Shown here: piece after piece, positions 1 through 35,141 of the stretch
Position numbering within the stretch: the stretch's first letter is position 1
Layout: the number at the start of each line of letters is the position of its first letter
Source of the DNA: an uncultured Pseudomonadota bacterium
GTDB taxonomy: Bacteria; Pseudomonadota; Gammaproteobacteria; Ga0077536
Assembly (NCBI GenBank): GCA_902597385.1
Contig: CACJXQ010000020.1
Location: forward strand, 1-35,141
Reading direction: 5' to 3'
DNA: 35,141 bases
The notes under the pieces: model-generated
Databases searched by the model: none
Told to the model about the DNA's origin: nothing
Seen by the model: the letters and a program-made list of their open reading frames with translations, nothing else
Translations under genes and position numbers: made by a program

Positions 1-1639
1 TAACGTTAGCGTCTGCTATTGTCGAAAAAGCTTTATTGTAACCTGCGCTAATACTCATTTGGGGAGAATTGCCGTTTGCTAGCTCTTCTCTCACTCTCTG
101 AAAAATCAGGACATTTGCATCGACAGCCATACCAACAGTCAAGACTATGCCAGCAATACCAGGTAGTGTGAGAGTGGCTTGTAGCATAGAAAGTAGCGCT
201 ATAATCAAAATGAAATTCGTGAGAAGAGCCAAGTTTGCTATCAGCCCAAAGCCTCGGTAGTAAATCGCCATAAAAATCAGCACCAGAACCATTCCTAGAA
301 CAGTCGACTGCACTCCCATCCTTATATTTTCAGATCCTAGACTTGGTCCAATCGTCCTTTCTTGAATTATTTCCATAGGTGCAGCCAGAGAGCCTGCTCT
401 CAACAAAAGAGCCAGGGTTCTCGCTTCATCTGTTGACTCAAGTCCACTGATTTGAAATCGCTTTGAGAGCTGATCACGAATTGTGGCAATGTTTATCACC
501 TCCTCAATTGCGCGCCCATCACGTTGCTCGATAAAAACAACAGCCATAGGTTTTCCAATACGCTCCCTAGTTGCCTTACTGAAAATCCGTGCGCCTTTGC
601 CATCCAAAGTCACAAAAACTGCTGGACTGCCACTTTGTTGCTCCAGGCCCGAAGAGGCGTCGATAACATATTTGCCAGTTAAAAGAACACGTTTTTCGAC
701 CAGCACAGGAGAACCGTCACGTTCCTTTAATAGTTTCGCACCAATAGGAGTACGTCCGCTTCGTGCAGCAAGTCTAGGGTCCCCGTCAAGAAAAACCATC
801 CGAAATTCCAAGGTGGCTGTAGCACCGAGGATCTTTTTTGCTAGAGCAGTATCCTCAACACCTGGCAATTGAACAACCACTCTGCTGGCGCCCTGTCGTT
901 GAATAACCGGCTCAGAAACCCCAAACTCGTTGACCCGATTTCTGAGAGTAGTCAGATTTTGTTGTAAAGCGTTCTCAATACTTTCTTTCGTAGCTTCTTC
1001 GTTCACAACCAAACCGACTGATTCATCCTCTTCAGAGTCTAAAGTGAGGTCCCTAAATTGTGTTTGTAATAATGATTTACCAAGTTCTTTCATACTTGAA
1101 TCTAGAAAGACCACCTGTACCTTTCCGGATTCTCTACGAATCGAACGATACCTTATGCTTTCTTCTCGAAACGCAGCACGCAATTCAGAGATGACTCGCT
1201 CCAGATTTTGTGTTTCTACGGAAGCGGTGTCTACCTGTAACAAAAAGTGGACGCCTCCTCGAAGGTCCAGCCCCATATACATCGGCTTAGCGCCAATGTA
1301 GGACAACCAGTCAGGACTTGTTGGTGCCAATCCAAAAGCCACTACATAATCATCTCCTAATTTTTCTCTTATAATTTCCGCAGCCTGACGTCTAGAAGAG
1401 TTTTCTGGAAAAGTAATTTCAATTTGCTTCTTAGAGTTCTTTACTTCTTTTACCTTTAACTTATTCTCAGCTATGGTAGCTTCCACGAGCTTCTCAATAG
1501 ATACATCTACCGCACTACCTCTCCTTTCAGAAATCTGCAGGGCAGGATCTTGGGGGAAAATATTTGGCAGAGCGTATATGCCGCCCACTAACAAGACCAC
1601 GAATAGGAGAAGATAACGCCACAGAGGATAATAGTTCAC
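1..1639 (-). CDS. secD: Protein translocase subunit SecD (partial, C-terminus beyond the left edge)
   Basis: SecD is the inner-membrane component that, with SecF and YajC, uses the proton-motive force to help SecYEG complete protein export. About 546 residues are visible. There is an N-terminal membrane segment at roughly residues 8-26, followed by the periplasmic region with the family motif MGLDLRGGVHFLL near residue 122. The multi-TM part follows, with GIAGIVLTVGMAVDANVLIF, then RVREELANG, and the reading frame runs off the edge in FSTIADANV. The family length is about 615 residues, so only the last membrane segments are missing, and secF is expected next. The start chosen is GTG at 1639 (MNYYPLWRYLL). 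An in-frame stop lies a few codons upstream and no ATG gives the N-terminal helix. It lies 48 bases downstream of yajC in the same direction, as is usual. Confidence 0.97.
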   Translation of the reverse strand, partial: MNYYPLWRYLLLFVVLLVGGIYALPNIFPQDPALQISERRGSAVDVSIEKLVEATIAENKLKVKEVKNSKKQIEITFPENSSRRQAAEIIREKLGDDYVVAFGLAPTSPDWLSYIGAKPMYMGLDLRGGVHFLLQVDTASVETQNLERVISELRAAFREESIRYRSIRRESGKVQVVFLDSSMKELGKSLLQTQFRDLTLDSEEDESVGLVVNEEATKESIENALQQNLTTLRNRVNEFGVSEPVIQRQGASRVVVQLPGVEDTALAKKILGATATLEFRMVFLDGDPRLAARSGRTPIGAKLLKERDGSPVLVEKRVLLTGKYVIDASSGLEQQSGSPAVFVTLDGKGARIFSKATRERIGKPMAVVFIEQRDGRAIEEVINIATIRDQLSKRFQISGLESTDEARTLALLLRAGSLAAPMEIIQERTIGPSLGSENIRMGVQSTVLGMVLVLIFMAIYYRGFGLIANLALLTNFILIIALLSMLQATLTLPGIAGIVLTVGMAVDANVLIFQRVREELANGNSPQMSISAGYNKAFSTIADANV

Positions 1640-1687
1640 TTTATTTTTAGGTCCGATGGTTTAAACAGATCTTTTACAAAATAATCG

Positions 1688-2023
1688 TTAAGAATTCGCT
1701 TTGTAGGTGCCTTTCGGCACTACCTGTGAAACAGCGTTTTTCTGTAAATTAACCTCAACACCTTTCGCTATTTCTAACTTCACGAAATGCTCGTTTACTT
1801 CAGTAATTTTGCCAAGTAAACCCCCGTTCGAAACGGCCTCATCAGCGACGGAGAGCTCCCTTACCATCTTCGTGTGTTCTTTTTGACGTTTCATCTGTGG
1901 CCTTATAAGAAAAATATAGAAAACGACGAAAAGAATAATAAGCGGAACAAATGACGCAAGGCTCGCTCCCTGCGAAGCGGCAGGCGCTGTTTGCGCTACA
2001 CTATCTTGAATAAAATAACCCAT
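1688..2023 (-). CDS. yajC: Sec translocon accessory protein YajC
   Basis: YajC is a small single-pass inner-membrane protein that associates with SecDF and the SecYEG translocon. The 111-residue length is typical of the family. After a short Ala/Gln-rich N-terminus, a hydrophobic segment at about residues 24-41 (FVPLIILFVVFYIFLIRP) is followed by the hallmark RPQMKRQKEH. The cytoplasmic domain contains the G-KITEVNEHFVKLEIAKGVEV pattern of YajC proteins. It sits between tgt and secD in the canonical order queA-tgt-yajC-secD, so it is probably co-transcribed with them. Identity is firm from motif, size and position. Confidence 0.96.
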   Translation of the reverse strand: MGYFIQDSVAQTAPAASQGASLASFVPLIILFVVFYIFLIRPQMKRQKEHTKMVRELSVADEAVSNGGLLGKITEVNEHFVKLEIAKGVEVNLQKNAVSQVVPKGTYKANS

Positions 2024-2044
2024 GACTTTTCTTGGTACCTCGGC

Positions 2045-2092
2045 TGTTAGAATATTTCTAGATCTTATCTGGTATTAACTACTATTCTAACA
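2045..2092. repeat. Inverted repeat between tgt and yajC
   Basis: A 10-bp perfect inverted repeat lies in the 86-base gap between tgt and yajC. The arms are TGTTAGAATA at 2045-2054 and TATTCTAACA at 2083-2092, with a 28-base loop. It has no G/C-rich stem and no U-tract, so it does not look like a terminator. It could be an mRNA-processing or stability element, a regulator site, or chance in AT-rich DNA. Confidence 0.3.
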
Positions 2093-2109
2093 ACAATGTC
2101 CCAACGTAA

Positions 2110-3213
<1,104 letters not shown>

Positions 3214-3225
3214 TTAAGAGAAATT

Positions 3226-4263
3226 TCAGTTTGAGACACTTTTTGGGATTAACATAGCATCACCATAGCTATAAAAAAGGTATTCCTCTTTTATGGCGTG
3301 TTCATATGCCTTCTGCACCAAACCCATGCCCCCAAAAGCACTGAGCAATACGAAAAGGGTAGATTTTGGCATGTGGAAATTCGTCAACAAACAATCAACG
3401 ACATTAAAACGAAAGCCAGGCCGGATAAATAATCTCGTTTCACCAGAGTATGGTTTAAGTCTCCCTGGTGACCTGGCGATGGTTTCTAAAGCCCTCAAAA
3501 CCGTTGTCCCCACGGCGAATATTCTACCTCCCTCTTTCTTGACTGAATTAATTTGCTTACATAGCCTTGAGCTTACAACAATACGCTCTTCATGCATGTT
3601 GTGATTATTTAAGTTTCCGCTCTTAATGGGCAAGTATGTTCCAGAGCCTATGTGAAGAGTTAAAAACCCTATGGCAATGCTTTTTTTTGCAAGAGCCTGT
3701 AATAAGTCATTAGTTATGTGCAAACCAGCGGTAGGGGCTGCTACCGCACCTGGTTTGCTTGCAAAAATGGTTTGGTATCTATCGCTATCAACCGGTGAAT
3801 CTGCTCTTTTGATATAAGGCGGAAGCGGTACATGTCCCGAGCGCCGAAAGATTTCCTCCAAACTTTCGGGACCACGGCTCGAAAGTATACAAAGGGTGTC
3901 TTTCTTTTGTTTTATAGTCAGTTCTCCAACCGGCATAACCTTAAGCTGATCGTTAACTTTGGGAGCGCGATTAGCCCGCAAACGTACTAAAACATCGTTT
4001 TTCGACAAAACTCTCTCCACCAAGATTTCAACATTACCGCCCGTCTTTTTTCTCGCATAAAGACGGGCAGGAATTACTTTAGTATCATTCAGAACCAATA
4101 AGTCACCCTCGTTTAAGAAAGAGGGCAACTCATGGACGTAATTATCACCTAGGGTTCTAGAGCTCATATTTACAGCCAAAAGTCTAGCGTCCCCCCGATT
4201 GGATGACGGTCGTTGAGCAATTAAGCTTTGTGGCAATTCAAAATCAAAATCTTCGAGTAACAC
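3226..4263 (-). CDS. queA: S-adenosylmethionine:tRNA ribosyltransferase-isomerase
   Basis: QueA transfers and isomerises the ribosyl moiety of S-adenosylmethionine onto preQ1 in tRNA to give epoxyqueuosine, acting directly after Tgt. The protein has 345 residues, against about 350 for the family. Recognisable segments are DFDFELPQSLIAQRP at the N-terminus, GDLLVLNDTKVIPARL, HVPLPPYIKR, VAAPTAGLHIT, LHIGSGTYLPI, and near the C-terminus LLTNFHMPKSTLFVLLSAFGG. It is the first gene of the queA-tgt-yajC-secD run and is divergent from tRNA-Leu. Assignment is certain from motifs and synteny. Confidence 0.97.
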   Translation of the reverse strand: MLLEDFDFELPQSLIAQRPSSNRGDARLLAVNMSSRTLGDNYVHELPSFLNEGDLLVLNDTKVIPARLYARKKTGGNVEILVERVLSKNDVLVRLRANRAPKVNDQLKVMPVGELTIKQKKDTLCILSSRGPESLEEIFRRSGHVPLPPYIKRADSPVDSDRYQTIFASKPGAVAAPTAGLHITNDLLQALAKKSIAIGFLTLHIGSGTYLPIKSGNLNNHNMHEERIVVSSRLCKQINSVKKEGGRIFAVGTTVLRALETIARSPGRLKPYSGETRLFIRPGFRFNVVDCLLTNFHMPKSTLFVLLSAFGGMGLVQKAYEHAIKEEYLFYSYGDAMLIPKSVSN

Positions 4264-4284
4264 TTGTCAACCATTTGGATTTAG

Positions 4285-4314
4285 TTAAGCTATCTGAGCC
4301 CGGTAGTATATAAT
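4285..4314 (+). promoter_or_regulatory. Candidate sigma70 promoter for tRNA-Leu
   Basis: A perfect -10 hexamer TATAAT lies at 4309-4314, 12 bases before the first base of the tRNA. The best -35 at a workable distance is TTAAGC at 4285-4290 (18-bp spacer, three of six matches). Transcription would begin near 4321. The strong -10 and its position right before a stable RNA gene support a real promoter. The -35 is weak. Confidence 0.6.
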
Positions 4315-4326
4315 ACTTAGGAATGT

Positions 4327-4413
4327 GCCGGGATGGCGAAATTGGTAGACGCGCCAGATTCAAAATCTGGTATGGGAAACCATGTGTGGGTTCGAGTCCC
4401 ACTCCCGGCACCA
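4327..4413 (+). tRNA. tRNA-Leu (anticodon CAA)
   Basis: The 87-base gene folds as a class II tRNA. The acceptor stem GCCGGGA (4327-4333) pairs with TCCCGGC (4403-4409), and ACCA is encoded at 4410-4413. The anticodon arm is CCAGA-TTCAAAA-TCTGG (4354-4370), so the anticodon is CAA at 4361-4363 and reads UUG. A long variable arm follows, then the T-arm GTGGG-TTCGAGT-CCCAC. The D-arm TGGCGAAATTGGTAGACGC is the bacterial leucine type and closely resembles E. coli leuX. It lies between divergent queA and the convergent kinase gene. Confidence 0.97.
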
Positions 4414-4434
4414 TTAAAATCCTACCAATCCGAA

Positions 4435-5508
4435 TTACCGCCCGACTTCATATTGTCTCGCATAACGAGACAAATAATTAAATTGCTTAATCAAGTCTTG
4501 GCCGGCATTAAATTGGCCCTTTGCGCGAATGAGATTATGCTCAGCTGATGAAGAGAAACGGGTCGAATCCCAGCCAAAATGCCTTTCCTCCAAGACATCT
4601 AATAAAAATCTAGCAGACAGCTCAAAATAAACGTATAGAGTGGCCAACACCAATTCCTCTCTCTCGGGTTGACTAAGAAAGCCTCTTGCTTCGTTAGCAT
4701 AGCTCTCGAAAGCTGACCTGAATAAGTCGGAGTCGAAGACACCGTTTTCTTCATCTTCACCCATGGGATTACACCATGATCTAAAAGCATCACCTAACTC
4801 AAGCGGCAACGATGCAGGCCCCACCGTATCTAAATCCAGAATACATTCAGCTTTTTTTTCATCTGCTGAAAAAAGAAAATTACTTATTTTCGGATCTCCA
4901 TGCAATACCTTTAAATTACAACCTGTCATCGGAGGTAACTTATCTACAGTTGCAAAAAGAATTTCTGCCCTGCTTTTTACCTCAGAATCAAAGGGCCCTG
5001 CCTTGTTTTTTTTTAAAGCCTTTTCGAGCTTAGTCAGGTGCAAATGAATGTCGTGTGATCCCAAGGCCGTCCTGAAGTCATTGTCTTCATATCCTTCCAA
5101 AGCCAGATGAAATCTCGCCAACAAAGCCCCTGCCTCCGACGCCTGCAGATTGGTTTGCACTCTAGATGGAGAAAACCCTTCCAGAAAGCTAAATAATCGC
5201 CAAGACTCTCCTTTGTAGGTTTCTATAAGTTGGCCAGCTTTACCCTTCAAAACGTGGAAAATCTTCAACCCACTAGATTCTAGATGACGAGTTAGTCTGT
5301 CTATTTTCCCAGTAACCTCTGCTGAAAATCGATCACTTATTTTCTGTAAAACAAAGGTTCTTCCGTCGGAGACGTCAACTTTAAAACTTTTGTTGATCAA
5401 ACCTCCCTCAAGCACTTGAGAAGAAACCAACTGCAAATCCCACCTCTCAAGAACCGAGCCTAATTGCTCAAAATCCTCCTCTGGTTTTTGTTGTCGCAAA
5501 TTATCCAT
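4435..5508 (-). CDS. APH/choline-kinase-fold phosphotransferase, possibly N-acetylhexosamine 1-kinase-like
   Basis: This 357-residue soluble protein is a small-molecule kinase of the aminoglycoside phosphotransferase superfamily. It has an N-lobe with GGLINKSFKV (residues 35-44) and FVLQKI. The catalytic loop is LHGDPKISNFLF (202-213), where Asp205 and Asn210 are the expected catalytic and metal residues. The second metal site is ILDLDTVG (223-230), followed by LGDAFRSW. The HGDPKISNFLF...LDLDTV pattern and the length recall NahK-type kinases that phosphorylate N-acetylhexosamines at C1. That substrate is inference, and other sugar or amino-alcohol substrates are possible. The ORF ends 22 bases from the tRNA-Leu 3' end. 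I see no strong Shine-Dalgarno before the ATG at 5508. Confidence 0.75.
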   Translation of the reverse strand: MDNLRQQKPEEDFEQLGSVLERWDLQLVSSQVLEGGLINKSFKVDVSDGRTFVLQKISDRFSAEVTGKIDRLTRHLESSGLKIFHVLKGKAGQLIETYKGESWRLFSFLEGFSPSRVQTNLQASEAGALLARFHLALEGYEDNDFRTALGSHDIHLHLTKLEKALKKNKAGPFDSEVKSRAEILFATVDKLPPMTGCNLKVLHGDPKISNFLFSADEKKAECILDLDTVGPASLPLELGDAFRSWCNPMGEDEENGVFDSDLFRSAFESYANEARGFLSQPEREELVLATLYVYFELSARFLLDVLEERHFGWDSTRFSSSAEHNLIRAKGQFNAGQDLIKQFNYLSRYARQYEVGR

Positions 5509-5581
5509 TTAAGATAGAGTAAACATTTTATGCAGTCACCTAGTAAAGCCTCAAAACTTGGCATTAAACCGGTGGCGACCT

Positions 5582-8452
5582 TTAAATTTCACTAAAATTT
5601 AAGCCCGCTCTCTCTATTGAAGCTTTTGTATTTTTACCAGCAACGATACCAATCTTGCCCGCCGAGCTTAAGTAGCGATCACAGGCTTGTGACATCGACG
5701 CACAGGAAACAGACATCACCCCGGCTCTAAAAGACTTTATCAGACTGTCACCTCTTCCAAATAACCCGTTTACAAAAGAGCGATCCGCCTCTGCGACTGG
5801 GGTTCTCGAAGGATCTAGGGACCTAATAGAACCCAAAATCGACTCTTCCAGCCTTTTTTCTGAGTGATTTTCAGCAAACCAATCTAGTGACCTCCTGAAA
5901 TCGGTCACGGTCTCGAGCAATCTAGGATCTCGATAAGAGAAAAATTTGAAGGCTCCACTATCTGGAAAATAGCCCGAACCAGAACCATAGGCACCTCCCT
6001 TTTCTCTGATTTCGGCGTGCAGAAAACCGTCTTGCAGGTATTTGCCTAGGACAAATAACGCAGGAGCGTCAGGAGAAGTCTCCTCCACTGCGGGAAAAGC
6101 CATAGCGCAAAAATTTACTTGAGAATCGATAAGCCAGGCATCAGGACAATGTTCAGCAATATTGCATATATCAAAAGGGAGAGGGTCAATGTGCTCAAGT
6201 GGAAAAAAAGCCTCACATTCTTCAGACGCGCCTTTTAGTAGCTTTTCTTCTCCCATTACCATTATTTTGGGGCGCTGGTTCGCAAGCTTCATCCTAATGC
6301 TTTCAAAGTGTAAGAATACTTTTTCAAGCAGATAGTCGCCATTTTCTGATAAGAGAATATTCTTGATACTGCTAACTGCAGAGCCTCCCTCCCATATTTC
6401 ATCAAGAGCAGTTCTTTTAGAAAAGCTTCGACTTGCTGCAGTCATGGCTAGTTGATGCCCTCTGGCAGTCAGCGACTGCTCAAATTCTGACCTAGTCTGC
6501 TTTAATAAATCAGATAATCTACCTTTCTCGTCGAACCTCACTTTGCCAATTAGTTGGGCCGCAATCTCTGCTATCTGTTTTCGCTTCTTTCCTAAACCTT
6601 TACCGTTGATTATTAAAAAACCAACCTCTCTATTTTTGTTGCCAAGATCGGGCTTTACCAAACAAGAAACCGAAAAATCACCCACGGAACCTCGTTTCTC
6701 TATAGTCGCTATATAATCGTCATTACCACATCCAAACTCCGTCAAGTAGCCGCAAAAAAGCGGTAATAATTTCAATTCTTCTTCACTAAAACGAGTCAGT
6801 TGATAAGCCAACCTAAGTCGAAACACTCCATTGGAATCCACTTCGTATGTAAATGAAGAGGGAGCGGACTGCTCGGGCTTCAGTAGACCACGCCCTTCGG
6901 GAATATCCGATAAAGTAACCTTTGGCAATATAGACTCGTCATCCGTCTCTGACTGCCGCTTTTTTAGTGCTTCAGCTGCATCGCGAATTTGGTCCAGCTC
7001 AGAAGACCTCATAGTCTCAAACCGTTCTCGTAACTCAGCAGATTGGGCCTCCATCCTAGGATCTGGCTTATTCGTGGGCAACATGGTAACCGACGCGTGA
7101 TGTGGATTAGCCAAAAAGACACGAGCTACTAAATTCTTTATATAACCGGGATCGGACAGCCTACTCCTTAACTTGTCTAGAGCTGGTGTTAAATCGAGCA
7201 TTTGCAAAGCATCTTTTCGGTAAATAGTTGAGGAAAGTATCCTCCCCATTAAACTAAGTCCATGTGGGTAGGTTCCTCCACCCCAGTCTCGTTGGTCTAA
7301 CTCCAGCCTATCTAGTGATGCAACCATACTTTCGGATGGCAAACCGTCTTCAGCCAATTTTTGGAAACAGCCGTAAATTTCTTTTTCTACATCTTTCAAA
7401 TTCTCTTTATTCGCCCCTTCGACCCCGCAAATAAATGCTATTTGCCTTGTGGAGTCATCGATCCCACAAAGCTCCGAAGGCGCATCAGCGCACTTTAATG
7501 TTTCAAGCAACTTTCTAAGTGGAGAACCACTGTGCTCCAGGAGAACCGACGCCAAGAAATGCATCTCCATGAGTGAATCGGCATCTGAACTTTTTCCAAA
7601 AACCCACGCCCAAATGGCATGAGCCGACCTTTCGGGATCTAAACTAGTTTGATAATCTACGACTAGGCTCTGCTTTTCAGAAAAAGGCTTTTGCTCAGCG
7701 ATTTCAATGACCGGACTTCTATTCGGAAAATTCCCGAGAACCAGTTTTTCTAGTTGCTCCTGATGATCCTGAGCAGGAAGGTCGCCATATGTCATGAAGA
7801 CAGCGTTAGTCGGATTGTAATGCTGTTTGTGAAACTCACACAACTGAGAATATTCTAGCTTGGGAATCTCACTTGGCTCTCCTCCGCTGTTGTTGGCATA
7901 GATTGTGTCGGGATAAAGAACCTTGTGTAGGTGGTTCCAAAGTTGAGCTATTGGAGAGCTCATTGCCCCCTTCATCTCATTGTAGACAACCCCATGATAA
8001 GATAGGCCGCCACCATTTTGATCTCCTTGATTTTCAATTCGCCACCCCTCTTGAGCAAAATCCAAGCGATCTAAATTTGGGAAAAAGACAGCATCAAGAT
8101 ATACCGATAGTAGATTATAAAAATCCTTTTTATTCCTGGTTGCAAACGGATAAGCAGTCGTGTCTCCCGCTGTAAACGCGTTCATATAGGTGTTGAGAGA
8201 CCTTCTCAACATCATAAAGAATGGGTCGCGCACTGGATAACGCTCACTACCACACAAAACAGTATGCTCCAAAATATGGGCCACACCAGTAGAGTTAGTT
8301 GGCTTCGTCGGGAAAGCGACCATAAAAGCATTATTTTCATCGGAGTTCTCAAGGTGGAAATGCCTAGCCCCAGTTGAGGAGTGCTCAAATTCATAGAGCG
8401 TAACCCCAACAGATTTAAGTTTATTTTGAGACATTAATTCAAAACTACCCAT
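5582..8452 (-). CDS. M16C-family zinc metallopeptidase, PreP-like (insulinase superfamily)
   Basis: This 956-residue protein is a two-half clamshell peptidase of the presequence-protease branch (M16C), which degrades peptides up to a few tens of residues. The inverted zinc motif HxxEH is HILEH at residues 59-63, in the PreP-like context TGVAHILEHTVLCGSERYP. The distal zinc ligand is Glu159 in VVYNEMKGAMSSP. The C-terminal half carries KGGAYGSGSGYFPDSG and FFSYRDPR, the conserved substrate-contact region. I see no signal peptide, so it should be cytoplasmic. The ATG at 8452 is supported by AGAGG eight bases upstream. A second in-frame Met at residue 7 is the alternative start. The gene stands alone, about 70 bases from the kinase gene downstream. 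Confidence 0.92.
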   Translation of the reverse strand: MGSFELMSQNKLKSVGVTLYEFEHSSTGARHFHLENSDENNAFMVAFPTKPTNSTGVAHILEHTVLCGSERYPVRDPFFMMLRRSLNTYMNAFTAGDTTAYPFATRNKKDFYNLLSVYLDAVFFPNLDRLDFAQEGWRIENQGDQNGGGLSYHGVVYNEMKGAMSSPIAQLWNHLHKVLYPDTIYANNSGGEPSEIPKLEYSQLCEFHKQHYNPTNAVFMTYGDLPAQDHQEQLEKLVLGNFPNRSPVIEIAEQKPFSEKQSLVVDYQTSLDPERSAHAIWAWVFGKSSDADSLMEMHFLASVLLEHSGSPLRKLLETLKCADAPSELCGIDDSTRQIAFICGVEGANKENLKDVEKEIYGCFQKLAEDGLPSESMVASLDRLELDQRDWGGGTYPHGLSLMGRILSSTIYRKDALQMLDLTPALDKLRSRLSDPGYIKNLVARVFLANPHHASVTMLPTNKPDPRMEAQSAELRERFETMRSSELDQIRDAAEALKKRQSETDDESILPKVTLSDIPEGRGLLKPEQSAPSSFTYEVDSNGVFRLRLAYQLTRFSEEELKLLPLFCGYLTEFGCGNDDYIATIEKRGSVGDFSVSCLVKPDLGNKNREVGFLIINGKGLGKKRKQIAEIAAQLIGKVRFDEKGRLSDLLKQTRSEFEQSLTARGHQLAMTAASRSFSKRTALDEIWEGGSAVSSIKNILLSENGDYLLEKVFLHFESIRMKLANQRPKIMVMGEEKLLKGASEECEAFFPLEHIDPLPFDICNIAEHCPDAWLIDSQVNFCAMAFPAVEETSPDAPALFVLGKYLQDGFLHAEIREKGGAYGSGSGYFPDSGAFKFFSYRDPRLLETVTDFRRSLDWFAENHSEKRLEESILGSIRSLDPSRTPVAEADRSFVNGLFGRGDSLIKSFRAGVMSVSCASMSQACDRYLSSAGKIGIVAGKNTKASIERAGLNFSEI

Positions 8453-8500
8453 TTCAAACCTCTTGAGCTATGTTAGAAACCTTAGTTTACTACGACACCA

Positions 8501-8506
8501 ATTATA
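8501..8506 (-). promoter_or_regulatory. Candidate -10 element for the M16C peptidase gene
   Basis: Read on the minus strand this is a perfect TATAAT. It lies about 46 bases before the ATG at 8452, giving a leader of roughly 40 bases. No good -35 is seen at 16-18 bases upstream, so the site would be weak or activator-dependent. Confidence 0.4.
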
Positions 8507-8820
8507 ACCTAGACATCATAAGGCCGCAGGTACTACCTAGTCTAGAGCGTTGACTTTGCAGGCAAAAAACTATCCATTTGAGATTTTTTGTCTCTGAGCC
8601 ATCACTTGATGTAACTACTTGTTGACTTTAGCTTTTCCAGACCGAGATAAGTGTACCAGACAAATCAATTAATCATATTGCTAGGTGACTGAACTTCAGA
8701 TAGTTGATAATCCGAGATAGCCAAATTAGAACCTTCGATGATATCCGAAGCAGTGAACAATTTCTTAGAAAAATTTAACCTCGCAAAAAATGACACTAAG
8801 CGTTTAAAAAAACCATTTTC

Positions 8821-8829
8821 TGGTACAAT
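8821..8829 (+). promoter_or_regulatory. Candidate extended -10 promoter for the moxR-coxE pair
   Basis: The string TGGTACAAT contains an extended -10 (TGn) followed by TACAAT, five of six matches to consensus, about 70 bases before the moxR ATG. There is no clear -35 at 17 bases. Extended -10 promoters can work without one. Transcription would begin near 8836. Confidence 0.45.
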
Positions 8830-8897
8830 GTTGGGTAGATATTGAGAGAACCATATGTAAGTTCAACGCTTCATTTATTTAGGATAAGGATACGTGC

Positions 8898-9755
8898 ATG
8901 GCCACTGAAAGTTTTAAAGGGACCGAAAGCTACATTGCCACGGAGGATTTAATGATGGCGGTAAATGCTGCTGTTACTCTAGAGAGACCGCTTCTCGTGA
9001 AAGGAGAACCTGGTACTGGGAAAACCATGTTAGCTGAAGAAGTTGCTAGATCACTCGGAAAACCGCTCATTGAATGGCACATAAAATCAACCACTAAAGC
9101 CGCCCAGGGATTATACGAGTATGATGCTGTCGCCAGGCTCCGAGACTCTCAACTTGGGGACTCTAAAGTTCACGACATATCAAACTACATCGTGAAGGGC
9201 AAATTATGGGAAGCTTTTACAGCCGAAAGTCAGCCCGTCCTGCTTATCGATGAGATAGACAAGGCAGACATCGAATTTCCTAACGATCTATTGAGGGAAC
9301 TCGACAGGATGGAATTTTTCGTTTACGAAACGAAAGAAATGGTTCGTGCAACCCACAGGCCTATAATTATTATCACGAGCAATAACGAGAAAGAGCTTCC
9401 TGATGCCTTTCTAAGAAGGTGTTTTTTCCACTATATTGCTTTTCCGGACAAAGAGACGATGGAAGAGATTGTCGGCGTCCACCACCCAAAAATCAAAAAG
9501 AAATTACTAGCAGAAGCGCTAGAATGCTTTTTTGAACTCAGAGAAATACCGGGACTGAAAAAACGCCCATCTACTTCTGAATTGCTGGATTGGATAAAGC
9601 TCCTTCTAGCTGAGGACATACCCGCTGACGCGTTACGAGAAAAGGATACTCAAAAAGCTATTCCCAAGCTGTATGGTGCTCTGTTAAAAAACGAACAAGA
9701 CATGCATCTCTTCGAGCGGTTAGTTTTTATGTCAAGGAGAAACGGTGCTAGCTGA
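8898..9755 (+). CDS. MoxR-family AAA+ ATPase
   Basis: MoxR ATPases are chaperone-like AAA+ proteins that usually work with a VWA-domain partner to mature or insert cofactors into enzyme complexes. The 285 residues contain Walker A GEPGTGKT (36-43), Walker B LLIDEID (115-121), sensor-1 IIITSNNEKELPDAF (157-171) with arginine-finger-like LRRCFF, and a C-terminal lid. The ATG at 8898 is preceded by AAGG with an 8-base gap. The last 11 bases overlap the VWA gene that follows, so the two products are translationally linked. This is the common MoxR-CoxE pairing. The enzyme that it serves is not evident from this window. Confidence 0.93.
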   Translation: MATESFKGTESYIATEDLMMAVNAAVTLERPLLVKGEPGTGKTMLAEEVARSLGKPLIEWHIKSTTKAAQGLYEYDAVARLRDSQLGDSKVHDISNYIVKGKLWEAFTAESQPVLLIDEIDKADIEFPNDLLRELDRMEFFVYETKEMVRATHRPIIIITSNNEKELPDAFLRRCFFHYIAFPDKETMEEIVGVHHPKIKKKLLAEALECFFELREIPGLKKRPSTSELLDWIKLLLAEDIPADALREKDTQKAIPKLYGALLKNEQDMHLFERLVFMSRRNGAS

Positions 9756-10929
9756 ACTCTTTTACAAACTAAGAGAATTTCAGGTGCCTGTGTCTGTCAC
9801 GGAGTATCTGACACTACTTAGCGCTATGGAAAAAGGTATATCTGGGCTCAATATAGATAGTTTTTATTTTCTAGCACGAAGTGCTCTGATAAAAGACGAG
9901 CGGTTTTTTGACCGTTTTGACATCGTTTTTGGGAATTATTTCAAAGGGCAGGAGGCGCTATTCGAAGAAGTCATTGGGGAAATACCGCTGGAATGGCTGC
10001 AGGCCCAAAAACAGCTCAACCTTTCTGACGAGGAAAAAAAACAAATAGAGTCGATGGGTGGATGGGATAAACTGATGGAAACCCTAAAAAAACGCCTGGA
10101 GGAACAAAAAAAAGCTCATCGGGGTGGTAGCAAAATGATTGGCACCGGGGGTACCTCGCCCTTTGGAGCGGAAGGATATAACCCCGAAGGAGTAAGAATA
10201 GGTCAAAATAAAGGGCGAGAGGGCAGAGCGGTAAAAGTTTGGGATAAGAGACAGTTCAGAAATTTAGATGATGAGGTTGAATTAGGTACAAGAAATATAA
10301 AAGTGGCACTTCGTCAACTGCGTAGGTTTGCTCGGGAAGGCTCGGAAGAAGAGTTGGATATTACCGATACTATCTCCTCAACCGCAAAAAATGCAGGAAT
10401 ATTGGATGTCAAAATGGTGCCTGAACGAAAGAACGCAGCCAAGGTGCTTCTTTTCCTCGATGTCGGCGGCTCGATGGACCCATACGTCAAAATATGCGAA
10501 CAGCTGTTCTCAGCAGCCAGATCAGAATTTAAACATCTAGAGCATTTCTATTTCCACAACTTCTTATACGAATCAGTTTGGAAAGATAACAATATGAGAG
10601 CAAATGTTCGTCTACCTACCCAGCAAGTAATGAACACCTACGGAGCCGACCATAAATTAGTATTTGTTGGGGACGCTACGATGAGCCCATATGAGATTAT
10701 GGCGGTGGGAGGAAGCGTAGAGCATTGGAATGAAGAGGCTGGAGCGACTTGGATCGCTAGACTCCTTGCTATTTTTCCCTATGCCGTTTGGCTCAACCCT
10801 CAACCGGAGCAATATTGGGGAAATATCCCTTCTATTGGGATGGTGAAAGAACTAGTTACCGACAGGATGTTTCCCCTTACCGTTGATGGCCTTGAAAGGG
10901 CAATGAAGGTCCTTAAAACCGCAGTCTGA
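9745..10929 (+). CDS. CoxE-like VWA-domain protein, partner of the MoxR ATPase
   Basis: This 394-residue soluble protein belongs to the VWA/CoxE family. It has a helical N-terminal half, a charged lysine- and glutamate-rich stretch at about residues 95-125, and a C-terminal von Willebrand A domain beginning at KVLLFLDVGGSMD (233-245). The metal site of VWA domains is normally DxSxS. Here it reads DVGGS (239-243), so the first serine is glycine while the Asp and last Ser are kept. The GTG start at 9745 has AGGAG six bases upstream inside the end of moxR, giving an 11-base overlap. The pair probably acts as a metallochaperone-like module. The client is unknown. Confidence 0.9.
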   Translation: MLAELFYKLREFQVPVSVTEYLTLLSAMEKGISGLNIDSFYFLARSALIKDERFFDRFDIVFGNYFKGQEALFEEVIGEIPLEWLQAQKQLNLSDEEKKQIESMGGWDKLMETLKKRLEEQKKAHRGGSKMIGTGGTSPFGAEGYNPEGVRIGQNKGREGRAVKVWDKRQFRNLDDEVELGTRNIKVALRQLRRFAREGSEEELDITDTISSTAKNAGILDVKMVPERKNAAKVLLFLDVGGSMDPYVKICEQLFSAARSEFKHLEHFYFHNFLYESVWKDNNMRANVRLPTQQVMNTYGADHKLVFVGDATMSPYEIMAVGGSVEHWNEEAGATWIARLLAIFPYAVWLNPQPEQYWGNIPSIGMVKELVTDRMFPLTVDGLERAMKVLKTAV

Positions 10930-10977
10930 ATTAAGAAAATTCTCGACCTTGATTCAACATTAAGAATGTAGGTATTT

Positions 10978-11184
10978 ATGAATTTACTTAGTCCCATCGT
11001 ATTCTTGATCTTACTCGCCTTGGGGATACCTTGGTTCTGGCCCAGTGGTAATTCTGTTTTAATCTTTGGGCTTCCAGCATGGGTGGTAAGCGCTATAGTG
11101 GTGTCTGTTCTATGTTCAGCCTTCACTGCTTATCTACTGCGTAAACCGTGGGCGCATGAAAAATCTAAGGCGGAAGATGGATAA
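10978..11184 (+). CDS. Small two-TM membrane protein, partner of the downstream symporter (DUF3311-like)
   Basis: The 68-residue protein consists of two hydrophobic helices (about residues 4-20 and 26-54) with the short polar link GIPWFWPSGNS. It ends in a charged tail, RKPWAHEKSKAEDG. The LGIPWFW...PAWV pattern and location resemble the tiny membrane proteins (DUF3311, or YhdT next to PanF) encoded directly before sodium:solute symporters. It overlaps the symporter start by 8 bases, so the two are translationally coupled. It may assist assembly or activity of the transporter, which is inference from context. Confidence 0.7.
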   Translation: MNLLSPIVFLILLALGIPWFWPSGNSVLIFGLPAWVVSAIVVSVLCSAFTAYLLRKPWAHEKSKAEDG

Positions 11185-12679
11185 TCTACCGACTTTAGGG
11201 TTAGGCGCCTGGTTGTTTGTCTCAACATATCTACTGAGTTTACTCGCTATTGGTTGGCTGGCTAGAAGCGCACAAAGAAGCAATACTTTAAAGGACTTTT
11301 ATCTGGCGGGAAACGGCTTCGGCTTCTTAGTGCTTTTCCTCACTTTTTTTGCAACTCAATATAGTGGCAATACTTTCTTTGCCTTTACAGGGGCTACTTA
11401 TCGAATCGGTTTTGGTTGGATTCTCAGTTTACACTTCATGACAGCTGTAGTTGTAGTTTATCTAATCTTTGCTCCGAAGCTTCATGCTTTAGCAAAAGAA
11501 AAAAATTATCTGACTCCGGCTGATTTTATTGACGATAGATATTCTTGCAAACTCCTAAGTTTAGTAATCAGCATTATAATGATTATTGTACTTTGCAATT
11601 TCACGTTAGCGCAGTTAATGGCTATGGGACGAGCAGCGCAAGGACTTTCAGCGTCCGGCGGCGATACTGCATACTCATCCGGCGTCGTACTATTAGCCCT
11701 TATTATGGTTATATATGGCACTTTAGGTGGGATCAGAGCCATAGCCTGGACGGACGCCCTACAAGGCACTATCTTACTTTTCGGCTTTACGTTTCTAATC
11801 TTTTTGATGGTAGATAGATTCGGACCATTGGAGAACGCGACTAGAATTTTGATGGAGAGAGATTCAATCCTAGGTACAACTTTCACCACACGACCAGATG
11901 CCGAGGCTTGCAGAACATGGCTTAGTTACATCCTCGCTGTAGGTTTCGGAGTTAGCCTATATCCCCAAGCCATTCAGCGTATATACGCGGCAAAATCTGC
12001 GATTGTTTTGAGAAAAAGCCTAGCTATGATGGCGTTCATGCCTATTCCCACAATGATCATCGCACTGATCTCTGGAATTATGGCGCTTGCCTATTTTCCG
12101 GGATTGGAGGGAGCAACCGCTGATAGCGCTTTCGGGACCATTTTAAGAGAAATTCAAATGCACTCTGCATTAGGACATGGACTAGTGGTAGTCACCTTAG
12201 CGGCTGTTTTAGCCGCCATGATGTCGACAGCCGATTCCGCTCTACTATCAGTCTCTTCAATGTTTACCAAAGACATAGTGTCAAAATACGGTGGCGCGAA
12301 CCTCACGGAGGCTACATTAACTAAAATTGCCAAGTTTACCTCCTGGGGATTAGTATTATTCTTGGTGGGATTAGCTATTATCCTCAGAGAAAAAACCTCG
12401 CTAGTGCAGTTGCTCGACAGAAAAATTGATTTATTGATACAGTTATCGCCCGCATTTATTCTCGGCATCAGGGCGAATTTTCTTCGCGGAGATGCGGTTT
12501 TAGCCGGGTTAAGCGTTGGGGTCATTACCGCCCTAGTTCTAGCCTTTGGGAATTTTGACTTTGTAGAAAATGGAAAAATAGCTGGCTTTCATCCAGGGGT
12601 CATAGCGGTAGTACCAAACCTAATAATAGCTACAGTGGGGTCTTTCGCTTTAAAAAACAATAACCGTGCGCTTGAATAA
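11177..12679 (+). CDS. Sodium:solute symporter family protein (SSS)
   Basis: This 500-residue protein is a polytopic inner-membrane transporter with about 13 hydrophobic segments. Family signatures are FATQYSGNTFFAFTGATYR, YLTPADFIDDRY, GTLGGIRAIAWTDALQG (the SSS hallmark) and AAMMSTADSALLSVSSMFTKDI, which carries the Ser/Asp residues of the sodium site. I chose ATG at 11177, which has AAGG at 11167-11170 with a 6-base gap. An in-frame ATG at 11156 would add seven basic residues without a better site. The substrate cannot be read from sequence; pantothenate, acetate, proline and other organic solutes are all transported by the family. It is linked to the small membrane protein upstream. Confidence 0.88.
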   Translation: MDNLPTLGLGAWLFVSTYLLSLLAIGWLARSAQRSNTLKDFYLAGNGFGFLVLFLTFFATQYSGNTFFAFTGATYRIGFGWILSLHFMTAVVVVYLIFAPKLHALAKEKNYLTPADFIDDRYSCKLLSLVISIIMIIVLCNFTLAQLMAMGRAAQGLSASGGDTAYSSGVVLLALIMVIYGTLGGIRAIAWTDALQGTILLFGFTFLIFLMVDRFGPLENATRILMERDSILGTTFTTRPDAEACRTWLSYILAVGFGVSLYPQAIQRIYAAKSAIVLRKSLAMMAFMPIPTMIIALISGIMALAYFPGLEGATADSAFGTILREIQMHSALGHGLVVVTLAAVLAAMMSTADSALLSVSSMFTKDIVSKYGGANLTEATLTKIAKFTSWGLVLFLVGLAIILREKTSLVQLLDRKIDLLIQLSPAFILGIRANFLRGDAVLAGLSVGVITALVLAFGNFDFVENGKIAGFHPGVIAVVPNLIIATVGSFALKNNNRALE

Positions 12680-12714
12680 AAATCAACCTATTAAAATTAA
12701 ATTCATCATTTAAA

Positions 12715-14175
12715 ATGCCAAAATATAATCTTGTTCCAGTAACTAGAAAAGTACTAGCTGACTTAGAAACGCCCTTAAGCATATATCTGAAAATTAGCAA
12801 TGAAAAAAATTCTTTCCTGCTCGAATCAATTGAAGGCGGAGAAAAATGGGGTAGATACTCCATAATCGGCTTGCCAGCAAGCAAAGCTATAGAGGTAACA
12901 GGTCGATGCATAAAGGTCTATGAAAATGGCGAACTTGTTGAACAAATATCCGATAGAGATCCATTTGAATTTATTCGAGAGTATCAAGATCGGTATACGA
13001 TAGAAGATTCGTCACACCTCCCTCGTTTTTCGGGTGGCTTAGTTGGCTTTTTCGGTTTTGATTGTGTCAGATACGTAGAACCTAAATTGAGAGACAGCTG
13101 TCCAGAGGATAACCTAAAAAACCCCGATATATACCTTCTACTCGTCGACTCCTTTGTGATTTTCGACTCCCAGAGAGGCGAACTAAGTCTCGTGAAGTAT
13201 GTTGAAAAGGAGCATTCTTATCAATTAGCTGAGGCCGAAAAATATTTGGACAAACTGGAGAATCAACTATCCTCTAGCCAAAAAATTAGAGAAAGAAAAC
13301 CAACCGATGCACTATTCAAACATGATTTTCAGACGGAATTTGAAAAAGAACGATTCCTAGAAGCAATAAGGAAAATCAAGGAATACATTCTTGCCGGAGA
13401 CGTAATGCAGGTGGTCATAGCTCAACGTCTTTCAACAGAGCTAAGATGCCAAACCATCGACATATACAGGGCTCTAAGATATCTAAACCCTTCTCCTTAT
13501 TTATATTACTTCAACCTCGGAGACCTAGAAATAATCGGGTCTTCCCCCGAGATATTAGTTCGAGTAGAGAATGGCGTAGTTACAACGAGACCTCTAGCGG
13601 GCACAAGACCGCGTGGAAATACTTATGAAGAAGATATGCTGCTCGAAAAGGAATTACTTGCGGATCCCAAAGAACTCGCAGAACATCTAATGTTAATCGA
13701 TCTAGGCCGAAACGATATTGGGAAAATTTGCGAAATCGGCTCAGTTAAGGTCATACAAAAAATGGTAGTTGAACGTTACTCTCACGTGATGCACATTTCT
13801 TCCACCGTGGAAGGGAAACTTAATAAAGCACTTGGACCTCTTGATGCCCTGAAAGCTACCCTTCCAGTAGGCACCCTATCGGGAGCTCCTAAAATTAGAG
13901 CTATAGAGATAATAGATGAGCTAGAACCATCCAAAAGAGGGATATATGGCGGCGCGGTTGGCTACCTGTCTTGGACGGGCGATATGGATACCGCTATAGC
14001 AATAAGAACTGCGATAGTTCAAAACAACAGACTCTATGTTCAAGCAGGATGCGGAATTGTGGCGGATTCAATACCTGAAAAAGAGTGGGAAGAAACCATG
14101 AATAAGGGGAAAGCCATATTTAGAGCTGTAGAGCTTGCTGGTAAAAATTTAACTTTGAAGAAAAAAGAGAATTAG
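12715..14175 (+). CDS. trpE: Anthranilate synthase component I
   Basis: TrpE converts chorismate plus ammonia or glutamine-derived nitrogen into anthranilate, the first committed step of tryptophan synthesis, together with the TrpG glutaminase. The 486-residue protein has the feedback motif LLES (35-38) followed ten residues later by Ser49, the LLESx10S tryptophan-binding signature. The chorismate-binding domain shows EIIGSSPEILVRV, TTRPLAGTRPRG, HLMLIDLGRNDIG, LPVGTLSGAPK and the terminal AGCGIVADSIPEKEWEET. No trpG follows; the next gene, gshA, begins six bases after the stop. A solitary trpE away from trpGDC is known in Pseudomonas and relatives. No leader peptide or attenuator is seen in the 35-base upstream gap. 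Confidence 0.96.
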   Translation: MPKYNLVPVTRKVLADLETPLSIYLKISNEKNSFLLESIEGGEKWGRYSIIGLPASKAIEVTGRCIKVYENGELVEQISDRDPFEFIREYQDRYTIEDSSHLPRFSGGLVGFFGFDCVRYVEPKLRDSCPEDNLKNPDIYLLLVDSFVIFDSQRGELSLVKYVEKEHSYQLAEAEKYLDKLENQLSSSQKIRERKPTDALFKHDFQTEFEKERFLEAIRKIKEYILAGDVMQVVIAQRLSTELRCQTIDIYRALRYLNPSPYLYYFNLGDLEIIGSSPEILVRVENGVVTTRPLAGTRPRGNTYEEDMLLEKELLADPKELAEHLMLIDLGRNDIGKICEIGSVKVIQKMVVERYSHVMHISSTVEGKLNKALGPLDALKATLPVGTLSGAPKIRAIEIIDELEPSKRGIYGGAVGYLSWTGDMDTAIAIRTAIVQNNRLYVQAGCGIVADSIPEKEWEETMNKGKAIFRAVELAGKNLTLKKKEN

Positions 14176-14181
14176 CTGCTC

Positions 14182-15750
14182 ATGCATGATCTATTCGGAA
14201 TTAAAGAGCTGGTTGAATCAGGCGCAAAAGAAGCGCTTGCTGGAGGCCTTAAGGGTTTAGAGAAAGAAAGCCTACGAGTGACCACTGATGGCACTATTGC
14301 ACAGACACCTCATCCGAAATCCTGGGGAGCGTCATTAACACACCCTTTTATTACAACGGATTATTCTGAAGCGCTTCCCGAGTTGATTACACCACCATCA
14401 AGAAATACTGAAGATGCTGTTTTCTTCCTTAAAAAACTTCATCATTTTCTTTATCAACACATGAATGAAAATGAAATGCTTTGGTGCGCTAGCATGCCCT
14501 GCGCGGTTTCAAACGAAAAAGCCATCCCGATTGCTAAATATGGGAGTTCCAATGTTGGAAAAATGAAGCATATTTATAGGCTAGGATTAGATTTCCGTTA
14601 TGGTAGGCGTATGCAAGCAATAGCCGGAGTACATTTCAATTATTCTGTGCCCGATAAATTATGGGACCTGCTTAGGGACTCCAAAAACAGTCGGAAAGCA
14701 ATCAACACCAAAAGCTTTAGGGATCAAGGATATTTCAGTTTGATAAGAAACTACTGCCGCATGAGCTGGATTATTCCGCTGCTGTTCGGAAATTCTCCTG
14801 TAGTATGCAAATCTTTCTTGTCCGGAAACACGGCAAGATTTAAAAAATTTTTGAAGGGCACCTATTACCTACCGTACGCGACTAGCTTAAGAATGAGCGA
14901 CATAGGCTACAAAAATAAGAACCAAAGCGCCTTGGAAATTTCTTATGATAGTTTAGATGCCTATTTATATAGTTTAAAAAAAGCGATCACCACTCCTTAT
15001 CCAGAATATGAAGCAATAGGGTTGTATGACGGCCATAACCGGATCCAATTAAGCACGAATATTCTTCAAATTGAAAATGAATATTATTCCTCTATCAGGC
15101 CGAAGCGAAGCGACTCTTCGGGGAAAAGACCTTCAACGGGTTTAAGGTTAAATGGCGTGGAATATGTGGAGATGCGTGCCCTAGATGTTGATATGCTAAA
15201 CCCTTACGGCATCAATTTTGACTCTTTACTATTTTGTGAAGCTTTTTTGATTTATTGTTTGCTGGAGCGGAGTCCTTTAATTTCCGAAAAAGAACTCAGA
15301 TCAATCGAATATAATGAAATAACTGTCGCTTTGCGCGGGCGCCAACCTAATCTCCTTTTGAACAATGAACAGGCAGGAAAAAAGCAGCCTGTGAGAGATT
15401 GGACCAATGAAATATTTGACAGAATGATGCCGATCTGTGAATTATTAGACGGAGAAAGTAAACTGTACTCATCGGCTCTCAAACGATTGAGGGAAACCGT
15501 AGTTGACACAGATTTACTTCCATCGGCCAAAATCTTAGATGAACTAACGAAGAGAAAGCAAGAATTCCATAGCTTTGCCCTGGAGCTATCTACTAATTAC
15601 AAGGAAGATTTAAAAAATCAAAATCTATCCATAGAAACTGAAACTTTGCTACAACAATTAGGAGTCGACTCCTTCAGTGATATTAAATCACTAGAAAAGG
15701 CTCGGGATGAAACTTTGGAAGAATACATAAAACATTATCTCGAAAACTGA
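14182..15750 (+). CDS. gshA: Glutamate-cysteine ligase
   Basis: GshA joins glutamate to cysteine using ATP, the rate-limiting step of glutathione synthesis. The 522 residues match the gammaproteobacterial (E. coli, 518) type. Near the N-terminus is GLEKESLRVTTDGTIAQTPHP, followed by TTDYSEALPELITPP, IAGVHFNYSVP, and later GVEYVEMRALDVDMLNPYGI, all family hallmarks around the active site. The ATG at 14182 lies six bases after the trpE stop and there is only a weak A/G-rich Shine-Dalgarno, so translation may rely on coupling to trpE. No gshB is in the window. Confidence 0.96.
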   Translation: MHDLFGIKELVESGAKEALAGGLKGLEKESLRVTTDGTIAQTPHPKSWGASLTHPFITTDYSEALPELITPPSRNTEDAVFFLKKLHHFLYQHMNENEMLWCASMPCAVSNEKAIPIAKYGSSNVGKMKHIYRLGLDFRYGRRMQAIAGVHFNYSVPDKLWDLLRDSKNSRKAINTKSFRDQGYFSLIRNYCRMSWIIPLLFGNSPVVCKSFLSGNTARFKKFLKGTYYLPYATSLRMSDIGYKNKNQSALEISYDSLDAYLYSLKKAITTPYPEYEAIGLYDGHNRIQLSTNILQIENEYYSSIRPKRSDSSGKRPSTGLRLNGVEYVEMRALDVDMLNPYGINFDSLLFCEAFLIYCLLERSPLISEKELRSIEYNEITVALRGRQPNLLLNNEQAGKKQPVRDWTNEIFDRMMPICELLDGESKLYSSALKRLRETVVDTDLLPSAKILDELTKRKQEFHSFALELSTNYKEDLKNQNLSIETETLLQQLGVDSFSDIKSLEKARDETLEEYIKHYLEN

Positions 15751-15803
15751 GGTTACTTGCGACCTAACAGAGTCATGCTTTATTTGGAATTGAAGGTCCG
15801 ACA

Positions 15804-16340
15804 ATGAAAAGACGAAGTGTAATAATTTATCTAGGTTTAACTCTTTTAATGGCCCAAAGAAGCCTTGGGAAAAGTAGTGACCAAGACACTCCTGACACTG
15901 ATTGGAAAAGCTTTTTAAACCCTTCGAGTGGAGAACCAATCGGGGTGTTCCCGAAAATTTCGCTATCAAGCGCTGAGTGGAAAAAAAGGTTGCCCGAACC
16001 GGCATATAAAGTACTGTTCGAAGAAGATACAGAACCAAGATTCTCTAGTCCCCTAAATGACGAAAAAAGACGGGGGCTTTATCATTGCCGAGCTTGCGGT
16101 CTAGCTTTGTTTACTTCACAGATGAAATACGACAGCAAGACAGGCTGGCCCAGCTTTTTTACCTGTATTCCGAAGCACCTCGACACAAAAAAAGATTTTA
16201 GGTTGTTTTTTCCGAGAACCGAGTATCATTGCAACAAATGCGGAGGCCACCAGGGACATGTTTTCCAAGATGGCCCAGCCCCCACTTATGAACGTTGGTG
16301 TAACAACGGTCTTTCTCTAGTGTTCAAAGAGTCCGCGTAG
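15804..16340 (+). CDS. msrB: Peptide-methionine (R)-S-oxide reductase with N-terminal signal sequence
   Basis: MsrB reduces methionine-R-sulfoxide in proteins. The 178-residue protein starts with a signal-like sequence, a basic MKRRS then a hydrophobic IIYLGLTLLMA, with a possible cleavage near residue 22. This predicts a periplasmic or anchored enzyme. The MsrB domain (about 50-178) has zinc knuckles CRAC and CNKC, the motifs TGWPSF and GGHQGHVFQDGP, and a catalytic cysteine in RWCNNGLSL. Cytoplasmic MsrB proteins are about 130-140 residues, so the extra N-terminus explains the length. AAGG lies seven bases before the ATG. It follows gshA by 53 bases in the same direction. Confidence 0.93.
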   Translation: MKRRSVIIYLGLTLLMAQRSLGKSSDQDTPDTDWKSFLNPSSGEPIGVFPKISLSSAEWKKRLPEPAYKVLFEEDTEPRFSSPLNDEKRRGLYHCRACGLALFTSQMKYDSKTGWPSFFTCIPKHLDTKKDFRLFFPRTEYHCNKCGGHQGHVFQDGPAPTYERWCNNGLSLVFKESA

Positions 16341-16403
16341 AATATTCATTCAAATCGTCATAAGTACTTGAACTCAGATAACAGGGAATGTAATTTGACT
16401 AAC

Positions 16404-16409
16404 TATAGT
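16404..16409 (+). promoter_or_regulatory. Candidate -10 element ahead of the methylamine-type cluster
   Basis: TATAGT (five of six matches) lies 29 bases before the ATG at 16439, leaving room for the AAGGA Shine-Dalgarno at 16423-16427 within the transcript. The -35 position is poor. A second arrangement, TTGACT (16395-16400) with TGTGACAAT (16414-16422), would start transcription beyond the Shine-Dalgarno and is less likely. No operator-like palindrome was recognised in the 98-base gap. Confidence 0.3.
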
Positions 16410-16438
16410 AGGGTGTGACAATAAGGATTGACTAAAAC

Positions 16439-17776
16439 ATGGATTATTACAAATCCGCTCGATACGTCATCATAGGCGCTGGAATTCATGGCCTAAGCAC
16501 TGCCTATCATCTTGCTCTCGAGCTAAAGGCGAAAGGAAAAGGAGATGGGTCAGATATTCTGGTGCTTGATAAAGGAGGGATAGCGGCCGGAGCTTCTGGC
16601 ATTGCTTGTGGAGTAATAAGAAATAATTATTTTCAACCTGCGATGCGAGAACTGATGCTACATTCAGTTGAGGTGTGGGAAAGCGATGCTGAAACTTTTA
16701 GTTACCACCCCGTAGGTTATCTTCAAATTTCTCCTGAAAGCATGAGAGAAGATGTAGCTCAGATTCACTCGCAACAGAAAGATATAGGCTATGAATCTGT
16801 TTTCGTGGAGGGGAAAAAACCCTCTACCGAATATATGAAAAACATGCTCGATGACTGGCAAGCTGAAGGAATAACCTCTGTTTTGCATGAAAAAAGGGGC
16901 GGTTATGCTAACAATTCGAAATCCATTTATGGGCTTGCTGGCAAGGCCGAAGAACTTGGAGTTCGAATCCTGACAGGAATCACAGTCACAGGATTTGAAC
17001 TGGGACAACAGACAGACAGCATTAAAAGCATAGAAACTGACCGAGGGGCGATAGAATGTGATTACACCGTAATAAGCGCGGGACCGTGGATAAAGGGTCT
17101 TTGGGAAAGTCTTGGGTTACCAAAAGACATTTCGCTTAAGCTCCAAGATGGAACAACTAAGACTGTACCGATGTGGGTTTATTGGTCCTTGCAAGAAGGT
17201 ACTCTCGGAGTGGATCCTAACCTCCAAAAAACCAATGATGGCAAAATGCCTCCCGTAATACACCTTGATTCTGATGCGATTCTTTTGGGGGAGGATGGTG
17301 AGGAGGTCACCACGGAGATGTGGGGAATTTACTACAAGCCTGATTTTCACTTCAATGGCATACAAGGTGGCTCTGCTCCTTATGTAGTAAAAACTCACCC
17401 CGATAAGGTATCGGTGGACCCGTACGGGCCTGCATCGCCCGATTTTGTTGTAGGCCCTGACTTTGCCTATATGTGGTGCTCCGCCTTAGCGCATTGCCAG
17501 AAAAGGTTCGAAGGAAAATACGAGTTGTATAAAAAGGAACCCTCCGGCGGCATAGGATGCTTTACTCCTGATTCTTTCCCGATCTTCGACGTTTTCAAAG
17601 ACAATTGCTTCGTAATAGCAGATTCTAACCATGGATACAAAATGATCGGTGTAGGGAAACTAGTTGCCAACAAAATAATGGGAACCAATTCTAAACTTCT
17701 ACAACCCTTCAGGTTCTCGCGATACGCCGAAGGTGACTTACACCCTATTTCGAATAGTCCTTTCCCTTGGAGTTAA
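16439..17776 (+). CDS. FAD-dependent oxidoreductase of the DAO/SoxB-like family heading the cluster
   Basis: This 445-residue soluble flavoprotein has an N-terminal Rossmann motif YVIIGAGIHGLSTAYHLA (residues about 9-26) and a C-terminal FAD-closing segment FVIADSNHGYKMIGVGK. The stretch AAGASGIACGVIRNNYF parallels GAGNTGRNTTIIRSNYL of the SoxB-like protein at 22945, so the two are paralogues. However, where SoxB proteins have RHDAVAWG with the covalent-FMN histidine, this protein reads NNSKSIYG, so that attachment site is absent. It is the first gene of the run leading to gmaS, 72 bases ahead of it. It probably oxidises an N-methyl or secondary amine acid; the exact substrate is not visible. 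The ATG has AAGGA upstream. Confidence 0.8.
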   Translation: MDYYKSARYVIIGAGIHGLSTAYHLALELKAKGKGDGSDILVLDKGGIAAGASGIACGVIRNNYFQPAMRELMLHSVEVWESDAETFSYHPVGYLQISPESMREDVAQIHSQQKDIGYESVFVEGKKPSTEYMKNMLDDWQAEGITSVLHEKRGGYANNSKSIYGLAGKAEELGVRILTGITVTGFELGQQTDSIKSIETDRGAIECDYTVISAGPWIKGLWESLGLPKDISLKLQDGTTKTVPMWVYWSLQEGTLGVDPNLQKTNDGKMPPVIHLDSDAILLGEDGEEVTTEMWGIYYKPDFHFNGIQGGSAPYVVKTHPDKVSVDPYGPASPDFVVGPDFAYMWCSALAHCQKRFEGKYELYKKEPSGGIGCFTPDSFPIFDVFKDNCFVIADSNHGYKMIGVGKLVANKIMGTNSKLLQPFRFSRYAEGDLHPISNSPFPWS

Positions 17777-17848
17777 TAAGGTCTTAGTTTAGCTGAGCTT
17801 TCCTTAGTCTCTACTCCTACTCACTTTAAACAACCGGAGCCACCAAAA

Positions 17849-19321
17849 GTGAAAAAAACTGATCTAGAAAACTACGTTGAAAACCCAGAGCGAGAAGAAT
17901 TGATTCGAAAGGTTAGAAAAAAAATCGATGAACTGGGAATCAAGTACATCTACTACCAATTTATATCAGTCACTGGGAGAATTGTTGGAAAGGGCATTCC
18001 TGCTGACCACTGGGAGCGCACGGCAAATAGAGGCTTCCAACTAGTCTATGGTTCTACTGCAAATCTTTTTATTGACCGGCACGATGAATATATAGGATAC
18101 GGCCCCGAGGCAATGGAACTGGTCGGACTACCAGACCCGGACACCTTTTGCCAATTGCCTTGGGATAAAAGAGTGGCCAGGGTTTTTTGTGTCTGCTTTA
18201 GAAATCGAGAGGAACGAGAGAATGCAGGTGCTTTTTTAACATCAGACTGCAGAGGCAATCTTAAAAGGGCTCACAATATTTTTAAGGAACAGTTCGGTCT
18301 TGAATTCAGGGTCGGTACCGAGCCTGAGATGATGTGGTTAAAAAAAGGACCAGATGGAAAACCTGATGGTGGGGTAACTGAACCCTATTGTTACCACATA
18401 GATCAATTCGAGAGCCTAAGACCAGTTTTCATGCAAGTAATCGAGTACGCCCAAGCAATGGGGTTGGATATGATTCAAGGGGATCATGAAGATGCCCCTG
18501 GGCAACTAGAACTAAATTGGATGTTTGATGATGTGGTCAAAAATGCGGATCGACTATCAACCTACAGGCAAATTTGTGCTCAAGTAGCTAGGGAAAATAA
18601 TCTCATCGCATGTTTTATGTCTAAACCTTTCATGGGTGTTTCTGCTTCCGGTTGCCACACAAATATTTCACTCTGGAAAGGTGGTAAAGATGAACTCAAC
18701 AAACTACATAACGAACCCCTTCCAGGTCTTGACGAGGTCTTTACCTACCGAGTTAATGGAGAGAATCTTTTCATGCCAGATACTGATGATATCCAAAAAC
18801 CCGGCAAAGTTGGTTTGCAGTGCGTGGGGGGCATAGTCAAACATTTGGGAGCCTTAACGGCAATTGGTTGCTCTACTGTTAATTCTTACCGCAGACTTTG
18901 GGACACTGGTTTTTGGGCCCCAGTTTTTGCAGATTGGGGATTCCAGAACAGAACCACCGGACTGAGAATATCTGCACCGGGGCGTTTTGAATACAGAGCG
19001 GTAGATTCGATGGTTAACCCTTACCTTCTAGGTTCGGCCCTGCTTAAAGCTTTCGAGGATGGAATATCAAATGATATAGATCCTGGTGAGCCAGAGAATA
19101 GAAATATCTACGAAGCAATGGAGGCTGGAAAACTGGTAAAACGCCTTCCCATGTCCTTAGGTGATGCGCTTCAAAAGCTCGAAGAGGATGAGGTAATAAA
19201 AAGCGCGCTACCGGGGGACATGTACAAGGTTTATAAGTGGTACAAAAACGACGAATGGGAAAAATTTATGGCCACTGTGACAGACTGGGATCAAGAAATG
19301 TATCTTGATTGCCTACCCTAA
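17849..19321 (+). CDS. gmaS: Gamma-glutamylmethylamide synthetase / glutamine synthetase-like ligase
   Basis: This 490-residue protein is a glutamine-synthetase-family ligase. It has a beta-grasp N-domain and the catalytic barrel with FRVGTEPEMMW (153-163, metal-binding glutamates), GDHEDAPGQLELN (211-223), SASGCHTNISLW (265-276, His270 in the ATP/metal region) and RISAPGRFEYRAVDSMVNPYL near residue 375-395. No GlnA-type adenylylation tail is recognised. Placement directly before mgsABC and mgdABCD argues that it uses methylamine rather than ammonia: glutamate + methylamine + ATP gives gamma-glutamylmethylamide. A GlnT-type glutamine synthetase is the alternative. The GTG start at 17849 has GGAG nine bases upstream; no ATG fits better. 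Confidence 0.8.
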   Translation: MKKTDLENYVENPEREELIRKVRKKIDELGIKYIYYQFISVTGRIVGKGIPADHWERTANRGFQLVYGSTANLFIDRHDEYIGYGPEAMELVGLPDPDTFCQLPWDKRVARVFCVCFRNREERENAGAFLTSDCRGNLKRAHNIFKEQFGLEFRVGTEPEMMWLKKGPDGKPDGGVTEPYCYHIDQFESLRPVFMQVIEYAQAMGLDMIQGDHEDAPGQLELNWMFDDVVKNADRLSTYRQICAQVARENNLIACFMSKPFMGVSASGCHTNISLWKGGKDELNKLHNEPLPGLDEVFTYRVNGENLFMPDTDDIQKPGKVGLQCVGGIVKHLGALTAIGCSTVNSYRRLWDTGFWAPVFADWGFQNRTTGLRISAPGRFEYRAVDSMVNPYLLGSALLKAFEDGISNDIDPGEPENRNIYEAMEAGKLVKRLPMSLGDALQKLEEDEVIKSALPGDMYKVYKWYKNDEWEKFMATVTDWDQEMYLDCLP

Positions 19322-19342
19322 CTTTATTATAGGAAAAGAATT

Positions 19343-20281
19343 ATGTGTGGTATAGCAGGAGTAATGCACCGGGGGAAAACTTCGACCGTCGGTTCTGAGA
19401 TGACTACGATGTTAAAAGCCATGAAACATAGAGGGCCGGATTCCACCGGTTTCGCTTTATATCAAGAGTCAATGCCAAAGAATAAATTCGTCATGCGTTT
19501 TAAGGTCGCAGAGGGAAGCGAAGCTCAATCTGGCTTCGACATACAGAGCATTATGCAAGAGAGAATTCAAAAGGTAGACGCTCGATTGGATGAGCTAAAG
19601 GCGGTCGTAGAAAAAAAATCACAGGACACGATTTACGCTTGTCGGTATGAATTCGAATTTGACGGAAGTCTTAGAAAATTGGCGAATTATATCGAGGACC
19701 TGGAAGGCGTTGAAATTTTATCTATCGGGAAAGGACTTGAGTTAATCAAGGATTTAGGAGATGCAGATAATGTGTCTGACACTTATAATCTCAGAGGCTT
19801 TTCTGGTACTCACGCGATAGGACACACTAGGATGGCTACTGAATCGGATGTAGATATAAGATCTGCTCACCCCTACTGGGCGTATCCGTTTTCGGACGTA
19901 TCCGTAGTTCATAACGGTCAGCTAACTAACTATTGGACGAAACGAAGGGAACTAGAACGCAAGGGGCATAGATTTATGTCAAACTGCGACTCCGAGCTAG
20001 TAGCAGTTTACATAGCAGATTCAATCGACCAAGGTAAGAGTCTTGAACAGTCTATGAACGAATCTCTAACCGAATTAGATGGTGTTTTTACCTACCTTAT
20101 AGCAACCTCTGACCAATTGGGAATGGCTAAAGACACCATGGCGGCCAAGCCAATGGTCTTGTACGAAAGCGATGAAATCGTCGCACTTGCTTCCGAAGAG
20201 GTTGCAATCAGGACAATTTTTGAGGGTGAAATAGATACAACCGACCCTTACGAGGGGGAAGTCAGAGTTTGGCAGGCTTAG
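19343..20281 (+). CDS. mgsA: N-methylglutamate synthase subunit A (class II glutamine amidotransferase domain, GlxB-like)
   Basis: MgsA is the amide-processing subunit of N-methylglutamate synthase and is homologous to the amidotransferase domain of glutamate synthase. The 312-residue protein begins MCGIAGV, so Cys2 is the N-terminal nucleophile after Met removal. Other class II signatures are HRGPDSTG (29-36), GHTRMATESDVDIRSAHPY and VHNGQLTNYW. Substrate release from gamma-glutamylmethylamide would give methylamine for the partner subunits. The gene starts 21 bases after gmaS, and its TAG lies 14 bases before the preferred mgsB start. The GlxB name is used for homologues in rhizobia. Confidence 0.85.
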   Translation: MCGIAGVMHRGKTSTVGSEMTTMLKAMKHRGPDSTGFALYQESMPKNKFVMRFKVAEGSEAQSGFDIQSIMQERIQKVDARLDELKAVVEKKSQDTIYACRYEFEFDGSLRKLANYIEDLEGVEILSIGKGLELIKDLGDADNVSDTYNLRGFSGTHAIGHTRMATESDVDIRSAHPYWAYPFSDVSVVHNGQLTNYWTKRRELERKGHRFMSNCDSELVAVYIADSIDQGKSLEQSMNESLTELDGVFTYLIATSDQLGMAKDTMAAKPMVLYESDEIVALASEEVAIRTIFEGEIDTTDPYEGEVRVWQA

Positions 20282-20282
20282 T

Positions 20283-20289
20283 AAAGGAG
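20283..20289 (+). promoter_or_regulatory. Ribosome-binding site selecting the TTG start of mgsB
   Basis: AAAGGAG sits six bases before TTG at 20296 and directly after the mgsA stop. It supports initiation at 20296 rather than at the in-frame TTG at 20269, which lies inside mgsA with no site. It also argues against ATG at 20308, whose only purine-rich element is two bases away. Confidence 0.7.
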
Positions 20290-20295
20290 ACACCA

Positions 20296-21111
20296 TTGAA
20301 AGAGGAAATGAGATCAGAGCTTCTGAAAGGAAGAACACAACAAAGATTTTTTTCATCGGAAGAAGGTGAGGCTCTTGAGCAACCGTTTGCGCACCCTGTC
20401 AATTTTGAGTCTGAGGCTGAACTCGACGCGACTAATTTATCAGCCCGTGAAATCAATGAAAAAATCCGGGAATTAATGTTGCAGGGGATGGGCTCAATAA
20501 GATTGAAAAACCCAGGCGCGAAGCACAGCTTGGCTGTGGGCATTCTTAATCGGCTCAATCTTACCATAGAAGGTAGCCTAGGCTATTTTGGACTTGGCTT
20601 AATTGATGGCCCTAATGTAGTGGTCGAAGGCAGAGTGGGATGGTCTTGCGGAGAAAATATGATGGCTGGAACGGTGGTTATTAAGAAAAATGCTGGCTCC
20701 ACCTTTGGCGCTGCACTCCGCGGAGGAGACTTGGTATGTCATGGTGATGTAGGGTCCAGAACAGGCATCGATCAGAAGGGTGGGACCATTATAGTGGGCG
20801 GCAAAACTGGGGCATTCTCCGGGTTCATGATGCAGCGCGGTAGAATGATTATCTTAGGGGACTCCGGCCAAAACTTAGGAGACTCCATGTATGACGGCAC
20901 GATTTATGTGGGCGGGAGTATTGAGAGCCTCGGAGTTGATGCTGTAGAGGAAGAACTCACTAAAGAGGATGTCAGCTGGCTAAATAGGAAACTTTCACTT
21001 TATGGACTAGAGACCCAAATTAACCTGAATCAAATTAAGAAAATTGTATCCGGAAAACAACTCTGGAATTACGATAGTTTAGAACCTAGCGAGAAAAAGC
21101 TTGTCTTATAA
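20296..21111 (+). CDS. mgsB: N-methylglutamate synthase subunit B (GXGXG domain, GlxC-like)
   Basis: MgsB corresponds to the C-terminal beta-helix (GXGXG) domain of glutamate synthase, which bridges the amidotransferase and FMN sites. The 271-residue product (from TTG 20296) has a short N-terminal extension, then repeated glycine-rich turns such as GLGLIDGPNVVVEGRVGWSC, GAALRGGDLVCHGDVGSRTG, GGTIIVGGKTGAFSGFMMQRG and GDSMYDGTIYVGG. These repeats are the hallmark of the fold. The reading frame extends upstream to TTG 20269 (280 residues), but the Shine-Dalgarno favours 20296. It is 23 bases ahead of mgsC, consistent with a single heterotrimeric enzyme. Confidence 0.85.
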   Translation: MKEEMRSELLKGRTQQRFFSSEEGEALEQPFAHPVNFESEAELDATNLSAREINEKIRELMLQGMGSIRLKNPGAKHSLAVGILNRLNLTIEGSLGYFGLGLIDGPNVVVEGRVGWSCGENMMAGTVVIKKNAGSTFGAALRGGDLVCHGDVGSRTGIDQKGGTIIVGGKTGAFSGFMMQRGRMIILGDSGQNLGDSMYDGTIYVGGSIESLGVDAVEEELTKEDVSWLNRKLSLYGLETQINLNQIKKIVSGKQLWNYDSLEPSEKKLVL

Positions 21112-21134
21112 AAAAGCCGAAGAGGAAAATCAAA

Positions 21135-22472
21135 GTGTCAAATGATGATGAAAAATATCTATTAGGTAAAAGCCCGATTTTTACTCCGGAGGTCATTAAT
21201 GACATCCACGTGAAAGCTGAATTGGGAAGATACCGAATGCGGGGCTTTTCGATGTTCAAGAAAGTGCCCGGCTGGGATGAATTAACATTCTTACCCGGAA
21301 CGTTAACTAGGTTTGTTATAGAAGGCTATCGGGAGAAATGTGAAACCAAAACAATCATAGGTCCTCGGGCAAAAAGGCCGCTAGAACTTGACATTCCAGT
21401 CTATATCACAGGCATGAGTTTTGGAGCACTATCCTACGAAGCAAAGACCGCACTCGCCAGAGGGGCTACACTCGCGGGAACTGCTACCTGCTCTGGGGAA
21501 GGTGGCATGATCCCAGACGAGAGACGCTATTCTGAGAAATGGTTTTACCAATGCATTCAATCTAGATATGGATTCAACCCACAGCACCTTCGATTAGCTG
21601 ATGCTTGTGAATTTTTTATTGGTCAAGGGTGCAAAGTCGGCCTAGGTGGGCACTTAATGGGTCAAAAGGTCACTGATCAGGTAGCTGAGATGAGATCTTT
21701 ACCGGCAGGCATAGATCAACGTAGTCCTGCTAGACACCCAGATTGGTTAGGTCCAGACGACTTAGCATTAAAAATTGAGGAAATTCGAGAGGCTACCAAT
21801 TGGGAGATACCAATACAGTTGAAACTTGGTGCCGCCAGAGTTTACGACGACGTTAGAATGGCCGCGAAGACCGACCCAGATTCTATTTATATAGATGGAA
21901 TGGAAGGAGGCACGGGTGCAGGCCCTCATCTAGCCTCTGAAGAAACCGGGGTACCAGGAATAGCAGCAATAAGACAAGCTAGAAAAGCACTCGAAGACGT
22001 AGGCAAAAGCGGGGAAATTACCCTGATCTATGCTGGTGGGATAAGGAATGGCGGAGATGTAGCCAAAGCCTTAGCGCTAGGGGCAGACGCCATAGCTATC
22101 GGACACTCTTCTATGATGGCCTTGAACTGCAATAAAGACATCCCAGAAGCGAACTACGAGGCAGAGATGGGAGTAAGCGCCGGAAACTGTTATCACTGTC
22201 ACACTGGCAGATGTCCTGTTGGAATAGCTACTCAAGACCCCGCTTTACGGGCCCGGCTTGATCCTGATGAGGCCGCAGAAAGAGTCTATAATTTCTTACA
22301 TTGTCTTACTATTGAATGCCAAATGATGGCTAGAGCCTGTGGGAAAACTAATATCCACTCTTTGGAACCTGAGGACCTAGCTGCCCTCACTATGGAAGCT
22401 TCAGCTATGGCTCAAGTGCCTTTAGCAGGCACCCAAGTTACTGTAGGAAGACCTGACATGAACAGGTTTTGA
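21135..22472 (+). CDS. mgsC: N-methylglutamate synthase subunit C (FMN/Fe-S glutamate-synthase-like, GlxD-like)
   Basis: MgsC carries the synthase core of the glutamate-synthase type. The 445-residue protein shows the FMN-barrel motifs DIPVYITGMSFGALS (86-100), CSGEGGMIPDER (119-130), IYIDGMEGGTGAGP (251-264) and YAGGIRNGGDVAKALALGADAIAIGH (299-324). The iron-sulfur motif is CYHCHTGRCPVGIA with Cys352, Cys355 and Cys360, spaced C-x2-C-x4-C. This subunit should form N-methylglutamate from methylamine and 2-oxoglutarate with external reductant. The start is GTG 21135, with GAGG about ten bases upstream and no nearby ATG in the frame. Confidence 0.88.
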   Translation: MSNDDEKYLLGKSPIFTPEVINDIHVKAELGRYRMRGFSMFKKVPGWDELTFLPGTLTRFVIEGYREKCETKTIIGPRAKRPLELDIPVYITGMSFGALSYEAKTALARGATLAGTATCSGEGGMIPDERRYSEKWFYQCIQSRYGFNPQHLRLADACEFFIGQGCKVGLGGHLMGQKVTDQVAEMRSLPAGIDQRSPARHPDWLGPDDLALKIEEIREATNWEIPIQLKLGAARVYDDVRMAAKTDPDSIYIDGMEGGTGAGPHLASEETGVPGIAAIRQARKALEDVGKSGEITLIYAGGIRNGGDVAKALALGADAIAIGHSSMMALNCNKDIPEANYEAEMGVSAGNCYHCHTGRCPVGIATQDPALRARLDPDEAAERVYNFLHCLTIECQMMARACGKTNIHSLEPEDLAALTMEASAMAQVPLAGTQVTVGRPDMNRF

Positions 22473-22516
22473 TATAGAATAATTTTGAAACTCAGATTTA
22501 GCAGGATTTTAAATAA

Positions 22517-22918
22517 ATGACAGAAAAGAAAAATCTAAAAGATATCGATCATTATCTGAAATCGGACGGTGTAGATTCCGAGAGAGAAAAAATGATCGGA
22601 CAGACCATCGGATATCGATATGACGTAAATCTCCTACCCGACTATGACCGACTCACTCCCTTTTTAGCAAAATATATGGAATTCATGGGATGGAAAGATC
22701 TGAACTGGTTAGAGGACGTGCACATGGGGTATGAGGAAGGCCGAGCCGCGGTTTTTGATAGAAACATCAATGGTTGGGTCACCGTACCTCCCGAAATAGA
22801 TTTGCCTGATAATCAGCAAGACCGAGACATGATAGCTCGAGAGTTACTCATAAAATTTCAGATGTCAGAGACACATCCTCTGGTGGACCTGAGGAAAACT
22901 TATGGGAAATTCATATAA
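22517..22918 (+). CDS. Unrecognised 133-residue protein embedded in the cluster
   Basis: I do not recognise this protein. It is soluble and acidic, with no cysteine, no membrane segment and no nucleotide-binding motif. It has a charged N-terminal part (EKKNLKDIDHYLKSDG), a central tyrosine/tryptophan-rich region (YMEFMGWKDLNWLEDVHMGYEEG, about residues 53-75), a short beta-like GWVTVPPEID, and a helical C-terminus ending LRKTYGKFI. It lies 44 bases after mgsC and 26 before mgdA, in the same direction, with AGGA upstream of its ATG. Its location between the synthase and dehydrogenase subunits suggests an accessory subunit, assembly factor or regulator of one of them. That is inference only. 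Confidence 0.8.
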   Translation: MTEKKNLKDIDHYLKSDGVDSEREKMIGQTIGYRYDVNLLPDYDRLTPFLAKYMEFMGWKDLNWLEDVHMGYEEGRAAVFDRNINGWVTVPPEIDLPDNQQDRDMIARELLIKFQMSETHPLVDLRKTYGKFI

Positions 22919-22944
22919 TCGCATATTAGTTAACTGAGTAGATA

Positions 22945-24186
22945 ATGTCTCTTAGACTCCTCAAATATGGTTTTATAGAGGGCCATTCAGAAGAAAAGTG
23001 GATCCCTCGCCCAACATCACTAAAAAAAAAATATGATGTAGTGATAATAGGCGGAGGTGGGCATGGCTTAGCATGTGCCTATTACTTGGCTAAAGAACAC
23101 AATATCACTAATGTAGCTGTGCTAGAAAAAAATTATGTCGGTGCAGGCAATACTGGACGCAACACGACTATCATACGCTCGAACTATTTAACCCCCGAAG
23201 GAGTGAGTTTTTACAATGAGAGCTTGAGGCTTTTCAAAAATTTATCCGAAGAGCTAGAAACTAATATTTTCTACTCCGAAAGAGGCCACTTTACTCTAGC
23301 ACATAGTGAATCTACTCTACGAACCGCGAGATGGAGAGCGGAAGTAAATAAGCACCTATCAGTTAAAAGCGAGGTCGTTGGCCCTGAAGAAGTAAAAAAA
23401 GCCTGTCCTGAAATAGACCTGAGCTGCGGAGGTAACCATGCCATTGAGGGAGCTTTGTTTCATGCCCCAGGAGCAGTTGCTAGACACGATGCTGTGGCAT
23501 GGGGATACGCAAAAAATGCGAGCGCCCTGGGGGTTGAAATACACCAAAATACAGAAGCCCTAGACGTAAAGATTGAATCTGGTGAGGTTAAGGCGGTAAA
23601 AACCTCCAATGGTGAAATAGAGACTAATGTAGTACTTTCTGCAGTAGCTGGTTACACCCCTAGACTGTTGAATTTAGTTGGTCTGCGGTCACCAATAGAT
23701 ATTTATCCTTTACAAGCTTGTGTCACCGAACCCATAAAGCCGTGGTTAAACACAATAATAGTCTCCGGAAGCTTACATTTGTACATTAGCCAAAGTGCTA
23801 GAGGAGAATTAGTGATGGGCGCCTCCGTCGATCCGATGGAATTGCACAACAACAGGTCAACATTTGAATTTGTATCCGATTTAAGCGATCAGATCCTCGA
23901 TCTATTTCCCTTTCTAAGCTCTCTGAAAATAAATCGCCAATGGGCTGGCATGGCAGATATGACGCCGGATTTCGCGCCAGTCATGGGCACCACTCCCGTC
24001 AAAGGTTTTTTTCTAGATGCTGGATGGGGCACTTGGGGTTTTAAAGCAACCCCTGTTAGTGGAAAAACTATGGCTAACACCATTGCGAGGAATTCTGACG
24101 ATGCTTTAATAAAAAGCTTCAATCTGGACAGGTTCGAAAACTTCCAGCTGGTTGGAGAGAAAGGCGCTGCCGCCGTTGGACACTAA
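22945..24186 (+). CDS. mgdA: N-methylglutamate dehydrogenase subunit A / sarcosine oxidase beta-like
   Basis: This subunit oxidises the N-methyl amino acid. The 413-residue protein has the FAD motif YDVVIIGGGGHGLACAYYLA (30-48), GAGNTGRNTTIIRSNYL (66-82) typical of SoxB, and GAVARHDAVAWGYAK (176-190). In SoxB a histidine in that last motif binds FMN covalently; here it is His181. The C-terminal end shows WAGMADMTPDFAPVMG and GFFLDAGWGTWGFKATP. Homologues include the beta subunit of heterotetrameric sarcosine oxidase. N-methylglutamate rather than sarcosine is proposed from the gmaS-mgsABC genes upstream. It is followed 19 bases later by the delta subunit gene. Confidence 0.88.
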   Translation: MSLRLLKYGFIEGHSEEKWIPRPTSLKKKYDVVIIGGGGHGLACAYYLAKEHNITNVAVLEKNYVGAGNTGRNTTIIRSNYLTPEGVSFYNESLRLFKNLSEELETNIFYSERGHFTLAHSESTLRTARWRAEVNKHLSVKSEVVGPEEVKKACPEIDLSCGGNHAIEGALFHAPGAVARHDAVAWGYAKNASALGVEIHQNTEALDVKIESGEVKAVKTSNGEIETNVVLSAVAGYTPRLLNLVGLRSPIDIYPLQACVTEPIKPWLNTIIVSGSLHLYISQSARGELVMGASVDPMELHNNRSTFEFVSDLSDQILDLFPFLSSLKINRQWAGMADMTPDFAPVMGTTPVKGFFLDAGWGTWGFKATPVSGKTMANTIARNSDDALIKSFNLDRFENFQLVGEKGAAAVGH

Positions 24187-24205
24187 CCGTCTATAGACTA
24201 CGATT

Positions 24206-24442
24206 ATGAAGTTTATCCAATGTCCCCATTTAGGTAAGAGACCAATAACCGAATTCGACTTTGGCGGGGTTTTAGAGCCCGAGCCCGAGGTACTAGAGAT
24301 TCCTCCTGGAAGGTGGGCCTTCGAACAGGACAGTCGTCCAATGACAAGACGAGAATGGTGGTTTCATAGATCCTCAAAACAGTGGTTTCTGGTAGAGCGC
24401 AACACCAAGACAAATGAAACAAAATTGATTAGTGAAACATGA
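24206..24442 (+). CDS. mgdB: N-methylglutamate dehydrogenase subunit B / sarcosine oxidase delta-like, zinc site incomplete
   Basis: The 78-residue protein is a short SoxD/MgdB-type subunit. It begins MKFIQCPHLGKRPITEFDFGG, parallel to the family's CPYCGPR...EF..GG, and ends with FHRSSKQWFLVERNTKT, parallel to RHxxGCxxFFNxxRDT. In sarcosine oxidase delta a zinc ion is held by two cysteines, a histidine and a third cysteine. Here Cys6 and one His remain, but the second Cys is Leu9 and the third is Lys. The subunit may therefore not bind zinc, or bind it differently. It overlaps mgdC by four bases (ATGA), so synthesis is coupled. Identity rests on both motifs and gene order. Confidence 0.82.
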   Translation: MKFIQCPHLGKRPITEFDFGGVLEPEPEVLEIPPGRWAFEQDSRPMTRREWWFHRSSKQWFLVERNTKTNETKLISET

Positions 24443-27300
24443 AATCTTATCGACTAGCACCTCAATCAGACGAATGGATTAACAGACAATCAAAAGTGCA
24501 ATTCATTTTTGAAGGAAAAGAAATATCGTGTTTTGAAGGAGACACGATAACTAGCGCCCTGGCCGCTTCAGGACTTTCGCAAATGGGCAGGAGTTTTAAG
24601 TACCATCGTTCAAGAGGGATACTTTCCCTGGCCAATCATGATGCCAATATTTTAGTTCAGACTGACGAGGAGACAAATATAAGAGCAGATGTTACCAGCC
24701 CTATGAAAGGAGCTCATTACCGTGCAGTGAATACTTTTGGGAGACTCACTCTAGATTATGCGCACATCATTGAAAAATTGGCACCCTTTCTACCTGTTGG
24801 CTTTTATTACAAAGCATTTTACAAACCTCGAATACTATTTCCCTATTGGGAAAAGTTAATCCGAAATCTTGCCGGACTCGGAAAGATAAGCGAAAACCAT
24901 ACTCGTTATAGAAAACCAATCCGGAGTCTCTTTTGCGACATATTGGTTGTGGGAGGAGGACCATCAGGCATCGCTGCTGCAAACTCTTTGGTGGATTCCG
25001 GTAAAAAAGTGGTATTAGCAGATGAAAATCGCCACCTAGGAGGCAGTGGAGATTTTACTACAAGGGTGGGTTCTCCCGAGCACATCAAATTAAAAGAACA
25101 AGTTCAGAAACTTCAAAAATCCACCACTAACATTCTCTGTGGGCATTACGCGGCAGGCTTCTATGATGACAATACCGTACCCCTAATTGGAATGGCTGGG
25201 ATTACGTTAGTACATGCTAAATCAGTAATACTTGCTACTGGAGCATATGAGCAACCAGCAATTTTTCGAAATAATGATTTACCCGGAGTAATACTAAGCT
25301 CAGCAGTTAGTCGCCTCGTTAATCGTTACTCTGTTATGCCTTTCTCCAATCCTGTTATTATTGCCGGAAATCAAAACGGCTACGAAGTGGCGGCGAACCT
25401 AGCAGCTAGGGGCCTCAAAATACAGGCTATCCTAGATTTAGAAAATGCCGATGGCAGAGGCAAAGTAGGTGAAAAAGTAGAGAAGCTAGGCATAGATATA
25501 CTTTCAAACATTACCAATTTGGAGGCGATTGGAGGAGAAGGAAAAGTAAAAGCGATAAAATTCTCAATCGGCGAATCTAACAAATTAATTCGTTTGAACA
25601 CTGATGGAATCATAATGAGCGTGGGCTGGAGTCCGGCGATCAACCTACTAAAACAAGCAGGTGGGGATACAAGGTACTCGGACGAAGTGAATCAGCTAGA
25701 AATCACACGACATCCTGATGGAATCTTTACTGCAGGTAAGATCAGAGGCATTTACTCCGTCGAGGGAAGAATCAAAGACGGAGAAAGTTCAGCTGACGAA
25801 TGTTTAAAATATTTAAACCATAACGCATCTACTTTTAATCCCATACTAAGTGGCGAAAACCAGAATCACGCATATCCGATATTTCATCACACGAAGGGAA
25901 AGGAGTTCGTAGACTTTGACGAGGATCTCACTATAAAAGATATCAAAACCTCATTGAATGAAGGCTTTGACTCAGTTGAGCTTCTTAAACGCTTTACCAC
26001 TTTAGGGATGGGACCAAGCCAAGGTAAGACATCTAGCGTGAACGGAAATCGTATAATGGCTAAATTCTTGGGCACACCCGTAGCCACCGTTGGAACGACT
26101 ACTCCGAGACCATTTGTTCATCCAGTCCCTATTGGACACCTAGCAGGACAGAGAATAAGAAAACAGAAAAGAACTCCGGTAGATGATTATCACCGCTATC
26201 ACAACGCCGATATGAAAGAGACTGGGTCATGGGTTAGGCCAATGGCATACAATGCAAGCTCTTCACAAGAACAAATTCTACTCGAATACCAAGCGGTTAG
26301 AGAAAAAGTTGGAATTATCGATGTCTCCACTCTAGGAAAGATAGAGGTTTTTGGACCAGATGCTACTAAACTACTTGAATACGCCTATACCTGTAAGTTT
26401 GATAAATTAAAAATTGGAATGACTAGGTACATTTTCATGGTGGACGCGAGCGGTACCTTAGTAGATGACGGTGTGGCTGCAAAGTTGTCGGAACAGCATT
26501 ACTATTTTACGACGACGACGACTCACTCACACACCGTAATCAGACAGTTGCACTTATTCGTCGAGCAGCTCAAACTTAATGTGGAAATTATAGATAGAAC
26601 CAATTCTATTGGAGCTTTCAACCTAGCGGGACCCAAGTCCAAAGCACTTCTTAGCACATTCACAGAGACGGAATTAGACCAAGATGCTTTTCCCTACCTG
26701 GGAGTCCGGACAACTAGAGTAGCTGGAGTGGAGGCCCGCTTGATGAGAGTAGGTTTCGTCGGGGAATTGGGCTACGAAATCCACCTACCCTATCACTCTA
26801 TGGCTGATGTATGGGAGACCCTCATCCAAAAAGGACAAGAGTTTGGAATTCATCCGTTTGGTGTAGAAGCGCAGAGATTATTGAGGCTGGAAAAAGGCCA
26901 CCTGATTTTTGGACAAGACACGGATGGCAATACCAATCCCTTCGAAGTCGGACTAGGTTGGGGAGTAAACTTAAAAAAAGAACAATTTTATGGAAAACAT
27001 AGTCTTAAGTATTTAAAGGATGTAACTAAACGGAAACTAGTGGGATTTAAGTGTGATCTAGCGGACTCAAATTTCTTACTTGAGAATCATTTAGTCATAG
27101 AGAACTCACAAATAATGGGCAGAATTACAAGTGTAGGACAGAGCCCCACACTTGACCAAACAATCGGATTGGCGATGCTCGAGGAAGATCTTGGAGAAGG
27201 CGAAGTAATTTCCATAAAAGGTTCTAAGGGAAACACTATCAATGCGCATGTTACGACCACATCGTTCTATGATCCTAAGAACGAGAGACAAAATGTATGA
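24439..27300 (+). CDS. mgdC: N-methylglutamate dehydrogenase subunit C / sarcosine oxidase alpha-like
   Basis: This 953-residue large subunit has the SoxA layout. Residues about 18-90 form a ferredoxin-like region (FEGDTITSALAASGL, FKYHRSRGI) without iron-sulfur cysteines. A dinucleotide-binding domain begins at CDILVVGGGPSGIAAANSL (166-184), with a second Rossmann segment at PVIIAGNQNGYEVAANLA. A linker follows, and from about residue 590 there is a GcvT-like folate-binding domain (RPMAYNASSSQEQ, VDVSTLGKIEV-type segment, VGFVGELGYEIHLPY). That domain should pass the methylene group to tetrahydrofolate. Length agrees with the family at about 950-1000. Four-base overlaps join it to mgdB and mgdD. 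Confidence 0.92.
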   Translation: MKSYRLAPQSDEWINRQSKVQFIFEGKEISCFEGDTITSALAASGLSQMGRSFKYHRSRGILSLANHDANILVQTDEETNIRADVTSPMKGAHYRAVNTFGRLTLDYAHIIEKLAPFLPVGFYYKAFYKPRILFPYWEKLIRNLAGLGKISENHTRYRKPIRSLFCDILVVGGGPSGIAAANSLVDSGKKVVLADENRHLGGSGDFTTRVGSPEHIKLKEQVQKLQKSTTNILCGHYAAGFYDDNTVPLIGMAGITLVHAKSVILATGAYEQPAIFRNNDLPGVILSSAVSRLVNRYSVMPFSNPVIIAGNQNGYEVAANLAARGLKIQAILDLENADGRGKVGEKVEKLGIDILSNITNLEAIGGEGKVKAIKFSIGESNKLIRLNTDGIIMSVGWSPAINLLKQAGGDTRYSDEVNQLEITRHPDGIFTAGKIRGIYSVEGRIKDGESSADECLKYLNHNASTFNPILSGENQNHAYPIFHHTKGKEFVDFDEDLTIKDIKTSLNEGFDSVELLKRFTTLGMGPSQGKTSSVNGNRIMAKFLGTPVATVGTTTPRPFVHPVPIGHLAGQRIRKQKRTPVDDYHRYHNADMKETGSWVRPMAYNASSSQEQILLEYQAVREKVGIIDVSTLGKIEVFGPDATKLLEYAYTCKFDKLKIGMTRYIFMVDASGTLVDDGVAAKLSEQHYYFTTTTTHSHTVIRQLHLFVEQLKLNVEIIDRTNSIGAFNLAGPKSKALLSTFTETELDQDAFPYLGVRTTRVAGVEARLMRVGFVGELGYEIHLPYHSMADVWETLIQKGQEFGIHPFGVEAQRLLRLEKGHLIFGQDTDGNTNPFEVGLGWGVNLKKEQFYGKHSLKYLKDVTKRKLVGFKCDLADSNFLLENHLVIENSQIMGRITSVGQSPTLDQTIGLAMLEEDLGEGEVISIKGSKGNTINAHVTTTSFYDPKNERQNV

Positions 27301-27974
27301 ACACTGACAACACACATTCAAGCAAGCCCAGTGCCTCCCTACGAAGCCCTCTCCTAACTAATTTTCCCGCCAAACAATTTGAATATTGCACAAAATTCAG
27401 TATGTTAATAGCAGCGAAATCGCATAGTAACCAACAAAATGTAAATACAATTTACGATATCAGTCATCTTCCTAAATTCGTCCTGGCAGGTGCCGGCGCT
27501 GAGAAACTAATACCCCAATTCCTTGACTGTTCTCCACCCAAAATGTTTTGCGGTCACATTTTGGGTCATCAAGGAAAAATCGGAAGAATCGCAAAAAATC
27601 AATTCCTTTTGATAGATTCTCTAACAGGTGAATTTTGCGAAATTTTTAAAAAACTGGCTGAAAGCACCAACGAAGAAGCTATTTGTCTAAGAACAGATTT
27701 GGCCGAAATTGCACTAGTCGGAGAAATAGGTAGTACCGTGATAGCAGAGCTCACCGGTTTAAACGAGGCAGATATCGGATATGACGACTTCCTTCCTTGT
27801 GATTTAGCCGCGGCTGAGGTTTTTTTGTCGCTCTCAGAATTACCAAAGCCTCATTTTAGATTTCTGGTCCAATCATCAGATGTAAATTATGTTTTCCAAG
27901 CAATCGAAGAAATCAACCAAAGACTAGGAGGAATCAAAGAAGGCGCTCTTAGCTATCAAAGATATATAGGTTAA
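27297..27974 (+). CDS. mgdD: N-methylglutamate dehydrogenase subunit D / sarcosine oxidase gamma-like
   Basis: The 225-residue protein occupies the SoxG (gamma) position after mgdC, overlapping it by four bases (ATGA). It has no membrane segment or cofactor motif. The fold of SoxG is related to the GcvT/YgfZ family, and here the central part (AICLRTDLAEIALVGEIGSTVIAELTG) and the final VFQAIEEINQR resemble it, but conservation is low, as is common for this subunit. I base the call mainly on operon position, length and that resemblance. It is the last gene of the cluster; its stop is four bases from the stop of the convergent gene on the other strand, and no hairpin terminator is seen. Confidence 0.75.
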   Translation: MNTDNTHSSKPSASLRSPLLTNFPAKQFEYCTKFSMLIAAKSHSNQQNVNTIYDISHLPKFVLAGAGAEKLIPQFLDCSPPKMFCGHILGHQGKIGRIAKNQFLLIDSLTGEFCEIFKKLAESTNEEAICLRTDLAEIALVGEIGSTVIAELTGLNEADIGYDDFLPCDLAAAEVFLSLSELPKPHFRFLVQSSDVNYVFQAIEEINQRLGGIKEGALSYQRYIG

Positions 27975-27978
27975 GTTG

Positions 27979-28515
27979 CTACCTAATTTCTATCCATTCC
28001 CCTTGTTTTACAGAGTAAGTGTACTGCTTTGCAGAGCTAGTATCGGTTGCCCGGTTCCCTTCATTGGACAACAACTTCCGTAACTTATTCGCTCTCACGG
28101 AATAAACACCAGGCAGGACACCTACCCGCACGCCGGATGCAGTCTTCTCAGGAATATTCAAATGCGCTAATTCAGCACCATTCCAGCTAAAACTGTGGAG
28201 CCCCTCTTTCTTTGTGCCAATGACAACAAAAAGCTCAAACATTCCGTTTTCATCCATATCGGTTACATAACTTGAAACACGCGGAGAATCACTTGCCACG
28301 GTTAATCTAGATAAAACCAACCCATCTTTGGCAATTGCTATAGAGTAATCATGCTTTGATAAAATACTAGTTCTAGCTAATTCTACTTCAATAAGATATG
28401 GTCCAAATTCATGAACCTTGGCCCCAACCCCAAGGGAATATAAGCTGATGGCTGAAAATAGCACCACCTTAGACTTAATTAATGGCAACAATAATCTACT
28501 AAATTCAGATATCAT
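27979..28515 (-). CDS. Predicted secreted protein of unknown function
   Basis: The 178-residue protein starts with a signal-like region, basic LIKSK followed by VVLFSAISLYSLGVGA, with possible cleavage near residue 32. The rest appears beta-rich: YLIEVELARTSI, YSIAIAKDGLVLSRLTV, then YVTDMDENGMFELFVVIGT, and GLHSFSWNGAELAHLNIP. The D-x-D-x-N-G segment followed by a beta strand recalls calcium-loop or PliI-like periplasmic proteins that sense or inhibit lysozyme, but the resemblance is weak and I do not assign a function. The gene is tail-to-tail with mgdD and divergent from groES. Confidence 0.7.
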   Translation of the reverse strand: MISEFSRLLLPLIKSKVVLFSAISLYSLGVGAKVHEFGPYLIEVELARTSILSKHDYSIAIAKDGLVLSRLTVASDSPRVSSYVTDMDENGMFELFVVIGTKKEGLHSFSWNGAELAHLNIPEKTASGVRVGVLPGVYSVRANKLRKLLSNEGNRATDTSSAKQYTYSVKQGEWIEIR

Positions 28516-28585
28516 AATAAGGTCCGATATAAGAAAGATTTTGTATCAAGCAAACTTGCCCACAATAATTAAACCAGAATAACAC

Positions 28586-28615
28586 TTGACAGCGGACCCA
28601 GCTATTAGGTACTGT
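28586..28615 (+). promoter_or_regulatory. Sigma70-type promoter of groES-groL
   Basis: A perfect -35, TTGACA, is at 28586-28591. Eighteen bases on is TACTGT (28610-28615), a three-of-six -10 whose last base is the first base of the CIRCE left arm. Transcription would start near 28622, inside the operator. No sigma32 pattern with correct spacing was seen. Confidence 0.55.
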
Positions 28616-28641
28616 TAGCACTACTCTTAGTAGAGTGCTAA
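28615..28641 (+). promoter_or_regulatory. CIRCE operator (HrcA binding site) upstream of groES
   Basis: The arms TTAGCACTA (28615-28623) and GAGTGCTAA (28633-28641) are separated by nine bases. The consensus is TTAGCACTC-N9-GAGTGCTAA, so 17 of 18 arm positions match, the one change being the last base of the left arm. It overlaps the predicted transcription start and lies 95 bases before the groES ATG. This is the expected arrangement for repression by HrcA, which is not encoded in this window. Confidence 0.93.
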
Positions 28642-28736
28642 CAATAAATTTCATTGGTTTAAGCATAATTCTTCGGAATAACGCGAGGACCGCGAGACCC
28701 TCAAGGGTCACAATTTTCAAGAGGAGAAATTTGATA

Positions 28737-29027
28737 ATGAAGATTCGCCCCTTACACGATAGATTAATCGTGCGTCGCTGGGACGAGGAAAAGACCTCAA
28801 CCGGCGGTATTATAATACCTGATTCGGCCACCGAAAAACCCGCAAAAGGCGAGGTTGTATCTGTTGGGAATGGCAAGATATTGGAAAATGGTGAAGTCCG
28901 CGCGCTTGATGTAAAGGCGGGCGACAAGATCCTTTTTGGAAAATATTCTGGAACAGAGGTAAAGGTTGACGATGAAGAGCTATTGGTTATGCGAGAAGAC
29001 GACGTAATGGCGGTCTTTGAAGGCTAA
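28737..29027 (+). CDS. groES: Co-chaperonin GroES
   Basis: GroES is the 10-kDa heptameric lid of the GroEL folding chamber. The 96-residue protein starts [18 protein letters not shown], has the mobile-loop region [17 protein letters not shown] and ends DDVMAVFEG, all standard. The correct start is ATG 28737, with GAGGAG ten bases upstream. The frame stays open further upstream to 28635, but that would run through the CIRCE operator and is not used. It is the first gene of the heat-shock pair, with groL 64 bases downstream. Confidence 0.97.
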
Positions 29028-29061
29028 TTTAAGAAAACCAATTAAAAAAAACAATCAATAA

Positions 29062-30750
<1,689 letters not shown>

Positions 30751-30778
30751 AAACCCATCGCATTAGCCTGTAATATTA

Positions 30779-30804
30779 AAGCCCCGATTTATCGGGGCTT
30801 TTTT
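30779..30804 (+). terminator. Rho-independent terminator after groL
   Basis: The stem AAGCCCCGA (30779-30787) and TCGGGGCTT (30792-30800) with loop TTTA is followed by TTTT to 30804. It ends groES-groL and, because the stem also has A residues on its left flank, may stop transcription arriving from the opposite-strand gene ending at 30809. Confidence 0.92.
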
Positions 30805-30808
30805 ATGA

Positions 30809-31147
30809 CTAGTCTTTTATTTTTTTAGGAATATTTGGCAGAGTCTCCGACCTTCCAGCAACCATTAGTCGTTCTTCATCATCTAAAGCCGTAACATTCT
30901 CATATACCCCCTCATCCCTTTTTACTAATTTAGTGAAACCATTTTCTTTTAGTTTAGAATTACTGTCAGGGACAACAATTTGGGCGGGCATCAGCACCTT
31001 CTCGATAGAAGCTTCAAAAGGAGTCTCACCTATTTCCACCTGCCCAACAAAACATAACTGCCCCCAATTAACCAGATTAACATCAGAAGGATGACTGACT
31101 TCAACTTGCGCTCCGTTATCGGGACATAAATATTTGTATAAGGGCAC
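30809..31147 (-). CDS. FmdB-like small protein lacking the usual zinc-ribbon cysteine pairs
   Basis: The 112-residue protein opens with MPLYKYLCPDNGAQVEVSH, which resembles the FmdB-type zinc ribbon start (MPxYEYxCxxCG). Here CxxC is reduced to CPDN, so the second cysteine is missing. The only other cysteine is Cys32 (GQLCFVG), so no complete metal site remains. A middle region (ETPFEASIEKVLMPAQIVVPDSNSKLKENGFTKLVKRDEGVYENVT) follows with a charged C-terminus. Role unknown. It is the last gene of a likely traB-nrtS group, 20 bases after nrtS and just before the groL terminator. Confidence 0.65.
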   Translation of the reverse strand: MPLYKYLCPDNGAQVEVSHPSDVNLVNWGQLCFVGQVEIGETPFEASIEKVLMPAQIVVPDSNSKLKENGFTKLVKRDEGVYENVTALDDEERLMVAGRSETLPNIPKKIKD

Positions 31148-31167
31148 TTAGTATAGACTCCGAGAAT

Positions 31168-31398
31168 TTACTTCTTACCGACGCTGTTCATAATCGCAGA
31201 GTAGGAGGAAACACAATAAGGAACAATGTAAGTCAAAGCAATTTTATACCACTCTATTTTTTCCGTATCACCTCTTAAGATTAAGTCCCCGTAGTTTATA
31301 ACTACCAAAACGGTTCCCACCACAATGGCAAGCTTCAAGGAACGAAGTAATAACTGCGGTTCCAGTAACAGGCTCAAAAAAACTCGGCTCTCAGTCAT
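31168..31398 (-). CDS. NrtS-like small membrane protein (nitrate/nitrite transport family)
   Basis: The 76-residue protein has a basic/amphipathic start and two hydrophobic helices. The segment LLRSLKLAIVVGTVLVVINYGDLIL (about 18-41) is followed by IALTYIVPYCVSSYSAIMNSV (53-73). The INYGD...LTYIVPYCVSSYS pattern is that of the NrtS family, small membrane proteins reported to move nitrate and nitrite. The frame stays open upstream to 31491, but that start would lie inside traB. ATG 31398 has GGAG seven bases upstream and gives the family length, so I chose it. The gene lies about 30 bases after traB. Confidence 0.75.
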   Translation of the reverse strand: MTESRVFLSLLLEPQLLLRSLKLAIVVGTVLVVINYGDLILRGDTEKIEWYKIALTYIVPYCVSSYSAIMNSVGKK

Positions 31399-31405
31399 TA
31401 ACAGG

Positions 31406-31409
31406 CTCC
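31406..31409 (-). promoter_or_regulatory. Ribosome-binding site deciding the nrtS start
   Basis: On the minus strand TTTGGAGCCTGTTAATG places GGAG seven bases before ATG 31398. This supports the 76-residue form over a 107-residue form that would begin within traB. Confidence 0.6.
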
Positions 31410-31429
31410 AAAAATTATTTAGTGAGTCA

Positions 31430-32620
31430 TCAGGAAAACAGCTTTCCAAAAATCCTAAAGCCTGCGACGTAAGTACCCACAGCGGAACCAAAACTACTCA
31501 AGATAAAAACAAGAAACGTTCTAGATACTCTATTTCCTCGCCATCCCGAGAAAGTGACGCTGTCTTGCTTTAACTGGGCAAAATCTGCAACAGTTGGTTT
31601 TCGAATCCAAGCTTCAACTAGGCCCGTTACCATTCCCGCTCCAATAGTAGGATTTAAGGAAGTAATTGGAGCAGCAAAAAAAGCCGTCAAAACGGTTAGA
31701 GGATGACCCGAAGCAATAATAACCCCCAAGGCAGATAATCCTCCATTTATCAACACCCATTCACCTAAGATAGCCATCCCTAAAGCCGGACTACGTTGAA
31801 ATCCAAGAAAAAAACCACCGAATATTAGTGCTAATACAAAAAGGGGTATCAGACGTGGCCATTTTTTTGACTCAGGCTTTTTCTCTAATTCTCTAATCAG
31901 TCTATCTGGATCTTCTACAGGTTCCTTAAAAGCTTCAATCATTCCTGATAGATGACCTGCTCCTACAACCGCTATGATTTCTTTCTTCTGGCAAGCTATC
32001 TTAGAAAGTTTCAAGGCCATGTATCTATCTCTTTCTGATATCAACACGTTATGAATTTGTGGGGCAGTTTTTGATAATCCTGAAATGACTTGCTCGAGAA
32101 GGTCTCCAGACTTCAAAGATTCTATTTCCTCTTTAGAGGGGTCATCTCTAGAAACAATACCAGCACAAATTTCTCCAAAGATCTGCAATCTCTCCCACCA
32201 CGACACGGTCCCAAAAAATCTCCCAAAAGTAACACCGACATCCCGGTCAATAAGCTCAAACGGTATATTTTTTTCAGCCGCAGATTGGATTGCGGCTTTT
32301 AGCTCAGACCCAGGCTCAATACGAAATTTTTGAGCTATTCTTTGTTGAAAGGCACTCATGGCAAGCATAACGGCCAAAGCGAGAACTTTCTTTTTCTTAA
32401 TAATCTCGAAAAGATCCATGTTTTCAACCGCTTCAGGTTCGATGAGTTGCTGACATCTTGAAGCACATAACTCTACAGCCACGCAATCATAAGAACCTTT
32501 CTCTATCTGTTCGATTACGAAGTCTGTGCTGGCCTGTGAGACATGGGCAGTCCCTACCAAACGTATTCTTGCCCCATTTACATTTATATCCTCAAAAGGC
32601 TCTTTTTCTAAATGATTCAT
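31430..32620 (-). CDS. TraB/PrgY-family membrane protein
   Basis: The 396-residue protein combines an N-terminal TraB domain with a membrane region. The domain motifs are RIRLVGTAHVSQAS (20-33), VAVELCASRCQQL, ISERDRYMALKL and VVGAGHLSGM. The C-terminal part has about four hydrophobic segments, such as LIPLFVLALIFGGFFLGF and TVLTAFFAAPITSLNPTIGAGMVTG. The GxxH motifs are shared with the TraB/GumN/Tiki superfamily, whose some members are metalloproteases. PrgY of enterococci limits pheromone activity, but the role in Gammaproteobacteria is not established. It probably heads the traB-nrtS-FmdB-like group. The Shine-Dalgarno is weak (A/G-rich). Confidence 0.85.
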   Translation of the reverse strand: MNHLEKEPFEDINVNGARIRLVGTAHVSQASTDFVIEQIEKGSYDCVAVELCASRCQQLIEPEAVENMDLFEIIKKKKVLALAVMLAMSAFQQRIAQKFRIEPGSELKAAIQSAAEKNIPFELIDRDVGVTFGRFFGTVSWWERLQIFGEICAGIVSRDDPSKEEIESLKSGDLLEQVISGLSKTAPQIHNVLISERDRYMALKLSKIACQKKEIIAVVGAGHLSGMIEAFKEPVEDPDRLIRELEKKPESKKWPRLIPLFVLALIFGGFFLGFQRSPALGMAILGEWVLINGGLSALGVIIASGHPLTVLTAFFAAPITSLNPTIGAGMVTGLVEAWIRKPTVADFAQLKQDSVTFSGWRGNRVSRTFLVFILSSFGSAVGTYVAGFRIFGKLFS

Positions 32621-32658
32621 TGTTCTTTTTTAATTTCGTTACCTTAGGATTGCTCCAT

Positions 32659-32684
32659 AAAAAAAAGGGGGCGTTTCCGCCCCC
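32659..32684 (-). terminator. Rho-independent terminator on the minus strand
   Basis: Read on the minus strand, GGGGGCG-GAAA-CGCCCCC is a seven-base G/C stem with a four-base loop, followed by eight T. It lies after the small ORF at 32720-32791 and before traB, so it closes that unit (and any read-through from the LLM gene). Confidence 0.9.
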
Positions 32685-32719
32685 TCCGCGATAGATTTTG
32701 TCGAAAAACCGTCGCTAGT

Positions 32720-32791
32720 CTATATAACCTTTCTGTTCAATTGGCAATTCAAACTCCGGTTAATCGACACAATATCCATATCACTAGACAT
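32720..32791 (-). CDS. Candidate 23-residue small protein with an exceptional ribosome-binding site
   Basis: An ATG at 32791 opens a 23-codon frame (MSSDMDIVSINRS... ending NRKVI) closed by TAG. It is preceded, seven bases away, by a GGAGG within AAGGAGGTGATCCA, fully complementary to the 16S rRNA tail. A hairpin terminator follows about 40 bases after the stop, and a -10-like TATACT lies 32 bases before the ATG. The peptide has one cysteine, no membrane segment, and lacks the Glu/Tyr pair of PqqA precursors. I do not recognise it. The evidence that it is translated is the ribosome-binding site and the compact promoter-ORF-terminator layout, not coding statistics. It may instead be an untranslated or regulatory RNA. 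Confidence 0.5.
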   Translation of the reverse strand: MSSDMDIVSINRSLNCQLNRKVI

Positions 32792-32805
32792 TGGATCACC
32801 TCCTT
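32792..32805 (-). promoter_or_regulatory. Full-length Shine-Dalgarno sequence
   Basis: On the minus strand AAGGAGGTGATCCA matches the whole anti-Shine-Dalgarno tail of 16S rRNA, with the core GGAGG seven bases before the ATG at 32791. Ordinary sites in this window match four to seven bases. Confidence 0.75.
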
Positions 32806-32823
32806 TTGAATATTTAAAGTTAC

Positions 32824-32829
32824 AGTATA
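32824..32829 (-). promoter_or_regulatory. Candidate -10 element for the small ORF
   Basis: TATACT on the minus strand (five of six matches) lies 32 bases before the small ORF's ATG. The DNA 17 bases upstream is a T-run with no proper -35. An A-tract of eight lies between. Confidence 0.35.
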
Positions 32830-32854
32830 AATTTTTTTTGCTTAGCAAAAAAGC

Positions 32855-33724
32855 CTAAAGTGCATCCTTCGACAACAAATCTAATTCTTTTTGAATTTCA
32901 GAGGTTTTCCTCTCGGTTAGCCAAATAATGACCTCCTCTACCCCTAGGTCCGCGAATCGGGCCAACGCCCCTCGATGTCGCCATTGTCCCTCCGCTCCTA
33001 GCACTCTTACCCGACAGCGGTTTGGCTTTTCAGCTTGTTGGTAAAGCTCAGAGAGGCGATCAAGGCCTGTCTTCAACTGATCCGGGCTTTCTACGACAGG
33101 TAACCATCCCTCTCCCCATTCAACAATTCGTTTAAACACACGTGCTGACCATTGCCCCTCAAACATGATGCTCGGCAAATATACAGGGGGAGATGGCTTT
33201 TGAGCAGGCTTCGGGAAAGATTTAATTGGAGGAAATTGATAGTACTTACCTGAGTGGCTTGACTCCTCATCTTCCCAACAAGCCCTCATGACTGCAACAG
33301 CCTCTTTCACTTGTGACCATCTTCTATCAAAATCGCCACCCAAAATTTCGCTCTCCTCTTTATTCCAGCCAGCGCCAATACCAAAATGGAACCGTCCACC
33401 AGAATAACTATCTAAAGACGCAATTTCTTTTGCCAGATGAACTGGGTGTCTCTCAGGAACCAGAAGCACCGCCGTGCCAACCTCTAATCTCGTCGTCACC
33501 GTAGCAGCGCGTGTCAACGCTACTAATGGGTCCGGCATCTGCCATAAATAATCTGGATCTGGACCGTCTCCAGTATTACCCGGATAAGGAGTAGAATATT
33601 CGACCGGAAGCATGATGTGATCGGGCACCCAATAAGAAGAGAACCCTAAATCCTCAGCGTGTTTCGCGACAATCGCTGGATCTGCTTCCTTATCAGGCAA
33701 AATTGAGAAAACCCCTACTTTCAT
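32855..33724 (-). CDS. LLM-class flavin-dependent oxidoreductase (luciferase-like)
   Basis: The 289-residue protein is a luciferase-like monooxygenase-fold enzyme using FMN or F420. Family features are MKVGVFSILPDKEADPAIVAKHAEDLGFSSYWVPDHIM at the N-terminus, TRLEVGTAVLLVPERHPVHLAKEIASLDSYSGGRFHFGIGAGW (about 80-122), KEESEILG, and the KPSPPVYLPS strand. It lacks a signal peptide. Whether it uses F420 or FMN, and its substrate, cannot be told from sequence; the annotation class is usually called F420-dependent, but F420 is uncommon in Gammaproteobacteria. It lies between ttcA (31 bases upstream) and the small ORF. Confidence 0.85.
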   Translation of the reverse strand: MKVGVFSILPDKEADPAIVAKHAEDLGFSSYWVPDHIMLPVEYSTPYPGNTGDGPDPDYLWQMPDPLVALTRAATVTTRLEVGTAVLLVPERHPVHLAKEIASLDSYSGGRFHFGIGAGWNKEESEILGGDFDRRWSQVKEAVAVMRACWEDEESSHSGKYYQFPPIKSFPKPAQKPSPPVYLPSIMFEGQWSARVFKRIVEWGEGWLPVVESPDQLKTGLDRLSELYQQAEKPNRCRVRVLGAEGQWRHRGALARFADLGVEEVIIWLTERKTSEIQKELDLLSKDAL

Positions 33725-33755
33725 ACAACCCCCTTCGCTTGCAAAATATAAAGTA

Positions 33756-34634
33756 TCATTTTTGATGCACCCATCGACTACTTACGGATAAACTTTCTTG
33801 ACTCAAACCCTCAAAATCATATATTTTTTTATCCGCCAGATGAGAGGGTATCACTGATTTCAGACTTTTAAATATATTCTCAACTCTCCCAGGATAACTA
33901 GATTCCCACTCCGCTAGCATCCTTTTAATTTTCACTCTTTGTAAGTTTTTCTGCGAACCACACAAATTACATGGAATGATAGGAAAACCAACCTGGTTAG
34001 AATATTCAAGTAAGTCAGATTCTTTGCAATACGAGAGGGGGCGAATCACCACATGCTCGCCATCGTCACTCCTCAATTTAGGCGGCATCGCTTTCAGTTT
34101 AGAACCAAAAAACATGTTAAGAAATAGTGTTTCCACGATGTCATCTCGGTGATGACCAAGGGCTATCTTATCTATTTTATGTTCTGACGCGACCTTATAA
34201 ATTATGCCTCTACGAAGTCTTGAGCAAAGACCGCATTTTGTTTTTCCGTCGGGAATATTCTTTTGGACAATTGAGAATGTATCTACATCCAGAATCTTAT
34301 AGTTCACACCAAGTGATTTTAGGTAATCATCCATTACGCCCGCCGGATAACCAGGTTGCCTTTGATCTAAATGAAAAGCGAGGAGTTCGAAGTTGACAGG
34401 GGCTTTCTTTCGGAGTTTTTCCAGGATATCTAACAACGTGTAGGAATCCTTACCTCCGGACATACAAACTAATACTCTGTCCCCCTCCTCAATCATATTG
34501 TAATCTGCTATTGCGGAGCCTATCTGTCTTCTAAGTTTTTGTAGAAGCTTTCCTCTTTCATGCTTTATTTTAACGCTAGATTGGCGACCCTCAATCCGGC
34601 GATCAAAAACTATATTGGTACTTTTAGATGACAT
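33756..34634 (-). CDS. ttcA: tRNA 2-thiocytidine(32) synthetase
   Basis: TtcA adds sulfur to cytidine 32 of certain tRNAs using an iron-sulfur cluster. The 292 residues include the PP-loop SGGKDS (59-64), the cysteine pair CGLC (134, 137) and the later CNLC (222, 225), of which three cysteines normally hold the cluster. [18 protein letters not shown] (160-177) is also typical. The protein ends close to the usual length. It is divergent from dinB across 76 bases. Confidence 0.95.
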
Positions 34635-34710
34635 AAGATGTCTCGATAGGTTAAATTAAAAATTAATATTCTACACCACTATTTAGGTCATATCGCCTAA
34701 GGAACCAGAA

Positions 34711-35141
34711 ATGGATAGAAGCTTCGATAACAGGAAAATAATCCACGTAGATATGGATGCGTTTTACGCCTCAGTAGAACAACGCGACCAACCAGAGTAC
34801 CTCGGCCGTCCTCTCGTGGTAGCGTCAATTAACCCGAGATCGGTAGTTTGCGCTGCTTCTTATGAGGCTAGAAAATACGGGATCAGATCCGCCATGCCAT
34901 TTCATCAAGCCAAGCGAAGATGCGATTCTCTAATTCAAGTACCACCAAACTTCAAGCGCTATAAAGAAGTATCTGAAACAATAAATACGATTTTTAATTC
35001 TTACACTAACAAGGTAGAAAGACTTTCCCTAGACGAAGCTTATTTGGATGTGACAGGTGAAATGGACGATATCCCCACAGCCACAGGGATCGCTATTCAA
35101 ATAAAAAGAGAAATAAAAAAAATGACGGGATTAACTGCTTC
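34711..35141 (+). CDS. dinB: DNA polymerase IV (Y-family), partial at the right edge
   Basis: DinB is the error-prone Y-family polymerase for lesion bypass. About 143 residues are visible: IIHVDMDAFYASVEQRD with the first catalytic aspartates, RPLVVAS, CAASYEARKYGIRSAMPFHQAKRRC, and RLSLDEAYLDVTG with the second catalytic Asp-Glu pair. AAGGA lies seven bases before the ATG. No LexA-type operator was recognised in the short divergent gap with ttcA. The family is about 350 residues long, so most of the gene is off the window. Confidence 0.95.
   Translation, partial: MDRSFDNRKIIHVDMDAFYASVEQRDQPEYLGRPLVVASINPRSVVCAASYEARKYGIRSAMPFHQAKRRCDSLIQVPPNFKRYKEVSETINTIFNSYTNKVERLSLDEAYLDVTGEMDDIPTATGIAIQIKREIKKMTGLTA

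Follow-up and report, generated by a model that had tools for sequence, protein, structure and literature searches.

Methylated amines are a large pool of marine nitrogen, and the gmaS gene serves as a marker for the bacteria that consume them. The closest described relative of the system considered here is the canonical MgsABC of Methylobacterium, Methyloversatilis and Paracoccus, which comprises an amidotransferase subunit, a GXGXG subunit and an FMN synthase subunit and is usually accompanied by a gene of the GS family. The mgsABC genes of M. extorquens DM4 yielded N-methylglutamate in P. putida (PMC6237917), and in a published gene table for strain FAM5 the locus tags pass directly from MgsC to MgdA (PMC5023235). 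The hallmark of GmaS itself is the replacement of the Glu-flap glutamate by tryptophan together with the loss of the ammonia-site aspartate (PMC7948447). Two further systems are useful for comparison, namely GltB, the NADPH- or ferredoxin-dependent glutamate synthase, a single fused large chain with GltD, and the sarcosine-oxidase-like dehydrogenases, in which SoxD or the MgdB delta subunit is likewise a small accessory subunit encoded in a multi-subunit C1 flavoenzyme operon.

The window, that is the whole stretch of 35,141 nucleotides that was analysed, holds on its plus strand a locus that resembles the canonical one in architecture and departs from it in detail. It begins with an FAD-dependent DAO-family oxidoreductase (16439..17776), followed by a GS-like ligase of 490 aa (17849..19321) that is GmaS-like but belongs to a separate group; it scores 294 bits on the type III ligase model TIGR03105, under the curated cut-off of 469.6, and conserves the Glu-flap tryptophan (Trp356), with Asp or Asn at the Asp-equivalent position D76. 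Next come an MgsA-like class II glutamine amidotransferase subunit with an N-terminal catalytic Cys2 (19343..20281), a 280-aa MgsB-like GXGXG beta-helix subunit (20269..21111), which exceeds canonical MgsB by about 50 residues, and an MgsC-like FMN / Fe-S synthase subunit (21135..22472; Glu_synthase, PF01645). All three parts of the synthase architecture are present, a class II GATase with its N-terminal Cys, a GXGXG subunit and an FMN synthase domain, and the Met-Cys-Gly start of the MgsA-like proteins was seen in 82 of 82 copies. The FMN/3Fe-4S domain, the class II amidotransferase and the beta-helix domain are shared with GltB, but here they lie in three separate genes, and no GltD was found among the ORFs near them. 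Canonical MgsABC in turn has no fourth small gene, has lost the Fe-S cysteines in most members and goes with a GmaS of a different group. The cluster, given mgs and mgd gene names in the original prediction, is not of the canonical mgs type: identity to the canonical Methylobacterium genes is 53% for MgsC, 34% for MgsA, 37% for MgsB and 29% for the GS-like protein ('GmaS'), the Fe-S cysteines being kept in the window.

The fourth small gene is an ORF of 133 codons at 22517..22918 (+) with an ATG start, separated by 44 nt from the mgsC stop codon (22472) upstream of it and by 26 nt from the start of mgdA (22945) downstream. Its existence in line with the mgs genes, as predicted, is confirmed, and so is the description of its product as acidic, free of cysteine and containing Trp and Tyr (pI 4.9, 0 Cys, 3 Trp, 7 Tyr). 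A scan that took a single genome for each species showed at least 575 stretches from other species that code for relatives, and the best 80 were taken further as loci; an alignment of 72 diverse copies has 47 invariant columns, and against three relatives dN is 0.10–0.13 with dS saturated. These results show the ORF to be a genuine gene that purifying selection strongly constrains, and a chance ORF is ruled out. The protein was predicted to resemble nothing recognised, and this held: there was no match in Pfam (at threshold), NCBIfam or PHROGs, and PDB sequences gave marginal matches only (E 0.008–0.7), which look coincidental. We took as chance both a sub-threshold relation to TLAP2 (E 0.008), limited to a short stretch around a Phe-Asp-Arg hairpin, and one to OocQ (E 0.69), which vanished with the profile; the idea that the protein is a detached part of GltB was dropped, as the profile matched no GltB chain in the PDB. 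It founds a family of its own, outside all described families searched. Full-text searches of the open-licence literature turned up nothing on a fourth small gene, and an earlier mention elsewhere is possible.

The gene was not found on plasmids, though 247 plasmids carry MgsC of the canonical type. The sole copy from a viral collection (L210:4575-5342, IMG/VR contig IMGVR_UViG_3300006306_000019) lies at a contig end among phage-like genes, next to an ORF with a phage-protein-like beginning (MKQKILDAVRKHAEGNIARAKTNVDVFLNNPVG) that continues as the C-terminus of MgsC, the switch falling at the common residues PVG; we rejected its reading as a viral gene, since the contig looks like an assembly chimera. 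Another odd entry is a 1.2 Mb contig labelled 'Oceanobacillus sp. HTM 045' (L050, WNWL01000001.1), which has a Gram-positive label and yet a proteobacterial-type module; probably the label is wrong or the assembly mixed.

Elsewhere, the constant neighbour of the 133-aa gene is mgsC and not mgdA. Among 102 distinct copies, 101 have the former upstream on the same strand, at a median distance of 11 nt, and the one that lacks it (L062) sits right at a contig start; a downstream mgdA-like gene (at least 55% identity) occurs in only about six of the best 80 loci. The predicted position between synthase and dehydrogenase is therefore correct for the window's lineage and a few near relatives, where it is a local arrangement, and does not extend to most loci. 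In the window the mgdABCD / soxBDAG-like genes (22945..27974, +) are neighbours peculiar to this lineage rather than a constant part of the module, and SoxD (24206-24442; PF04267) is separate from the 133-aa gene; neither SoxD nor MgdB has any sequence relation to its product. As a side observation, the mgdD-like gene (27297-27974) has no Pfam or NCBIfam match and is 24–29% identical to relatives at the equivalent position, which fits a published comment on the unusual divergence of mgdD. Among 29 carrier genomes the upstream FAD oxidoreductase recurs in 26, and canonical MgsC, called at 73% identity or more to that of Methylobacterium sp. DM1, is also present in 13, the window's own genome included. 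That genome holds a second, canonical-type mgsABC lacking the Fe-S cysteines (G000:C24:8106-11034, L133), beside which no gmaS was recognised. Also encoded repeatedly near it are a GntR-family regulator, an ammonium transporter (Amt), FolD, formate-THF ligase, a glycine-betaine-type ABC transporter, a Tmm-like monooxygenase and a DUF1989-GcvT protein, placing the module in a C1 / methylated-amine gene context.

What sets the linked MgsC apart is its group of cysteines. In every sample, MgsC-like proteins were either 77–93% or at most 56% identical to that of the window, with no intermediates, and all 77 sequences linked to the 133-aa gene form one clade in the tree, outside that of characterised MgsC. 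Cys332, Cys352, Cys355 and Cys360 (Fe-S ligand region, 22128..22214, +) are retained in 77 of 77 linked sequences; the three 3Fe-4S ligands of GltB line up with C332, C355 and C360, and Cys352 is an extra fourth. In unlinked MgsC the motif is replaced in 39 of 42, typically by AYDDWHEGKDPAG (YDDWHEGKDP type), and this Cys-less group, to which Methylobacterium sp. DM1 and Paracoccus aminophilus belong, lacks the 133-aa gene. The remaining three (L098, L103 and L132) keep the cysteines but lack an adjacent small gene; in the tree they group with one another, away from both the small-gene-linked Fe-S type and the Cys-less group, and may represent a third type of MgsC. Two non-equivalent synthases have thus gone under one name, and a new protein family marks the Fe-S variant, an enzyme sharing the canonical MgsABC architecture and differing from it in clade and in Fe-S.

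The presence of the gene follows that of Fe-S type MgsC closely. Of 250 Alphaproteobacteria, 22 carry the 133-aa gene and 23 the Fe-S MgsC with an overlap of 22, the one exception (G605) having its mgsC at a contig edge, and none of the other 227 carries the gene. In a sample of 147 SAR11-like genomes of about 0.8–1.5 Mb, from the order of genome G636, all 67 carriers of Fe-S MgsC have the gene and none of the other 80 does, including four with the canonical MgsC type alone. The phylum and relatives samples agree in 7 of 7 cases, and Fisher tests gave 1e-30 and 1e-43, values that are descriptive only because the genomes are related. The gene is thus universal to the Fe-S type synthase and not a generic mgs/mgd component. 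The original prediction had proposed, as a check, to look for strict co-occurrence with mgs/mgd clusters, which is true of the Fe-S type (22/23 and 67/67) and untrue of canonical mgs clusters; absence from most clusters of the same type, which it had set against its own claim, likewise describes the canonical clusters, which lack the gene, and not the Fe-S type.

An AlphaFold2 monomer model built with 72 sequences (mean pLDDT 79) divides the protein into two parts. From residue 41 onward the blocks reach pLDDT 81–96, and this core (residues 43-133; 22643..22915, +) is predicted to consist of a helix, a three-stranded antiparallel sheet and two helices; Foldseek queries with two models (pLDDT 73 and 79) found no significant fold match in the PDB (best E 1.6–3.0, probability <0.1). 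Residues 21-40, in contrast, have a pLDDT of only about 53–59 in the isolated monomer and yet fall within the most invariant stretch, residues 21-42 (the REKMIGQTIGYRYDVNLLPDYD region; 22577..22642, +). The many invariant polar and aromatic residues include Y33, R34, Y35, D36, N38, D61, N63, E66, D67, H69, R82, N83, N85, Q101, R103, R108 and Q115. Segments that are held invariant and yet lack a fold when alone are typically arms that take shape on a partner; residues 21-42, invariant yet largely unstructured in a model otherwise confidently folded, may be such a docking arm. Within the operon only MgsC is more conserved, mean pairwise identities being 0.88 for MgsC, 0.78 for the 133-aa protein, 0.75 for the GS-like ligase, 0.71 for MgsB and 0.70 for both MgsA and the FAD enzyme. 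Mirror-tree correlations with the neighbours (r 0.54–0.76) single out no partner, because all genes of the operon are inherited together.

Taken with its strict co-occurrence with Fe-S MgsC, the natural reading of the 133-aa protein is that of an undescribed component, an accessory subunit or assembly factor, much as had been predicted. We lean, with confidence a little better than even, towards the view that it is the obligate fourth subunit of an enzyme otherwise built from three, a distinct Fe-S-containing relative of glutamate synthase whose product is N-methylglutamate or a closely similar N-alkylglutamate; what we infer are the physical contact, the standing of the protein as a subunit, the reaction and the electron donor of this synthase. 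MgsA would split a gamma-glutamyl amide, the freed amine would travel to MgsC, and the FMN/Fe-S centre there would couple it reductively to 2-oxoglutarate. The small protein would dock through its invariant 21-42 arm, the arm folding only upon binding, and its alpha/beta core would pack on MgsC and/or MgsB, completing the enzyme by forming some of the active-site wall or by offering the electron donor a docking face. A donor is to be expected of a glutamate-synthase-like enzyme with an Fe-S cluster, and the operon is without GltD; it is speculation that the small protein serves as the docking face, and that it holds an Fe-S cluster itself is unlikely, as it is free of cysteine. Counting against the subunit reading is the canonical synthase, whose MgsC is about 53% identical and which works without a small subunit (PMC6237917), and an assembly factor or regulator dedicated to the enzyme would explain strict operon co-occurrence just as well.

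The first of these, a maturation factor that binds apo-MgsC or MgsABC transiently, aids Fe-S/FMN insertion or heterotrimer assembly and is absent from the finished enzyme, seems to us possible though rather unlikely. It would account for co-occurrence being confined to Fe-S type MgsC and for the gene following the presence of the Fe-S ligands, and the lack of cysteine is as expected for a chaperone that is not a carrier. However, conservation above that of MgsA and MgsB is unusual in an assembly factor, and L098, L103 and L132 keep the Cys motif with no small gene adjoining, so that the cluster can exist alone and is not strictly dependent on such a gene nearby. We favour the permanent subunit over an assembly factor because the arm is invariant but unstructured and because conservation is second only to MgsC. 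A regulator switching the synthase or the GS-like ligase by nitrogen or amine supply is improbable: the gene does lie between the synthase genes and the ammonium transporter gene in many loci, but no ligand-binding family was recognised in Pfam, NCBIfam, PHROGs or the PDB, and single-function regulators are seldom kept by every carrier down to streamlined genomes, as is the case here. The many invariant polar and aromatic residues could also belong to a small enzyme in its own right, with an intermediate of the pathway, for instance an imine or gamma-glutamyl amide, as its substrate; this we rate slightly lower still, as no enzyme fold or family match was found and the need for it would have to be limited to the Fe-S type pathway. 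The scaffold coupling N-methylglutamate synthase to N-methylglutamate dehydrogenase that was originally proposed is very improbable, for its one support is the place of the gene between mgsC and mgdA in the window and near relatives, while mgdA adjoins so rarely, mgsC so constantly, and canonical mgs clusters and canonical mgd exist without the gene.

The SAR11-like genomes bear on the reaction of the Fe-S synthase. The stretch L199 (GC 0.32) from G636, a genome of 1.2 Mb in one contig, reads transporter, DUF1989-GcvT, 116-aa ORF, FAD enzyme, GS-like ligase, mgsABC, 133-aa gene, Amt and canonical GmaS. In an excerpt of the published SAR11 account, SAR11_1302-1304 of HTCC1062, within the 'glutamate-mediated methylamine' region, are given as a GBT-transporter, a GcvT-like aminomethyltransferase and a 'monomeric sarcosine oxidase' (PMC3160333). 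The first members of L199 agree with this order, with the module directly after, and the SAR11-like genomes are thus very probably Pelagibacterales. The same excerpt assigns glxBCD (SAR11_1313-1315) as the putative N-methylglutamate synthase, and mentions neither the small gene nor a second, Fe-S type synthase (PMC3160333).

Canonical GmaS (58–67% identity) is present in 66 of the 67 SAR11-like carriers, all but G781, and canonical MgsC in only 17, with 49 genomes having canonical GmaS and the Fe-S type as sole synthase. The same-genus relatives G678 and G690, which have no module, lack GmaS too, and G747, with GmaS and no module, has the canonical synthase. Since it is the sole synthase beside canonical GmaS in those 49 genomes, the Fe-S enzyme probably performs the N-methylglutamate step or a very similar one; against this, its own GS-like partner is just 29% identical to GmaS. 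A second amine substrate for the module is possible, as the GS-like ligase keeps the GmaS-type Trp but varies between Asp and Asn. In a broader reading, which we offer tentatively and hold to be somewhat doubtful, most methylamine-using SAR11-type marine bacteria would have given up the canonical synthase for a different enzyme, reductive and Fe-S-containing, whose four subunits are MgsABC and the small protein with its new fold, and which comes with a GS-like ligase and an FAD oxidoreductase of its own. If true, the SAR11 pathway as written rests on the wrong enzyme or misses a parallel amine route.

In most SAR11-like carriers examined, then, the only synthase comes always with an undescribed protein, and pathway assignments based on BLAST merit re-examination. 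The 133-aa gene offers a clean marker by which the sequences of the two synthase types can be told apart in metagenomes, and biochemistry gains a target in the need of the Fe-S enzyme for the small protein and in the identity of the electron donor. A second undescribed family of about 190 aa, one scanned member of which had no Pfam match, lies near the module in 26 of the 62 neighbourhoods examined and is absent from the window; it has the conserved motifs WQCR.RQ and FNP.LP...GF.PDW, and its members include L078:9234-9824, L035:11154-11744 and L197:9525-10115.
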